This document shows, one piece after another, positions 1-64,000 of a DNA stretch of 64,000 nt (its first letter is position 1; each line of letters starts with the position of its first letter). The DNA comes from Hyalangium ruber. Lineage in GTDB: Bacteria; Myxococcota; Myxococcia; Myxococcales; Myxococcaceae. Below the pieces are notes generated by a model, which saw only the letters and a program-made list of their open reading frames with translations, searched no databases and was not told the DNA's origin. Position numbers and translations under genes: made by a program. The stretch is taken from the NCBI RefSeq assembly GCF_034259325.1, contig NZ_JAXIVS010000005.1, positions 62,001 to 126,000 of the forward strand. Direction: 5' to 3'.

Positions 1-561
1 CTCGACACCACGGTGCGGGCCCTGCAACCCGAGAGCCGTCCACGCGTGCTCGTCTCGGACACGGTGGGCTTCATCAAGAAGCTGCCGCACGATCTCGTCG
101 CCTCCTTCCGCTCCACGCTCGACGAGGCGCTCGAGGCTTCGCTGCTGCTGTACGTGGTGGATGCGTCCGATCCCACCTGGGACGCGCAACTGGAGGTCAC
201 CCGCACGGTGCTGCGAGAGATCGGTGCGGACACCGTCCCGAGCCAGCTCCTCTTCAACAAGGTGGACCGGCTGGATGCGGCGGCTCAGGAGGCCCTGCGC
301 TCGCGCCACCCGGAGGCGCTGCTGCTCTCCGCGCACCGGCCGGAGGACGTGGGGCTCCTGCGCGAGCACATCCTGCGCGCCTTCGCGGCCTCGATGGTCG
401 ATGCGGATCTGGTGATTCCCTACGCCTCGCAGTCGCGCATCAGCGAGGTGTACGAGCACACGACGGTGCTCTCCGAGGCCTTCGATGAGAGCGGTCGCAA
501 GCTCCGCGTGCGCGGCCTGCCCGGTGCCATCGCGCGCCTCACGCAGGCTTTCGGAGCCTGA
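1..561 (+). CDS. hflX: GTPase HflX, C-terminal part (5' end outside window)
   Basis: This is the last 186 codons of the ribosome-associated GTPase HflX; the frame is open at the window edge, so the true start lies upstream. Visible GTPase elements are the G3 region (DTVGFIKKLP), the switch that follows it, and the G4 motif NKVD. The closing segment, with a YEHTTVLSEAF-like stretch, matches the usual HflX C-terminus. The family binds the 50S subunit and splits or rescues stalled ribosomes under stress, acting in the cytoplasm. The stop is a clean TGA. The next gene is convergent, so nothing here speaks to operon membership. The family call is firm; the N-terminal HflX domain cannot be seen. 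Confidence 0.93.
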   Translation, partial: LDTTVRALQPESRPRVLVSDTVGFIKKLPHDLVASFRSTLDEALEASLLLYVVDASDPTWDAQLEVTRTVLREIGADTVPSQLLFNKVDRLDAAAQEALRSRHPEALLLSAHRPEDVGLLREHILRAFAASMVDADLVIPYASQSRISEVYEHTTVLSEAFDESGRKLRVRGLPGAIARLTQAFGA

Positions 562-771
562 GCGACGCAGCAGCCTGCCGCCCCCCCGGAGGCATGTGGA
601 AGCCCTGAGCGTGTCTACCCCTCAAGCGCCCGCCGCTCGCACCCATCAGCTCAACTCGATCGCCGTGTCGAGACGGGGCACGGCGAACTCATACCGATCA
701 AGGGTGGGTGATCTCCTGGATTTGCACCCTACCATCGCCAGCACCCGCGCAGCGCGCCACGAGCTGGTCCG

Positions 772-1527
772 TCACCGTGCCGCGCGCCCGCCGATCACCG
801 GGAAGCGTTCGTAGGCCCGCTTGAGCGCGTCCAAGTGGGCGGGGTTGTCGAGATCAAGCGGAGCATCCGTGAGCTGCACAACCCACCCTCCCGATGCCGT
901 GGGCCGCGCCCGCGTGAGCAACTCGGCATCGCGAGCAGGATCCGGGAACCCGATGGCCTTCGCGGCAGCGGCAGACCAATAGTTCAGCCACCCCAGGTGA
1001 CGCGGAATCTCAGGTGCGGGGATTGCCTCTGGGAACTTGAGTGCAGGCAAGCCCCGTGGTGGCTTTTCAGGCCCATAGAGCTTCGGGCCTGTTTGGTCCG
1101 CAATGACCTGCATCATGGGTGACAGGGCTATGAGGCCCCACTGTGCGCGGACGCCCTCCGCTACGTGCTCTAGCACATCTGCTGCTGCCGCGACGACGGC
1201 CGCGCCCTGCGGCAGCTTCGCATGGACCTGAAGCTGTGGCTGGCCCCCTGAACTCGTACTCGCGGGTCGGCGCCGCCCTGAAATCATCACCGGATAGCTC
1301 TCGTCACCATTGCAAACGAGAGGGAATTCCCCACGTGCAGCTGCCTCAGCAAGCCATACGTCGCGCTGCGGTAGCTCGATGAGCTGCCCTTCTTTTGAGA
1401 CTTCCCACGCCAATCGCAAGCCGGGAAGCGCCCTCTCCATACCTTCAATGGCAGCGAGCGAGCGGCCATCGTCGCCCATGAGAACTGAAGCGTAGACGTT
1501 CAGTACGAACCGAGTTCGAGTGGTCAT
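772..1527 (-). CDS. Imm52-family immunity protein
   Basis: A 251-residue protein with no signal peptide or membrane segment. It opens with a β-strand-like stretch (TRFVLNVYASVLM) and a short acidic region, and has a Trp-rich middle (WLNYWSAAAAKAIGFPD), which I recognise as the layout of myxobacterial Imm52 proteins. Imm52 proteins are cytoplasmic antidotes that pair with restriction-endonuclease-fold toxins such as Tox-REase-5. The start ATG overlaps the stop of the upstream lipoprotein toxin candidate by 4 nt (ATGA at 1524-1527), so the two are translationally coupled, as toxin-immunity pairs usually are. The family call is from memory of the sequence pattern and was not searched. Confidence 0.7.
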   Translation of the reverse strand: MTTRTRFVLNVYASVLMGDDGRSLAAIEGMERALPGLRLAWEVSKEGQLIELPQRDVWLAEAAARGEFPLVCNGDESYPVMISGRRRPASTSSGGQPQLQVHAKLPQGAAVVAAAADVLEHVAEGVRAQWGLIALSPMMQVIADQTGPKLYGPEKPPRGLPALKFPEAIPAPEIPRHLGWLNYWSAAAAKAIGFPDPARDAELLTRARPTASGGWVVQLTDAPLDLDNPAHLDALKRAYERFPVIGGRAAR

Positions 1528-2429
1528 CGTTCACACCCGGTGACGGCGATATCAAAGCTGTCGTCTACCTCCAGCAGCGCGGCTTTGTGTGCCTCGGTGC
1601 TCACCCCAATGACGAAGCCATATCCACAGACCCGCGCAATGCTGCGCTCTTCCTCAAACTCTCTTATTTGGTCCCTGATCACCTGCTCCTGGAGGAAGTC
1701 ACTGTACGTGTCAAATTGATAGGTCTTGATCTCCCACAGCACACGTACGCCGACTTGCAGCGCATCAAAGCGCTTGCCGCCGACGAGCACGTCCATGCCG
1801 GGATAGCGGTTCGGCGGAAACTTATCGGCGCACTCGTTATGTGGATCATCTTTGCCTGCGTGCGGGACCGGGACGGGCCTGCACTCCGGGCTGCGAGGAG
1901 TGGATTCTGTCGGCACTGGGGGGAAGATGTCTCCGGAGCGCGACCCCTCTGGCTTCGGCGCTTGGTTCGCTGACGGTTCCTTGGCGGTCCGCGTTTGAGC
2001 CTTGGGCTTCGCGCGCTCGCGGGATGCGTTCCGTTGATAAGCATCAATCCCCTCTTGGATGGCGGCTGCCACCACCACCGCGCCAATAACGATCACAGCA
2101 CCGACGACGATTTCGGGTGCCGCAAAGACACAGAGGGCCACGGCTGCGGGAGCTGCTGCACCCGCGTAGGCGACAGCGCATCTTCGGGTGACATCCCGAA
2201 ACCTGACCCTGTCGCGATCGAGAGCGTGAAAGCACCTCTCCGCCAGGATAGGCCATTCGTTGGAGGCGTCTCGCACCACGCACTGCCCGTCATCCGTCCA
2301 GGGGTACAGCGCCGCACGCTGAAGATTGGTCAGTCTCGGGCTCGTGGCCTCCGGCTCTCCCGGGCTCGGATCCATCGTTACGCAGGCTGAGAGCAGGAAC
2401 AGGAGTGCGATGCACGTTCGGTGCGGCAT
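1524..2429 (-). CDS. Lipoprotein with C-terminal PD-(D/E)xK nuclease-like toxin domain (DUF6310-like)
   Basis: A 301-residue protein. Residues 1-16 form a lipoprotein signal with lipobox LSAC (Cys16). A long Gly/Ala/Val hydrophobic stretch lies at about 86-125, followed by a charged, proline-rich linker (about 130-190). The C-terminal domain (about 190-301) contains FDALQ (Asp222) and the E-x-K triad WEIKT (Glu233, Lys235), which fits a restriction-endonuclease-fold nuclease. Cys179-Cys300 residues in this domain could form disulfides. The layout resembles myxobacterial proteins annotated DUF6310 and toxin domains of the Tox-REase-5 type. It is followed with a 4-nt overlap by an Imm52-type gene. 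Role inferred: surface or periplasmically anchored nuclease used against kin or competitors. The catalytic call rests on the motif only. Confidence 0.66.
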   Translation of the reverse strand: MPHRTCIALLFLLSACVTMDPSPGEPEATSPRLTNLQRAALYPWTDDGQCVVRDASNEWPILAERCFHALDRDRVRFRDVTRRCAVAYAGAAAPAAVALCVFAAPEIVVGAVIVIGAVVVAAAIQEGIDAYQRNASRERAKPKAQTRTAKEPSANQAPKPEGSRSGDIFPPVPTESTPRSPECRPVPVPHAGKDDPHNECADKFPPNRYPGMDVLVGGKRFDALQVGVRVLWEIKTYQFDTYSDFLQEQVIRDQIREFEEERSIARVCGYGFVIGVSTEAHKAALLEVDDSFDIAVTGCER

Positions 2430-2705
2430 GGCCGCGTCCTTTCAATCAGGCGGGGGGCTATGGGTCAAGGCTCGTCCCTCCTGGAGTATGCCAGCCGTCA
2501 TGGGCGCAACCGTGCCCGAAGCTCGGGGCCGGGTGGAGTTTCAAAGCTCTCGCAGCGAGGGGCCAAGTTTTCCGATTTCGGGGAATGCGCACCAGAGGCC
2601 CGGGAGAGCGCGGCGCAGCAGATCGACCGGCCTGTGCCCCAGCACGACGCCGCACCGGCCAGAGACGCCGGAGGGGACACTGAGGGCACATGGGGGACGG
2701 GCGGG
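2430..2705. other. Intergenic leader of the toxin/immunity unit
   Basis: This 276-nt stretch lies upstream of the minus-strand toxin gene and downstream (on the same strand) of the terminator at 2706-2742. It should hold the promoter for the toxin/immunity pair. Several short overlapping ORFs cross it, but none has a convincing ribosome binding site or recognisable product. I see no repeat or RNA gene here. Confidence 0.4.
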
Positions 2706-2742
2706 AAAAGAAAAACCCAGCAACCCTTGAGGGATTGCTGGG
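2706..2742 (-). terminator. Rho-independent terminator after tRNA-like 3' end
   Basis: CCCAGCAA (2716-2723) pairs with TTGCTGGG (2735-2742), extended by CCC/GGG with one bulged A and a 4-nt loop. Read on the minus strand the hairpin is followed by TTTTTCTTTTC, a good intrinsic terminator tail. It lies just downstream of the tRNA-like 3' end at 2752-2779. Confidence 0.75.
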
Positions 2743-2751
2743 CTTTCTCTA

Positions 2752-2779
2752 GCGAAGAGTACGGGACTTGAACCCGTGG
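2752..2779 (-). repeat. Attachment-site-like repeat, copy 1 (tRNA T-arm plus acceptor 3' strand)
   Basis: Minus strand reads CCACGGGTTCAAGTCCCG followed by TACTCTTCGC: a canonical tRNA T-stem/T-loop (ACGGG-TTCAAGT-CCCGT) and a 3' acceptor strand. The same 28 nt recur at 3904-3931 with one mismatch. No matching 5' acceptor half is found upstream, so it is only the 3' end of a tRNA gene, the part usually carried in the att core of tRNA-integrating elements. Confidence 0.65.
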
Positions 2780-2964
2780 ACGAGGAGTACCCTAAACCCG
2801 CGACGGCACACGCCTTTCGCTGAATCTTTCGCTGAATCGTGAGTGAATCTGGGTACTTCGAGTCCACGGGCCAGTCCCGCCAGTCCCGCTGGTCACCCGG
2901 AGTCTCCTCCAGTCTAGGAGACATTTTGGAGACGAAGCCCGGGGCTCACTGAGCCACTCTATTT

Positions 2965-3052
2965 GCGAGGCGAGAGGGACTGGAACCTGCGCCCCTCTCG
3001 CTCGCCGTTGGCTCGCGAGCGGATGACTCTCGACCAATTGATTAGAGCACCG
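2965..3052 (-). other. Degenerate tRNA-like sequence
   Basis: On the minus strand this stretch has a D-arm-like segment (GCTC, then AATTGGTCGAGAGT), a strong stem CGCTCGC/GCGAGCG where an anticodon arm would sit, and a T-loop-like GTTCCAGTCC followed by CTCGCCTCGC. The T-stem does not pair in the standard way, the anticodon loop would have 9 nt, and no 5' strand matches the 3' acceptor strand. It is best read as a tRNA remnant, not a working tRNA gene. Confidence 0.35.
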
Positions 3053-3086
3053 ATTTAATGGAGGGTACGGTGGGTGAAGCGGATGA

Positions 3087-3443
3087 CTACAACCGATCCC
3101 CATACCGGTAGAGCTGGTCGTTCTGTGTCGCGACAAACCAGTTTGACGTCAGGAACGTGACGTCGAACGAATCGGTCGCACCACTCGAAGTCTTGATGGT
3201 GACCCATACCTTATTCTGATTTGGGTATGACACCCACGTGCCTGTCCAGAACCCTCCAGCACGGACAGTGCCATCCAACTGAAAGACCCATGGCGTCGGG
3301 TGCGGCGAGTCTTTGGTCATCGTCGCATCCCTCAGCACGCCGACACTCCACCAAGTGTTGTTGACGAGGGCGGGATCTACCGCATAGGCGTTGGATGCGA
3401 TGCTCGTCAGCACCAACGTCAACACAACGTAGAGCTTTCTCAT
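3087..3443 (-). CDS. Small secreted protein of unknown function
   Basis: 118 residues with a clear Sec signal peptide (basic MRK, hydrophobic core, cleavage after AYA at about residue 21). The mature part is about 97 residues, Trp- and Thr-rich, with alternating hydrophobic patterns that suggest a β-sandwich or lipocalin-like fold (FQLDGTVRAGGFWTGTW). It has no cysteines. Base composition is clearly less GC-rich than the surrounding core genes, and it sits inside the integrative-element relic, so it is probably cargo. I do not recognise a family. The signal peptide makes it likely to be a real gene despite its small size. Confidence 0.6.
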   Translation of the reverse strand: MRKLYVVLTLVLTSIASNAYAVDPALVNNTWWSVGVLRDATMTKDSPHPTPWVFQLDGTVRAGGFWTGTWVSYPNQNKVWVTIKTSSGATDSFDVTFLTSNWFVATQNDQLYRYGDRL

Positions 3444-3545
3444 TTTCTAGACTCCCGATGGAGGACACCACGGATCACCGATTAGGAAAATGTTGCTCCG
3501 CATCAGGAGTAGCAAGATCACCCAGCCAGTTTTCTCATACTTGTA

Positions 3546-3845
3546 GTGGTGCTGGCTGTCCTTCAGCTGGCTGGCGAAGGCACAGAAGCAGGCGGGGCCC
3601 CGGTGACACGAGCGCTCCACATCCTTCGGCACACATTCTGTTCGCAGCTGGCGATGCGAGGGGCGCCCGCCAAGGCCATCCAAGAACTGGCCGGACACAA
3701 GAACCTCTCCACTACCCAGCGGTACATGCACCTGAGCCCGGCAGCCAAGGACGCGGCGATCAGCCTGCTGGATGAGGCCGCCTCCCAGATTTCTGGAGAC
3801 ATCCTGGAGACGAAGATCGCGCCGATGGAGAAGCCCAGGGGCTGA
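3546..3845 (+). pseudogene. Tyrosine recombinase/integrase, C-terminal fragment
   Basis: From about residue 23 the frame encodes the C-terminal catalytic block of a phage-type tyrosine recombinase. It has H25-x-x-R28 (ILRHTF), H51 in [11 protein letters not shown], and the nucleophile Y60 in QRYMHLSP. The first ~20 residues do not look like integrase, and the upstream N-terminal arm-binding and core domains are absent, so the gene is truncated or fused to unrelated sequence. The retained H-R-H-Y residues show the decay is by truncation. It reads toward the right-hand att-like repeat about 60 nt away. A protein this short could not carry out recombination by itself. Confidence 0.82.
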
Positions 3846-3854
3846 AAAGACGAA

Positions 3855-3895
3855 GGGCCTGGAATCCTTGAGGTTTCCCTCTCGATTCCAGGCCC
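3855..3895. terminator. Hairpin terminator between integrase remnant and M20 gene
   Basis: A perfect 12-bp stem, GGGCCTGGAATC (3855-3866) with GATTCCAGGCCC (3884-3895) and a 17-nt loop. On the minus strand it is followed by TTCGTCTTTTC, so it can end transcripts coming from the M20-like gene and the tRNA-like 3' end. It could also serve the integrase fragment on the plus strand, though that side has a weaker T tract. Confidence 0.65.
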
Positions 3896-3903
3896 CTCTA
3901 TTG

Positions 3904-3931
3904 GCGAGGAGTACGGGACTTGAACCCGTGG
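3904..3931 (-). repeat. Attachment-site-like repeat, copy 2 (tRNA T-arm plus acceptor 3' strand)
   Basis: Minus strand reads CCACGGGTTCAAGTCCCG followed by TACTCCTCGC and then CA, giving a perfect T-arm, a 7-nt acceptor strand ACTCCTC, discriminator G and an encoded CCA. The 5' acceptor partner GAGGAGT is not found within tRNA distance, so it is a 3' half only. It is 28 nt, with one mismatch to copy 1 at 2752-2779. Confidence 0.65.
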
Positions 3932-3967
3932 CCCTCCCCTACCCGCCTCTTCCACAGAGCACGGGGT

Positions 3968-5548
3968 TTAGCGGGCCTCGGCCAACGCGTAGAGCAGGTC
4001 CACGTAGAACTTCTCGATCGCCGCCAGCCCGGCGATCTTGGAGCCCGCGACTGGCTCGATCAGCATGTACTCGTCAGGCCCATGCGCCCCGGAGCCGTGG
4101 CCGATACCGCCCGCCACCAGCGGCAGCTTCAGCCGCTCCGTGAAGATGTAATACGGCGCGCTCCCCCCCAGTCGCGGCGCCACGCTCGGGGTGATGCCGT
4201 ATTTGTTGTAGGCGCTGATCGCCGCCTGGACGATCGATGAGGAGACCGACGTCTGCGCCGGCGGGTAGCCGCTCAACAGCCGCGTCTCCACGTCCGTGAA
4301 CCCCTGCGCATCCAGGTGCGCGCGGATGAGCCGCAGCGACTCCTCCGGCGTCTGGTCCGGCACCAGCCGCGAGTCGAGCTTCGCAGTCGCCTTGTGCGGC
4401 AGGATCGTCTTCATCCCCGGGCCCGTGTAGCCCGCCCACATGCCGTCGATGTTGAGCGTGGTGTCGAACAGGTAGCGCAGCAGCGAATCATCACCGCTCA
4501 TCCCGTCCACCCACTCCTGCACGCCCAGGCTCTGCCGCATCCCCGGCTCCCGAGCCCTCCACTCGGCGAGCATGCCGTTCACCAGGCGCTGCTCCTCCTC
4601 GTTCGGAGGACGGATCGGCGCGTAGTAGCCCGGCACGCGGATCGAGTTCCCATCCGGCGTGGTGAGGCTCGCCATCGCCTGCGTCAGCCGCCACACCGGC
4701 GAGTCCGTGATCGCCTTGAGCGAGCCGTGGACCTCCGACTTCATCGGTCCGCCCTGCGTGCTGCCACGCGCCTCCATCTCGAACGACAGGATCCCCTTCA
4801 CGCCCATGAACATGGAGACGTCGCCCGACGGCCCCTGGCTGTTGAACGGGAAGAAGACCCCCGAGGCGCTCTTCAGCCGCTCGGCGTACTTGTCGATCAC
4901 CTGCGGATAGTGCGGAGAGCCGAGCTCCTCCTCCCCTTCCGCCACCACCATCAGGTTCACCGGCAGCTTGCCGCGCGTGGCGATGATCGACTCCAGCGCG
5001 TTGAGGAAGGCGCGCTCCGGCCCCTTCTGGTTCGTCGCGCCGCGCGCCATCAGCACCTTGCCCAGCGCGTGGTCCACCAGCGCGCCGTCGAACGCGCCCA
5101 CCTGCCAGCCCGTCGGCTCCACCGGCTGCACGTCGTACATCATGTAGACGACGAGGGTCTTCTCCGCCCCCGCGTCATAGAAACCCCACACGCCCGGGTG
5201 CCCATCCGTGGGCACCAGCTCCGCCTCCTTGAACCCCAGCTTGCGCAGGTCGTCCCGGAGCATCGTCGCCATCTCCTGAACGCCCTGGTTCTGCGCGCTC
5301 ACCGAGGGCTGGCGTACCCACCGGCGCAGGTTCTCCAAGTGGCTGGCGAGGTTGGCGTCGATATGGGCGTACGTCTCGTCATGGCGCCCCGCGTACGCCG
5401 GGACCGCGGACGCATCGAACTTCTCTTTCGAGGTGAACTCGATGCGAGGCCGCTGGACCTCGGCGGCGGAAGAAGCGCCCGACGTCGCGCATCCCGCGAG
5501 CGACGTCGAGCCAAACAGGACAAGGGCAGAGAGCAGGCGGCGCATCAT
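3968..5548 (-). CDS. M20/M25/M40-like metallohydrolase lipoprotein with altered metal ligands
   Basis: 526 residues. A lipoprotein signal ends at lipobox LAGC (Cys20). The rest has the layout of M20 dipeptidases: catalytic half (about 60-230), an inserted dimerisation lid, and a C-terminal half with the last His motif (HGSGAHGPDEY). In M20 enzymes the first ligand motif is GHxDVxP and the second GRGxxDxKG. Here they read YMMYDVQP (Met137 where His is expected) and ARGATNQKG (Asn173 where the bridging Asp is expected), while EGEEELGS keeps the acidic pair. The fold is clear, but catalysis by the usual two-zinc mechanism is doubtful. It starts 6 nt after the cyclic-nucleotide-binding gene, so they are probably co-transcribed. 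It sits at the outer edge of the integrative relic but has core-like composition. Confidence 0.8.
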   Translation of the reverse strand: MMRRLLSALVLFGSTSLAGCATSGASSAAEVQRPRIEFTSKEKFDASAVPAYAGRHDETYAHIDANLASHLENLRRWVRQPSVSAQNQGVQEMATMLRDDLRKLGFKEAELVPTDGHPGVWGFYDAGAEKTLVVYMMYDVQPVEPTGWQVGAFDGALVDHALGKVLMARGATNQKGPERAFLNALESIIATRGKLPVNLMVVAEGEEELGSPHYPQVIDKYAERLKSASGVFFPFNSQGPSGDVSMFMGVKGILSFEMEARGSTQGGPMKSEVHGSLKAITDSPVWRLTQAMASLTTPDGNSIRVPGYYAPIRPPNEEEQRLVNGMLAEWRAREPGMRQSLGVQEWVDGMSGDDSLLRYLFDTTLNIDGMWAGYTGPGMKTILPHKATAKLDSRLVPDQTPEESLRLIRAHLDAQGFTDVETRLLSGYPPAQTSVSSSIVQAAISAYNKYGITPSVAPRLGGSAPYYIFTERLKLPLVAGGIGHGSGAHGPDEYMLIEPVAGSKIAGLAAIEKFYVDLLYALAEAR

Positions 5549-5554
5549 CTGGGG

Positions 5555-6022
5555 TCAGTCCTCCTCGGAGTCCTGGTTCTTGTAGGCGTTCTCCAGCAGC
5601 ACCCAGAGGATCTTCACCCCCAGCTTGGGAAACTCCCGGGAGAGCTTCACCAGACTGGCGCGCGAGAAGCGCAGGGCCTCTCCCTCCGCCACCGCACGGC
5701 ACGACAGCGGCGAGGGCACGGTGCCGGCCAGCGCGCGATCTCCGAAGAAGGTCGCCGCGCCCTGCTCGGTGCTGCTGCCATCCCGCGCGACCTCGACCCG
5801 GCCGCTGACCACGACCCAGAAGGCGTCCAGGTCGTCACCCTTCTTCACCAGCTCTTCCCCATCCTGGAAGACGCGCCGCTCGCCGGCCTGGAAGAGCGTC
5901 TTGAGCTCCGCCTCGTTCAGCTGGCCGAACAGGGAGGAGGTCTTCAGCGCCTCCATCCCCTCCATCATGTACAGCGGGTTGACCGCCAGTTCCGTCCGCT
6001 CGTTGTCGTCGCGCTGTCCCAC
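5555..6022 (-). CDS. Cyclic nucleotide-binding domain protein
   Basis: 155 residues made almost entirely of one CNBD (cNMP-binding) domain, about 25-140: LFGQLNEAELKTLFQAGERRVFQDGEELVKKGD, broken across the usual β-roll, then FFGDRALAGTVPSPLSCRA, the phosphate-binding-cassette region. No output domain such as an HTH is attached, so it would act as a stand-alone sensor or by protein contact. I chose the GTG at 6020-6022 because GGGAGG sits just upstream; longer in-frame extension to 6517 runs antisense through the EutBC gene. It is followed after 6 nt by the M20-like lipoprotein. The cassette lacks an obvious Arg of the RTA type (SCRA), so cAMP binding is uncertain. Confidence 0.8.
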   Translation of the reverse strand: MGQRDDNERTELAVNPLYMMEGMEALKTSSLFGQLNEAELKTLFQAGERRVFQDGEELVKKGDDLDAFWVVVSGRVEVARDGSSTEQGAATFFGDRALAGTVPSPLSCRAVAEGEALRFSRASLVKLSREFPKLGVKILWVLLENAYKNQDSEED

Positions 6023-6123
6023 GTGGCCTCCCGAAAAATTCCGTCCCCCCGACGGTATGAGGAAGGCCCGGGCCGGGCAACGACTGATGACGTGCCCAGC
6101 CCATTCTCCCGCTGCTCGCGCGC

Positions 6124-8526
6124 CTAGCGCGGCGCCATCTGCTTGAGGATGTTCACCGTCTCCGCCGCGGCGGCACTCGGCGTCAGGGCCGTATCGGCGA
6201 TGCCGGAGACCACGCGGGTGATGTTGTGGTCCACCGCGCCCTCCTGTGCCCACGTGTCCACGCCCGGCGCGGTGATGTAGACGGAGTATGCGTGGTGCCC
6301 CGAGCCGGGCCGCTCGCCAATCACGTGCAGGATGGCGCGGCGCGAGTTCCGATCCGGCAACGCGCCGAAGAGGGTCTCGCCGATCCGGTAGCCGGCCCGC
6401 ACGCGCCCGGCGCTGACGATGATGTGCTCGGGGGCGACCTTGAAGCCCACCGCCTCCAGATCCGAGCGCACCCGCTGCAGGTACGGCGCCAGGTGGCCCT
6501 CGTCCGTGAGCGCCCACGCGTTGAGCCCGTCGGAGATGACGATCTGCACGTCATACTGGCCCGCCTGGCTGTCGCGCAGGGAGCGCAGCCTGTCGAGCGA
6601 GCCCGCCGAGAGCTCCTCGCCCGTGGGCGGGTGGAGGATGTAGTCCTGGCGATCCTTGGACTCGGTGGCGACAGTGACCGCCTGGGCGATGGACGGCGCG
6701 AAGGTGGCGGGCAGCTCGGCGAAGATGCTCGCCTTGGCGTCCTCGTAGAGGAAGCGCACCTCGCGATCGAGGTCCGCGTTCAGGTCCCACGTGTTGGCGC
6801 CGTGGCCCTCGGCGATGAAGACGCCCCGCTTGCGCACCTCGGTCATCTGCGCGCGCGCCTCGGAGAGAATGTCCGCCTCCGAGCGCGTGTCTCCCTTCTT
6901 GCGGCGGTACTGCAGATACACCCAGGAGGGATCACCGAAGTGCGGCCCCGGCCGGCCCTCCGCGTCGACGACGCCCAGCTGCTGGAAGAAGGACCACATC
7001 CGGTCCTCGACCTTGTAGCCGAACTTGCTGCGGATGCGGACGTGGTCCTGGAACGCCGTGGTGAGGTAGCTCAGCATCGGATCGTTCTTCGTGGGCAGCG
7101 CCATCAGGTAGCCCGGGTTGGCCGGCATGATCTGATCCAGGCACCAGTCCAGATCGTCCAGCGTCACCTCCATGTGCAGCGTGGAGCACACGTCCAGGCC
7201 GATCATCAGCCCGTGCAGCTTGCCCATGACGATGTCCTCGAGGCAGCAGCGCACCAGCTGCTCCTTCGAGCGGAACACCTCCGGACCGATGAAGCCCGCC
7301 ACGTCGTTGACGTGGACCCAGGGCCGAGCCGGCTTGCCCGCACCGAGCTGGGCCGTGGCCACCTTCTGCTTGAGCACGCGCGCGAAGCCGTACTTGCGCG
7401 ACTCGTGTACCACCATGTCGAAGCCGTTGCCGTGGCCGTTGGTGCCGTCGGCGCCCTGCCCCGTCTCGAAGTAGAGCCCGTACTGTCCCGTGCGCTTGGA
7501 GGCGTGATCCAGCATCTTGGGGATCGTCACGTCGAACGTCTTGTTCGCGCCCTCGGTGCCGCCCAGGCTCTGGAACCAGAGCGCGGTCGAGCCCGGGGTC
7601 CGCGTCTCCACCTCGGCCTGGATGTCGATGTGAGACAGCACACAGTGCGGGAAGGTCTCCGCGAGATCGAACGTATCCAGCAGGTCCTTGAGCGCCAGCT
7701 CCACCGCCTGCACGGAGAACACGTCGCTCGAGACCGGGTTGGTGCCGAGCACCACGTCCCCGACGCCGAAAGCCCACCCGTCGAGCACCTGCCAGCGGAT
7801 GTCTTCCACGTTGTCGGTGGGCGAGTTGGGCTGGATGCGCGCTCCCAGGTAGCCCTTGGCGCCGAGGTTGCTCCCGGGCAGCGGGTTGAAGACCTTGCGG
7901 CCCACGGCGATGAGCTCCTCGTTGCTCATGAGCTTGACGATGCAGCCGATGACGTCGCTGCTCAGCCCTCCCATGATGGCCTTGATCTCCGCCTCGCTCT
8001 TGTCGAGCAGGAAGCGCTTGAGCTCTCCCATCGTCCACGTGGACACCTGGGCCGCCTGGGAGGAGTCCACGCCCTGCTCGATGAGCTGGAAGAGGCCGTC
8101 GTCGAAGAGCGGGTGCGCGCGCAGGTCGCCGATGCGGGTGTTGGACAGCAGCGTGCGGGCGTTGACGCGGGACGTCTCATCCGCCGCGGCGAGCGCGGCG
8201 GCCTCGTCTCCCTCTTTGAAGGGGTTGGCCGCGCCGATGAGCTTGTTGAAGGTGGCCTGATCGAAGCCGCCACGCGTGCGGTCGAGGTACGCGAGGAGAT
8301 CCTCCCCCGGCTTCACCTGGGGGATGTAGACGCCGGGAGGCGGTTCGGTGGGCTTCACCAGCGTGTCGTCACTGCAGGCCGCGGCGATCGCCGTGGCGCC
8401 CAGCAGCGCCGACATGAAGGTGCGACGGCGCATCATCACCGGCTGCCACGGATTTACCGGAGCGCGCTGGGGAGAGGTTCGCGAGCGCGCACCCTTGACG
8501 CGGCGCTGGGGGTGGAACGTCTTCAT
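6124..8526 (-). CDS. Fused ethanolamine ammonia-lyase EutB-EutC with export-type leader
   Basis: 800 residues in one frame. Residues ~60-545 match the EutB large subunit: GARIQPNS, GTNPV, LYFETGQG, GLDVCST. The equivalents of E. coli substrate-site Arg160, Gln162, Asn193, Glu287 and Asp362 are all present (here R230, Q232, N263, E354, D445). Residues ~630-800 match EutC: DVQIVISDGLNA, SAGRVRAGYRIGE, HVIGERPGSG. Normally these are two polypeptides that bind adenosylcobalamin and convert ethanolamine to acetaldehyde and ammonia. The N-terminus is odd: RRRTFM (33-38), a hydrophobic stretch and lipobox-like AAAC (Cys51) resemble a Tat/lipoprotein signal. The start at 8526 has GGAGG 8 nt upstream. 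No eutA, microcompartment or transporter genes lie nearby. Confidence 0.88.
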   Translation of the reverse strand: MKTFHPQRRVKGARSRTSPQRAPVNPWQPVMMRRRTFMSALLGATAIAAACSDDTLVKPTEPPPGVYIPQVKPGEDLLAYLDRTRGGFDQATFNKLIGAANPFKEGDEAAALAAADETSRVNARTLLSNTRIGDLRAHPLFDDGLFQLIEQGVDSSQAAQVSTWTMGELKRFLLDKSEAEIKAIMGGLSSDVIGCIVKLMSNEELIAVGRKVFNPLPGSNLGAKGYLGARIQPNSPTDNVEDIRWQVLDGWAFGVGDVVLGTNPVSSDVFSVQAVELALKDLLDTFDLAETFPHCVLSHIDIQAEVETRTPGSTALWFQSLGGTEGANKTFDVTIPKMLDHASKRTGQYGLYFETGQGADGTNGHGNGFDMVVHESRKYGFARVLKQKVATAQLGAGKPARPWVHVNDVAGFIGPEVFRSKEQLVRCCLEDIVMGKLHGLMIGLDVCSTLHMEVTLDDLDWCLDQIMPANPGYLMALPTKNDPMLSYLTTAFQDHVRIRSKFGYKVEDRMWSFFQQLGVVDAEGRPGPHFGDPSWVYLQYRRKKGDTRSEADILSEARAQMTEVRKRGVFIAEGHGANTWDLNADLDREVRFLYEDAKASIFAELPATFAPSIAQAVTVATESKDRQDYILHPPTGEELSAGSLDRLRSLRDSQAGQYDVQIVISDGLNAWALTDEGHLAPYLQRVRSDLEAVGFKVAPEHIIVSAGRVRAGYRIGETLFGALPDRNSRRAILHVIGERPGSGHHAYSVYITAPGVDTWAQEGAVDHNITRVVSGIADTALTPSAAAAETVNILKQMAPR

Positions 8527-8750
8527 GGGATTGCCTCCGGAGGGACCGAGGAGAGGGACGACACGCGCTGGGGATGAGGTGCGGCCTCCCGCTCGGCTTC
8601 GAGGGCCACCTGGAAGGGCTCCAATTCTCGCGCCCGGACCGACATCGGCGCAAACCGGGTTTCCCCTTCGAGCAGGTCTGGCCAACCCGTCGGGTCTTGT
8701 CTCGGGTCAGGACTGGCCCGTCGCCCACGTAGTTGCTATAAATCGCCTGA

Positions 8751-8774
8751 AGCATTTCGAAGCATTTCGAAGCA
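8751..8774. repeat. 10-bp tandem repeat, possible operator
   Basis: AGCATTTCGA occurs twice in direct tandem (8751-8760, 8761-8770) and starts a third time (AGCA, 8771-8774). Each unit junction creates TTCGAAGC, so palindromic TTCGAA cores recur every 10 bp, one helical turn. It lies 29 nt before the start of the orphan 868-residue gene and 225 nt before eutBC on the other strand, just after TTGCTATAAATC, which looks like a −10 region. Confidence 0.5.
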
Positions 8775-8805
8775 CCGCTGCTCAAGGCGTCCTACGGGAG
8801 GGATG

Positions 8806-11412
8806 ATGCCTCTGAACATCGACGAGCTGGCGCAGCGGGCGGGGTTCCCGTCTCGTGACGCACTCGCCAAGCGGGTGCTCGAGCTGTGGGACGACCCCAC
8901 CCAGAGCCACCGCAATATCGGCATCAAGTTGCTCGAGCTCCAGCGCGGCAAGCGCAGCTGGTGGCTGAAGCGCCCCGAGGCCGCCGAGGCCCTCGCCCAC
9001 GCACTGGAAGTGGACCTCGCGGAACTTCAGCTCGCCCGGACCGCGGGCATCGGGCTCTTCGCGTTCGAGGACTTTCCTCGCGCCCGGCCGTTCGACCCCG
9101 AGCAGGAGACGCCCTGTTTACTGGGCAACGACGACTGGTTCGAGCCCCTGGGGCCGCGCTCGCGTTGGATTCATGCGCCTCCCGGCTCGGGGCGGAGCTT
9201 CACGGTCCACTACCACCACTATCGGTATGGGGCGCGCCTCGTCCACGCCTCCACGCTCTCCGAGGCCCTCGCGCAGCTCCCCCGCTCCGAGCCCGTGCTC
9301 ATCGAGGTGGAGCGGGCCGAGGATGAGGATCAGGCAATCGAACAACAGCTCCTGGCTCGGGAGGACGCGGTGTTCGTCATCGCGCCCTTCCCCTGCTGGG
9401 CGATCCGCAATCCCCGTCGCCAGACGGGCGGCAGCGGCAAGGAGAGCCCCGACCCCGAGGGGCCGCAGTGGCCCGAGTATCGCTCCTGGCAGCCGCACGC
9501 TCAGTGGCGGACACGGTTCATCGAGTGGATCTCCCAGCGCGTCGATCCGGGCGCGCAGATCAACCCTCGGGAGCTCTCCGCCTGGGTGGAGCGAGAGGAT
9601 CCCCAGGCGCGGCTCTTCACGACGCCCGGCGATCTGCTGCCCCTGTGTGCCTTCGCGCATGAGGCTGGCGGGAAGGCCTGGAAGCTCAAGGCACGGCGCG
9701 AGTTCACGGAGCCGTGGCTCAAGGGGCGCTTCTCCCGCGAGGAGGAGAGCCCCACGCCCAAGGAGCTCTGGCTTCGCTACCAGGGGCAGGAGGCGGTTCG
9801 CACCCTGGTCCACCGCTGGTTCCAGGGGATGGAGCCCTGGATCGCGCCGCTGCCCAAGGAGCGCTGGCTGGAGTTCCTTCCGGAGGCTCCGTTCGATCTC
9901 ACGACCGTGAAGCGCCTCACGGAGGCGATGGTCACCCTCAAGTCGAAGAAGGAGCGCGCCCACAAGAGCTCGGAGCTGCTCGCGGCGCTCGGCACCACCC
10001 GTCGGGAAGATGCGTTCCTGCACCTTGTTTCCGCCCGGTTCTTCCAACCCCAGGGCAATGGCACCTGGAGCTTCCGGTTCGCATGGCTGGCCAGCCTGAT
10101 GGCCAAGGATCTCGTGATGGAAGCGCTGCAAACGAGCTCGCCTGAGCAGTGGGGACACTGGATCGTGGGTCCCGGCCGCTGGGAGGTGATCGACGGGCTG
10201 CTCGATGAACTCAAGGAGCGGGAGCTGCTCGAGCTCGTGGGCCGAGCCGTCGCGGGCTTCCGCCTGTCCTCGCTGGGCTCCGTCGGCGCGGTGGAGGCAC
10301 TGTTCGCCGCTCTCGGGCGTCGCCTGCGGACGGAGGGCGTTCGCCTGGATGCCGCGCGCGTCATGCCGCTGTGGAATCTCCAGCGCACCACGCTGGTGAC
10401 TCGGATCGACGGCGGTGCCCCGGTGCCGCTCACCCGGCACAGCACCGCCACGTGGAAGACGCCGCCGCAGTGGCTGGAGGACTGTTGGGCCTGGAGCCTT
10501 CGGGTCGAGGCGTCTCCGCTCCTCGTGCCGGGGCTCGAGTGGCTCTATCCGGGCTGGACCCAGCCTTCGCTCAGCCGCCTTCCGGGATGGATGAACACGG
10601 TGACGCCGACGGCTGAGCTGTTCGCACTCGCTCCGGAGGTGGTCGCTCGCTGCCAGGGCACCTCGGTGCCTCCGCACCTGCCCGCCTTCTTGCTGCCGGC
10701 GTGCCTGCTGGTGGCCGAGGAGCGCGGATGGGCCCTGGAGGCCGAGCACTTGAGGGCCCTGACGCGCGAGCCTCAAGCCCTGAGCTGGCTCCTGGAGGCC
10801 TTGAACCAGCGCCCCGCCGAGATGCGCCAACGGATGGCGGCGCGGTTCTGGAAGCTCTGCCTGGCGACTCGACCGGACTTGTATACGCAGGAGAAGCCCG
10901 ACTCGCCCCTGCGGCGCTTCATCGACGAGCACCTGACGGCCGAGGACTTCCGCTCGACGCTCTCGGACGCGCGCCTGCCGGAGCTCGCCGCCAACCTCCA
11001 GGCCGTGCCTCCGCGCCTGCGGAACGTCGTCCTCCGGGAGGTCCTCACGCGCCGGCCCGACATCACCGCGAGCAGCCTGTTCAAGGAGCGGGATGAGCTG
11101 GACGCGGAGTGCCTGGAGTTGCTGCTGCCCCACCACCGGTCCGCGAAGATCCTGACTCAGTCCTTCTGGAAGCGGTTCCCGCAGCGGGCGATGGAACTCA
11201 CCCACGAGGCGGCACGGCGCGGGGATGAGCGGCTCCAGCAGTGGATCGAGTCGGCGCCTGTCGAGCTGTACCCCCAGCTCCTGGGGATCTTGGAGTCCTC
11301 GGCTTCGCTGCCGGCGTGGGCGCAGATGTGGCTCGTGCGCTGGCTGCCGCAAGCGGGCGCAATGGCGGATCGCGTCCACGCACTGTGGATGCGGACCGCT
11401 CAGGCGGCCTGA
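8806..11412 (+). CDS. Large orphan protein with N-terminal HTH-like segment and P-loop-like motif
   Basis: 868 residues, or 869 if the ATG at 8803 is used; I prefer 8806 because GGGAGG is only 2 nt from 8803. The first ~80 residues are helical and basic, like a small DNA-binding domain. A P-loop-like motif APPGSGRS follows at about 125-132 and a hydrophobic-acidic strand (PVLIEVE) at about 165-172 could be Walker B. The remainder, about 250-860, is Trp/Leu/Glu-rich and mostly α-helical, like the repeat tail of STAND-type NTPases. There is no signal peptide or membrane segment. I do not recognise the family. Its stop overlaps the convergent gene's end by 13 nt. An unusual tandem repeat precedes it, so autoregulation is possible. 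Confidence 0.82.
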   Translation: MPLNIDELAQRAGFPSRDALAKRVLELWDDPTQSHRNIGIKLLELQRGKRSWWLKRPEAAEALAHALEVDLAELQLARTAGIGLFAFEDFPRARPFDPEQETPCLLGNDDWFEPLGPRSRWIHAPPGSGRSFTVHYHHYRYGARLVHASTLSEALAQLPRSEPVLIEVERAEDEDQAIEQQLLAREDAVFVIAPFPCWAIRNPRRQTGGSGKESPDPEGPQWPEYRSWQPHAQWRTRFIEWISQRVDPGAQINPRELSAWVEREDPQARLFTTPGDLLPLCAFAHEAGGKAWKLKARREFTEPWLKGRFSREEESPTPKELWLRYQGQEAVRTLVHRWFQGMEPWIAPLPKERWLEFLPEAPFDLTTVKRLTEAMVTLKSKKERAHKSSELLAALGTTRREDAFLHLVSARFFQPQGNGTWSFRFAWLASLMAKDLVMEALQTSSPEQWGHWIVGPGRWEVIDGLLDELKERELLELVGRAVAGFRLSSLGSVGAVEALFAALGRRLRTEGVRLDAARVMPLWNLQRTTLVTRIDGGAPVPLTRHSTATWKTPPQWLEDCWAWSLRVEASPLLVPGLEWLYPGWTQPSLSRLPGWMNTVTPTAELFALAPEVVARCQGTSVPPHLPAFLLPACLLVAEERGWALEAEHLRALTREPQALSWLLEALNQRPAEMRQRMAARFWKLCLATRPDLYTQEKPDSPLRRFIDEHLTAEDFRSTLSDARLPELAANLQAVPPRLRNVVLREVLTRRPDITASSLFKERDELDAECLELLLPHHRSAKILTQSFWKRFPQRAMELTHEAARRGDERLQQWIESAPVELYPQLLGILESSASLPAWAQMWLVRWLPQAGAMADRVHALWMRTAQAA

Positions 11413-12068
11413 GACGGACCCTCGCGTCTGCGGCGACGCCACGCCGTGTACGAAGCCACCAGGGCGCCGGCCAGGGCACCGGCCAGCGCGCCCGCGGCCC
11501 GGCGAGACAGTCCTCCTCGGGATGGAGGCTCCATCCGGAACGTCTCCAGCGAGGCCTGCACCCGGGGCGCCAGTGACTCCCACTGGGCCGCAGGGGCACT
11601 CACCGTCACCACCGCGTGCCGCTCTTCCGAGGCCAGCCCTGCCACCAGGACCGTCCTCACCTGCCCCGCCTCCCGCAGCGTCCCGAGCACCTCCACGCGC
11701 GGGACCGGCCCCTTCACTCGCTCGACCCGCTCGGGGACCAGCGTCATCCCCAGCTCCTTGTCGAAGTGCCGCACCACCGCCGCTCCGAAGTCGTCCCGCT
11801 CGGAGGGGCTGGCCGAGAACGTCCGCTCGACCACCGCCACCAGCATCATCGCCGCCTCGGGCCCCTCCCCTTCGGACAACGCCGCCGAGAGCACTCGGGG
11901 TGCAGTGCTCTCCAGTGCCACCGCTCCCGCGCGTGTCCCCGCGTACGGCTCCTGTCGAACCATCCGGAAGCCCGCGGGCGGACGGAAGCTGTAGCCGTCC
12001 TTGCGCAGCTCGGAGCCGAGCGCACCCTGGACCAGCAAAAGCCCGGCCATCAGCGAGGTGAGAAGCAT
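11400..12068 (-). CDS. Secreted membrane-anchored protein, PsbP/DUF1795-like
   Basis: 222 residues. N-terminal signal-like segment (MLLTSLMAGLLLVQGALGS), then a domain beginning DGYSFRPPAGF and ending near FRMEPP that has the pattern of PsbP or DUF1795 proteins (a compact α/β fold, often lipoprotein or periplasmic). A C-terminal hydrophobic Gly/Ala stretch (AGALAGALAGALVASYTAW) is followed by RRRRREG, which should anchor the tail in the inner membrane with positive residues inside. Start chosen at the ATG directly before the signal; a longer in-frame extension runs into the kinase gene. It follows the Ser/Thr kinase gene on the same strand after 20 nt, so the two are probably co-transcribed. 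Confidence 0.78.
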   Translation of the reverse strand: MLLTSLMAGLLLVQGALGSELRKDGYSFRPPAGFRMVRQEPYAGTRAGAVALESTAPRVLSAALSEGEGPEAAMMLVAVVERTFSASPSERDDFGAAVVRHFDKELGMTLVPERVERVKGPVPRVEVLGTLREAGQVRTVLVAGLASEERHAVVTVSAPAAQWESLAPRVQASLETFRMEPPSRGGLSRRAAGALAGALAGALVASYTAWRRRRREGPSQAA

Positions 12069-12088
12069 GGAGGGGTGAGAATAGCTCC

Positions 12089-13480
12089 CTACGGGTGCTC
12101 TGACGTCGCGGGACGCTGATAGGGGAAGGAGGGCCAGTAACAGCCCTTCTTCCATTCGTACGAGCGCGGGCCACACGGGGGCTTCACATTCCCCAAGAGC
12201 ACCCAGCATCCTCCATTCGCTTCGATCTCTGGCGGCTCACACGGAGGCTGGCGCTGACCTGGGAATGGGGTCTTCGGCATCTCCATGCCCAGCCCTTTCT
12301 TCCCTGGCTCGGGCATCTGCGCATGTCCTGTAGCTGTGGAGGCGACGTCTCCGAGGGCCGTTGTTCCTCCGTCCGCCTCGCCTCCAGCATGAGTGCCGCG
12401 CAACGCCTGGGCGGATCGTTCCTCGGGCACCTGGGGCTCGCCGCCCCAGTGGCTGACCACCAACAGCACACTCAGCGCTGTCGCACCGATCCAGCCCAGC
12501 CACGCCACTGCCGGGCGCCACTTCACAGGCTGCGCCATGCTGGTAACAGCTTCGCCACCCTGGCGACGCGTGATCGGCCGGTTCGCCTGCCGCCCCGCTG
12601 TCTTTGCCACGCGCTCCAGTGCTTGAGCGATCTGCGCCGCACTTCCGCGGGCCGTGGGCTCGTTCGCCAGCATCTGGCGGATGAGCGCCGCCAGTCCCGG
12701 GCACACCGTCACCAGCGACTCGGGAGCCATCCGCTCCGGTGGCGCCGGTTGGGGCGAATCCAGGGCCTCTTCCCACTCCAGGGCTTCCGGAGGGTAGCTG
12801 CCCGTCACCAGCCGGTACGCCATCACTCCCAGCGCGTACACGTCATCGGCCGGCCGTGCCTCGTAGCGCGCCGAGGTCCGGCGTCCGAAGCGCCACTGGA
12901 ACAGCTGCGCCTCGGGGCTCCAGTAGCGCGGGGTGCCCGGAGGCATCACCGTGTGCGTGAGCACGCGCGCGCCCTGGTAACACCCCGAGCCGAAGTCCAC
13001 CAGCACGGCCCGGCCGCCTCCGGCCACCAGCAAATTGTCCCCTTTTATGTCTCGATGCACGCCTTCCACCGCGTGAAGGGCCTCCAGCGCGCGGGCCACC
13101 TGGGCCAGGAGCTTCAGCGCCGAGCGAGAGGTGAGCCGCTGGTCTCGGGCCCACTCGTAGAGCGCTTCGCCTTCGACCCACTCCATGACCACGTAGGGGA
13201 AGCGCGCCCCATCCGGCGCCGTCCACTCCCCCGCGTCCAACAGCTTCGGCACGTGAGCGTGGTCGATGCGTGACAGCAGCTCCACTTCCCGCTCGAAGCG
13301 CTCGTCCATCGGATGGAGCGCCAGCTTCAGCGCAACGGTCCCGGTACCAGGTATCTCTGCCTTCTCGGCGCGGTAGAGGGCACCGTAGGCACCCTTGCGA
13401 TGCACGCTCACCAACCGCCAGGGACCCACCTCGGTGCCAGGCCGCAGTGCTCCAGCATCCACCGGGTGGAACTTCTCCAT
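12089..13480 (-). CDS. Membrane-anchored Ser/Thr protein kinase
   Basis: 463 residues. Kinase domain at about 22-300: loop RKGAYGALY, catalytic Lys52 (VALKLA), HRDIKGDN at 142-149, DFG at 162-164, and GTPRYWSPE as the activation-segment end, so it should be active. The Gly-rich loop is atypical (K-G-A-Y-G instead of GxGxxG). A transmembrane helix follows (about 330-355), then a low-complexity stretch and a Cys-containing tail (GGCWVLL, PPCGP, KGCYW) outside the membrane, a tail style I recognise from myxobacterial kinases. The ATG at 13480 is preceded by AGGAGGAG. A long hairpin repeat lies upstream. It probably forms an operon with the PsbP-like gene that follows. Confidence 0.9.
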   Translation of the reverse strand: MEKFHPVDAGALRPGTEVGPWRLVSVHRKGAYGALYRAEKAEIPGTGTVALKLALHPMDERFEREVELLSRIDHAHVPKLLDAGEWTAPDGARFPYVVMEWVEGEALYEWARDQRLTSRSALKLLAQVARALEALHAVEGVHRDIKGDNLLVAGGGRAVLVDFGSGCYQGARVLTHTVMPPGTPRYWSPEAQLFQWRFGRRTSARYEARPADDVYALGVMAYRLVTGSYPPEALEWEEALDSPQPAPPERMAPESLVTVCPGLAALIRQMLANEPTARGSAAQIAQALERVAKTAGRQANRPITRRQGGEAVTSMAQPVKWRPAVAWLGWIGATALSVLLVVSHWGGEPQVPEERSAQALRGTHAGGEADGGTTALGDVASTATGHAQMPEPGKKGLGMEMPKTPFPGQRQPPCEPPEIEANGGCWVLLGNVKPPCGPRSYEWKKGCYWPSFPYQRPATSEHP

Positions 13481-13598
13481 GGGCTCCTCCTGGCTCGCAC
13501 CGGGAGGCATTCCCAGTTGGAAGAAGGAACCCTACCTCATAGGGCACACACTCCGCGATGCGTACACGCCTTGCGGGTTGGCGGTTACCCACGAACAC

Positions 13599-13654
13599 CT
13601 GTTCGGAAATGTCGGGACTTTTGTGGCGTAAAAAGTCCCGACATTTCCGAACAG
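13599..13654. repeat. Long perfect inverted repeat (interspersed hairpin), copy 1
   Basis: TGTTCGGAAATGTCGGGACT plus TTT (13600-13622) is the exact reverse complement of 13631-13653, with one more C/G pair outside, giving a 24-bp perfect stem and an 8-nt loop (GTGGCGTA). It lies between the cyclase-family gene and the kinase gene, both on the minus strand. The same outer arms recur at 33369-33422, so it is a mobile or dispersed hairpin unit, not just a local terminator, although it could act as one. Confidence 0.85.
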
Positions 13655-13667
13655 CGGCCTGCCGTCG

Positions 13668-14330
13668 CTATGACGGTTCAGGAACGAGCGCGAACGCGCG
13701 GACCGGGAAGGTCCCCACACCGCTGAACTTCGGCGCCACGGAGAAGAAGCGGAAGCCCCTCGTGGGGAGCTGCTCCAGCCTCGTGAGGTGCTCCACGATC
13801 GGAATCCCCGCCCCCAGCAACCCCGTGTGCGCCGGCCGATCGCCCGCGGCGGTGTCGTCGATGTTGAGCGAGTCGATTCCCACCAGCACCGCGCCCTCCT
13901 TCACCAGCACCTGCGTGGCCTCCGCCGTCAGGAACGGATGGCCCGACCCATAAGCCTCGGTCCCGAAGTGTCGCGACCAGCCCGTCCGCACCAGCACCGC
14001 GCGCCCACGCACCGAGACTCCCGCGAACGCCTCCGCGTCGATGGCTCGCCCTCCCGGCGGCGCCTCCACGCACACGCCCTCCAGGTTCGCCGTCTGCTCG
14101 AGCGTGAGCTGGGACAGGTCGGCGCCGCGCTCCCACCGGTGGCTCGGCGCATCCATATAGGTCCCCGTGTTGGCCACCATCTCGATACGCGCGATGTGGA
14201 ACGTCGTCCCCGACGCGTAGTGCGACCGCGAGGCCTCCCGGCTCAGGTGGTCCGTGACAACCGGCCCCGGAAGGCCAGGGTACGTCGTCATCCCCGGAGT
14301 GATGGTGTGGCTGAGATCGATCAGGCGCAT
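13668..14330 (-). CDS. Cyclase-family (kynurenine formamidase-like) metal hydrolase
   Basis: 220 residues. The opening RLIDLSHTITPGMTTYPG and the motif NTGTYMDAPSH match the cyclase family (PF04199), which includes kynurenine formamidase and isatin hydrolase. In that family HxGTHxDxPxH provides the metal ligands; here the first His is Asn and the second is Tyr, with Asp and the last His retained, so metal binding may differ. Other features are a conserved strand pattern (RAVLVRTGWS) and the closing region GIDSLNIDD. No signal peptide. The start at 14330 has GGGAGGGA upstream. It is divergent from the TPR gene at 14411. The substrate is not evident from the context. Confidence 0.85.
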   Translation of the reverse strand: MRLIDLSHTITPGMTTYPGLPGPVVTDHLSREASRSHYASGTTFHIARIEMVANTGTYMDAPSHRWERGADLSQLTLEQTANLEGVCVEAPPGGRAIDAEAFAGVSVRGRAVLVRTGWSRHFGTEAYGSGHPFLTAEATQVLVKEGAVLVGIDSLNIDDTAAGDRPAHTGLLGAGIPIVEHLTRLEQLPTRGFRFFSVAPKFSGVGTFPVRAFALVPEPS

Positions 14331-14410
14331 CGCGCTTCCCTCCCTCCCGAAGCGTACCGAAGAGGAACCGCGTGCCCTCATGATTCGCGTACGGTAACCT
14401 GCGCCCCGCG

Positions 14411-14890
14411 ATGACTCCTGATGCCCGGGCCGAGATGCAAGCGCGTGCCGAGCGCGCCCTGAGGCGCGGAGAACTGGCCGAGGCGGTGGCTCTCTACGAG
14501 GCGCTCGCCCGCGAGTTCCCCGACGACGGAGCGCTCGCGCAGAAGCTCGCCCTCCTCCGGGAGTCCCTCCAGCCCATGGAGCTCCACAGCCCCAAGGCCG
14601 CCGCTCCCAAGGAGGAACGCCTGCCGCTCGGTCCCTCTTCTCCCATCCAGGAAGGCGAGCGCCTCTTCGCGCTCGGAGACTACGCCGGGGCCGCCGCCGC
14701 CTACCGCCGTGCCCTCCAGGAGCGCCCCGACAACGAGCTCATCAAGGAGCGCCTCATCGAGCTCTACCGGCTCGCCCAGGCCGCCCCCGTCCATTCCCCC
14801 ACGGACCGCGCCCTGCCCAAAGAGCCCGAGCCCCTGCTGCATGCCCTCCTGGACAGGGTGGCGGCCCGGCGCCGCCTCAAGCGGGACTGA
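14411..14890 (+). CDS. TPR-repeat protein
   Basis: 159 residues, soluble, with no signal peptide. Two TPR-like helical hairpins are visible: ARRGELAEAVALYEALAREFP-like near residues 15-40 and LFALGDYAGAAAAYRRALQE near 85-105, separated by a Pro-rich linker. The C-terminus is basic (ARRRLKRD). It resembles small adaptor-type TPR proteins common in myxobacteria. It is divergent from the cyclase-family gene, with about 80 nt between them for two promoters, and is separated from pfk by about 165 nt. No specific partner can be inferred. Confidence 0.75.
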   Translation: MTPDARAEMQARAERALRRGELAEAVALYEALAREFPDDGALAQKLALLRESLQPMELHSPKAAAPKEERLPLGPSSPIQEGERLFALGDYAGAAAAYRRALQERPDNELIKERLIELYRLAQAAPVHSPTDRALPKEPEPLLHALLDRVAARRRLKRD

Positions 14891-15054
14891 CCCTCCGCGT
14901 TCGCGCTCCTTATAAGGAGGGGGGACAGCCCGGACCCACCTTCGGCGCAGCGCACCATTCGCGCGTTGCGCACCTGGAGGGTGGCTCCTACAATCCCGCC
15001 CCGACGCCGCTGTCATAGGCGCCACCCTCTCCTCTGACACCCGCGTCCGACTTT
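14891..15054. promoter_or_regulatory. Intergenic region upstream of pfk
   Basis: 164 nt between the TPR gene and pfk. CTCCTTATAAGGAG (14907-14920) is a 14-nt perfect palindrome and could be an operator or a small hairpin. No ribosome binding site of normal strength is visible just before the pfk ATG. I infer that the promoter for the pfk-pkn4 cluster lies here. Confidence 0.45.
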
Positions 15055-16152
15055 ATGCCCCGTCCCCTGCGACTTGGAGTCCTTACCGGCGGTGGAGACT
15101 GCCCCGGACTCAATGCGCTCATTCGCGGGCTCGTGAAGCGGGGCAGCCATGAGTTCGGCCACGAGTTCGTCGGCATCGAGAACGGGTACATGGGCCTGGT
15201 CGAGCCGAACCTCACTCGCCCCCTCTCCGAAGCGGACACCCGAGGCATCCTCCCCAAGGGCGGCACCATCCTCGGCACCTCCAACAAGGCCGATCCCTTC
15301 ATCTACCCCGTGAAGGAGAACGGCCAGTGGGTGGAGAAGGACCTGTCCGATCAGGTGCTGCGCCGCGCGGAGGAGTTGAAGCTCGACGGGCTGATCGCCA
15401 TCGGCGGGGACGGCACGCTGACCATCGGCCACATGCTCTCGAAGAAGGGGCTGCGCGTGGTCGGCTGCCCGAAGACGATCGACAACGACTTGTCCGGCAC
15501 GGATCAGACCTTCGGCTTCGACACCGCGCGCGGCATCTGCACCGAGGCCATCGACCGGCTGCACTCCACCGCCGAGTCCCATGACCGCGTCATGGTGGTG
15601 GAGATCATGGGCCGCAACGCCGGCTTCCTCACGCTGGACAGCGGCATCGCCGGGGGCGCGGACGTCATCCTCATCCCGGAGATCCCCTACCGGGTGGAGC
15701 CCATCGTCGAGAAGATCCGCCGCCGCGCCACGCGCAAGCGCAGCTTCTCCATCATCGCCATCGCCGAGGGGGCCTACCCCGTGGGCGGCACCCTGGCCGT
15801 GGTGGAGAAGGCCCATGAGATCCCCGGCCGCGGCGTGGTGCGCCTGGGCGGCGCGGGCAAGGTGTGCGCGGACCTGCTGGCCAGCCACATCGAGGCGGAG
15901 ATCCGCGTCACGGTGCTCGGCCACCTCCAGCGCGGCGGCACGCCCTCGGCGGCGGACCGGGTGCTGGCGACGCTCTACGGCTGCAAGGTGCTGGACCTGG
16001 TGCGCGACGGGCAGTGGGACCACATGGTGGCGCTGCGCAACGGGAAGATCGTCACCGCCTCGCTCTCCGAGTCGCGCAAGGAGCGTCGCGTGGATCCGAC
16101 CGGCGAGACGGTGCGCTTCGCCAAGAGCATGGGGATCAGCTTTGGCGATTGA
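15055..16152 (+). CDS. pfk: 6-phosphofructokinase
   Basis: 365 residues. Phosphofructokinase signatures: LTGGGDCPGLN (11-20), GGDG (117-120), PKTIDND (139-145) and MGRNAGF. It phosphorylates fructose 6-phosphate to the 1,6-bisphosphate in glycolysis. GGDG with Gly at the position equivalent to E. coli residue 104 points to ATP use, while PKTID carries the Lys often seen in PPi-type enzymes, so phosphoryl-donor choice is not fully settled from sequence. It is followed 21 nt later by a Pkn4-type kinase. In Myxococcus xanthus the Pfk encoded in this same arrangement is phosphorylated and activated by Pkn4; the same regulation is expected here. Confidence 0.94.
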   Translation: MPRPLRLGVLTGGGDCPGLNALIRGLVKRGSHEFGHEFVGIENGYMGLVEPNLTRPLSEADTRGILPKGGTILGTSNKADPFIYPVKENGQWVEKDLSDQVLRRAEELKLDGLIAIGGDGTLTIGHMLSKKGLRVVGCPKTIDNDLSGTDQTFGFDTARGICTEAIDRLHSTAESHDRVMVVEIMGRNAGFLTLDSGIAGGADVILIPEIPYRVEPIVEKIRRRATRKRSFSIIAIAEGAYPVGGTLAVVEKAHEIPGRGVVRLGGAGKVCADLLASHIEAEIRVTVLGHLQRGGTPSAADRVLATLYGCKVLDLVRDGQWDHMVALRNGKIVTASLSESRKERRVDPTGETVRFAKSMGISFGD

Positions 16153-16173
16153 GTCGGGGGACGCCTGGACACG

Positions 16174-18009
16174 ATGACGCTCGTCGGCCGCCAGATCGGG
16201 CGCTATCGCATCCTCGAGCAGCTGGGCTCGGGGGGCATGAGCGTCGTGTACAAGGGCCTGGACACCGCGCTGGATCGCGAGGTGGCGGTGAAGGTGCTGC
16301 ACCCGCACCTGGCCGGCAGGGACGAGTCGCGCCGGCGCCTGGCCCGCGAGGCCAAGGCGGTGGCTCGCCTGCACCACCCCAACATCCTCGAGGTGTTCGA
16401 CTTCTCCGCGGCCGACTCGCAGAACGCCTACATCGTCACCGAGTACATCCGCGGCCGCACGCTGCGGCAGTACCTGGACGAGGGCGGTCTGGAGCCGCCC
16501 GAGATCGCCGCGATGATCATCCACGAGCTGGCCGCGGCGCTCGCCCACGCGCACGAGGCCGGCGTCATCCACCGCGACCTGAAGCCCGAGAACGTCATGG
16601 TCCGCGAGGACGGCGTGCTCAAGCTGATGGACTTCGGCATCGCCAAGCTCCTGGAGACCGAGGAGCGGATGACCATCACCGGCACGCTGGTGGGCTCGCC
16701 GGCCCACATGGCTCCGGAGATCATCGAAGGCCTCGAGGCGGGCCCCGAGGCGGACGTCTTCTCGCTGGGCATCATGCTCTACGGCTTCGCCACCGGACGG
16801 CTGCCCTTCACCGCGTCCAACACCACGGCCACCCTCAAGCGCATCCTCGACGGCACCTACGAGGATCCGCGTCGGCGCGTGGCGTCGCTCTCGGATGAGC
16901 TGGCGGAGATCATCACCACCTGCCTGCAGCGCGACCGGCGCCACCGATACCCGCACGCGGGGAAGCTGCGCGACGCGCTGGCCGACTACCTCACCGGCCT
17001 CGGCTTCCCCCGCGTGAACGAGGAGCTGGCCTCCTTCTTCGTGGACCCGGACTCGTACAAGAAGGCCGCTCGCCAGCGCATCGTCGCCTCGCTGCTGGAG
17101 CGCAGCGAGCGCCTGCTGGCCGAGAAGCGCACCCCGCGCGCCCTGGCCAGCCTCAACCAGGTGCTCGCCCTGGACGGGCAGAACGCCCGCGCCCTGGCGA
17201 TGCTCGACGGGCTCAACCGCGCCCGCCGCCGCCGACTGTGGATGAAGCGGGGCGTCCAGGCGGCCGTGACGCTCGCCGTCCTCGCCTCGCTCGGCACGGG
17301 CGGCTACTTCCTCTTCCGCTCGCGTCCGGGGCCCGCGACGCCCTCCGTACCGGACACGCCGCTGCCCACGAAGCCGCCGGAACCAGCGCCCACGCCGCGA
17401 AGCGGCGAGCCGGACCCCATCAACGCCCCGCTCCAGCCCCCTACCCCGCTCCCCGTCCCCGAGGAGACCGCGCCCCCGACGCCGGAGCCCTCGCCCGAGG
17501 AGTCCTCCACCGCACGGAAGCCGCCGCTCAAGCCCGAGGCCCCGCGTCCCGCGAAGGTGCATGTCTCCATCCTGGTGCGCCCCTACGGCGCCATCCAGGT
17601 GGACGACCTGGCCCCCAGCCCGCAGCCGCTGGCGCAGCACGATCTGGAGCTGGCCCCCGGCGCGCACACCGTCACCGTGCGCTGTGAGTGGTGCGAGGAC
17701 GCGGTGGAGACCATCGACGTGGCGCCGGGCGCCGAGAACGTCTTCCGGCTGCGCGCCCAGCTCAAGCCCTCGCGGCTCTCCTTCGACTACCAGCCCGCCG
17801 AGGCCCAGGTGCGCATCAACGAGGAGCTGCGCACCGCGCGCGAGAGCATGGAGCGCCCCTTCGACATCCGCTCGCCCCGGGGTCCCGCCAGCTTCCAGCA
17901 CCGCGTGGAGTACGAGGTGAGCTACCCAGGCTACCGCACCGAGAAACGCGTCGTGGCGGTCGAACCGGGCAAGCCCATCACCCTGCGCGGGAGCCTCGTC
18001 GCCGAATGA
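16174..18009 (+). CDS. pkn4: Ser/Thr protein kinase Pkn4-like, membrane anchored
   Basis: 611 residues. Kinase domain about 11-280 with GSGGMSVVYKG, Lys40, HRDLKPEN (133-140) and DFG (153-155), all catalytic residues present. A helical region follows, then a transmembrane segment (about 352-375), a Pro-rich linker and a β-rich PEGA-like extracytoplasmic domain (ILVRPYGAIQVDDL, then repeats). Position directly after pfk matches the M. xanthus pfk-pkn4 operon, where Pkn4 activates phosphofructokinase and so affects glycogen use in development. The stop overlaps the next start by 4 nt (ATGA at 18006-18009), so translation is coupled to the following TPR protein. The symbol is given by synteny and domain layout. 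Confidence 0.85.
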   Translation: MTLVGRQIGRYRILEQLGSGGMSVVYKGLDTALDREVAVKVLHPHLAGRDESRRRLAREAKAVARLHHPNILEVFDFSAADSQNAYIVTEYIRGRTLRQYLDEGGLEPPEIAAMIIHELAAALAHAHEAGVIHRDLKPENVMVREDGVLKLMDFGIAKLLETEERMTITGTLVGSPAHMAPEIIEGLEAGPEADVFSLGIMLYGFATGRLPFTASNTTATLKRILDGTYEDPRRRVASLSDELAEIITTCLQRDRRHRYPHAGKLRDALADYLTGLGFPRVNEELASFFVDPDSYKKAARQRIVASLLERSERLLAEKRTPRALASLNQVLALDGQNARALAMLDGLNRARRRRLWMKRGVQAAVTLAVLASLGTGGYFLFRSRPGPATPSVPDTPLPTKPPEPAPTPRSGEPDPINAPLQPPTPLPVPEETAPPTPEPSPEESSTARKPPLKPEAPRPAKVHVSILVRPYGAIQVDDLAPSPQPLAQHDLELAPGAHTVTVRCEWCEDAVETIDVAPGAENVFRLRAQLKPSRLSFDYQPAEAQVRINEELRTARESMERPFDIRSPRGPASFQHRVEYEVSYPGYRTEKRVVAVEPGKPITLRGSLVAE

Positions 18010-18995
18010 GCCGGGGCCTGCTGCCGCTGCTGCTCTACCTGTTGCCGGTGCTCCTGCTGGCACCCAGGGCCGCGCGCGCGCAGGACACGGACACGGAGAT
18101 GGCCGCCATCCGCGCCAGCTTCGAGTATGGCAAGTACGCCGAGGTGCTCGAGCGCGCCGCGGCGCGGATCGATCGCGGCAGCCTGAGCGAGGAACAGCTC
18201 GCCGATCTGCACGAGCTGGCGGGCCTGGCGGCCTTCAACCTCCAGCGGACGAAGGACGCCGAGCGGCACTTCTCCGCGCTGCTGCGGCTGGACCCGGAGC
18301 GGAGCCTGGATCCGTTCGTGGTGCCTCCGCCGGCGGTGGCGTACTTCGACAAGCTCAAGCAGCAGATGGACTCGGAGCTGGACTTCCTCAGGCAGGAGCG
18401 GCGGCTGCGGCAGGAGCGCGCGCGCGTGGAGGCCGAGCGCCGCGAGCGCGAGCGGCTGGCCGCCGAGGAGCAGCGCCGCCGCGCCGAGTCCCTGGCCCGC
18501 CAGGTGACGGTGCGCACGGTGGAGAAGCGCAACTTCCTGGTGAACTTCGTCCCCTTCGGCGCGGGCCAGTTCCAGCAGGGCCGCAACAGCTTGGGCATCG
18601 TCTTCGCCGCCACCGAGGGCGCCCTGGCGGTCACCAGCGTCATCGCCTACTTCGCCTACGAGTCCCTCTTCGAGACGGCCACCGTCGAGGTGGACGACGT
18701 GCTCACCGAGACGGGCAAGGCCGTCTATACCCTGCGCTACATCCCCACCAACCGCTCGCGGCAGGCCGACACGTGGCGGCTCTTGAAGATCGGCGCGGCC
18801 ACCGGCTTCTTCACCGTCTACGCGCTGGGCACGGCGGACGCGCTCTACCGCCACGAGGATCAGGTCACCCAGACCACCATCGAGGAGCGCCCCCCCGCGT
18901 CTCCTGCTACACCCAAGGAGAGCGGCCCCACGGCTCGCCTCCAGCTGTATCCCACTTCCGGCGGGCTCGGCGCCGGCCTCACCCTGACTTTCTAG
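18006..18995 (+). CDS. Signal-peptide TPR/coiled-coil membrane protein
   Basis: 329 residues. Signal peptide (LLPLLLYLLPVLLLAP..ARA), then a TPR-like region (about 30-110; GKYAEVLERAAARI, FNLQRTKDAERHFSALLRL), a highly charged Arg/Glu coiled coil (about 125-175), and two hydrophobic segments (about 195-225 and 255-275) in the C-terminal half. It overlaps pkn4 by 4 nt. Co-occurrence with a membrane kinase and an FHA regulator suggests it is a partner or substrate of Pkn4 at the envelope; this is inference. I do not recognise a named family. Confidence 0.8.
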   Translation: MSRGLLPLLLYLLPVLLLAPRAARAQDTDTEMAAIRASFEYGKYAEVLERAAARIDRGSLSEEQLADLHELAGLAAFNLQRTKDAERHFSALLRLDPERSLDPFVVPPPAVAYFDKLKQQMDSELDFLRQERRLRQERARVEAERRERERLAAEEQRRRAESLARQVTVRTVEKRNFLVNFVPFGAGQFQQGRNSLGIVFAATEGALAVTSVIAYFAYESLFETATVEVDDVLTETGKAVYTLRYIPTNRSRQADTWRLLKIGAATGFFTVYALGTADALYRHEDQVTQTTIEERPPASPATPKESGPTARLQLYPTSGGLGAGLTLTF

Positions 18996-19018
18996 CCGGG
19001 AGCCCTCCCAGGAACCTT

Positions 19019-20902
<1,884 letters not shown>

Positions 20903-20973
20903 GGCCGTGACGCCACTGTCACGGTCCGCCCCGAGCCTCGGCGTCCGACACCCGCGAACCTCCCGTGCTTCCT

Positions 20974-21561
20974 ATGGAATCTTCCGCTACCCCGTTGGCC
21001 AAGGGATTGCTTGGACCTCTGCTGCGCTGGCTGGGGCTGGCATGGGTGGCGTGGGTGGCGGGCGGGTGCCTCATCCCCCAGGACGATACGTTGTTGGCGG
21101 AGCTGCCCCAGCGTCGCAACCGCCCCCCCCGCATCCTGGAGACGCAGGTGCAGCCCCTTCAACGCATCATCCAGGACTTCGGCACCAATGACCTGTGCGA
21201 GCTGGATTTCGCCGTCGCGGTCGAGGATCCCGACGTGGATGACCTCATCACCGTGAGCTGGTACCTGGACTACAACACCGAGAATCCCACCGGCTTCTAC
21301 CGGGAGTTCCAGCTCACCAACAACGGCCAGCCCCAGCGGGGAGACCGGGCCACGCTGCGCATCAACCTGCGCGCGGCCAACAGCCCCCTGAGCGAGCCGG
21401 GCGTACACCTGGTGGAGGCCCTGGTGAGCGACGCGCGGCTGGTGAACCGCGAGCCGGAGCAGCGCCGCGTGCCCCTGGCGGACGGGGGCTTCCTCATCAA
21501 CCCGGGCTACGTGGTGACCTACGCGTGGTTCGTGAGCACCGTGCGCGGAGACTGCCAATGA
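20974..21561 (+). CDS. Lipoprotein of unknown function
   Basis: 195 residues. A lipobox VAGGC ends a hydrophobic N-terminus (Cys32 if the ATG at 20974 is used). The mature part has an Ig- or fibronectin-like β pattern: ELDFAVAVEDPDVDDLITVSW, YLDYNT, and a HLVEALVSDAR strand, which may reflect a cadherin- or PKD-like fold. The stop overlaps the next gene's ATG (ATGA at 21558-21561), so both lipoproteins are probably made together. There is no homology I can name. An alternative GTG start at 20965 is in frame. Confidence 0.75.
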   Translation: MESSATPLAKGLLGPLLRWLGLAWVAWVAGGCLIPQDDTLLAELPQRRNRPPRILETQVQPLQRIIQDFGTNDLCELDFAVAVEDPDVDDLITVSWYLDYNTENPTGFYREFQLTNNGQPQRGDRATLRINLRAANSPLSEPGVHLVEALVSDARLVNREPEQRRVPLADGGFLINPGYVVTYAWFVSTVRGDCQ

Positions 21562-23183
21562 GGAGCATGCGAGCGGTCCTGCTGGCACTGGTCTGGGCAG
21601 GACTGGGACTCGGCGCCGGGTGCGCCTACCTGCCGGACGCCGCGGACCCGAGCCGCCTGGTGTGCCGCAGCGACGCCGAGTGCGCCGAGGGCCAGGTGTG
21701 CTTCGCCGACGGCTGCGGCGATCCGGGCCAGAACATCGTCGTCGAGGTCACCGCCAACCCGAAGAACGGCCTGCACGCGCAGGACTTCCCGGTGGAGAAC
21801 CTCCGGCCGCAGCAGAACCTGCAGCTGTTCGGGCCCGCCACGCTCCAGGGCCAGGTGCGGCAGGAGACGCTGCTGCCCACCCCCGGCAACAACACCACCG
21901 CGTACTCGAACCGCGTCACCGTGAGCGCCTCGGGAGAGAGCCTGCTCATCCCCGGTGTGACGCGCCGCTACGAGGGCGTGCTGGTGCCGGACAACGGCGG
22001 CTATCAGCTCGCGGTGGGCGCGGGCCGCTTCTCCATCACCCTGCTCGCCTCGGAGCTGGAAGTGCCCCCCCGGGTCGACACCCGCGCGGTGGAGCCTGGC
22101 CAGAGCGTGGCGCTCGACTTCCTGCTGCCCGCCAAGGCCTCCCTCACCCGACTGACGGGCAAGGTGGTGCGCCAGGAGAACCTGCTGGTGGCCGCCGACC
22201 TGGAGGTCCAGGCGGTGGACGAGGCGCTGCGGCCCCTCTCCCAGCGCGTCCCGGTGGCGCGGGGCACCGGCGAGTTCAGCCTCGCGCTCGATCCCTCCGC
22301 CGCGCGGCTGGAGCACGTGCTCGTCCAGGTGACGGCGCCCCGCACCGAGGATCTGGTGCCGCAGAAGACGTTCACCGTGGACCCCCGCCCCGGCGTCACC
22401 ACGCCGCTGGAGCTGGGCGACTACGGCGAGCCGGTGACGGTGCTGGGCCGCGTGTTGGACCGCGAGGGCAAGCCCGTGACGGAGGCCTCCGTGTACCTCC
22501 AGGGCAAGGTGGGCGGCGGCGGGCAGTTCCGCAGCCGCTCCGTACTCACCGGGACCGAGGGCCGCTTCGAGCTGCGCTCCCTGCCGAGCCACCCGGACAC
22601 GCCGCTGACGCTCTATGTGGTGCCTCCGCCCGAGGCGGCCGCCGGCATCACCCTGCAGGCCACCCCCATTCCCCGGGGAGGCACCACCCTGCCCGACATC
22701 GTCTGCACCAACAAAGTCAGTGTGCAGGGCACGCTGCTGGGGCCAGACGGTCCGCCCGCGGCGGGCGCGCGCGTGGTGGCCGAGCCCGTGGGCCAGGTGA
22801 GCGGCTGGCCCCGCCCCGCGGTGGGCGTCGAGGCGGAGAGCCCCACCGACGAGAACGGCCTCTACACGCTGCGGCTGGATCCGGGCGAGTACCGCTTCGA
22901 CTTCATCCCCGGTGAGAACCTGCCGCGCGTCAGCCGCTTCGTCACCGTGCTGCCCGCCGAAGTCCAGGTGCTGGCGCCCTTCACCCTCTCCAAGGGGCGC
23001 CGCGTCACCGGGCTGGTGAGCGTCCCCACCGAGAGGCTGCAGAACGCTCCCCCGGGCGCGGCCTACGCGTCCATCCGCTTCTTCCGCGTGGTGAACGTGG
23101 AGGGCAAACCCACCGCCGTGCTGCTCGCCCAGACGCTGGCCGACAGCGTGGGCAACTACGCGGCCACCCTGCCCACCCGCTGA
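21558..23183 (+). CDS. Lipoprotein with Cys-rich leader and carboxypeptidase-regulatory-like repeats
   Basis: 541 residues. Lipobox GAGC (Cys22), then a Cys-rich segment with CRSDAECAEGQVCFADGC. The rest is built from β-sandwich modules with the pattern of carboxypeptidase regulatory-like (CarboxypepD_reg, DUF4198-like) domains: VTVLGRVLDREGKPVTEASVYLQG, a version near VQGTLLGPDGPPAAGARVV, and a late SVPTERL module. Such domains are rigid stalks or adhesion modules on surface lipoproteins. It is coupled by 4-nt overlap to the preceding lipoprotein, at the end of the pfk-pkn4 cluster, though there is no clear functional link. The next gene is convergent. Confidence 0.78.
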   Translation: MRSMRAVLLALVWAGLGLGAGCAYLPDAADPSRLVCRSDAECAEGQVCFADGCGDPGQNIVVEVTANPKNGLHAQDFPVENLRPQQNLQLFGPATLQGQVRQETLLPTPGNNTTAYSNRVTVSASGESLLIPGVTRRYEGVLVPDNGGYQLAVGAGRFSITLLASELEVPPRVDTRAVEPGQSVALDFLLPAKASLTRLTGKVVRQENLLVAADLEVQAVDEALRPLSQRVPVARGTGEFSLALDPSAARLEHVLVQVTAPRTEDLVPQKTFTVDPRPGVTTPLELGDYGEPVTVLGRVLDREGKPVTEASVYLQGKVGGGGQFRSRSVLTGTEGRFELRSLPSHPDTPLTLYVVPPPEAAAGITLQATPIPRGGTTLPDIVCTNKVSVQGTLLGPDGPPAAGARVVAEPVGQVSGWPRPAVGVEAESPTDENGLYTLRLDPGEYRFDFIPGENLPRVSRFVTVLPAEVQVLAPFTLSKGRRVTGLVSVPTERLQNAPPGAAYASIRFFRVVNVEGKPTAVLLAQTLADSVGNYAATLPTR

Positions 23184-23185
23184 CC

Positions 23186-23686
23186 TCAGCGCTTGGGCAG
23201 CTCCACCAGCTCGAGCTGGTTGCCCCAAGGGTCCAGCACGTACTGGGTCCGCATCCCCGCCGCGGGCCCCACGGGGATGACGATGGGGCCCGCCATCACC
23301 CGCAGCTCGCGCGCGCGCAGGTAGGCCACCGCCGCCTCCAGGTTCTCCACCTGGAAGGCGATGTGGTGCCCGCCGAGATCGCAGTTGCGCGGCGGCGTGG
23401 TCCTCGCGTCCTTGGGCAGCTCGTACCGGAACAGCTCCAGCTTCAGCGTCGGGCCCAGCTGGAGCATGGCGAGGAACACCCGCGCGCCGGGCACGTTGAC
23501 GTGCGCCTCTGTCCAGTCCCGCCCGTCCGGCATCCGCGGCAGCTCGGCCGCGTCGAAGGGCCCCAGCCGGAACAGCTCGGTGGCTCCGAAAGTCTCTGTG
23601 TAGAACTCCACGGCCTTGTCGAGATCCGGGACCGTCAGGGCCACGTGATCGACACGAGTGAAGCCGGGCAGCGCGCTCTTGCTCAT
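23186..23686 (-). CDS. VOC-family (glyoxalase/bleomycin resistance-like) protein
   Basis: 166 residues. One VOC domain: N-terminal βαβββ half beginning RVDHVALTVPDLDKAVEFY and C-terminal half with GGHHIAFQVENLEAAVAYL and DPWGNQLELVEL. Likely metal ligands are His at RVDH, Glu in the LELFR strand, His in GGHH and Glu in LELVEL. The substrate cannot be deduced. It is cytoplasmic, with no leader. The stop lies 2 nt from the convergent lipoprotein stop. The next gene upstream on this strand, an NTF2-like protein, is separated by about 120 nt. Confidence 0.88.
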   Translation of the reverse strand: MSKSALPGFTRVDHVALTVPDLDKAVEFYTETFGATELFRLGPFDAAELPRMPDGRDWTEAHVNVPGARVFLAMLQLGPTLKLELFRYELPKDARTTPPRNCDLGGHHIAFQVENLEAAVAYLRARELRVMAGPIVIPVGPAAGMRTQYVLDPWGNQLELVELPKR

Positions 23687-23805
23687 GGGTGCATCCTCCC
23701 TGGGATGTGAGTCGCCGCAACCCTACTCCCTGGGTGGGCCTCTTGGCCAGGAGGAGCCCTCCCCGCGCGCGAACGGGTGGGGTACCTCGATGCTGCGAAG
23801 GGGTG

Positions 23806-24351
23806 CTAGCGCTGCGTGCGGTGGATCAGCTGGTTCAGCGGCTCGGTGGGGTTGAGCATGTAGCGAGCGCTCTCGGCCCCCACCACGGGCAGCTTCTTGT
23901 CATGGAGCAGCCCAGCCTGCAGGAGGATCGTCGCGTTGTCCCAGTACAGGTTCTCGGAGACGATCTTGTCGCCCTGCATGGTGACGATGACCACCATCGC
24001 GAACTCGATCTTCTTGCCCGTCGGCGGCACCCCGGGCAGCACCCAGTCCATGCGAATGTCATGGGTGAAGCGCAGCACGAGCTCGTCCACCACGCGCTCG
24101 CGGCCGATGGTGCGCGAGAGGGGAAGGATCTCCATGTCCGCGGGCAGCTGGTTGAGGAAGTACTTCGCGTAGAAGGTGCCCAGCTCCTCGGTGCCCTTGC
24201 CGCCCGTCATGTTCGGGACGATGACGACATGGGGGTTGCCCGTCATCGTCGACAGCGCCTCTTCAGGGCTCTTGTGGGTGAACTCCGCCTTCAGGTGGTT
24301 ATCCCAGAGGCCACCCATCTGCTTCTCCGTGACCGGCAACGACTCACTCAT
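23806..24351 (-). CDS. NTF2-like (SnoaL/ester-cyclase type) protein
   Basis: 181 residues. Pattern of the NTF2 fold: helical N-terminus, then strands with RFTHDIRMDWVLPGVPPTGKKIE and FAMVVIVTMQGDKIVSENLYWDNATIL, typical of SnoaL-like polyketide cyclases and ester-cyclase proteins. No leader. Start at the ATG 24349-24351, preceded by AAAGG at suitable spacing; a GTG at 24360 is also in frame. No partner genes are evident. It may bind a small hydrophobic ligand; the substrate is unknown. Confidence 0.85.
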   Translation of the reverse strand: MSESLPVTEKQMGGLWDNHLKAEFTHKSPEEALSTMTGNPHVVIVPNMTGGKGTEELGTFYAKYFLNQLPADMEILPLSRTIGRERVVDELVLRFTHDIRMDWVLPGVPPTGKKIEFAMVVIVTMQGDKIVSENLYWDNATILLQAGLLHDKKLPVVGAESARYMLNPTEPLNQLIHRTQR

Positions 24352-24505
24352 GAACGACACCTTTCTTGAGACAACGAGAATTTCAGACCCCCAAGCGCAA
24401 CAGCCCGCGCCTGAGTGCCCGCCGGAAGGTTAACAGCAGGACACGAGGGTCTCCGAGACGGCGCCTGTCTCCCCCTACCCCGTCTGCTGGGGATGCAAGA
24501 TTCCG

Positions 24506-25018
24506 TCAGGGCAGACGGCCAGCCGCGGGGTTCTTGCGCGCGGTGACGAAAGCGTCCTGGAGCGCGTCCACGGCGCGACCGACCTCCAGGGCGTACTGCA
24601 CCGCGTGGATGGTGTAGTGGTCCTGCACCTGATCCAGCCGGACGAAGACGGCGCGCAGCTCGGCGCGCTCACGCGAGCCCAGGGCGCACTGGCTCTCACG
24701 CTCCCGCAGCCGACTCAGCCACTGGGTGCGAAAGCTCATCCACTCCTGGTCGGCGTTGCTGGCGGGCACGGTGCGCACGAGCGTCTCGCGCTTGGTCTCC
24801 AGCTCCATCCACAGGGACTGCGCGCCCTCCAGACACTCTCGGAAGGACAGCACCTGCTCGGCGGGAGGCTGACGCTCGGGCGTCATCGCCGCCACGGAGT
24901 GCCCCACGTTCCAGGTGAGCCAGAGACAGAAGACCGTGGACAGGGCGATATGCACCCCGTACGCGGCGGCTCGAAAGGGACGGAAGCGGGGGTCTTTCCG
25001 GGGGTCGGCGTCAGACAC
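24506..25018 (-). CDS. Small single-pass membrane protein of unknown function
   Basis: 170 residues. The N-terminus is basic (PRKDPRFRPFRAAA), then one transmembrane helix (about 22-45; VHIALSTVFCLWLTWNVG), then a soluble α-helical domain rich in Arg/Glu, about 110 residues, likely a coiled coil or helical bundle on the periplasmic side. The start is GTG at 25018. It lies downstream on the same strand of the TPR membrane gene at 25192, but a structured 173-nt gap and a hairpin terminator separate them. I do not recognise the family. Confidence 0.72.
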   Translation of the reverse strand: MSDADPRKDPRFRPFRAAAYGVHIALSTVFCLWLTWNVGHSVAAMTPERQPPAEQVLSFRECLEGAQSLWMELETKRETLVRTVPASNADQEWMSFRTQWLSRLRERESQCALGSRERAELRAVFVRLDQVQDHYTIHAVQYALEVGRAVDALQDAFVTARKNPAAGRLP

Positions 25019-25082
25019 GCACCCCTGGTCTTATGACCGAGGCAGGCGCATGGCAACGTCTGACTGATGCGGTAGGTAGGAC

Positions 25083-25160
25083 GACAGGGGCGGGAGTCTC
25101 CCCCACCCCTGCCGGAATCACGGAATCGCGGGTGCGTGAAACCCAACACCCGCCCCTGTC
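25083..25160. other. Structured intergenic stretch with 12-bp inverted repeat
   Basis: GACAGGGGCGGG (25083-25094) and CCCGCCCCTGTC (25149-25160) are perfect inverted repeats separated by 54 nt; the loop includes further GC-rich self-complementary parts. It lies between two minus-strand genes. It could be a processing or attenuation element or just a strong terminator structure; no function is assigned. Confidence 0.45.
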
Positions 25161-25181
25161 CCGCTCCCCGAGAGGAGCGGG
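25160..25181 (-). terminator. Hairpin after the TPR membrane gene
   Basis: CCCGCTCC (25160-25167) pairs with GGAGCGGG (25174-25181) around a 6-nt loop. It sits 10 nt downstream of the stop of the minus-strand TPR gene. No long T tract follows, so intrinsic termination is only suggested. Confidence 0.45.
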
Positions 25182-25191
25182 AACGACGCCA

Positions 25192-26214
25192 CTAGCGGGG
25201 CGCCGGGGTGGCCGCGGCCGGAGGCGCCGGGGTCGGGGCCGGAGCCGCCGCCGCCGGAGTCGTGGGCTGCGGCGCGGGAGCCGCCACGGCGGGCGCGGGC
25301 ACCGGAGCGGCAGCCGCCTCGGGGCCACCCATCTGGCGCTTCACCGAGTTGAGCCGGGCGCGCATCGCGCCGAGGTACTGGGTGGCCGGGTAGGACGCGA
25401 TGGCGTCACGCACCGTCTCCAGCGCCTTATCGAGCTGGTGGGTCTCCTGGTACGACTGGGCCAGCAGCACCATGGCGTAGTCACGCGTCTTGGACTTCTT
25501 GTCGCCGTCCACGAAGCGGACCAGCAGCGGCACGGCCTTCTCGTGCTGGTTGGTGCTGTTGTACGCCGCGCCCAGGAAGAAGGAGGCGTCCAGCGCGTCG
25601 GCCTCGGTGGGGTTCATCGCCATGAAGCGCGCCAGGTCCTCCGCGGCGCCCTTCATGTCGTTGCGGCGGAAGGCGGCCTTGCCGCGCTCGAAGGCGGACT
25701 GGCCGATCTCCTTGCGCAGCAGCTCCGCCCGGTCGTTGAGCGCCTGGCGCTCCAGCCCGGACAGGCGCGTGGTGTCCAGCTTCACCAGGGCGTCGATGCC
25801 CTTGAGGCGCTCGTCACCCGGCAGCGTGGTCATCAGCTTGTAGACCTCGTTGGCGGAGCGCTGCGCGGTCTGGTTGGCGGCCACCTCGGCGCGCTGCTTC
25901 TCCAGCTGCGAGGTGAGCTCGGCGACGTTCTTCTCCAGCCGCTCGCGCTCGGCGCCCGCGGTGGAGGTGCGCGCGTTGCTGACCATCACCGCGCCGCCCA
26001 CGACCAGGATGGCGAACAGGGCATAGGCGACGCCGGAGGAGATCCACTGCCGACGCTGGAAGTCCTCGTGGCGCTTGCCGACGGCCTTCACCTCGGCATG
26101 GAGGTTCTTCAGGAGGTTGTCGGTCTTGATGACGAGGTTGCGTGCCTCGATCACCTCCTTGCGGATCTCCGACAGTTCCTTGTCTACCTCGACGGGCTTC
26201 TGCTCAGTTGCCAT
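25192..26214 (-). CDS. Membrane-anchored coiled-coil/TPR protein
   Basis: 340 residues. N-terminal charged helical segment (about 1-55), one transmembrane helix (about 62-82; VAYALFAILVVGGAVMVSN), a coiled coil (about 90-120), then TPR-like repeats (FERGKAAFRRNDMKGAAEDLARFM; FLGAAYNSTNQHEKAVPLLVRFV; LAQSYQETHQLDKALETVRDAI), and an Ala/Pro-rich tail. The order membrane helix, coiled coil, TPR is like periplasmic scaffold proteins such as YbgF/CpoB, but the N-terminus is cytoplasmic. Start taken at the ATG 26214 because AGGA has a better spacing than to the ATG 6 nt upstream. Function unknown. Confidence 0.78.
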   Translation of the reverse strand: MATEQKPVEVDKELSEIRKEVIEARNLVIKTDNLLKNLHAEVKAVGKRHEDFQRRQWISSGVAYALFAILVVGGAVMVSNARTSTAGAERERLEKNVAELTSQLEKQRAEVAANQTAQRSANEVYKLMTTLPGDERLKGIDALVKLDTTRLSGLERQALNDRAELLRKEIGQSAFERGKAAFRRNDMKGAAEDLARFMAMNPTEADALDASFFLGAAYNSTNQHEKAVPLLVRFVDGDKKSKTRDYAMVLLAQSYQETHQLDKALETVRDAIASYPATQYLGAMRARLNSVKRQMGGPEAAAAPVPAPAVAAPAPQPTTPAAAAPAPTPAPPAAATPAPR

Positions 26215-26377
26215 GGACATCTTCCTGGTGGGTCCGGAAAGGACTTCGGCCGGCTCGCGCATTCGTAAAGTTCCCCTGACGGATCAACGTCTTTTCGGGA
26301 ACCGGGAACAGGGCTGTGGGGCCCGCTCATTTCCGCCACGTCATCCCGGAGCAGGCAACGGGACGAGCGCTCGCGCG

Positions 26378-27058
26378 CTAGAAGGGGCGCTCCAGCGGGT
26401 TGCTCGGCTGGTGGGGGAAGTTGTACGTGACGCCCAGCGACACCCAGCTGCCCCCCGCGTTCAGGGAGCTGAAGCGCTGGTCGGGCTGCCCGACAGCGGC
26501 TCGGGCGAAGACGTGGCGGTACTCGACGCACAGGCCCCAGGTAGGGCTCAGGCGCAGGGTCGCTCCCGTGGCCACCGCCCACGTCTGGGAGAGCGTCTCT
26601 CGCACCTTCCCCCCGTCGAACTTGGTCGAGGCCAGCATCGGGCCGGTGAGCACGCCCAGGAAGGGCACCGTGCCGTGGGGTCCCAGGTCCCACCATGCCT
26701 GGTAGCGCATGCCGAGCAGCGCGCCGTAGGAGGTGGTGGTCAGCCGGGGCTGGTTGGTCAGATCGAACTGCTGGAGGGTGCCGAACAGGTCGATGCCGAG
26801 CTCGAGCGAGTCAGTGATCGAATACGCGAAGGTGCCAACCACGAGCGGCCCGAAGCGCGAGGGAGCCGCACGCGCCACGCCCGCGTTCTCCGGGCGCGCG
26901 TAGTAGCTGTCATAGAAGGTGTTGTTGAAGGCGAAGCGCCCGCCGACTTGGACGGAGATGCGGCTGCCCCCCTTGAGCGCGGAGCCGTCCTCGTCCTGGG
27001 CCAGGGCGGTGGAGGCGGCGAGGGTGAACAGGAGGCTGAGGAACGAACCGCGGGGCAT
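26378..27058 (-). CDS. Outer-membrane β-barrel protein
   Basis: 226 residues. Signal peptide (MPRGSFLSLLFTLAASTALAQ), then alternating amphipathic β-strands: ISVQVGGRFAFNN, FGPLVVGTFAYSITDSLELGID, YGALLGMRYQAWWDL. It ends in an aromatic residue (…ERPF), the terminal signature of outer-membrane proteins inserted by the BAM complex. It could be an OmpW- or DUF-type 8-strand barrel. Its ATG shares the A of the stop codon of the upstream microprotein (TGATG at 27056-27060), so translation is coupled. Role unknown. Confidence 0.82.
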   Translation of the reverse strand: MPRGSFLSLLFTLAASTALAQDEDGSALKGGSRISVQVGGRFAFNNTFYDSYYARPENAGVARAAPSRFGPLVVGTFAYSITDSLELGIDLFGTLQQFDLTNQPRLTTTSYGALLGMRYQAWWDLGPHGTVPFLGVLTGPMLASTKFDGGKVRETLSQTWAVATGATLRLSPTWGLCVEYRHVFARAAVGQPDQRFSSLNAGGSWVSLGVTYNFPHQPSNPLERPF

Positions 27059-27213
27059 CACGGGCCCTTTCGACGCAGGGCGATCTCGAGGAAGGTGGTC
27101 TGCTGGCGACACACGGAAGCGATGAGACAGCGCACCACGCACAACGCCCCGTACTCCCGGAGCACGAGGTTCAGGTTGGCCAGCACGTCCCGGAGGGTAA
27201 TTACGCCTCGCAT
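27058..27213 (-). CDS. 51-residue microprotein coupled to outer-membrane barrel gene
   Basis: An in-frame ORF of 52 codons, too short for most gene finders. It starts with ATG (27211-27213) as MRGVITLRDVLANLNLV and ends with a Lys/Arg-rich tail. The stop TGA overlaps the next gene's ATG by one base (TGATG), a classic coupling signal. The product is hydrophobic-basic, with Cys residues in LCVVRCL and a helical centre. The tight overlap and codon-like GC bias at third positions make it a plausible real gene. No family recognised. Confidence 0.55.
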   Translation of the reverse strand: MRGVITLRDVLANLNLVLREYGALCVVRCLIASVCRQQTTFLEIALRRKGP

Positions 27214-27290
27214 GCGCCCGTCCTCGCTTCTGCCCGAAGTGCTACAGGGGTGTGGCGCACCGTAACAGCGACCCTTGGAGCGTCAATTTT

Positions 27291-29090
27291 TCAGCGCGCG
27301 CGGCGCTCCAGCTCCAGCAGGGGCATCTCCAGCACCACCACGGTGCCGTGGCGGCACGTGGGGTGGAAGTCCGCCCCGTCCAGCTCTCCCAGCAGCGCGC
27401 GCAACTGCGCGTCCGTGAGCTTCGAGGCCGGGCCCTGGGCGGCGTGACAGGCCATCACCCGCAGGGCCTCGGCGAGCCCCACCGCATCCAGCGCGGTGCC
27501 GGGTGGCGGCAAAGCCTGCGCGAGCGCCTCCAGCAGCCCTCGGGGATCGGCCCCCTCCAGGCCGGGAGGCACCGCCTTGAGCGCGAAGCTGGTGCCACCG
27601 AAGGGCTCCACGTCGAAGCCCAGCCGGGCGAGCGCCTCACGTCCCCCCGTGAGCGCGCGGGCGGAGGGCACCGGCAGATCCACCGTGGTGCCGAAGAGCG
27701 AGGGCGCAGGGCCCGTCCCCTCCTCCAGCAGGCGGTGGAAGTCCATCAGCCGCGCCCGCTCCAGCGCCGCGTGCGGGTCCAGCACCACCAGCGTGCCACC
27801 GGGCCCCTCGCACACGTGGAAGCGCCCGCCGAGCAACCCCATGGGCCGCAGCGCCGCGAAGTAGCCGGGCGGCGGCGCCTCGTTGAGCAGCGGTAGGGCC
27901 TGGCCGAAGGCGGGCGCCCGGCCCATGGGCACCGGGAGCGGCGACGTAGCGGTGGAGGGCGCGTCCGCGGCCGAGGGCAGTGGCAGCGGCGCGCCCCAGG
28001 CGGCCTCCTGCGCGCGGGTGAGGAAGCGCTCCACGGCGTGGGCGTAGTGGGCGGCCTGGCGCTGGGGGTCGAACTCCGGGGGCGCGGAGCCGAGCCAGGG
28101 CGCGGCCCGGAGCGTGCGGACGACGGCGGCGAGCACCGCGTCGTACACGCCGCGCGAGTCGGAGAAGCGCACCTCGAGCTTCTGCGGATGAACGTTCACG
28201 TCCACCGCGTGCGGCTCCACGTCGATGAAGAGCACCACCAGCGGCTGGCGCCCGGACGGCAGGTACTCCTGATAGCCGCGCTGGATGGCGCCGATGAGCC
28301 CCCGGTCCCGCACGTAGCGGTGGTTGACGAAGGTGTAGATGCCGCGCGCGGTGGGCAGCGTGTACTCGGGCGAGGCGATGTGGCCGGTGACGGTGATGCC
28401 CAGCCGCCGCTCCTCCACGGGGAACAGGTGCGGGTACACGTCATTGCCGAGCGCCGCGGCGATGCGCTCGGTCGGATCTCCCGGGCAGGCCGGGCTGGTG
28501 AACAGCGGCAGGCCGCCGTGCTCCACGAGGAAGGAGACCTCGGGGTGGGCCAGGGCGATGCGGATGACCGCCTCCTCCACGTGCTTGAGCTCCGTCTCGC
28601 CCCGGCGCATGAACTTCAGCCGGGCGGGCGTGTTGTAGAAGAGGTCCTCCACCGTCATCACCGTGCCCACGCGGGGCGGCGCGTCCTCCACCTGGGGCGG
28701 CGAGCCCCCCTCCACCGTCACCCGCGTGCCCACCTGCGCGTCGGGCTCGGCGGTGTGCAGGGTGAAGCGCGACACGGCGGCGATGGCCGGCAGCGCCTCG
28801 CCCCGGAAGCCCTTGCTGGCCAGCGTCTGCAGATCGTCCAGTTGTCGAAGCTTGCTGGTGGCGTGGCGCTCCAGGCACAGCAGCGCGTCCTGCCGCCCCA
28901 TGCCGTGGCCATCGTCCGAGATGACGATGCGCTGCAGGCCTCCGCCCTCGAGCGCCACCTGCACCGTGCGGGAGCCGGCGTCGAGCGAGTTCTCCACCAG
29001 CTCCTTCACCACGGAGGCCGGGCGTTCCACCACCTCGCCGGCGGCGATCTTGTTGATGAGGTCGTCACTGAGTCGAGCGATGCGAGCCAT
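27291..29090 (-). CDS. mutL: DNA mismatch repair protein MutL
   Basis: 599 residues. N-terminal GHKL ATPase with VVERPASVVKELVENSLDA, DDGHGM and GFRGEALPAI (motifs I-III), then the transducer domain, a Pro/Ala-rich linker (about 340-400), and a C-terminal dimerisation domain. MutL couples MutS mismatch recognition to strand removal. In endonuclease-type MutL the C-terminal motif is DQHAxxExxxxE; here it is DPHAALERARL, lacking Gln and the last Glu, and the CPHGRP-type motif appears as CRHGTVV. So the endonuclease site looks degenerate, though no MutH can be seen in this window. Divergent from the SDR-like gene at 29198. Confidence 0.96.
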   Translation of the reverse strand: MARIARLSDDLINKIAAGEVVERPASVVKELVENSLDAGSRTVQVALEGGGLQRIVISDDGHGMGRQDALLCLERHATSKLRQLDDLQTLASKGFRGEALPAIAAVSRFTLHTAEPDAQVGTRVTVEGGSPPQVEDAPPRVGTVMTVEDLFYNTPARLKFMRRGETELKHVEEAVIRIALAHPEVSFLVEHGGLPLFTSPACPGDPTERIAAALGNDVYPHLFPVEERRLGITVTGHIASPEYTLPTARGIYTFVNHRYVRDRGLIGAIQRGYQEYLPSGRQPLVVLFIDVEPHAVDVNVHPQKLEVRFSDSRGVYDAVLAAVVRTLRAAPWLGSAPPEFDPQRQAAHYAHAVERFLTRAQEAAWGAPLPLPSAADAPSTATSPLPVPMGRAPAFGQALPLLNEAPPPGYFAALRPMGLLGGRFHVCEGPGGTLVVLDPHAALERARLMDFHRLLEEGTGPAPSLFGTTVDLPVPSARALTGGREALARLGFDVEPFGGTSFALKAVPPGLEGADPRGLLEALAQALPPPGTALDAVGLAEALRVMACHAAQGPASKLTDAQLRALLGELDGADFHPTCRHGTVVVLEMPLLELERRAR

Positions 29091-29197
29091 GGGAGCGACT
29101 TCAGCCTCTCAGGGTAGTGCGCCGTGCGCAACACCTGGGACGTTGGCCAGGGAAAGGCTGACAATTCTCCAGTTCTTAGCTAACACGCTGGGCTCCG

Positions 29198-30169
29198 ATG
29201 GATGCGACCCATGCAGGCAAGAGGGGGCTGCGCGTCGCCGTGACCGGCGCCAGTGGGGACTTCGGCAAGCTGCTGATGCCGCTGCTGGAGCAGGATCCGG
29301 CCGTGGCGAGCGTGCTCGTCCTGGACGTGGCCCGTCCCGAGGGCTCCAAGGTGGATTACCACCGGGTGGACCTCACGCGCCACGACGCCGAGAGCGAGCT
29401 GACCGAGGCGCTCTCCGAACAGCCCGTGGACGTGCTCTACCACCTGGCCTTCTCGTACGGGGCCATGCGCAACGGCTCGCTGGCGCATGAGCTGGAGGTG
29501 GCCGGCACCATCAACGTGCTGGCGGCGGCGGGACGCGTGAAGCTGCCCCGGCTGGTGGTGCCCTCGCTCACCGCCGTGTACGGCGCGCGGGGCCAGCACC
29601 CTGCCCTGCTGCGCGAGGAGGCGCAGCTGTGGGGCTGCCCCCAGAGCCGCTTCGTCACCGACAAGGTGCAGGTGGAGGGCCAGGTGCGCGCCTTCCGCGA
29701 ACGCAACCCCGACACGCGGGTGCTGGTGCTGCGCTTCGCGCCCGTGCTCGGCCCCTCGGTGGACAACCCGGCCTCGCGGATGCTCAAGCGCTCCGTGGTG
29801 CCCACGCTGTTGGGGTTCGATCCGCTCTGGCAGGCCATCCACGAGGAGGACGCCGCGCGGGCGCTGCACCTGGCGCTGCGGGCGGAGGCCTCGGGCGAGT
29901 TCAACATCGTGGGCCAGGGCGTGCTGCCGTTGTCGGGGCTCATCCGCCAGGCGGGCTCGCGGCCGCTGCCCCTGCCAGGGCCGCTGTACCGGGCCGCGCT
30001 GCACGCACTGGAGGCGGTGGGCGCGGCCGGAGCGGCGGGATTGCCCATCGCCCTGCTCGACTACATCCATTACAGCTGGGTCGCGGACGGCGAGCAGGCC
30101 GAGTCCGCGCTCGGTTTCATTCCCATCCATCACGCGCGGGATGCCGCCGCGGCGCTGAGGAGGAGCTGA
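29198..30169 (+). CDS. NAD(P)-dependent epimerase/dehydratase-like (extended SDR) protein
   Basis: 323 residues. N-terminal Rossmann motif VTGASGDFGKLLMPLL, Asp at the end of β2 (LVLDVA), and YHLAFSYGAM, as in extended short-chain dehydrogenases that act on nucleotide sugars. The expected YxxxK reads FVTDK here, so the catalytic Tyr is replaced by Phe, and redox activity is doubtful. A substrate-domain C-terminus follows. No leader. The stop lies 3 nt before the acyltransferase gene, so they are co-transcribed and may act together in lipid or polysaccharide synthesis. Confidence 0.84.
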   Translation: MDATHAGKRGLRVAVTGASGDFGKLLMPLLEQDPAVASVLVLDVARPEGSKVDYHRVDLTRHDAESELTEALSEQPVDVLYHLAFSYGAMRNGSLAHELEVAGTINVLAAAGRVKLPRLVVPSLTAVYGARGQHPALLREEAQLWGCPQSRFVTDKVQVEGQVRAFRERNPDTRVLVLRFAPVLGPSVDNPASRMLKRSVVPTLLGFDPLWQAIHEEDAARALHLALRAEASGEFNIVGQGVLPLSGLIRQAGSRPLPLPGPLYRAALHALEAVGAAGAAGLPIALLDYIHYSWVADGEQAESALGFIPIHHARDAAAALRRS

Positions 30170-30172
30170 GTC

Positions 30173-31945
30173 ATGGCCACCAAGGGTGTGCTCGGGAACG
30201 ATCCGTTCCAGAGGGGCGCCGCGCAGCGCTCCGACGAGCCCCAGTCGTCCGAAGCTCCCGAGCCCGCGCAGGCCTCGAAGAAGGCGAAGGCCCCGGCCGG
30301 TAAGACGGCGAAGAAGGCCGCGCCCACCGGTGGCAAGAAGGCGGCGGCGAAGAAGGCCGCGCCCGAGAAGAAGGCCGCGCCCGCCAAGGGCCGCAAGGCG
30401 GGCGGAGGCAAGGAGGAGACGAACCGGCTCCGGGAGCCCGCCGCGCCCCAGACACCACGTCGCCGTCCTCCCTCGCGCGTGCCGGTAGTGGCGGAGTCTC
30501 CGAAGGACACGCTGCCCCGCACGCCAGAGGAGCAGGAGGTGGATCAGGTGCTGGCCTCTGCCACGGCCATGGAGGCCGCCGAAGCCGCCGCTGAAGCCGC
30601 CGCCGAGGTCGCGGTGGAGACGATGCGATCGATCCAGACGCAGCAGGGCGCGTCGGTGGCGCCCCGGGGCTCGCTGGAGGACACCTGGAACCGGGAGCTG
30701 GCCACCGCCGTGGTGGCCGAGGCCGCCGAAGCCGCCGCCGAGGCCATCATCGAGGCAGCGCTCGCGCCCCAGGAAGAGCGGACGCAGCTCAGCTCGGCGT
30801 TCGAGGAGGAGCTGCCCTCCAGCAACTCCGCCGAGAGGACGGTCATCGACACGGCCTACGCCCTGTCGGAGGAGGAGGATTCGGAGGGCGTCGACACCGC
30901 GGGAGTGCAGGCGGAAGCCGAGGTGGAGCTGCCAGACGGGGGCGAGGACGAGTATCCGCCCGAGCGTGCGGTGCCGCTGTCCCTGGTGCCTCCTCCGGAG
31001 GATCGGGAGACGGCCCGGGAGCCCTTCTTCACGGATCAGGCGGGCGCGGAGTCGGAGCCGTCGATGCCCCGCTCGGTGGGCGTGTTCTCGATGGCCAAGG
31101 AGATCGCCATCCAGGCGCTCGCGAGCGCGTCGGTGGGCCGGGCGATGGGCGCGGCGCAGGGGCTGGTGGGCGCGGTGCGCGCGGGGCTGGGCACGGCCGG
31201 CAGCACGTCGCTGGATGAGTACGGGCGGGACTCGGAGCTGGTGACCGGGCTCCAGCCGCTGATGGACTTCCTGTACGAGCGTTACTGGCGAGTGTCGGTG
31301 CAGGGGGTGGAGCAGGTTCCTTCGGGAGGGGCCATCCTGGTGGCGAACCACTCGGGGGCGCTGCCCTTCGACGGGCTGGTGGCGGCGATGACGCTGCTGC
31401 GCGAGCGACCGGATCTACGAGAGCCGCGCTGGCTGGTGGAAGACCAGGTCTTCCACGCGCCGATGCTGGGGACGCTCTTCAACCGCCTGGGGGCGGTGCG
31501 GGCCTGCCCGGAGAACGCGGTGCGGTTGCTGGACGAGCAGCGCCCGGTGCTGGTGTTCCCCGAGGGCTACCAGGGGCTGAGCAAGCCGTTCGCGCAGCGC
31601 TACCAGCTCAAGCGCTTCGGGCGCGGCGGCTTCGTGAAGCTGGCGCTGCGCACGGGAGCGCCCATCATCCCGGTGGCGATCGTGGGCGCCGAGGAGACAT
31701 CTCCGCTGTTGGGGCGAATCCCGGCGGGCTTCCTGGGTGTGCCGTACCTGCCGCTGACGGGCCCGGTGCCGCTGCCGGCCAAGTGGACGCTGCGCTTCGG
31801 GGAGCCGATCTCCGTGGATGCGCTGGGTCCCGAGGACGCGGACGATCTGGCGGCGGTGCAGCGCCTGACGGAGCGCACGCGCGAGTCCATCCAGGGGATG
31901 ATTCAAGCGCTGCTGCGCGAGCGCCGCTCGGTTTTCGCGGGCTGA
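30173..31945 (+). CDS. Lysophospholipid acyltransferase (PlsC-like) with histone H1-like N-terminal tail
   Basis: 590 residues. Residues ~30-85 are a Lys/Ala/Pro tail of KKAAP/AKKAA type as in bacterial histone H1-like proteins. A middle Glu/Ala-rich helical region (about 115-300) includes several AEAAAEAA stretches. The C-terminal domain (about 360-590) is a glycerolphosphate acyltransferase: NHSGALPFD (the NHx4D catalytic motif) and FPEGYQG, with a GAPIIPVAIVG strand. That family moves acyl chains onto lysophosphatidate at the inner membrane. The long disordered, partly basic extension is unusual. Start ATG 30173, with AGGAGG in the end of the previous gene. The downstream recX is convergent, 4 nt away. 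Confidence 0.88.
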   Translation: MATKGVLGNDPFQRGAAQRSDEPQSSEAPEPAQASKKAKAPAGKTAKKAAPTGGKKAAAKKAAPEKKAAPAKGRKAGGGKEETNRLREPAAPQTPRRRPPSRVPVVAESPKDTLPRTPEEQEVDQVLASATAMEAAEAAAEAAAEVAVETMRSIQTQQGASVAPRGSLEDTWNRELATAVVAEAAEAAAEAIIEAALAPQEERTQLSSAFEEELPSSNSAERTVIDTAYALSEEEDSEGVDTAGVQAEAEVELPDGGEDEYPPERAVPLSLVPPPEDRETAREPFFTDQAGAESEPSMPRSVGVFSMAKEIAIQALASASVGRAMGAAQGLVGAVRAGLGTAGSTSLDEYGRDSELVTGLQPLMDFLYERYWRVSVQGVEQVPSGGAILVANHSGALPFDGLVAAMTLLRERPDLREPRWLVEDQVFHAPMLGTLFNRLGAVRACPENAVRLLDEQRPVLVFPEGYQGLSKPFAQRYQLKRFGRGGFVKLALRTGAPIIPVAIVGAEETSPLLGRIPAGFLGVPYLPLTGPVPLPAKWTLRFGEPISVDALGPEDADDLAAVQRLTERTRESIQGMIQALLRERRSVFAG

Positions 31946-31949
31946 GGGG

Positions 31950-32507
31950 CTACTCGGCTGCGCCGTCGATGATCTTCTTGGCGGTGGAGAACGAGAAGCC
32001 GGCACGGGCCAGGGCAGCGAGGTCTCGCTGCCGGTTCTCCTGCCGGGTGGCGGCATCGCGCCGGAAGGGCCCCAGGCGCTTTTTGCGGGCCCAGATGCGG
32101 GCGGCCACGTCCTCGGACACCTCGGCGGTGACCTGGGCTAGCTTCTGAGTGACGAGCTCAGCGGCGACGCCCTTCATCCGCAGCTTCTGGGCAATCACCC
32201 GAGCGCTCCGGCCGGAGGAGCGCAGCGACTGCGCCTTCATCTCGGCGTAGGCCTGGTCATTGATGAGCCCGCCACGGACGAGCTTCTCGGTGAGCGCGTC
32301 CACCCAGCCAAGCGCCTCGGTGCGGTCGCCCCCGTGGACGCGGAGGGAGCGGTCCACCTTGCGCATGAGCACACGCTTGAGCTGACTCACGGTCGCCGCG
32401 TAGCGCTTCAGGTAGTGGAGCGCGGCATTCTCCAGATAACGCGGAGACACCTTCCGAGGCTTCTTCGGCCCCTTGGGCTTGTCCCTTTGTTCCTTCGGCT
32501 CATCCAT
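31950..32507 (-). CDS. recX: Regulatory protein RecX
   Basis: 185 residues with three helical repeats typical of RecX: N-terminal LENAALHYLKRYAATVSQLKRVL, a middle GGLINDQAYAEMKAQSLRSSGRSARVIAQKL, and a last repeat with ISTAKKIIDG-like ending (FSFSTAKKIIDGA). A basic Lys-rich N-terminus precedes them. RecX caps and limits RecA filaments. recA is not adjacent in this window. No membrane segment. The upstream region to 32707 has no recognisable gene. Confidence 0.9.
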   Translation of the reverse strand: MDEPKEQRDKPKGPKKPRKVSPRYLENAALHYLKRYAATVSQLKRVLMRKVDRSLRVHGGDRTEALGWVDALTEKLVRGGLINDQAYAEMKAQSLRSSGRSARVIAQKLRMKGVAAELVTQKLAQVTAEVSEDVAARIWARKKRLGPFRRDAATRQENRQRDLAALARAGFSFSTAKKIIDGAAE

Positions 32508-32706
32508 GGAGCCTCGTGTGTAGCACCCCCGTCCGACCTGCGGAGTACCTTCGAAGTCGCCCGCTCGGCTACCCAGCAGGCGCGTTTCACTTCAAGGTCG
32601 GGCCGTAGGAACCACTGGACCAGCCTCGATCACTATGTAGTTCCAGTCATCGAGTCGGACTCGGGCTGAGCTAGACGATCTTTCACGACAGCAGGAAAAG
32701 GGGCCA

Positions 32707-33225
32707 GTGAACTTCTACACAACCTTTGCCGATATTGCGCCTCGTAAAGAGGACGACGAAAAAGAGCCCTTCACTACGTGGCATGCACGGGTACAGCACC
32801 GCATACCGCATGTCCCTGTATCTGTTGCTGAGCACTGGCTCCATCGGCACTGGGATCAGTCGCCGCACTACTGGCTCGATCTAGCCCGGCTTCGGTTTCG
32901 ACTTGAGCGGTGGACAAATGCTCGACTTGCTGAAATTCGTTTTGGGTTTACCTGGGGCAACCACGGCAACTGGCAGCGAGACCTCATCAAACCTAAGCAC
33001 TGGCTTAGTGACCACTGGCTCTGGTTGAACATGGAGAAGCATGGCACATGGCCTGCTCCAATCATCGTCTTGGAGAACGCGAACGACGCCCCTAATTCAG
33101 CCTACGGGAAACTTCCACCACTGCTTCTCATCGAAGGGCATCACAGGCTTGAGTTCGCTCGAGCGCTCTCCACTCTCGGAAAGGCTTTGCCTGATCACGA
33201 AGTCTGGCTGGCGACCTTGGTGTGA
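32707..33225 (+). CDS. Hypothetical protein with IEGHHRL motif
   Basis: 172 residues from a GTG start preceded by AAGGGG. Rich in Trp and His (LHRHWDQSPHYW, FGFTWGNHGNW, DHWLWLN). The C-terminal LLLIEGHHRLEFARAL resembles the GHHR-type motif of the ParB/sulfiredoxin superfamily, but the rest does not match; this is only a hint. Base composition is clearly less GC-rich than in neighbouring core genes, and it stands alone between recX and a region with perfect inverted repeats, so it was probably acquired. No leader or membrane helix. Function not assigned. Confidence 0.6.
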   Translation: MNFYTTFADIAPRKEDDEKEPFTTWHARVQHRIPHVPVSVAEHWLHRHWDQSPHYWLDLARLRFRLERWTNARLAEIRFGFTWGNHGNWQRDLIKPKHWLSDHWLWLNMEKHGTWPAPIIVLENANDAPNSAYGKLPPLLLIEGHHRLEFARALSTLGKALPDHEVWLATLV

Positions 33226-33368
33226 TTTCGTCTGAGAGGGTGTTGAGCAGGAGCAGGGAGGCAGGCGTCTTGCCCCTGCATCCTGTGCCGGGTCCGCTTC
33301 AGAGAAGCCGAGCCACCTTCCGGCGGCAGCAGACGAGGTAGGGCTACGCAGCTGCCCTATCAGCGTGA

Positions 33369-33422
33369 CTGTTCGGAAATGTCGGGACTTTTGCGTCCAA
33401 AACCCCCGACATTTCCGAACAG
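33369..33422. repeat. Interspersed hairpin, copy 2
   Basis: Left arm CTGTTCGGAAATGTCGGGAC plus TTTT (33369-33392) and right arm 33399-33422 (AAAACCCCCGAC, then ATTTCCGAACAG). The outer arms are identical to those of the copy at 13599-13654; the inner stem differs by two bases, so pairing is imperfect around GGGAC/CCCCC. The loop is 6 nt (GCGTCC). Conserved outer arms with a variable centre are typical of a dispersed hairpin or REP-like element. Confidence 0.85.
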
Positions 33423-33542
33423 GCGGCCGGCGAGTTCGGGCCCTCCGACGGCACGTCAGAGAGTCCAGGACCCCAGAGGCCAAGCCAAGCAATGCGTGCT
33501 TCGCCTGCTCGCTTTGCCTCACCACCCTCTGAAGGGGCGCTG

Positions 33543-33574
33543 GACAAACCTGTCAAACATCAGACAGGTTTGTC
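33543..33574. promoter_or_regulatory. 12-bp perfect inverted repeat, operator or terminator
   Basis: GACAAACCTGTC (33543-33554) is the reverse complement of GACAGGTTTGTC (33563-33574), with an 8-nt spacer AAACATCA. No T tract follows on either strand, so an operator or transposon-end role is as likely as a terminator. It lies about 100 nt from the 3' end of the minus-strand M15-type gene. Confidence 0.5.
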
Positions 33575-33673
33575 GGAAGTACAGTCGGGAGGAGGCATCC
33601 TTCTCTCAAAGCCAGAGCCTGCACGCATTTACCTGGAGGTGAGCAAGAGTGGAGCCCCCGATATTGCTAACGC

Positions 33674-34171
33674 TTATGGCACTTCCAGATGGACGTGGGG
33701 GCCGCTCCATTCTCGTTGCCCAGCAGGTCTAGTCCGTTCGTCACGGACCGTGATTCCGCAGGCTTGAGCGTCGGACACGAAGGTGTCGACCTCTGCCGTG
33801 GTGTGGTTACGCGTTCGCACATCGACGGCTCTGCCCTCGTAATGGGCACTGCCGACATTGTGCCTTCCTCCTGTCGTGGAAGTGACTGTGAAGCCTCTTT
33901 GCTCTGCGAAACTACTCAGGTCGCGGTAATCTCTCAACTCGTCCGGACATCCTCTGACTGAAGGTTGCTGAGCAGGCTCGAAGAAATCCCTCAAGAAATC
34001 CGCGAACCCTTGCTTCGCCTTGGCTTCTTCTGTTTTGGCTTTTTCTACTTTGGCTTTCTCCGCAAGAGCCTTCTCCGCCTTGGCGGCAGCGTCTGCGGAC
34101 TTGGCAGCAGCGTCTGCAGCTCTAGCGGCAGAATCTGCTCCCCCACTCTTATCTGCGCCTCCAACGCTCAT
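33674..34171 (-). CDS. M15-type peptidase (D-Ala-D-Ala or endolysin-like) with coiled-coil N-terminus
   Basis: 165 residues. Residues ~1-55 are an Ala/Lys/Glu heptad-like coiled coil (AAKSADAAAKAEKALAEKAK and similar). The C-terminal domain carries SAHYEGRAVDV (SxHxxGxAxD) and GPHVHLEV (HxH), the zinc ligands and catalytic layout of the M15 family, which cleaves peptidoglycan cross-bridges or stem peptides, as phage endolysins and VanY-type enzymes do. No signal peptide is visible, so it would need a lysis or secretion route. ATG 34171 is preceded by GGAGGAG. Composition is less GC-rich than the core genes. A prophage or secreted-effector origin is possible, but no phage genes adjoin. Confidence 0.75.
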   Translation of the reverse strand: MSVGGADKSGGADSAARAADAAAKSADAAAKAEKALAEKAKVEKAKTEEAKAKQGFADFLRDFFEPAQQPSVRGCPDELRDYRDLSSFAEQRGFTVTSTTGGRHNVGSAHYEGRAVDVRTRNHTTAEVDTFVSDAQACGITVRDERTRPAGQREWSGPHVHLEVP

Positions 34172-34425
34172 GCTGCTCCTCCAAATCCAGCTGGTTTTCC
34201 CGCTAGGGAAGAGGGCAAGGTGTGACGTCCGAGTTTGATCGTCAGCTTGCCCTGGGGGGAGGCTCCGCTGTCTTACAAAAGGCTCCTCGCGTGAGAAAAA
34301 GAGCCAAGACACTGCAGGCATGGCCCCGATTCTTGTCGACGCCAAGAGGAAGTCACTTGACGGGAATTTCGTTGGCCCATCCTCCATGTCTACCGGAAGG
34401 GCAGTCCCTCATAGCAATCTTTGAT

Positions 34426-34944
34426 TCAGAGCCAGAGCGCCAGCACATGGTCGCGCTGGACATCGTTACCGAGAAGGAACGTCATCTCCCCTACCTCGGA
34501 GAACCCCCACTTCGCGTAGAAGGCTCGAGCGCGGGTGTTGTGCTCCCAGACGCCCAGCCACAGAACGTCATGGCCCCGCGCGCGGGCTTCCTCCACGCAG
34601 CGGTTCATGAGCGCGGCGCCGACCTTGGCACCCAGGAACGGCTGGTCCACATACAGCCGCATCAGCATCAACGGGCGGCTCCCAGGCACGCCCTTCTCAG
34701 GCGGGCTGTCGCGCAGCAGCGCGAAGGCGGCCGGAGTCCCGGAGACCTCCGCGAGCAGGTACAGGTTGCGAGGGTCCGCCAGCTCCGCGAGCTGGATCTC
34801 CTCCCGGTAGTGCGAGGCGAAGAACGCCTCCATGTCCTCGGGGGTGTTGTGGGCACCGAAGGTGTCACGGAACGTGCGCGCACCCAGGGCCGTCAGCGTC
34901 GCGGCATCGGCGGCCGTCGCAGGGCGGATCGTCAGGGGGTTCAC
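34426..34944 (-). CDS. GNAT-family N-acetyltransferase
   Basis: 172 residues. Standard GNAT order: LTIRPATAADAATLTALGARTF (β1-α1), SRPLMLMRLYVDQPFLGAKVGAALMNRCVEEARARG broken over β4-β5 with acetyl-CoA-binding motif A (QPFLGAKVG), and LGVWEHNTRARAFYAKWGF, the typical β6/β7 end. It acetylates an unknown small molecule or protein amino group. Start GTG at 34944, chosen because GGGAG sits about 8 nt upstream. It may share a transcript with the M15-type gene, but a 250-nt gap makes that uncertain. Confidence 0.9.
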   Translation of the reverse strand: MNPLTIRPATAADAATLTALGARTFRDTFGAHNTPEDMEAFFASHYREEIQLAELADPRNLYLLAEVSGTPAAFALLRDSPPEKGVPGSRPLMLMRLYVDQPFLGAKVGAALMNRCVEEARARGHDVLWLGVWEHNTRARAFYAKWGFSEVGEMTFLLGNDVQRDHVLALWL

Positions 34945-35018
34945 CAAGTTCGCTCCCAAGAGTTCAGGTTATGCCGCTCATGCGCCTCGACTGGAGGGTT
35001 CTCACCTCTGGTCAGGCA

Positions 35019-35345
35019 TCATTGGTACGGCCGCAATGCAGGTGGCAGCAGCCAGACTCGGACCATCTCCACCCCCGCCTGCGTCTTGAGCTTGTAGCCG
35101 CCTTCTGGCTGATGGACGACAGCTCCGGCGGTGAGAGAGATTTCGTAACCGTCACCCCTGAGCATGCAGCCCCCTGCAAGGATGAAGCAGGTGCATTCAC
35201 GGCTGGCGCCGGAGAACTCCGCTCCTGCCGGGAACCAGTCACGAGAGATGCGGTAGTTCTCGTTGGGTTGGAACAGCCTGCGAACGGCCGCTTCGTCCAA
35301 AGTGCCGTGCTCGCCTGAGTCCCACTTATCCACCTTCACCAACAC
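35019..35345 (-). CDS. Small cupin-like protein
   Basis: 108 residues. A single cupin-like β-barrel: SRECTCFILAGGCMLRGDGYEISLTAGAVVHQPEGGYKLKT, with the usual G(x)5-6 turn and an acid/His pair (Glu and His in VVHQPEGGY). The first cupin motif lacks the usual HxH, so metal binding is weakly supported. No signal peptide. It is downstream on the same strand of the pirin-like gene after about 13 nt, so they are probably co-transcribed, and both have cupin-type folds. Confidence 0.72.
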   Translation of the reverse strand: MLVKVDKWDSGEHGTLDEAAVRRLFQPNENYRISRDWFPAGAEFSGASRECTCFILAGGCMLRGDGYEISLTAGAVVHQPEGGYKLKTQAGVEMVRVWLLPPALRPYQ

Positions 35346-35358
35346 GTGTCGGCCCTAA

Positions 35359-36273
35359 CTACGGATAATTCACGGGCCGAGGCGTGGGACTCGGCAGCGG
35401 GATGAACTCCGTCTCTCCGGGGATGCTCCCGAAGCGCTGCTCCCGCCAGTCCGCCTTCGCCTGCTCGATGCGCTCCTTCGAGCTGGAGACGAAGTTCCAC
35501 CAGATATGCCGAGGGCCTTCCAACGGCTCTCCCCCCAGCAACAGCACGCGCGAGGGCTCTACCGCCCGCAGGAGCACCTCCGCCCCTCGCTGGAACACCG
35601 CCAGCTCTCCACGCTGGAGCACGCCTCCGGCCACCTCCACCGAGCCCTGCGCCACATACGCCGCGCGCTCGTCGTGCTCGGCCGTCAGGCGCACCACCGC
35701 GCCCTCCTCCAGATTCGCGACGGCGTAGAACAGCTCCGAGTGCGTCTTCACCGGCGACCGCGCCCCATAGAGCGCACCCGCCACGAGGCGAATCCGAGCG
35801 CCCCCGTCCTCGATCTCCGGGAGCGTGTCCGCGCTGTGGTGTACGAACGTCGGAGCCCCCTCCTCGTACACCTTCGGCAGCGCCACCCAGATCTGGATCC
35901 CGAACATCGTGCCGCCCTGCTGAAGCAGCTCGGGCGGCGTTCGCTCGGAGTGGGAGATGCCACGCCCCGCCGTCATCCAATTCACGTCCCCAGGCAGGAT
36001 CCGCTGGATCGTCCCCAGGCTGTCGCGGTGCATGCCCTCACCCTCGAACAGATAGGTGACGGTGGACAGCCCGATGTGCGGATGCGGCAGCACGCTCATG
36101 CCCTGCCCCGGCGAGAAGACCGCCGGCCCCATCTGATCCAGGAACACGAACGGCCCCACCATCCTGCGCTGTGCCTGGGGCAACGCGCGCAGAACGTGGA
36201 GACCTCCCGGAAGATCGGCGCTCCGCGCCGCCAGCACCAGCTCCACCTCCGACGACTCCCACGGCGGACTCAT
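35359..36273 (-). CDS. Pirin-family protein
   Basis: 304 residues. N-terminal cupin with PHPHIGLSTVTYLFEGEGMHRDS, the metal-binding block of pirins, and a ISHSERTP region, followed by a C-terminal cupin. Pirins are iron-binding proteins with quercetinase-like or regulatory roles in bacteria. The start ATG at 36273 is preceded by GGAGGGAGAGG. It shares a strand with the cupin gene that follows by 13 nt. There is no further clue to its partner. Confidence 0.92.
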   Translation of the reverse strand: MSPPWESSEVELVLAARSADLPGGLHVLRALPQAQRRMVGPFVFLDQMGPAVFSPGQGMSVLPHPHIGLSTVTYLFEGEGMHRDSLGTIQRILPGDVNWMTAGRGISHSERTPPELLQQGGTMFGIQIWVALPKVYEEGAPTFVHHSADTLPEIEDGGARIRLVAGALYGARSPVKTHSELFYAVANLEEGAVVRLTAEHDERAAYVAQGSVEVAGGVLQRGELAVFQRGAEVLLRAVEPSRVLLLGGEPLEGPRHIWWNFVSSSKERIEQAKADWREQRFGSIPGETEFIPLPSPTPRPVNYP

Positions 36274-36301
36274 CGCCTCTCCCTCCGAGAACCCCAGCGC
36301 C

Positions 36302-37180
36302 TCAGCCGCACACGCGGTTGCGACCGCCCGTCTTCGCCTCGTAGAGCCGCTCGTCCGCCGCGCCCACCAAATCCGACGCGCCGCGGTGCTCCGAGGCGAA
36401 CTCCGCCACCCCCAGCGACACCGTCACCGGGATCGAGTGCTTGTCGAAGGTGAACTGCTGCTGCTCCACCATCTGCCGCACCTTCTCCGCGAACGTCCGG
36501 GCGCCCTTCAAGTCGATCTCCGGCAGGATCATCGCGAACTCCTCGCCGCCGTAGCGCGCGAACACGTCCTCGCGCCGGATCTTCACCCGCACCGTCGAGG
36601 CCAGCTGCTTGAGGACATAGTCCCCCGCCAGGTGCCCATATGTGTCGTTGATGTGCTTGAAGCGATCGATGTCCAGCATCACCAGCGACAGGCCCCGCTC
36701 ATAGCGCCGGCTGCGAGACAGCTCCCGATCCAGCTGCTCGTCGAAGTAGCGACGGTTGTGGACCTGCGTCAGCCCGTCCATCGTCGTCAGCCGGTAGATC
36801 TCGTCGTGGTACGCCGCCTCGATGTTCCCGCCGGCGATGAACTTGAAGATCGTCCGGCCGATCTTCACCAGGTCCCCGTTGCACAGCTCCCGCTCGCCCT
36901 CCACCAGATCGTCGTTGATGAACGTCCCGTTGGTGGAGCCCAGGTCCCGGACACGCACGCCCTTCTTCGTGTTCGTGATGCACGCGTGGTTGCGGCTCAC
37001 CGACTCCTGATCGACGCAGATGTCCGCCTTGGACGCGCGCCCGATGATGATCTCCGGCTTGCCCAGGTCGTACTTGCGCCCCAGATCCAACCCGTAGATC
37101 ACCACCAGCGCCGCCTCCAGACTCAGCGGCTGCTCGGAGATCTTCGAGATGATCGTAACGACGGTCTCGTTCTGCGCCAT
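36302..37180 (-). CDS. FHA-GGDEF diguanylate cyclase
   Basis: 292 residues. FHA domain at about 25-115 with [23 protein letters not shown] and STNGTFIND, a textbook phosphothreonine-binding loop set. GGDEF domain about 130-290: GGEEF at 211-215, with the allosteric I-site RxxD (R202-D205) five residues before it, so product inhibition by c-di-GMP is expected. It makes c-di-GMP from two GTP. Coupling a phosphothreonine reader to c-di-GMP synthesis is fitting in a bacterium with many Ser/Thr kinases. No membrane segment. It begins at 37180; the previous gene on this strand ends 95 nt upstream. Confidence 0.95.
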
Positions 37181-37275
37181 AACGGCCCAAACATAACATT
37201 CCGCAAAACGCGAAATCCACCCCCGGTCTGATCCTCAGGGTGGGAAAACGTGAGCCCCCCACCCTACTCCATGGG

Positions 37276-39891
37276 TCAGGGGATGTTGAGCCGGCGAGAG
37301 CTGAACACCGGCGGGCGCAGGGGCGCCCCCGTCGGGTCCACCAGGGTGGCGGTGACGAGCAAGCTCAATCCGGAGCAGCCCGGGGGCAGCCGCAGGTCCA
37401 CCTCGCCGCGCCCCTGGGAGGCGTCCACGTCCCCGCGGACCGTCTGGCCCTCGCAGCCCGCTCCCCCGTTGAAGGAGAGCTGCACGTACCCGTCGTCCGT
37501 GGGCCCGCTGCCGATCCGGAAGCTGGTGGTCCGCACGCGCACGGTGGACTCGCGGGGCACGCTCAGCCCGTCCCCCTCGGGGACGAGCCACGACACCTCG
37601 GGGCGGCGGTAATCGAGCAAGGAGGCAGCGCGGATGAAGTCGCTCAACCGCCCGAGGTGGAGGTCATTCGACTCCACCAGGGCCACCGGGCCCAACCGAC
37701 CGCCGTCCTCCGCGCGCGCGGAGATCGCCTGCACGAGCAACTGCGAGCGTGAGCCGGTGACATCTCCGGAGTAGGTGCGGTCCTCGAAGGGCGCGGGCGG
37801 CACGGGCAGGCGGAAGCCGGTGGTGGCGTGCGCCGGATCCAGCAGCACCGTCCAGCGGCGCCCCACCCGGTTGGTGAGGACGACGCGCAGCACGGAGACT
37901 CCGCTCAGCCCCGGATCGCTGACGAAGCGGAACTGCCGGCCCGCCAAACCCCCGTTCGGAGCGGAGTCGAAGTTGTAGCGGGCCCCCTCGGGGACCGGGA
38001 GGAAGCTGCCCGCGACCGAGAGGGGCGTCGCGCCCTTGGGATCGAAGAGCAGGCTGGGGAGGGGCTCCACCAGCACGCTGCTCGCCGCGCCCGCCGAGGC
38101 GTCATTGAGGCTCGTGTTGGCATTGGCGAAGACGAGCAGCCGGTAGGGGTAGCCCTCCAGCCCGTGGTGCGCGGGAGCCATGCGGACGCTGACGAGCCCT
38201 GGCGCGGGCAGCCCCGCCTGCAGGTCCGTGTTGGGGTCCGCCGGCGCCACGTTCACCGCGAAGCCCAGCCCTAGCGGAACCACGCCCTGCCCCGGTACGT
38301 CCACCCCGCCCAGCACGAAGGCTCCGTCCAGGAAGGCGCCCCGGTAGCGCGGCAACGAGGGGACACGCACGGCGAACTGGAAGCCCAGCGGCAGTTGCTG
38401 GAAGTCATGGTCCAGCGCGGTGTAGTGCGCGGTGTCCTGGAAGTCCGGCGCGCCCGTCTCGGCCCCGGGCGTGGGCACGAGCCGGAACTGCACGTCCCGG
38501 ACGACGGACGAGTGGAAGCGCCGCAGCAGGGGAATGCTCTGCGCGAGCACCTGGCCGATGTCCACCGTGGGGCCGAAGAGGCTCGGAGGCAGCTCCGTGG
38601 GGGGCACGTCTCCCGCCAGCGCCCACGCGGTGCGCGTGCCGCACGCCCCGGCGCGCAGGGCATCCTCGGGGTTGAGGTCCCCCGCGAGGCTGGCGTCGCA
38701 CACCCCCGCCACGCCCGGCGCGGCGTACGACCCCGGCGTCGAATCCGAGGGCAGCGCCAGGAATGCGCCCTGCGGCAGCGATAGGTCCCGCGAGAAGCCT
38801 CCCATGTTGAGGGGCACCGTCTTGGTAGGGCCGAGGATCTGCTCGTTCGTCAAATCCAGGCCCAGGCCGGGCAAGGACATGCCGGCAAAGCCCATGTGGA
38901 GGTTCGACGAGACGGGCAGGTTCGTGAAGGTGCCCTTCGTCCCGCCGTAGGCCGCCAGCGGGTTGCGCCGCAGCGGCAGCGACAGATCGCGCGAACCGGA
39001 CGCCGTGTCGTAGTGCGCCAGCGTGAGGTAGCCGTAGTCCGCGTGGAAGGCGGTGACGCTCACCACTCCAGAGGCTGGTACCTGCGCCACTCCGCCCGCG
39101 TCCGCCACGCCCGAGCCCGTCGCGCTCCCCGCCTCGTCGGCCACCACCACCCACGTGCCGGGCAGCGGCCGTCCCGTGAGCTCATCCGTCACCACCACGC
39201 GCACCTGCCCGGCCTCCACCTCCACCGGGAGCACCGTGACGCGCGCGCGGCAGGAGGCGTTGCCCACCCGGACCTCCACCGCATCCATGGCCTCTGCCGG
39301 CGCCGACAGCGTGAAGATCACGCTCGTGCTCGTGCCCAGGCCTTCTCTCACCACCGCCTCGCTCGCCGCCGCCCAGGAGATGCCCCCAGCGGGCACCACC
39401 GGCTCGCCCTCCGCGTCGCTCACCGCCACATCGAAGCGCACGCGCGTCCCTTGGGTGCCGATGACGAAGTCCGGTATCACCCGGCAGGACGCTGCGGCCG
39501 CCATGGACTCCTTCTCCACGCAATGGCCATCCCGACAGACCTTCTTGTCACAGTCCGCGTCCCGCCAGCACAGCGACGCCACGCACTTGCCCGTATCGCA
39601 CTGGCAGCCCAGCGGATTGCGGTCGCACTCGTTGAGCGAATACGGCCCGCGCCGCAACGCCGAGCAGTCCTCCCGGGTGCGGCAGGCGGGCTCGCACCGC
39701 GAGGCCACCGTGTTGCAGAAGAAGAGCGACGGATCCGGGCAGTCCTGATCCACCGTACACGGCGCGTTCGGATCCTTCGCCGGGGGCGTGGGGATGGGCG
39801 TTGTATCCTCGTCGGCCGCCGAGCAGCCGTTGAGCGCCGACCCCACGCAGAGCAACCCCAGCATCAGCACCAGGCGGGTGGGTGCGTTCAT
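37276..39891 (-). CDS. Large Cys-rich lipoprotein with β-sandwich modules
   Basis: 871 residues. Lipobox ALNGC (Cys23), then repeated small Cys motifs of the type CTVDQDCPDPSLFFC, CRTREDCSAL and CWRDADCDKKVCRDGHC to about residue 130. After that are β-rich modules, including RVTVLPVEVEAGQVRVVVTDELTGRPLPGTW (split into two strands). The C-terminal half has no motif I recognise. The Cys-rich DxxC pattern also starts the lipoproteins at 21558 and 62890. The ATG at 39891 is preceded by GAGGGAG. Probably an outer-surface or periplasmic lipoprotein involved in adhesion; function is not known. Confidence 0.8.
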   Translation of the reverse strand: MNAPTRLVLMLGLLCVGSALNGCSAADEDTTPIPTPPAKDPNAPCTVDQDCPDPSLFFCNTVASRCEPACRTREDCSALRRGPYSLNECDRNPLGCQCDTGKCVASLCWRDADCDKKVCRDGHCVEKESMAAAASCRVIPDFVIGTQGTRVRFDVAVSDAEGEPVVPAGGISWAAASEAVVREGLGTSTSVIFTLSAPAEAMDAVEVRVGNASCRARVTVLPVEVEAGQVRVVVTDELTGRPLPGTWVVVADEAGSATGSGVADAGGVAQVPASGVVSVTAFHADYGYLTLAHYDTASGSRDLSLPLRRNPLAAYGGTKGTFTNLPVSSNLHMGFAGMSLPGLGLDLTNEQILGPTKTVPLNMGGFSRDLSLPQGAFLALPSDSTPGSYAAPGVAGVCDASLAGDLNPEDALRAGACGTRTAWALAGDVPPTELPPSLFGPTVDIGQVLAQSIPLLRRFHSSVVRDVQFRLVPTPGAETGAPDFQDTAHYTALDHDFQQLPLGFQFAVRVPSLPRYRGAFLDGAFVLGGVDVPGQGVVPLGLGFAVNVAPADPNTDLQAGLPAPGLVSVRMAPAHHGLEGYPYRLLVFANANTSLNDASAGAASSVLVEPLPSLLFDPKGATPLSVAGSFLPVPEGARYNFDSAPNGGLAGRQFRFVSDPGLSGVSVLRVVLTNRVGRRWTVLLDPAHATTGFRLPVPPAPFEDRTYSGDVTGSRSQLLVQAISARAEDGGRLGPVALVESNDLHLGRLSDFIRAASLLDYRRPEVSWLVPEGDGLSVPRESTVRVRTTSFRIGSGPTDDGYVQLSFNGGAGCEGQTVRGDVDASQGRGEVDLRLPPGCSGLSLLVTATLVDPTGAPLRPPVFSSRRLNIP

Positions 39892-40033
39892 CGCGGACTC
39901 CCTCTTCACAAAGACGATCCCCCGGACCTTACAGGCAGCAGGACCGGTGCGCGACCGCCACGCCCAGGCTGCCGCGCGTTCCGGGCCCGCGCCCGCCCGG
40001 CTGCCCTCGTGGGTAGCGCCGGCACGGCCCCAA

Positions 40034-41236
40034 ATGGACTACCGTCCGCTGCCCATGCCTTCCCTCGACGACCTGCGACTCGATCTCACCGGGTGGACTC
40101 CCAAGCAGCACTCGGAGTCAGAGGCCTACTGGTTCAACGCCTCGGGAGATCTGCTCTCGCTTCACTTCTTCTCCGAGCCCCCCGACATCCCCGTGCCGCT
40201 CGAGGACCTCTCGGGGCTGAGGGCCACCTACCGCAAGAGCATGCACGAGGTAGGCGGTGGCATCGTCGAGGTCGACACCGTCCCCCTGGCGGGCCTGCGC
40301 GCCATCCGCACCGTCTTCAAGTTCCCGCAGCAGCCCAAGGGCATGACCTACCTGGCGACGCTCACCCTGCCCTTCGCGGAGTGCAGCTACGTGCTCAAGG
40401 TGCAGTGCCCCGAGCAGGGCACCACCGGCGTTCGGGACAGCAGCGTCTTCGCGGAGGCCATGGCGCAGGTCCAGCTCTCCACCCAGGAGGAGGTCCAACG
40501 CTGGATGCAGGAGCAGTGGGCCCAGGATCCCTACGAGCCGTCGGACCGGGGCCCGGTGCGGCGCAATCGCTCCGACGACGCCCGCTATGACGAGCGGTTC
40601 CCGGAGCACCCGCTCTCCCGGGCCCGGCGCGCCCTGGCCCACCTGGAGCGCACCGTGAAGGTGACTCCCGCGCTGAGCCAGGCCCGCCCCTTCACGGGCC
40701 CAAGTACCCCTCCCGGTTCGGCGCCCCAGCTCCTGCCCCATCCGCGCCGGCACCACTACGAATTTGCGCACCGGGTCGTGCCCCACCTGTTCCTGAAGGA
40801 TCCCGCCCGATTCCTGGGCGCCCTGCACCAGGGCGCCGTGGCGTTCCTCGAGCACCTCTGGGGGCTCGTCGGCGAGGACGTCCCCAAGGAGGAGGTGCTG
40901 GCCTCGAGCGGGCTGGGCGTCGAGTTCCACGTCGATGACGACTCGGTGGTGGCGGTGCTGAAGCTGCCCCCCGTGCGCGCCGTGGCGGAGGCCATTCTGG
41001 TGGGCTGTCACGCCTGGACCTCCCCCGCCAAGAAGCAGGCCGCTCCCGCTCCGGCTCGCTACTTCACCCTGGAGCTGGGAGCCCTGGAGGATGGCACGCT
41101 GCGCACCGTCCTCGGCGAGTGGGAGACCCCCTCCTGGAGCCACTCCAACCACGGCGATGGCCTCCCGCCCACCAGCGAGGCCTTCGTCGCCGCCATCCGC
41201 GCCCAGGTCCAGCACCCCGCCTCGCCGGAGAATTGA
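40034..41236 (+). CDS. Conserved hypothetical protein
   Basis: 400 residues if the ATG at 40034 is used; MPSLDDLRLDL at 40055 is an alternative. No signal peptide, no membrane helix. The N-terminal ~140 residues are an α/β unit (LTGWTPKQHSESEAYWF, LHFFSEPPDIPVPLEDL) and end in a strand typical of small adaptor domains; the region ~150-230 is low-complexity and Arg-rich; the C-terminal region begins LLPHPRRHHYEFAHRVVPHLF. It lies between a lipoprotein gene in the opposite direction and the DciA-like gene. I cannot name a family. Third-codon-position bias supports it as a real gene. Confidence 0.75.
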   Translation: MDYRPLPMPSLDDLRLDLTGWTPKQHSESEAYWFNASGDLLSLHFFSEPPDIPVPLEDLSGLRATYRKSMHEVGGGIVEVDTVPLAGLRAIRTVFKFPQQPKGMTYLATLTLPFAECSYVLKVQCPEQGTTGVRDSSVFAEAMAQVQLSTQEEVQRWMQEQWAQDPYEPSDRGPVRRNRSDDARYDERFPEHPLSRARRALAHLERTVKVTPALSQARPFTGPSTPPGSAPQLLPHPRRHHYEFAHRVVPHLFLKDPARFLGALHQGAVAFLEHLWGLVGEDVPKEEVLASSGLGVEFHVDDDSVVAVLKLPPVRAVAEAILVGCHAWTSPAKKQAAPAPARYFTLELGALEDGTLRTVLGEWETPSWSHSNHGDGLPPTSEAFVAAIRAQVQHPASPEN

Positions 41237-41334
41237 GCCGAAACGCCCGGCCAGCGACCGGGCGCGTCACGCGGAGTGCGACCCCCGCGCTCTTCATTGG
41301 CTTTCCCGCCGGGCCGGTCGATGATTCGGGGCAC

Positions 41335-41631
41335 ATGGCGCGCGAACTGCCCAAGTCCCTCAATGCCCTCATGCCCCGGGTGCTGGCCCGACTCGCCGAG
41401 GAGTCTGGCAAGGGGCACGCCCTGGCGCCCGTCTGGGCCGCGGCGGTAGGCGCGCAGATCGCGAAGCACTCTTCTCCCTACACCCTGCAAGGAGGAACGC
41501 TGGTGGTCACCGTGGCGAGCGCCGAGTGGGCCCGCACCCTGTCGCTGGAGCAGGCCTCCCTGGTGGAGCGCCTCAACGCCAGGCTGGGAGCGGGCACGGT
41601 GAAGACGCTGTCGTTCCGGTTGGGGGGCTGA
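41335..41631 (+). CDS. DUF721/DciA-like protein
   Basis: 98 residues. Pattern LNALMPRVLARLAEESG, LAPVWAAAVGAQIAKHS and LVVTVASAEWARTLSLEQASL matches the DUF721 (DciA) family, whose members load the replicative helicase in bacteria that lack DnaC or DnaI. The protein is about the right size for the core domain but has no long N-terminal extension. It overlaps the next gene by one base (TGATG), so the two are coupled. Which replication role it has in this organism cannot be read from the context. Confidence 0.86.
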   Translation: MARELPKSLNALMPRVLARLAEESGKGHALAPVWAAAVGAQIAKHSSPYTLQGGTLVVTVASAEWARTLSLEQASLVERLNARLGAGTVKTLSFRLGG

Positions 41632-43142
41632 TGCTGGCGCTGGCCCTCACCGCCCTGGTGGCCGCCACGCCGCTGACTCCGGAGTCCATGGAGAAGCAGG
41701 CCGCCCTGCACGTGGTGCGCGAGTTCGAGCGCGTGGGCCGCCGCGCGCCGGTGCAGGACAAGGCCCTCACCGAGGCTGCCCGGAGGCTGGCCCGCGAGGC
41801 GCTCGGGCCGCAGATGCCCAACGGCGCCCCGGATCTGCACGCGCTCACCCTGGCGGTGAGCGACTCGGGCGGCGCCGACCCCAGCCCTCGCTCCCTCATC
41901 ATCCGCGCCTGGGAGCACTCACAGGCCATCGACACCTTCCTGGCGCGCCAGGACTTCAACACCGAGCCGACCACCCACTACGGCGTGGGCGTCGTCACCG
42001 CGGGCGAGCGCGCCGCGCTGCTGTTGCTGATGGCCGACCGCAAGGCGGAGCTGGTCCACTTCCCGCGCAACTACTCGCGCCCCGGCTCCACCCAGGTGCT
42101 GTGCGGCGAGCTGGCCACGCCCCTGCGCTCGGCCGAGGTCTACGTCACCCTGCCCGACGGCAACGTGCAGCGCGTGCCCCTCACGCGCGAGACCGGCCCG
42201 CGCTTCTGCTCGCAGCTGCGCTTCCTCCAAACCGGCGCCTACACCGTGGAGGTGATTGGCCGCGCCACCAAGGGGCCCGAGGTGGCGGCCCTGTTCCTGG
42301 TGGACGTGGGCGGCCCGCGCGAGCGCGGCGAGCAGGAGCCCGGCTTCGACTCCGAGCCCACCACCGTGCCCGAGGCCCGCGAGGCCCTGCTCTCGCGCAT
42401 CAACAACCTGCGCAAGGCCCACAAGCTCCCCCCGCTGGCCCCGGCCGCGGCGCTGGACACCGTGGCCCAGAAGTACAGCGAGCGCATGGCCCGCGAGGGC
42501 TTCTTCGCCCACGTGGCCCCGGACGGCTCGGACCTGCGCAAGCGCCTGGAGGGCGCGGGCCCCGCCTACCGCAGCGCCGGAGAGAACCTGGGGCTGGCCC
42601 CCGGCCCGCTGTCCGCGCACTTCGGCATCGAGCACAGCCCTGGCCACCGGAAGAACCTGCTCTCGCCCCAGTTCACCCACGTGGGCATCGGCGTGGCCTT
42701 CCAGACGGTGGAGGGACGGCCCCAGGCCATCGTCACCGAGGTGTTCTCCTCCGCGGGCATCGCCGCCACGGCCGACCCGCTGGTGGAGGCCTACAAGGCC
42801 CTCGACGCCAAGCGCGCGGAGCGCAAGCTGCCCCCGCTGGAGCGCAGCGAGGTGCTCGAGCAGATCGCCATGGACCACGTGCGCCGGGCCCTCAAGCAGG
42901 ACACGCCCAAGGCGCACCTGCCCGACAGCCGCGTTCACGACCGGGTCTTCCGCGCCATGGTGGACGTGGCCACCACGGCCGTGGACTTCTATGTGGCGGA
43001 GGACCCCACCACGGTGCCCGAGTCCAAGAGCCTCCTGGATGCCCGCAACACCCAGGTGGGCGTGGGAATCATCCGCGGAGACTCTCAGACCTTCGGTCGG
43101 GGCAAGTACTGGGTGGTGGTCATCTACACCACGCCGCGCTGA
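41631..43142 (+). CDS. Secreted CAP (SCP/PR1)-domain protein
   Basis: 503 residues. Signal peptide MLALALTALVAATPL, an N-terminal α/β region (about 20-230), then a CAP domain (about 250-390): INNLRKAHKLPPLAP, SERMAREGFFAHVAPDGSDL, GENLGL and GHRKNLLSPQFTHVGIGVAF, all conserved in SCP/PR1 proteins. Secreted CAP proteins often bind lipids or act on cell walls. A second region of similar appearance (AYKALDAKRAERKLPPLERSE) follows and may be a degenerate copy. It is coupled to the DciA-like gene by one-base overlap, although their functions look unrelated. Confidence 0.86.
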   Translation: MLALALTALVAATPLTPESMEKQAALHVVREFERVGRRAPVQDKALTEAARRLAREALGPQMPNGAPDLHALTLAVSDSGGADPSPRSLIIRAWEHSQAIDTFLARQDFNTEPTTHYGVGVVTAGERAALLLLMADRKAELVHFPRNYSRPGSTQVLCGELATPLRSAEVYVTLPDGNVQRVPLTRETGPRFCSQLRFLQTGAYTVEVIGRATKGPEVAALFLVDVGGPRERGEQEPGFDSEPTTVPEAREALLSRINNLRKAHKLPPLAPAAALDTVAQKYSERMAREGFFAHVAPDGSDLRKRLEGAGPAYRSAGENLGLAPGPLSAHFGIEHSPGHRKNLLSPQFTHVGIGVAFQTVEGRPQAIVTEVFSSAGIAATADPLVEAYKALDAKRAERKLPPLERSEVLEQIAMDHVRRALKQDTPKAHLPDSRVHDRVFRAMVDVATTAVDFYVAEDPTTVPESKSLLDARNTQVGVGIIRGDSQTFGRGKYWVVVIYTTPR

Positions 43143-43153
43143 ACCTCAGACGC

Positions 43154-43387
43154 TCAGACGGGGCGGCGCTGGGTGGCGTAGGCCTCGATGCCCATCTGCG
43201 GAGGCGCCACGTTCTGGTACAGCGGGCACTTCATGCAAGAGAACGACTGCCAACCCCGGCGCACCGCCTCATCGAGGCAGTTGTCGTAGTGGTGGCAGTT
43301 GAGGTTGCGGTGCGTCTCGACGCCAGCGCGCTTCGGGCCAGCCTCGGGGTTGATGGTCTGCGGAAGATCGGACGGACACGGCTTCAT
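43154..43387 (-). CDS. Small Cys-rich protein
   Basis: 77 residues. Cys residues in NCHHYDNCLDEA and SCMKCPLYQNV suggest a metal site or disulfides; CxxH...CxxxC-like spacing is consistent with a Zn or Fe binding. No signal peptide. It is convergent with the CAP gene, whose stop is 11 nt away. No family recognised; short but with good codon bias. An alternative upstream start would make it about 12 codons longer in the same frame. Confidence 0.6.
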   Translation of the reverse strand: MKPCPSDLPQTINPEAGPKRAGVETHRNLNCHHYDNCLDEAVRRGWQSFSCMKCPLYQNVAPPQMGIEAYATQRRPV

Positions 43388-43743
43388 GGAACGGAGCCCT
43401 CCCAGGTAAGCAATTTCCCCCCCGAGCTCTTCTGAACCAGCAGTGCAACCTGACCTCCGGCTTCACCCTGTGTGAAGGCCGGATGTCAAACAGCGGCGCA
43501 ACCTAATGAGGCGCCTTGCGTGACGCAATGGGTCGAGGTCACATGCCCACCTACATGACATTTGGCCCGGTTGAGCGCCCCCATCGTGCTGACTGGCGAA
43601 CACTCGCCCGGAGTGCTTCGGCGCGCGATCTAGGACGTGTTGGGGCGGCTGTCAAACCACCCCCCCCTCCCCGCCCCGAGGGAATGCCCCAGTGGGGGCT
43701 TGCGTTAGAATGCCTCATGGGTGCGATCGGCGAGGGACTACCG
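43388..43743. promoter_or_regulatory. Intergenic region before the lytic transglycosylase
   Basis: 356 nt without a credible gene. A hairpin of about 10 bp with one bulge lies at 43457-43482 (CCGGCTTCAC ... GTGAAGGCCGG). A long C tract lies near 43662-43679. CTTGCGTTAGAATGCC (43699-43714) may hold a −10-like element for the transglycosylase. Short ORFs crossing it look like noise. Confidence 0.4.
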
Positions 43744-45879
43744 ATGAAGTGGAGTGGCCTGGTGGTGGGGTTGATTTCGGGGGTGGCGTTGGCTCAGGCG
43801 CCGACGTCCCTGGAGGCCGTGCGGCTGCACCGGCCGGACGCGGTGGGGCTCGTCCAACAGGACTTGAAGGCCTGCCACGAGCGCAAGTGCCCGGAATCTG
43901 GACGCATCGCGTTACTGGCGGCCACACTCGCACTCTCCGAGGGAGAGGCGCGGCAGGCGGTGGAGCTGCTCGAGGCCCACCCCTCGCCTCCGCTGCTGGA
44001 GGCCTTCCACGCCTACTACCTGGGTCAGGCGCTGTTCTACTCAGGGGACGCGGACGGGGCCTCCGAGGCCTTCTCACGGGCCCTGGAGAAGGCGCCGCCC
44101 TCGCTGGCGCCCCGGGCCCGGGCCCGGCTGGGTGAGGCGCTGCTGAAGGCTGGCAAGCCCGCCAAGGCCGCTCCGCTGCTGGAGCTGGCCGCGACCCAGA
44201 CGCCCTCCGCGGAGCTGCTCTACCAGCGGGCCCAGGCCCGCGCCGCCACCGGCAACGCCGAGGGAGCCCGCGCCGACCTGCGCGCCGTGGCCCTGCGCTA
44301 CGCCACCCACCCGTACGCGGACGAGGCGCTCGCGAAGCTGGAGGCGTCCAAGCCGCCGGCGCGGCTGACGCTGGCCGAGCACGTGCGCCGGGCGCGGGCG
44401 CTGCAGGGAGATGGGCAGCCGGAGCGCGCGCTGGCGGAGCTGGAGCTGGCCGAGGCGCGCAAGCTGGTGAAGACGCCGGCCGCCAAGGCGGAGGTGGCGC
44501 TGGTGCGTGCCCAGGCGCTGTTCTCCAGCAAGCGCCTGGAGGAGGCGGAGAAGTCGCTGGCCGAGGCGCGCAAGGGGCCGCCCTCGGTGGCCTCCGACGC
44601 GGCGCTGGTGATGGCGCGCCGGGCGCTGCGGGCCAACGACAACACGCGGGCCCGCGAGCTGTTCGCCGCCCTGGACAAGACGTGGCCGAAGGAGTCCGCG
44701 GGGGATGAGGGTGCCTTCTTCGCGGGCTGGCTGGACTTGCAGGGCGGGAACTTCGAGGAGGCGGTGAAGTCCTTCGCGCTCTACGAGCAGCGCTATCCGC
44801 GCTCGCGGCGGCGGGACGAGGGCATGTGGTTCCGGTCGCTGGCGCTCCTGCGGCTGGAGAAGTACGCCGAGGCGCGCGAGGAGCTGGGCCGGCTGGTGGA
44901 CAGCTTCCCGCGCAGCAGCCTGGTGCCGCAGGCACGCTATTGGATGGCGCGCAGCCAGGAGCTGGGCGGCACCGCCGCGGACGTCACCGCGCAGGCGTAC
45001 GAGACGGTCATCAGCACCGCGCCGGCCTCCTTCTACGCGTTGCTGGCCAACGAGCGCCTGCGCGCGCTGGGCCGCGCGCCGCCAACGGCCTTCCCGGAGC
45101 CGCCTCGGCAGATGACGGTGACGCGCCCTCCGGAGCTGGAGCTGGCGGTGGCGCTCAGCCAGGCGGGGCTCTTCCCGGACGCGGCCGAGGAGGTGGAGTC
45201 GCGCGCCTCGCGCATCCGCTCCGCGGAGCAGGCCCTGCCCTTCGTCCACGCGCTGTTGCAGCTCGGTGAGTACGGCTATGCCCACGCGGTGGCCGCGCGG
45301 CACCTGTGGGGCCGGGCCTTCGGGGCGCGCGCTCCGGATGCGCTGGCGGCCTTCTACCCGAAGGCCTTCGCCTCGGCGGTGGAGGCGGCGGCCACGCGCC
45401 ACGAGGTGGAGAAGCACCTGGTGTGGGCCATCATGCGCCGCGAGAGCGCCTTCCGCCCGGAGGTGGCGAGCTCGGCGGACGCGCGCGGGCTGATGCAGAT
45501 CATCCCTCCCACGGGCACGGCGATCGCCGAGCGGCTGGCGGAGCCGAAGCCCAACCCGGCGGAGCTCTTCGCGCCGGACCTCAACATCCGCTACGGGGCC
45601 TGGTACCTGTCGCAGCTCATGAAGCGCTTCTCGCACCCGGTGCTGGCGGCCGCCGCCTACAACGCGGGCCCCAAGGCGGTGACGAAGTGGGCGAAGGAGA
45701 AGGGCTCGCTCCCGTTGGATCTCTTCGTCGAGGAGATCCCCTTCAAGGAGACGCGCGGCTACGTGAAGCAGGTGGTCGCGGACCTGTACCTCTACCGCTC
45801 CTTCTACGGAGGCGGTGCCGAGCGCCCGCCGCTGGCGCTCACGGTGCCCACTCCGGCGGTGGAAGGCGTGAACTTCTGA
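43744..45879 (+). CDS. Soluble lytic murein transglycosylase with TPR N-terminus
   Basis: 711 residues. Signal peptide (MKWSGLVVGLISGVALAQA), then a long α-helical TPR-like region (about 30-540; e.g. RAQALFSSKRLEEAEKSLAEA), and a C-terminal SLT domain with MRRESAFRPEVASSADARGLMQIIPPTG shown here only by MRRESAF (catalytic Glu near 570), GLMQIIPPTG, and AAAYNAGPKAVTKW. It cleaves peptidoglycan glycan strands, making 1,6-anhydromuramyl ends; this is the Slt70 layout. ATG 43744 has AGGGA upstream. Stop 15 nt from the convergent cmk stop. Confidence 0.94.
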   Translation: MKWSGLVVGLISGVALAQAPTSLEAVRLHRPDAVGLVQQDLKACHERKCPESGRIALLAATLALSEGEARQAVELLEAHPSPPLLEAFHAYYLGQALFYSGDADGASEAFSRALEKAPPSLAPRARARLGEALLKAGKPAKAAPLLELAATQTPSAELLYQRAQARAATGNAEGARADLRAVALRYATHPYADEALAKLEASKPPARLTLAEHVRRARALQGDGQPERALAELELAEARKLVKTPAAKAEVALVRAQALFSSKRLEEAEKSLAEARKGPPSVASDAALVMARRALRANDNTRARELFAALDKTWPKESAGDEGAFFAGWLDLQGGNFEEAVKSFALYEQRYPRSRRRDEGMWFRSLALLRLEKYAEAREELGRLVDSFPRSSLVPQARYWMARSQELGGTAADVTAQAYETVISTAPASFYALLANERLRALGRAPPTAFPEPPRQMTVTRPPELELAVALSQAGLFPDAAEEVESRASRIRSAEQALPFVHALLQLGEYGYAHAVAARHLWGRAFGARAPDALAAFYPKAFASAVEAAATRHEVEKHLVWAIMRRESAFRPEVASSADARGLMQIIPPTGTAIAERLAEPKPNPAELFAPDLNIRYGAWYLSQLMKRFSHPVLAAAAYNAGPKAVTKWAKEKGSLPLDLFVEEIPFKETRGYVKQVVADLYLYRSFYGGGAERPPLALTVPTPAVEGVNF

Positions 45880-45894
45880 GGCTTGCCCAGAAGC

Positions 45895-46584
45895 TCAGGC
45901 GCCGCGCCGGGCCAGGCGGCGCTGGATCTCGTTCTCCATCTCATGCACCACCTCGGACAGCGGCAGCGAGCTGGAGTCCAGCCGCACCGCGTCCTCGGCG
46001 GCCTTGAGCGGCGCCACGGCGCGGGCCGAGTCATCCCGGTCCCGCTGCGTCTGATCCGAGAGCACCTGCTCCAGGCTGCTCTCCACGCCCTTCTGGAACA
46101 GCTCCTCGAAGCGGCGCCGGGCGCGCACCTCGGGCGAGGCCTCCAGGAAGAACTTGGCGTCGGCGTCCGGGAACACCACGGTGCCGATGTCGCGGCCCTC
46201 GAGGATGGCGCCCTTCTCCGCCTCCATCGCCAGGCGCCGCTGCAGCGCCAGCAGGCCCGAGCGCACCACGGGGCGGCTGGACACCTGCGAGGCGCCCATG
46301 GAGATCTCCGGCGTGCGGATCTCCGAGGACACGTCCTGCCCGTCCAGGAAGACGTGGTTGTCCTCGCCCACCACCTGGAAGTGGATGTGGATGCGCGAGA
46401 GCAGCTCGCCCAGCTTCGCGTCGTCGTCGGAGGCAATGCCCTCGCGTCGGGCCATGAGCGCCACGCAGCGGTAGATGGCGCCGGTGTCCACCAGGGCAAA
46501 GCCCAGCCGCCGCGCCAGCAGCTTGGACACGGTGGACTTGCCGGCCCCGGCGGGCCCGTCGATGGCGACGATGAACGGTCTCAC
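45895..46584 (-). CDS. cmk: Cytidylate kinase
   Basis: 229 residues, starting VRPFIVAIDGPAGAGKSTV with a full P-loop GPAGAGKST, then RRLGFALVDTGAIYR, EGRDIGTVVFPDA and the R-rich lid (DQTQRDRDDSARA). It phosphorylates CMP and dCMP. The GTG at 46582-46584 is preferred because GGAG lies upstream with good spacing; a GTG at 46617 would overlap accA. It follows accA after 13 nt, so they are likely one transcript. The rest of the NMP-kinase core is normal. Confidence 0.93.
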   Translation of the reverse strand: MRPFIVAIDGPAGAGKSTVSKLLARRLGFALVDTGAIYRCVALMARREGIASDDDAKLGELLSRIHIHFQVVGEDNHVFLDGQDVSSEIRTPEISMGASQVSSRPVVRSGLLALQRRLAMEAEKGAILEGRDIGTVVFPDADAKFFLEASPEVRARRRFEELFQKGVESSLEQVLSDQTQRDRDDSARAVAPLKAAEDAVRLDSSSLPLSEVVHEMENEIQRRLARRGA

Positions 46585-46597
46585 GCGCGCACTCTCC

Positions 46598-47566
<969 letters not shown>

Positions 47567-47679
47567 GGCGCCCCACCTAGCACCTGCCCCCGGGGGCTTT
47601 CAACGCGCAAGCCACTTCGCACCCTCGGTGATGCGCTGCGTAGAATGGGCGCCGCTGCCTACACCGTCCGGAGAGAGAC

Positions 47680-48396
47680 ATGCCGCGCACCGCCCTGCTG
47701 CTGTCCCTGCTGCTCGCCCCCCTGGCCCTGGCCCAGACTCCGGCCCCGCCGGCCACCACCGCGAAAGTGCTCAACACGGAGGGGTTCCGCCTCTACCAGG
47801 AGGGCAAGTACCCCGAAGCCCTGGAGAAGTTCCGGGAGGCGGTGGGCAAGGACCCCAAGCACGCCCTGGCCCAGTACAACGTGGCGGCCACGCTGGGCGT
47901 GCTGCGCAAGCAGGGCAAGGTGTGCGAGTACGAGGCCTACCCCTCGACGATCCTCCAGTACCTCATCGCGTCAGTGAAGCTGGACCCGAAGCGGCTGAAG
48001 CGGGCCAAGGAGGACGCGGACCTGGAGCCCATCCGCGAGACGCTGGGATGGCAGCGCCTGCTGGGGCGCGCTCCCACGCGCACGGCGGACGTACCGGAGA
48101 TCCTCAAGAAGGTGCGGTGGTACGCCCACTCGCAAGGCGTCTACGGGACCATCGGCAAGCTGACCTTCCAGGACGGCGGCAAGGTGGTGCGCTGGAAGAA
48201 GACGCCCCAGGAAGACGGCTCCATGAAGGAGGAGGAGATCACCGGCACCTACAAGGTGAAGGGACGCAAGGTAGAGGTGAGCTTCCCGGGGCAGGCGCCC
48301 GACACCGGCACCATCACGGGCGATGACACCAGCGGGAAATTGTCGTTCAAAGGGCTGGGTGACTTCTACGACTTCCCCTCGGAGTGCGACGCGTAG
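47680..48396 (+). CDS. Secreted TPR-repeat protein
   Basis: 238 residues. Signal peptide (LLLSLLLAPLALAQ), then TPR-like helices (TEGFRLYQEGKYPEALEKFREAVGKDPKHALAQYN, shown only as EGKYPEALEKFREAV and HALAQYNVAATLG), then a β-rich C-terminal region with DGGKVVRWKK, GTYKVKGRKVEVSFPG and GKLSFKGLG. No metal or catalytic motifs. Role unknown. It is about 100 nt upstream of the kelch lipoprotein on the same strand. Confidence 0.76.
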   Translation: MPRTALLLSLLLAPLALAQTPAPPATTAKVLNTEGFRLYQEGKYPEALEKFREAVGKDPKHALAQYNVAATLGVLRKQGKVCEYEAYPSTILQYLIASVKLDPKRLKRAKEDADLEPIRETLGWQRLLGRAPTRTADVPEILKKVRWYAHSQGVYGTIGKLTFQDGGKVVRWKKTPQEDGSMKEEEITGTYKVKGRKVEVSFPGQAPDTGTITGDDTSGKLSFKGLGDFYDFPSECDA

Positions 48397-48494
48397 AACA
48401 GCGCCCTGGCACCCAGGTACATGGACAACGCTCGGGCGAGCGTGCTCACATCCTTGTCAACATCCCTCGGTACGAGTTGTTGCAAGGAAAACAC

Positions 48495-51400
48495 ATGCAT
48501 CGCGTTTCGCGGCTCGCGGCGGTCCTCGCCTGCCTCTCCCTGGCGTGTACACCCGTGGAGGGTCCTGACTCCGAGCCGCCACTCGAGCACGCCGCCGCCC
48601 CGCTCCTGGCACCGGCTTGGCGTCTGGGGCCGCCTATGCGGGAGGCCCACCTCCGCCACACCACCACGCTGCTGCCTTCGGGAAAGATCCTCGTCACCGG
48701 AGGGCTGAACGCCTCGCAAAATCGCGCGGGCGCCGAGGTGTACGACCCGGCCACCGGCACCTGGAGCGCCACGGGCCCTATGGGCCAGAACCGCTCCTAC
48801 CACACGGCCACGCTGCTGCCTTCGGGCAAGGTCCTCGTCGCGGGCGGGGCAACCGGGGTCAGCACCCTGGCCACCGCCGAGCTGTACAATCCGACCACCA
48901 ACACCTGGATGCCCACCAGCAGCATGGCGCGGGCCCGGCAGGGCCACAGCGCCACGCTGCTGCCCTCGGGAAAGGTGCTCGTCACCGCCGGGATCAGCGG
49001 CATCTATCTGGCCAGCAGCGAGCTGTACGACCCGGCCACCGGCACCTGGAGCGCCACCGGGGCCCTCCCGAAGGCCCGCTATTGGCACACCGCCACGCTG
49101 CTGCCCTCGGGCAAGGTCCTCGTCTCCGGAGGCGTGGGCAATCCCGAGGGAGCGCAGAACCGCAACGATCTCTACGATCCGGCCACCGGCACCTGGAGCA
49201 CCCTCAGCCCCCTGATCACCGCGCGCTATGACCACATCGCCACGGTGCTGCCCTCGGGCAAGGTCCTCGTCGCGGGGGGATACAACGACAGCCTGGGTCT
49301 GCTGGCCAGCGCCGAGCTGTACGACCCGGTCCCCAACACCTGGAGCCCGACGGGCTCCATGGCCCAGGCCCGCGACCGCTCCTCGGCCACGCTGCTGCCC
49401 TCGGGCAAGGTGCTCGTCATGGGGGGAAAGCAGGTGGACACGCTGGCCAGCGCCGAGCTGTACAACCCGTCCACGGGCACCTGGGGCGCCGCTCCCTCCA
49501 TGTCCCAGGTCCGCTACCAGCACACGTCCACGCTGATGCCCGATGGCAGGGTGCTCGTCGTGGGAGGGGGAAACGACCCGGACGCTCTGAGCAGCGTCGA
49601 GCTGTACGATCCCTCCGCGGGCGTCTGGCGCTCCACCGTCCCCATGAGCGTGGGCCGCCAGGGCCACAGCGGCACGCTGCTGCCCTCGGGCAAAGTGCTC
49701 GTCGCGGGGGGATACGCTTCCACCACCCTTCATGCCAGCGCCGAGCTGTACGACCCGACGAACTTCACCTGGACTCCCACGGGCGCGATGTCCCAGGCCC
49801 GCCTCTTCCACACGGCCACGCTGCTGAACTCGGGCAAGGTGCTCGTCACCGGCGGCACGGGCTCCACGATCGATCTTCCCCAAACCGAGGAGTACGACCC
49901 ACTCACCGGCACCTGGAGCCCTGCCGGGACCCTGGCCCAGAGCCGCTCGGGGCACACCACGACGTTGCTGCCCTCGGGCAAGGTGCTCGCCGTCGGAGGG
50001 AGGTACACCGCCTCTCTGGCCAGCGTGGAGGTGTACGATCCGGACACCCACGCCTGGAGTGCCACGGGCATCCTGACCCGGGCCCGCGCCTACCACACGG
50101 CCACCTTGCTGCACTCGGGCAAGGTGCTCGTCACCGGCGGAGTTGGCACCTCGGGCGCGCTTGCCATCGCCGAGCTGTACGATCCCAGCACCGGTACCTG
50201 GAGCCTCACCGGCGCTCTGTCGCGGGCCCGCTCCCGCCACACCGCCACGCTGCTGCCTTCGGGCAAGGTGCTCGTCACAGGGGGGGAAACCTCCTCCACC
50301 GCGCTGACCAGCACCGAGGTCTATGACCCGGCCACGGGTACCTGGAGCAGCACCGGCAACCTGGCAACGCCACGCCGCAACCACGTCGCCGTGCTGATGC
50401 CTTCCGGCAAGGTGATCATCACCTCGGGAGACAACACCATCCGGCTCCTCGTCACCGAGGAGTATGACCCGGTCACCGGCATCTCGAAGACCACTGGCCT
50501 CCAAAGCGCCGGCCGCACTTCGCCCACCGCCACGGTGATCCCCTCGGGCCAGCTGCTCCTCACGGGGGGCCTTGGGAACGCGGGGGAGCTCTCCAGCGCC
50601 GAGGAGTATGAGCCCACGGGGACCATTCCTTTCTGGAAACCCAGGCTCTTCATCCCCGCACCTGGCGACACGTTGGAGCCGGGCAGCATCTTCAGCGCCT
50701 ACGGTACGCTCCTCCGTGGCCTCTCGGAGGCCAGCAGCGGCACGACCCACAGCTCCCCCACGGACTTTCCGCTGCTGAGCCTGATGGACATGCAACAGGG
50801 CCGGCTGTTTGCCTTCCCCTTCCATGATTTCTCCCCTGGGCATGTCACAGCCACCCTGCCGATGGTGCCTGAGGGCCACTACCTGCTGTCCCTCACCGTC
50901 AACGCCCTCACCGGCCTGCAGGTGATTCGTGTAGCCGAGCTGATTCCGGACACGACGATCATCTACACGCCGCCCAACCCTTCGAACCAGAGCGTCGCTA
51001 CCTTCTCCTTCGTCTCGACGGACTCGGGGGCTGTCTTCGAGTGCAGTCTGGATGGGGACACCTTCAGTCCCTGTGTCTCGTCAACCACCTACGCAGGACT
51101 CACCGAGGGTATCCACTCCTTCCAGGTGCGCGCGCGCGACGTGGCTGGCAACGCGGACCCCACTCCGGCCAGCTATTCCTGGGCCATCGATCTGACTCCT
51201 CCGGAGATTGTTCTGGTCGCTGTTCCGGCCAACCCGTCTAACCAGACCTTCGCCACCTTCCTCTTTGAAAGCAACGAGGCAGGAGCGCTCTTCGAGTGCA
51301 GCCTGGATGGGGCGGCCTTCGACCCTTGCTCTTCGCCGGCCACCTACTCGAGCCTCTCCGAGGGCGTGCACGCCCTCCACGTGCGTGCGCGCGATGCGGC

Positions 51401-52901
51401 CGGCAACGTGAATCCCACTCCGGTCAGCTACTTCTGGGCCATCGATCTGACGGCGCCTGACACCGTCATCGAGTCCGCTCCTCCCCTCCCTTCCAACCAG
51501 TCCACCGCCACCTTCACCTTCTCCAGTAACGAGGCAATCCTCTACGAGTGCAGCCTGGACGAGGGCACCTTCAGCGCCTGCTCCCCTCCGGTGAACTTCG
51601 TCAACCTCCCCGAGGGAGAGCATGTCTTCCGCGTACGTGCGCGCGACGCGGCCGGCAACGTGGACCCCACCCCCGCCCTCCACTTCTGGTTCATCGACCT
51701 GACGGCCCCAGACACCGTCATCACCACAAGTCCACCAAACCTCTCCGACCAGACCGTGGCCTTCTTCGACTTTGACAGCAACGAGGGCCGAGTCCTCTTC
51801 GAGTGCAGCCTGGACGAAGCCGACTTCAGTGCCTGTTCCCCACCGATCACTCTTGTCGGTCTCTCGGAGGGGCTACACACCTTCCGCGTGCGTGCGCGGG
51901 ATGCGGCTGGGAACGTGGATACATCTCCGGCCAGTTACTCCTGGAGCATCGATCAGACAGCCCCAGTCACCATCCTGACCTCTACGCCCGCGCATCCCTC
52001 CAACCAGCCCTCGGCGACTTTCACCTTTGCCAGTGAGTCGGGCGCGCTCTTCGAATGCAGCCTGGATGGAGCGGCCTTCGGCCCCTGCTCGTCGCCGGCC
52101 ACCTACTCGAGCCTCTCCGAGGGCGAGCACGTCTTCCACGTGCGGGCGCGCGATGAGGCCGGCAACGTGAACTCCACTCCGGTCAGCTACTTCTGGGCCA
52201 TCGATCTGGAAGCCCCAGACACTGCCCTGACCTCGGCTCCGGCAGGGATTTCGAATGAGTCCTCGGCCACCTTCACCTTCTCCAGTGAGACAGGAGCCTT
52301 CTTCGAGTGCAGGCTGGAAGAAGAGGCATCCTTCAGCGTCTGCTCCTCTCCGAAGAGCTACGCCAACCTCGTGGAGGGTTCGCACACCTTCCAGGTGCGC
52401 GCACGCGATGAGGCCGGAAACATCGACCCCACTCCAGCCAGCTACTCCTGGAGCATCGATCTGTCGGTGCCCTCGGCCCCTGTCATCACCTCGCCCGCAG
52501 ACGGCGCCACGCTCTCCGAGTCCCAGCCCGTCCTCTCCGGCACCGCTCAGCCCGGCAGTTCCATCAGCCTCACCTTGAACGGAGCCGTGGCGAGCCTCAC
52601 CACCGCCAGCGAGACCGGCGCCTGGTCCTTCACGCCCGAGCAGCCCCTGGCCGATGGAGCCCACAAGCTCTCAGCCACCGCCACCGACACCGGCGGAACC
52701 AGCCCCGCCGCCACGGTCCACTTCACCGTGGACACCCGTCCCGACGACCCCCCCGCGCCTCCGGACTCGGGAGGAGGCTGTGACTGCGCGGCGGGCTCTG
52801 GCGATGCCTCCTGGCTGCTGGGAGGGCTAGGGCTGTTGGCCCGCCTGACCGCCCGTCAACGCAAACCCCGCAGGGGACACCCGCGAGAGGAGGAAGCGTG
52901 A
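48495..52901 (+). CDS. Kelch-repeat and Ig-like-repeat surface lipoprotein with MYXO-CTERM-like tail
   Basis: 1468 residues. Lipobox LSLAC near residue 18. About residues 55-715 consist of 14 tandem kelch-type units, each about 47 residues with LLPSGKVLVTGG and ELYDPATGTW; 14 is twice seven blades. About 820-1325 hold six repeats of ~84 residues carrying FECSLDG, VRARDAAGNVDPTP and SYFWAIDLT, each with two conserved Cys. A bacterial Ig-like unit (SPADGATLSESQPVLSG) follows. The tail has GGGCDCAAGSGD, a hydrophobic run (ASWLLGGLGLLARL) and RQRKPRR, typical of MYXO-CTERM sorting signals cut by a myxosortase. It should be exposed at the cell surface, probably for adhesion. The ATG has AAGGAA upstream. 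Confidence 0.9.
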   Translation: MHRVSRLAAVLACLSLACTPVEGPDSEPPLEHAAAPLLAPAWRLGPPMREAHLRHTTTLLPSGKILVTGGLNASQNRAGAEVYDPATGTWSATGPMGQNRSYHTATLLPSGKVLVAGGATGVSTLATAELYNPTTNTWMPTSSMARARQGHSATLLPSGKVLVTAGISGIYLASSELYDPATGTWSATGALPKARYWHTATLLPSGKVLVSGGVGNPEGAQNRNDLYDPATGTWSTLSPLITARYDHIATVLPSGKVLVAGGYNDSLGLLASAELYDPVPNTWSPTGSMAQARDRSSATLLPSGKVLVMGGKQVDTLASAELYNPSTGTWGAAPSMSQVRYQHTSTLMPDGRVLVVGGGNDPDALSSVELYDPSAGVWRSTVPMSVGRQGHSGTLLPSGKVLVAGGYASTTLHASAELYDPTNFTWTPTGAMSQARLFHTATLLNSGKVLVTGGTGSTIDLPQTEEYDPLTGTWSPAGTLAQSRSGHTTTLLPSGKVLAVGGRYTASLASVEVYDPDTHAWSATGILTRARAYHTATLLHSGKVLVTGGVGTSGALAIAELYDPSTGTWSLTGALSRARSRHTATLLPSGKVLVTGGETSSTALTSTEVYDPATGTWSSTGNLATPRRNHVAVLMPSGKVIITSGDNTIRLLVTEEYDPVTGISKTTGLQSAGRTSPTATVIPSGQLLLTGGLGNAGELSSAEEYEPTGTIPFWKPRLFIPAPGDTLEPGSIFSAYGTLLRGLSEASSGTTHSSPTDFPLLSLMDMQQGRLFAFPFHDFSPGHVTATLPMVPEGHYLLSLTVNALTGLQVIRVAELIPDTTIIYTPPNPSNQSVATFSFVSTDSGAVFECSLDGDTFSPCVSSTTYAGLTEGIHSFQVRARDVAGNADPTPASYSWAIDLTPPEIVLVAVPANPSNQTFATFLFESNEAGALFECSLDGAAFDPCSSPATYSSLSEGVHALHVRARDAAGNVNPTPVSYFWAIDLTAPDTVIESAPPLPSNQSTATFTFSSNEAILYECSLDEGTFSACSPPVNFVNLPEGEHVFRVRARDAAGNVDPTPALHFWFIDLTAPDTVITTSPPNLSDQTVAFFDFDSNEGRVLFECSLDEADFSACSPPITLVGLSEGLHTFRVRARDAAGNVDTSPASYSWSIDQTAPVTILTSTPAHPSNQPSATFTFASESGALFECSLDGAAFGPCSSPATYSSLSEGEHVFHVRARDEAGNVNSTPVSYFWAIDLEAPDTALTSAPAGISNESSATFTFSSETGAFFECRLEEEASFSVCSSPKSYANLVEGSHTFQVRARDEAGNIDPTPASYSWSIDLSVPSAPVITSPADGATLSESQPVLSGTAQPGSSISLTLNGAVASLTTASETGAWSFTPEQPLADGAHKLSATATDTGGTSPAATVHFTVDTRPDDPPAPPDSGGGCDCAAGSGDASWLLGGLGLLARLTARQRKPRRGHPREEEA

Positions 52902-53281
52902 TGAGCCCGAGCGATTCGGAGACCGCGCTGCTACTCACGAAGCTCGGGCGGGTGCCCAACCTGCTCGAGCTGGCCATCCGCGAGGAGACGCAAAAGGGAG
53001 GCGATCGCTACGCCATCCAGCAGCGCCTGGCCTCGGAGCACCGGGCGCTCAAGCACCCGTTCCTGCTCGCCACGCCCATGCGCCACTTCGACAACTGCTC
53101 CACGGGAGAGCACCTCTTCCCGGCGACCGACTACGAGCTGGTCATTCCCCTGGGAAAGGGGCTGCTCTTCGGTACGCGAGAGCGCTCCGCGAAGTTCACG
53201 GAGATGATCCTCCACGAGACCCGCCAGCACGGAGCACCCTTCCCTCCCAAGCTGGCGGACCTGTTCCGGATGCTGCCCTGA
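52901..53281 (+). CDS. Hypothetical protein
   Basis: 126 residues. No leader. Starts at ATG 52901 with AGGAGGAAGC before it, overlapping the kelch gene's stop by one base. Helical N-terminus (LLLTKLGRVPNLLELAIREE), then β-rich segments (TDYELVIPLGKGLLFGTRE) and a HETRQHGAPFPPK end. Not recognised. The close coupling to a large surface lipoprotein and the myxosortase-type tail suggests a role in its export or regulation, but this is a guess. Convergent with the ArsA-like gene. Confidence 0.6.
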   Translation: MSPSDSETALLLTKLGRVPNLLELAIREETQKGGDRYAIQQRLASEHRALKHPFLLATPMRHFDNCSTGEHLFPATDYELVIPLGKGLLFGTRERSAKFTEMILHETRQHGAPFPPKLADLFRMLP

Positions 53282-53284
53282 GCC

Positions 53285-55240
53285 CTACGCCGCCTTGATC
53301 TTCACCGGGGCGGACAGGGCGTACCACGCGGTGCGGAACGCCTTCAGCTCGCGCAGCCCGGCCGGGTGACGGCCCAGCGCCGGAGCCATGGTGACGGGCA
53401 GGCCGATCTTCTTCTCGATGACCTTGGCCGCGGCCAGCTCCAGCTTGCGGCGGTTCTCGCACTTGGGGCAGGTGGACTTCGGCCCCACGCGGTTGACGAG
53501 CACCCGCTCCACCTGGAGCTTCTTCTCCTTCAGGTACTCCACCAGCCGCTCGGTGCGCGAGGCGGCCAGATCCTCGCCGCGCGTCACGACGACGAAGCGC
53601 GACTCGTTGGGCGAGGCCAGCGCCTCCTCGAAGCGCTTCACGTGCTTGAGCTGAGCGGCCACGTCATCGGCCAGCTCGCCCAGGCCCTTGGTCTTGTACT
53701 TGGACAGCACGCCGTGCAGCGCGGAGAGCCACGCCTTGGCCGTGTCGGCCAGCTCCACCACCCGCATCGAGGTGATCATCGGCGCCGGGTCCACGACGAT
53801 GCGCTTGAAGCGCTCCTGCACCAGCGCGTCGGTGAGGCACGCCAGCGCCGCCAGCTCGTCGATGCCCGGAGGCGCGCACTCCAGCAGGTTGCGCAGCGCG
53901 GCCAGGTCCGCCGGCACATCGCCCGTCTTGGGCGCGCCCTCGAAGCCCTTCTCCGCCTTCTCCTTCAGGCGCTTGCGCAGGGCGTTGAACCAGCCGTTCA
54001 CGTCCAGCTCGCGCGCGTACAGGCCCTTGGTGCCCTTCACCTGCGTCTCGGTGTCGGTCAGCCGGCTCTGCAGCACGTCCGACAGCGAGTGCGCCGGATC
54101 CGTGGAGATGAGGAGCACGGGCCCCTCCTTCTCCGTCAGCGTCACCGCGGCGGCCGCCGCGCAGGAGCTCTTGCCCACCCCGCCCTGCCCCACGAAGAAG
54201 ATGAGGCGCGTGGGCGGCAGCGGCGGCGCGGCGATGGGAGGCATGGAGGGCGCGCGGACCAGCGCCGGAGGCCCCTCGGCGGCGGAGAACTCCAGCGTCT
54301 TGGTCTCCTTGCCGCCGATCGCCTCCTTGGCGAACTTCTTCAGGCCGTCCAGCCCGCGCGGGGCCAGCTCGCGCTTGGCCACCAGTTGCACCGGCACCGC
54401 CTTGTCCAACCCCTGGAACTTGCGCACGTGCGGCGCCTGGAGACCCCGGCGGCCCTGACACGCGGGGCAGCCGTCCTTCTCCTCCACCTGGTTGACGACG
54501 ATCTCCGTCACCGGAATGGAGCGCTCGCGCAGCTGCGCGAAGTACATGCGCGTCTGCGCCTCGGGCACCGGCTCGGCCAGCGCCACCAGGTGGAACGCGG
54601 TGCGCGCCGGATCCTTGAGCAGCGTCAGCAGCCGCTCGGCCTTGCCGCCCACCTCGTCCAGGAAGCTGCCCTCGGCGGGCGCCGCTTCCTTCTTGCCCTT
54701 ACCACCCGCGGCCGGCTTCTCCGCGCCCGCCTTCACGATGCCCAGGAACTTGCGCAGGCCCTGGGGCAGGTCGAACAGCCGCAGCGTGTGGCTGGTGGGC
54801 GAGGTGTCCACGACGATGCGGTCGAACTCCTGCGACTCCAGCATCTCCTGCACGTGGAACAGGCCGACCAGCTCCTCCAGCCCCGGCACCGCCTGGGCGA
54901 AGACCTTGCCCAGGTCCTCTTCCGTCAGGTGGGTGCCCTTGCCGGCCGCCTTCTCCAGCGCGGGGACGTACCTGGCGGCGAACGGCTTGAGCAGCGCGTC
55001 GGTCTCGAGCTCCGCCGCGTAGAGGCCACCCTCGCCCTTGCCCGCCTGGAGCTTGGTGGGCTTCGCCAGCAGCTTCTTCTTCACCAGATCCGACAGCGAG
55101 CGCGCCGGGTCCAACGAGATGAGCAGCACCTTCTCCTTCGGCGCGTCATCGGCAAGCTTCAACGCGTACGCCGCGGCCAGGGTGCTCTTACCTACACCGC
55201 CCTTGCCGCCGAAGAAGTGGAGAACTCGCGCATCGCTCAT
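53285..55240 (-). CDS. Tandem ArsA/Get3-type ATPase
   Basis: 651 residues, two halves in one chain. First half: deviant Walker A GGKGGVGKST (11-20), switch II VDTSPTSHTLRL (144-155), CPAC (258-261). Second half: GQGGVGKSS (351-359), IVVDPAPMITSMRV (481-494) in the switch II place, CPKC (591-594). In eukaryotic Get3, and some archaeal and bacterial relatives, a CxxC pair binds zinc at the dimer interface; here each half supplies one, so a pseudo-dimer can form in one molecule. The second switch lacks the usual Thr-Gly-His, so its ATPase may be weak. No ars genes adjoin. It may deliver tail-anchored proteins or act in assembly of membrane complexes. Confidence 0.88.
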   Translation of the reverse strand: MSDARVLHFFGGKGGVGKSTLAAAYALKLADDAPKEKVLLISLDPARSLSDLVKKKLLAKPTKLQAGKGEGGLYAAELETDALLKPFAARYVPALEKAAGKGTHLTEEDLGKVFAQAVPGLEELVGLFHVQEMLESQEFDRIVVDTSPTSHTLRLFDLPQGLRKFLGIVKAGAEKPAAGGKGKKEAAPAEGSFLDEVGGKAERLLTLLKDPARTAFHLVALAEPVPEAQTRMYFAQLRERSIPVTEIVVNQVEEKDGCPACQGRRGLQAPHVRKFQGLDKAVPVQLVAKRELAPRGLDGLKKFAKEAIGGKETKTLEFSAAEGPPALVRAPSMPPIAAPPLPPTRLIFFVGQGGVGKSSCAAAAAVTLTEKEGPVLLISTDPAHSLSDVLQSRLTDTETQVKGTKGLYARELDVNGWFNALRKRLKEKAEKGFEGAPKTGDVPADLAALRNLLECAPPGIDELAALACLTDALVQERFKRIVVDPAPMITSMRVVELADTAKAWLSALHGVLSKYKTKGLGELADDVAAQLKHVKRFEEALASPNESRFVVVTRGEDLAASRTERLVEYLKEKKLQVERVLVNRVGPKSTCPKCENRRKLELAAAKVIEKKIGLPVTMAPALGRHPAGLRELKAFRTAWYALSAPVKIKAA

Positions 55241-55422
55241 TGCGTCGTGGCCTTCCTTGACGCCCCCCGTCGGCCTCCGAATCGTCCATTCCTGGACAGC
55301 CGCGGTGAAGGCGGCGGAGTCCCAGGCGGGTCGTATCCCGAACCGGAAACCCCGTGTATGAGAGGCCCGGAGGATCCCCCGCCGAGAGGGTAAAAGTCAA
55401 GAAGTGTCGGGGGTTTTGCAGC

Positions 55423-55454
55423 GCTGGCACGCCCGCTTGACGCGGTGTGCCAGC
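55423..55454. terminator. Strong hairpin between ArsA-like and NtrC-like genes
   Basis: GCTGGCAC (55423-55430) and GTGCCAGC (55447-55454) form an 8-bp stem; inside, CCGC and GCGG can pair for a further 4 bp. It lies about 60 nt downstream of the minus-strand NtrC-like stop, so it may end that transcript. Next to it, TGTCGGGGGTTTTGC (55405-55419) resembles the inner arm of the hairpin repeat of 13599 and 33369, but the outer arms are absent. Confidence 0.5.
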
Positions 55455-55511
55455 TTGCTTGGAGAGTCCCTCGCCGAATCCGCCAAGGGCGCGAAATCCG
55501 GCTGGAATCCC

Positions 55512-56966
<1,455 letters not shown>

Positions 56967-57027
56967 GATGGAAACCTCCTACTGCTTTCGCAAAGAAGTC
57001 AGTGAAAAGCGCGGATCGAAGAGCTGA

Positions 57028-57732
57028 TCAGACGCGCGTGAAGATGAAGCGGCAGATGCCCGCTCGGATCTGGAACTCGACACCCAGCTGCGCGGCGCGC
57101 AGCCCCAGGGCAGCCACCACATCGGGCGCCTGCTCCGGCGCGTTGCCGGCCGAGTCCGTCACCTCGAACACCGCGTAGGTGCCCTCGGAGCGAACGGTCA
57201 CGAGCACCTCGGAGCCCGCCTCCGAGCGCCCGAAGGCGCGCAGCAGCGTCTGCACCAGGAAGAAGCTCAGCTCCTGCGTGTCGGCCAGCCGCACGCGGAC
57301 ATCGGCCTCGAGCGCCGTCTGGACCTTGATGCGGCGGCGCCGGCTCTCATGGGCCAGCACGTCCAGGGAGCGCCGGGAGGTGTCGGACAGCGAGGCCTCG
57401 CCGCTGGCGCCCCCGCGGAAGACGATGAAGTCGGAGAACTGGCGAAGGATGCCATCCACGCGCTGGATCTGATCGCGCATGGCCTTGATGTTCTTCTCCT
57501 GCGAGGGGGGCACCTGCCCGGCTTCGCCCTTGAGCTTCTCGGCGAGCACCTCGAGGTTGATGGAGAGCGCATTCAAGGGATTGCGCACGTCGTGCAGGAG
57601 GCTGTCCATGAGGGTGGGGACGGCGCCGTAGCGCGCGGCCCCCACCACGGGATCCGAGCCTTCCTGTACCGCGGGCACACTGGACACAGCCGTGGATGTA
57701 ACCACCGAAAACTCCTCAGGAATTGCCACCAT
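57028..57732 (-). CDS. Histidine-kinase-like protein with HisKA but degenerate ATPase
   Basis: 234 residues, soluble. The H-box LLHDVRNPLNAL (His47) is a clear HisKA dimerisation/phosphoacceptor motif. After it a helical stretch is followed by a domain that has the length of HATPase but lacks motifs: no N-box Asn (FFLVQTLLRAFG where NLLxNA is expected), no DxGxG, and a poor second glycine box (ALGLRAAQLG). Such proteins cannot easily bind ATP. They may accept phosphate from another kinase, be a phosphatase, or be dimerisation/regulatory partners. No transmembrane helix or sensor domain is visible. About 60 nt separate it from the NtrC-type gene, so the pair is likely co-expressed. Confidence 0.82.
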   Translation of the reverse strand: MVAIPEEFSVVTSTAVSSVPAVQEGSDPVVGAARYGAVPTLMDSLLHDVRNPLNALSINLEVLAEKLKGEAGQVPPSQEKNIKAMRDQIQRVDGILRQFSDFIVFRGGASGEASLSDTSRRSLDVLAHESRRRRIKVQTALEADVRVRLADTQELSFFLVQTLLRAFGRSEAGSEVLVTVRSEGTYAVFEVTDSAGNAPEQAPDVVAALGLRAAQLGVEFQIRAGICRFIFTRV

Positions 57733-57943
57733 CCGCCGCGCCCCGCCTACCGGTGCCAGGATTTAGGGAGCCGCATGCCAAACGGCAACCCCAGGACGGT
57801 AATTCTTGCCGAAGTCGATGGATTCCTGAGTGAGTCCGCTTGCTTGGAGGGGGTGCTGAGTGTCCTCAGGGAGACGTTGCGTGAACCCGACCGCCCTGCC
57901 CCGGGCTGGGGGTGTCCACGGGTGAACGGAGCGCTCCCGTGGA

Positions 57944-58396
<453 letters not shown>

Positions 58397-58543
58397 GGTG
58401 CGACCTCCAGGAGGGAGCGCGGATGTAGCGCGGAGGGGCACGGAATCCAACTTCCCGGATCGGGTGTCGGCGAGTGGACGCTCCTCCCCGTGGGACCTTG
58501 GTGGGATACGCGCCAGTCCCCAGTTTCCCCACAAGAGGACAGG

Positions 58544-58864
58544 ATGGGCCGAGCATACCTGGGGCTGTGGGGAGTGGTTTTGAGTGCGGGACCGGCGCTG
58601 GCGCAGGAGCCACCGGCGGAGGTGCGGAGCCTGCAAGAGGTGCAGGGCGCGATCGCCTCCGTGGACGCGCGCCGGGGCACACTGATGCTGTCGGAGGGCA
58701 AGGGGCGCGTGGAGCTGCGCGTGGACGCGAGCACCACGATCTTCCTTCCGGGAGGCATCGGGAGCCTGGCGGATCTCACCCCCGGCCAGAAGGTCCGCGC
58801 GGCCTACGAGCGCGGAGACAAGGGCCCGGTGGCGCAGTGGATCGAGCTGGTGGAAGAGCCCTGA
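58544..58864 (+). CDS. Small secreted protein, OB/DUF5666-like
   Basis: 106 residues. Signal peptide (YLGLWGVVLSAGPALAQ), then VQGAIASVDARRGTLMLSEGKG, VELRVDASTTIFLPGG and LADLTPGQKVRAAYERGDKG. This matches the pattern of small OB-like proteins (DUF5666 or similar) which may bind metal or other ligands. The ATG at 58544 is preceded by AGGAC. Convergent with msrA, 3 nt apart. No further clue. Confidence 0.74.
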   Translation: MGRAYLGLWGVVLSAGPALAQEPPAEVRSLQEVQGAIASVDARRGTLMLSEGKGRVELRVDASTTIFLPGGIGSLADLTPGQKVRAAYERGDKGPVAQWIELVEEP

Positions 58865-58867
58865 GGC

Positions 58868-59500
58868 CTACTTCTTCGGCGCGTCCTTGCCCCAGATCTC
58901 CGCGAGGCGCGCGTCACGACCGCACCCGACGCGGTAGGCGCGATAGTGCGCCGGGTTCTTCTGGTAGTAGTCCTGGTGGTACTCCTCCGCCGGGTAGAAC
59001 GCGGAGGCGGAGACGATCTGCGTCACGATGGGCCTGTTGAAGCGTCCCGACGCCTCGAGCTGGCGCTTGGACTCCTCGGCGAGCCGCTGCTGCTCCGCAT
59101 CGTGGAAGAAGATCGCCGTTCGGTACTCGGCGCCCCTGTCGCAGAACTGCGCGTTGGGCGTGAGCGGATCCACGTTGTGCCAGAAGGCTTCGAGCAACTG
59201 GGCGTAGCTCACCTTGCTCGGGTCATAGGCGACCTGAACCGCCTCGGCGTGGCCCGTGCCCCCCTCGGAGACCTCTTCATAGGTGGGGTTGGCCTTCGTT
59301 CCGCCGATGAACCCCGAGGTGGTGGACACCACGCCCGACAGCTTGTCGAACGGGATCTCCATGCTCCAGAAGCACCCTCCCGCGAAGGTGGCGGTGGCGA
59401 GCTTCGCCTCCTTCTTCGCGGGTTCGACGGCCACGGCGGCGGTTCCCACCAGCGCGGCGGCGACAGCAAGCACTGCAAGGCGTGTAGAGCGTGAGGGCAT
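58868..59500 (-). CDS. msrA: Exported peptide-methionine (S)-S-oxide reductase MsrA
   Basis: 210 residues. A signal peptide (LAVLAVAAALVGTAAVAVE) precedes a full MsrA domain: GGCFWSME (catalytic Cys43), GFIGGTKANPTYEEVSEGGTGHAEAVQV, and EEYHQDYYQKNP. It reduces methionine-S-sulfoxide in proteins. MsrA is usually cytoplasmic; the leader suggests a periplasmic or envelope version that repairs oxidised secreted proteins. MsrB is not adjacent. Resolving Cys: GCG at the C-terminus (RVGCGRDARLAE). Preceded by a 50-nt gap to the protease gene on the same strand. Confidence 0.94.
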   Translation of the reverse strand: MPSRSTRLAVLAVAAALVGTAAVAVEPAKKEAKLATATFAGGCFWSMEIPFDKLSGVVSTTSGFIGGTKANPTYEEVSEGGTGHAEAVQVAYDPSKVSYAQLLEAFWHNVDPLTPNAQFCDRGAEYRTAIFFHDAEQQRLAEESKRQLEASGRFNRPIVTQIVSASAFYPAEEYHQDYYQKNPAHYRAYRVGCGRDARLAEIWGKDAPKK

Positions 59501-59550
59501 GACGGTCCTTTCTGACGCTTCTACGCGCCAGGCCCCCAGCGCGTTACCAC

Positions 59551-60423
59551 CTATCGCTGCGCCGTCTGCCCTACCCCACCCTCGGAGGCCCGGTTCAGCA
59601 GCCGGCCGTAGCCCTTGGACTCCAGGAATCCACGCACCTTCGAGGTGGGCGCGGCGAACGTCTCACCCGGCATCGGCACGTCGAAGCTGTAGTCCTTCTC
59701 CGCCACCGCGAAGCCCACCTTCGCCGTCCGGTAGCCCTCGACGATGGCCAGGAGCTTGCCCGTCTCCAGGCTGAAGATGCCGCCGCCCGAGGCCCCGTAG
59801 CCGATGGGCGCGTCCGTCTTCACCATCTTCGGGCGCTTGCTCTCCCGGTCCCACTCCACCTGCGAGAGCATGCCGCCCGACAGCGACAGCGACTTGCCGA
59901 ACGGGCACGCCGCCACCACCACGTCCTCGCCCAGCTCCAGCTCCGTGTCGTCCGCCAGCTCCGCCGGCTCCAGCTCCACCCCCGGCACGCGCAGCAGCGC
60001 CAGATCCATCTCCGGCACCTTGCCCGTGGCCACCACCTCCACCGGGTACTCGGACAGCTCGGCCTGGCGCTCCTGGGTGATGATCATCCGCGGCGCCTTC
60101 AGGTCCTCCACATCCACCGCGTGCGCGTTGGTGATGACGTAGCTGGCCACCCCGTCCGCCGTGCGATCGGTGCCGATCACCACGCCAGAGGCCGTCCGGC
60201 GCGACTTGCCGCCCTCGGTCACCACCAGGCGCACGTTGTGCGGCACGATTCGCCGGACCAGCTGCTTGCGCGTGGGTCGCTCCGAGCGCACCGCGACCGC
60301 CTTCTCCACCGGTACCGCCACGCGCGGAGCCTCGGCGACGGAGGCGGGCGTCGACGACGGCGCGGCGCTGGCGCAGGACAGGAAGGCGAACAGGGCGGGG
60401 GCCCCGAGGAGAAACCGGTTCAT
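59551..60423 (-). CDS. Trypsin-like serine peptidase, exported
   Basis: 290 residues. Signal-type N-terminus MNRFLLGAPALFAFLSC; the FLSC may be a weak lipobox (Cys17) but is not standard. Trypsin-like (S1C/HtrA-like) domain with triad His101 (ITNAHAV), Asp140 (EMDLALLRV) and Ser212 (YGASGGG). The usual GNSGGP is GASGGG, still with the nucleophile. No PDZ domain follows, so substrate recognition differs from DegP. Start ATG 60423, GGAG upstream. It may degrade misfolded or external proteins; the gene is between msrA and prkA on the same strand. Confidence 0.87.
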   Translation of the reverse strand: MNRFLLGAPALFAFLSCASAAPSSTPASVAEAPRVAVPVEKAVAVRSERPTRKQLVRRIVPHNVRLVVTEGGKSRRTASGVVIGTDRTADGVASYVITNAHAVDVEDLKAPRMIITQERQAELSEYPVEVVATGKVPEMDLALLRVPGVELEPAELADDTELELGEDVVVAACPFGKSLSLSGGMLSQVEWDRESKRPKMVKTDAPIGYGASGGGIFSLETGKLLAIVEGYRTAKVGFAVAEKDYSFDVPMPGETFAAPTSKVRGFLESKGYGRLLNRASEGGVGQTAQR

Positions 60424-60539
60424 CAACGCTCCGGGAAGGGGGTACGGGACTGATGACATCCTTGAGGAATGGATCTTCCCGCGCGCCGCCGTGACGGAAA
60501 AGCACGGCGGCCAGCCTGCCCTCCCCTGCCCGCCTGCTC

Positions 60540-62795
60540 TCAGCCGTAGCGCTTCTTCATCAGGAACAGGATCGCGTCCTTCGCGCAGTGCTCGCAGTAC
60601 CCGTAGCGCTCCGCCATCGTCTTCAGCGTGCTCTCCACCTGCGCCTGCTCTCGCGACGAGAGCGTGCCCTTCTCCTCCGAGAGGTACTTGAGCACGTTCT
60701 CCTTGTTCTTGCGCAGCACCCGCTTGCGGTCCTCGAAGTAGTGGTCCCTCAGGCGCTTGAACATGTCCGGGAAGATGACCGAGTAGTCCATCCCCACATC
60801 CGGGTTGTCCAGCCGGTGCGCGCCGACCGCCGCGATCAGCCCCCGCCGGTACTCACCCGCGTCCTCGCCCTTCGGCATGACGATCGCCTCGAGCTCCGCC
60901 ATGCGCTGCTCGTCCGGGCGCTCATTCTCTCCCGTCACCCGGTTGCGCATCTTCTCCCCGCGCACCCAGTGGCTCACGTTCTGGATGTAGCGCTCCACCA
61001 GCTCGCGGTACTGGCCCTCGGACACCAGCCCCATCGAGTCGCGCACCTCGGAGTCCACCCGCTCCAGGTACTCGCCCTCCGCCGCGCGCACGAACTCCTC
61101 GTGGTCGTGGTAGCCGTCCACCACCTCCTGCTGCAGGAACTCGTAGACGCTCTTGTCCTGGCAGATCGCCTCCAGCTCCTGGAGCACCGCCAGCGGGTTG
61201 AGGCACTTGAAGTCCGGGTTCTGCGCCGCGTTGAACAGCGCCGTCTTGATCTCCCGCGCGCTCGCCCCCGCTCGCCCCTCGTAGTTGGGGTACGCGTCCG
61301 ACTCGTCGTACAGATCCGCCCGGAGCTTCTTCAGCTCCTTCGTGTTGGACAGGCTCAGCCGCGCCGGCGCCCGGCTCTCCTCGTAGAGGTGCAGCTTCTC
61401 CTGCGGGGTGATGTGGTCCACCAGCTCCTTCACCTCGGTGGCGTAGCGCTCCGGGATGGGCTTCTTCAGCCGCGTGAGCACCGCCCACATCGCCGCCACC
61501 TCCGTGGCGTGCGGCGCCACGTGCTTGCCCACCGACGTGGAGGTGATCTGCGCGTCGTAGACCTGCTGCTCCAGCTTGTAGCGGCGCAGGTAGGGCACCC
61601 GCACCAGCTCGATGCGGCCCTTGAAGGAGGCGAAGTCCGGCAGCTCCTTGAAGGCCCCCAGGTGCTTCTCGTTCGCCGAGGCGATCAGCACCTCGTCCAA
61701 CTGCAGCACGAAGGGCTCCAGCGGCACCTCGGCGGTCTCGCTGAAGCCCAGCAGGTACTTGAAGGCCTCCAGCGGGCGCTTGAGCAGATCCGCGTATTCG
61801 ATCAGGCCCCGGTTGGCGTGTACCAGCGGGCCGTGCGGCTCGTAGAGCACCACCCCGTGCAGCGCCGCCGGCAGGTTGAGCTGCGTGCGGTCCGCGGTGA
61901 TCTGCTGGGCGATGGCGTCCACGCTCATCTGCGGCTCCACCGTCACCGTGCCCACCTGGTAGCGCCGGGAGATGTAGAAGCGCTCGATCTGCACGTGGCG
62001 CAGCACCTTGAGGTAGTCGCCCGCGTACGAGTTGAGCAGCGCCGTGTAGATGCGCCGGCACTTGTGGCACATCTCCCCGTCGCGGATGTAGTCCGAGAGG
62101 ATGAAGTCCCCCGACTCCCCGTCGCCGGTGCCGAGCCCCTTCTTCTTCAGCGCCGACTCCAGCACCTTGCGGCGCTCGGGCGGAGGGATGACGAAGAGCG
62201 GGTGATCGTTCAGCTCGCAGGGCATCCGGACATCGATGGCCTCCGCGTCCAGGTGCGCGTAGCTGCTGACATCTCCGCCCGTGCTCTCCACGCGCTCGCC
62301 AAAGCCGATGGAGCCCTTGATGAGCTTCTCCGAAGGGAACACCCAGCCCAGCCGGTACAGCGCGCCCTGCGGCTGGCGCGAGTAGTCCTCCATGCCCGCC
62401 TTGAGCGCGTTGACGAGGGTGGATTTGGCGCTGCCGTTGGGCCCGTGCAGGAGGATCAGCTTGTTGATGCGCCCGGCGCGCACGAAGTTGCCCAGCAGCC
62501 GGTAGATGTCGTTCTGCACCTCCTCCTGGCCGGCCACGCGGCCGTCCCGATCGCTGGAGGTCGCGTCGAAGACCTTGAAGCGCCGGATGGTGCCCGAGGG
62601 GTGCGGCACCTGCTCGGTGCCGTAGTGGTCCATCACGTCGTGCAGATACTGCGCCGCGTTGCGCGCCTGGACCCGGGGATCGTTGAAGAAGAGCGAGACG
62701 TACTCTTCGAACGACAGGATGGACCGATTCTTGATGAAGTCGGCGGACACCTGTGAGCCGATGTCCTGCAGGTAGCGCCTGGCTTCCACGTCCAC
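60540..62795 (-). CDS. prkA: PrkA family AAA+ protein (serine kinase/protease)
   Basis: 751 residues, the normal PrkA length. Walker A GPNGSAKST (118-126), AAA core, a metal-type CHKC (MCHKCRRIY), PrkA C-terminal region with RDHYFEDRKRVLRKNKENVLKYL and YCEHCAKDA. The family was named as a serine kinase, and more recent work treats it as an AAA+ Lon-like protease; which activity applies here is not decided by sequence. In other bacteria it often sits with yeaH/spoVR; neither is seen here. ATG at 62795. Cytoplasmic. Confidence 0.94.
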   Translation of the reverse strand: MDVEARRYLQDIGSQVSADFIKNRSILSFEEYVSLFFNDPRVQARNAAQYLHDVMDHYGTEQVPHPSGTIRRFKVFDATSSDRDGRVAGQEEVQNDIYRLLGNFVRAGRINKLILLHGPNGSAKSTLVNALKAGMEDYSRQPQGALYRLGWVFPSEKLIKGSIGFGERVESTGGDVSSYAHLDAEAIDVRMPCELNDHPLFVIPPPERRKVLESALKKKGLGTGDGESGDFILSDYIRDGEMCHKCRRIYTALLNSYAGDYLKVLRHVQIERFYISRRYQVGTVTVEPQMSVDAIAQQITADRTQLNLPAALHGVVLYEPHGPLVHANRGLIEYADLLKRPLEAFKYLLGFSETAEVPLEPFVLQLDEVLIASANEKHLGAFKELPDFASFKGRIELVRVPYLRRYKLEQQVYDAQITSTSVGKHVAPHATEVAAMWAVLTRLKKPIPERYATEVKELVDHITPQEKLHLYEESRAPARLSLSNTKELKKLRADLYDESDAYPNYEGRAGASAREIKTALFNAAQNPDFKCLNPLAVLQELEAICQDKSVYEFLQQEVVDGYHDHEEFVRAAEGEYLERVDSEVRDSMGLVSEGQYRELVERYIQNVSHWVRGEKMRNRVTGENERPDEQRMAELEAIVMPKGEDAGEYRRGLIAAVGAHRLDNPDVGMDYSVIFPDMFKRLRDHYFEDRKRVLRKNKENVLKYLSEEKGTLSSREQAQVESTLKTMAERYGYCEHCAKDAILFLMKKRYG

Positions 62796-62889
62796 TCTCC
62801 TGTGTGCTTGAGTCTGGCCTATCTATCCATGCCACCGAGCCACCGCCATTGCTCGGAAGAACACAGGAACTTTCCCCCCGGTGCGACGG

Positions 62890-64000
62890 ATGTCCAGGGC
62901 CCTGCTTGCACTTCTGTTCGTGGCCGCGCTCTCCGGGTGCCCGCCTTCCTCCTCGGCCCCCTGCGTCACGGACACGGAATGTCCGGAAGGCCGGTGTCGC
63001 TTCGGTGGGTGCGGGCCGGTGTGCCTGGATGACACCGAGTGTCCCGCCGGCCACGCGTGTACGGCCGGAGCCTGCCAGGAGCGCGCCGAGTGCGTCGCGA
63101 GCACCGACTGTGCCCAGGGCTTCACGTGCTCGGCCGGTCGGTGCCTGTGCGACGCGGATACCGCCTGCGCCGCCAACCAGGTGTGCCGCCAGGGCCGCTG
63201 TGAGGCGCAGGCCCGCTGCACGGGGAATGCGGACTGTCCGTCCGGCCAACGCTGCGAGGTGACGCAGGGCGCCTGTCTCCCGGTGTGTACCACCGCCGCG
63301 AGCTGCGCCCCGGGCGTCGATCCTCAAGTCGCCAATGTGCTCTTCGTCTGCCAGGACGGCACATGCGTGCGCCGGTGCATCAACGACGCCTCCTGTGGAG
63401 GCCAGGGGCTCCTCTGCGAGGCGGGCCTGTGCGAGCGCGCTGACTGCGCCACGCGCGCCGACTGTCCCGAGGGCCAGTACTGCACCAGCGCCACCGCGGG
63501 CCGCTGCCGGGAGTACCGCGTGTGCCAGTCCCGCGCCGAGTGCCCCGAGAACACGGACTGTCGAGCCTTCGACGCCTCCGCCTGTCCGCCGGGCTTCGAC
63601 TGCGCGCGGGCGATCTGCCAGGAGCTGCCGCGCTGCCTCATCGACACGGACTGCACCGCTCCTGCCTACTGCCAGCAGGGGTACTGCCAGCCCTCCACCG
63701 CGTGCCCCACGGGGGGCCCGTGTCCGGCGGGGCTGCTCTGCGTCGCGCAGCGGTGCGTCCCGGGCGGGTGCCGAGGCCACGCCGACTGCCCCGCCAGTCA
63801 GGCGTGTACGGATGGCGCGTGCCGCTCCGCGCCTGACGCCTCGGAGATCTCCGCCCTCGCCATTACCCCGCGCGCGGCGGTGCTGGCCGTGGGCGGCGAG
63901 GTTCGGCTGTCCCTCGTGGCCTTCACCTTCTCCGGGGAGAGCTTCCCGCTCGCCATGGGCAGCTTCTCGGTCGTGGATGCCTCGGGCGCTCCGAGTGACG
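62890..64000 (+). CDS. Cys-rich lipoprotein, 5' part (continues beyond window)
   Basis: At least 370 residues; open to the window edge. Lipobox LSGC (Cys17) after MSRALLALLFVAA, then dense Cys repeats of the form CVTDTECPEGRC, CLDDTECPAGHAC, CVASTDCAQGFTC, each about 20-25 residues with three to four Cys, up to about residue 315. The final visible part changes to a β-sandwich (ALAITPRAAVLAVGGEVRLSL), possibly a Big2-type Ig domain. Similar Cys-rich starts are in the lipoproteins at 21558 and 37276, here far longer. Probably a surface protein. Divergent from prkA; the intergenic 94 nt holds both promoters. Confidence 0.88.
   Translation, partial: MSRALLALLFVAALSGCPPSSSAPCVTDTECPEGRCRFGGCGPVCLDDTECPAGHACTAGACQERAECVASTDCAQGFTCSAGRCLCDADTACAANQVCRQGRCEAQARCTGNADCPSGQRCEVTQGACLPVCTTAASCAPGVDPQVANVLFVCQDGTCVRRCINDASCGGQGLLCEAGLCERADCATRADCPEGQYCTSATAGRCREYRVCQSRAECPENTDCRAFDASACPPGFDCARAICQELPRCLIDTDCTAPAYCQQGYCQPSTACPTGGPCPAGLLCVAQRCVPGGCRGHADCPASQACTDGACRSAPDASEISALAITPRAAVLAVGGEVRLSLVAFTFSGESFPLAMGSFSVVDASGAPSD

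Follow-up and report, generated by a model that had tools for sequence, protein, structure and literature searches.

The canonical ethanolamine ammonia-lyase of Escherichia coli (PDB 3ABO) is made of two separate cytosolic chains, EutB and EutC, which carry no signal peptide and have the reactivase EutA in their operon. Diol/glycerol dehydratase (PDB 5YRT, 1DIO) shares a related B12-dependent barrel fold and the radical elimination. To our knowledge, adenosylcobalamin radical eliminases have so far been regarded as residing in the cytosol or in compartments and as dependent on reactivation driven by ATP. The Tat-exported, cobamide-dependent reductive dehalogenases PceA and CprA provide a precedent for a cobamide enzyme that is exported folded, although they differ from a fused EutBC in belonging to an unrelated protein family and working without adenosyl radical chemistry. 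We found no literature on an exported or fused ethanolamine ammonia-lyase. The enzyme of Acinetobacter baumannii, with separate subunits encoded by eutBC, is functional without an EutA homologue or a microcompartment and is membrane-associated (PMC9426561), so that reactivase-independence has a precedent; the portions of that article drawn on here report no fused or exported form.

Fusion and predicted export set the protein described here apart from these known ethanolamine ammonia-lyases. Its gene lies in the window, a stretch of 64,000 nucleotides from the myxobacterium Hyalangium ruber, and has the following features:

6124..8526, minus strand: fused EutB-EutC gene, 800 aa, with ATG at 8526 and stop at 6124
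8534..8538, minus strand: Shine-Dalgarno-like GGAGG, 7 bases 5' of ATG 8526
8431..8526, minus strand: extended n-region of the predicted signal peptide, residues 1-32; MKT[FM] start conserved among Archangium-like relatives
8413..8430, minus strand: twin-arginine motif RRRTFM, residues 33-38; RR kept across the family
8377..8412, minus strand: hydrophobic core of the predicted signal peptide, residues 39-50; mean hydropathy 1.84 over 14 residues
8374..8376, minus strand: Cys51, probable lipidation residue; shared by each of the 12 exported copies examined from Myxococcaceae/Archangium
6949..8253, minus strand: EutB domain, the catalytic TIM barrel (residues 92-526), carrying R230, Q232, N263, E354 and D445
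6760..6888, minus strand: fusion linker, residues 547-589; conserved in the fused family
6133..6759, minus strand: EutC domain, residues 590-798; SDGL and GERPGxG motifs

As the original prediction had claimed, a single frame is open across both domains, which Pfam recognizes as EutB (residues 92-526, E 1.4e-138, 463 bits against a cut-off of 25) and EutC (residues 590-798, E 2.5e-31, 109 bits against a cut-off of 25.8). The NCBIfam model NF011649 (EutB) matches residues 85-545 with 606 bits (cut-off 554), and the NCBIfam EutC equivalog matches approximately residues 590-798 with 83 bits, short of its cut-off of 230, a point against reading the protein as an ethanolamine ammonia-lyase. PDB sequence matches were to EutB and EutC of ethanolamine ammonia-lyase only. 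The structure prediction proposed earlier as a check is confident for both domains in one chain (mean pLDDT 92.2, pTM 0.90) and matches E. coli EutB and EutC, with TM-scores by target length of 0.88 for chain A and 0.72-0.74 for chains B/D of PDB 3abo; diol/glycerol dehydratase is only distantly similar (0.46-0.49 by target length). A frameshift or assembly error that joined two genes, the first objection foreseen against the fusion, is refuted and has practically no probability left: the same join, with its conserved linker, recurs in about 90 relatives from independent assemblies and at another locus in the H. ruber genome, and nothing was found in its favour.

The active site is conserved. 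The residue numbers given earlier for the window protein (R230, Q232, N263, E354, D445) are correct and correspond to R160, Q162, N193, E287 and D362 of E. coli EutB; far from being lost, as had been considered, all five are invariant, as are S247, V326, F329, L402 and Y404 (E. coli numbering), in 90 of 90 fused members. The EutC residues SDGL, R206, GERPG, S239 and Y241 are invariant in 89 of 89. The fused family shares both domains, the fold and all substrate-binding residues with the canonical E. coli enzyme, from which it differs in sequence (the EutB halves are about 30-33% identical), and on its domains and active site the window protein can be assigned to the ethanolamine ammonia-lyase family. 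Several positions that are invariant in canonical enzymes are switched family-wide (EutB S295T; EutC R141E, D211Y, C258V, N261G), which suggests that cofactor or substrate preference may differ. An exported lyase with the same chemistry but a substrate other than ethanolamine, for instance some other vicinal amino alcohol, or one that uses a different cobamide, could explain these switches, and also the PotD/YdcS-like solute-binding protein gene found in four Desulfuromonadota-type loci; we regard this as unlikely, since the residues known to hold the hydroxyl and amino groups of ethanolamine are all invariant. As a separate observation, six cysteines of the EutB domain (105, 205, 337, 338, 357, 372) are placed identically in most of the fused proteins checked, exported or not, and four of them, including the CC pair, are lineage-specific.

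The protein starts with a predicted export signal that has an extended n-region, the twin arginine being preceded by 32 residues. This n-region is probably translated, because an MKT[FM] start preceded by a purine-rich, Shine-Dalgarno-like stretch occurs in eight Archangium-like sequences (the window and seven relatives), and because relatives differ in the N-terminal stretch with an excess of third-codon-position changes. The same evidence backs the start at 8526 better than one at 8436, which is not preferred. A later start had been named as a way in which the export signal might vanish, but a protein begun at 8436 would retain MMRRRTFM and the cysteine.

Export of the window protein, as judged from its sequence and those of its relatives, is well supported. 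A rule-based check found the features of a Tat substrate, namely a twin arginine, a weakly hydrophobic core and, by family search, TatC in the H. ruber genome. The AAAC before the domains is an atypical lipobox, and its cysteine follows the core invariantly in all 12 exported Archangium/Myxococcus-type copies, as expected of a lipoprotein, while it is not general in planctomycetes. The earlier reading of RRRTFM and Cys51 as export signals is supported, and export signals recur across the family. They are present in approximately 65 of the 88 distinct members checked, about 49 of the Tat-RR type, five of a Tat-like SRKxF type (Bacteroidota) and about 11 of the Sec type (Desulfuromonadota-like), where the Tat/Sec split is our own assignment in cases that were borderline for the rule; the rule itself identified 45 members with RR and a hydrophobic core, and L011, L015, L036 and L135 were added by eye. 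By the same rule, none of 31 canonical EutB proteins has an export signal. The family has kept export while its signals switch between the Tat, Tat-lipoprotein and Sec types, which argues strongly for genuine export. If the N-terminal segment remained uncleaved, it might merely tether the enzyme at the inner membrane on its cytoplasmic side, much as the EutA-free canonical EutBC of A. baumannii resides at the cell membrane (PMC9426561). We consider such a tether very unlikely in view of the twin-arginine consensus, the cysteine at the lipobox position in every exported myxobacterial copy and the Sec-type signals in another branch.

The original prediction had suggested a search for the same fusion in other Myxococcota and in Bacteroidota; it is present in both, and also in Planctomycetota, Desulfuromonadota/Desulfobacterales and Acidobacteriota, with about 90 distinct relatives of the same architecture. 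One scan of genome contigs yielded 43 relatives, mostly from Planctomycetota, the other hosts being Myxococcota, Bacteroidota (Algoriphagus, Euzebyella), Desulfuromonadales, Desulfobacterales, Geobacteraceae and one Acidobacteria MAG. In EutB profile searches of four phylum-level samples (195, 246, 296 and 198 genomes), scores were bimodal: canonical proteins reached about 600-733 bits, usually in frames of 450-570 aa, and the fused type gave full-length matches of 400-500 bits in frames of 690-1220 aa. Within the Myxococcota, we counted about 56 genomes with the low-scoring fused type and about 38 with the canonical type, and saw no genome with both.

In the tree, the fused family forms a single clade to the exclusion of canonical EutB (SH-aLRT 100). 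Signal-less planctomycete proteins (L035, L136) and the long-branched L123 stand near its base. The cytosolic myxobacterial copies form a single nested clade (support 99), so that the cytosolic state in myxobacteria looks derived on this tree; the exception is the signal-less L087, which has lost the hydrophobic segment and retains an MKTMH leader. H. ruber itself encodes a second, cytosolic fused copy, and one exported plus one cytosolic copy occur in all nine genomes checked that have both clades, H. ruber included, with EutB domains that are 70-74% identical between the two forms. Two Planctomycetota genomes contain another EutB-EutC fusion without a signal peptide (L130:5668-7869, plus strand; L133, on the minus strand of its locus), which the tree places with canonical EutB, so that it probably arose independently.

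The canonical eut arrangement, with separate EutB and EutC genes and EutA, is not present: the frame is fused and EutA is missing. The absence of EutA noted earlier for the window extends, by family search, to the whole H. ruber genome and to 14 other genomes with the fused gene, and as gene absence this points to an EutA-independent enzyme. Weak EutA matches (24-33 bits, partial at about profile positions 125-234, in frames of 420-490 aa, none of them in the Planctomycetota searched) were rejected as reactivases and would fit FtsA.

Neither the window gene nor the planctomycete genes have conserved neighbours, apart from antisense shadow frames and members of generic families, and no cobalamin riboswitch was found near the window, planctomycete, Bacteroidota or myxobacterial loci. 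An adenosyltransferase of the PduO type does occur in the H. ruber genome, as does a cobalamin riboswitch. Upstream of the fused gene, the window also holds a perfect 10-bp tandem repeat (8749-8774, GAAGCATTTC, 2.6 copies) and a divergent 869-aa frame without a Pfam match (8803-11412, plus strand).

A cobamide and aldehyde context is confined to the Desulfuromonadota/Desulfobacterales/Acidobacteriota branch. Importer genes of the BtuD, BtuF and BtuC types lie downstream of the fused gene in L032, L043, L118 and L122 and in part in L121 and L124; their best NCBIfam matches are corrinoid ATPase and vitamin B12 permease, below the equivalog cut-offs. CbiG, a corrin methylase and CbiJ are encoded upstream in L118, a SUMT-type gene, CobC and CobT downstream in L119, which also has a cobalamin riboswitch, and in L043 a riboswitch precedes a TonB-dependent receptor for which the B12 receptor is the second-best match. 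An aldehyde ferredoxin oxidoreductase gene lies at most about 6 kb away in seven loci, in differing arrangements. Six loci (L118:8614-9618, plus strand; L032, L043, L119, L122, L124) have a conserved membrane protein gene directly downstream, without a Pfam or NCBIfam match. The PotD/YdcS-like genes mentioned above lie near the fused gene, at L118:4957-6240 and L119:4912-6177 (both plus strand) and in L120 and L038; some loci also have a gene for a TorF-like porin farther upstream.

Because importer, corrin genes, riboswitches and the oxidoreductase adjoin the gene in this branch, its context makes an enzyme that depends on a cobamide more likely than a relic without B12, and by homology the same may apply to myxobacteria. 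The suggestion that the protein is a cobalamin-independent or non-enzymatic derivative is disfavoured by this context together with the invariant substrate residues. The importer, the riboswitch-preceded receptor of L043 and the nearby corrin genes would also suit a non-catalytic extracytoplasmic protein that binds or scavenges cobamides on the EutBC fold. Such a binder would have no need of the substrate residues, yet these are unchanged in 90 members, dozens of them Tat-exported, and the aldehyde oxidoreductase neighbours fit catalysis, which makes a binder quite improbable.

We therefore consider it fairly probable that the gene encodes an extracytoplasmic, envelope-located and EutA-independent ethanolamine ammonia-lyase; its activity and cofactor, like translocation itself, ethanolamine turnover and physiological role, are steps that we infer. 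EutB and EutC would be made as one chain, exported folded through Tat and thereby placed in the envelope, in myxobacteria with a lipoprotein anchor. A cobamide bound between the barrel of EutB and the domain of EutC would let the enzyme cleave ethanolamine by the usual radical route; the products, acetaldehyde and ammonia, could diffuse or be carried into the cell, while the cytosolic paralogue of the same genome would perform this reaction inside. Tat export would permit cofactor loading in the cytoplasm; Sec-exported Desulfuromonadota members, which have the corrinoid importer in their neighbourhood, would have to pick up the cofactor in the periplasm. We know of no route by which a spent cofactor could be exchanged outside the cytoplasm; the enzyme would run without EutA, and one might speculate that the fusion helps to retain the cofactor. 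The proposal that the ethanolamine stems from prey phospholipids is unsupported as a general role, because most members found belong to Planctomycetota, Bacteroidota and Desulfuromonadota, which are not known as myxobacteria-like predators; for myxobacteria it may hold.

The Pfam and NCBIfam labels EutB and EutC reveal neither the fusion nor the export, a blind spot of annotation that recurs. For the family as a whole, we give about equal credence for and against the view that it represents widespread, monophyletic, extracytoplasmic and reactivase-independent adenosylcobamide radical enzymes, with cytosolic and envelope isoforms per cell. If true, the existence of such an exported, EutA-free family in five or more phyla would imply one of two things: adenosylcobalamin chemistry takes place in the envelope, or the fold has been turned to the capture of extracellular cobamides.
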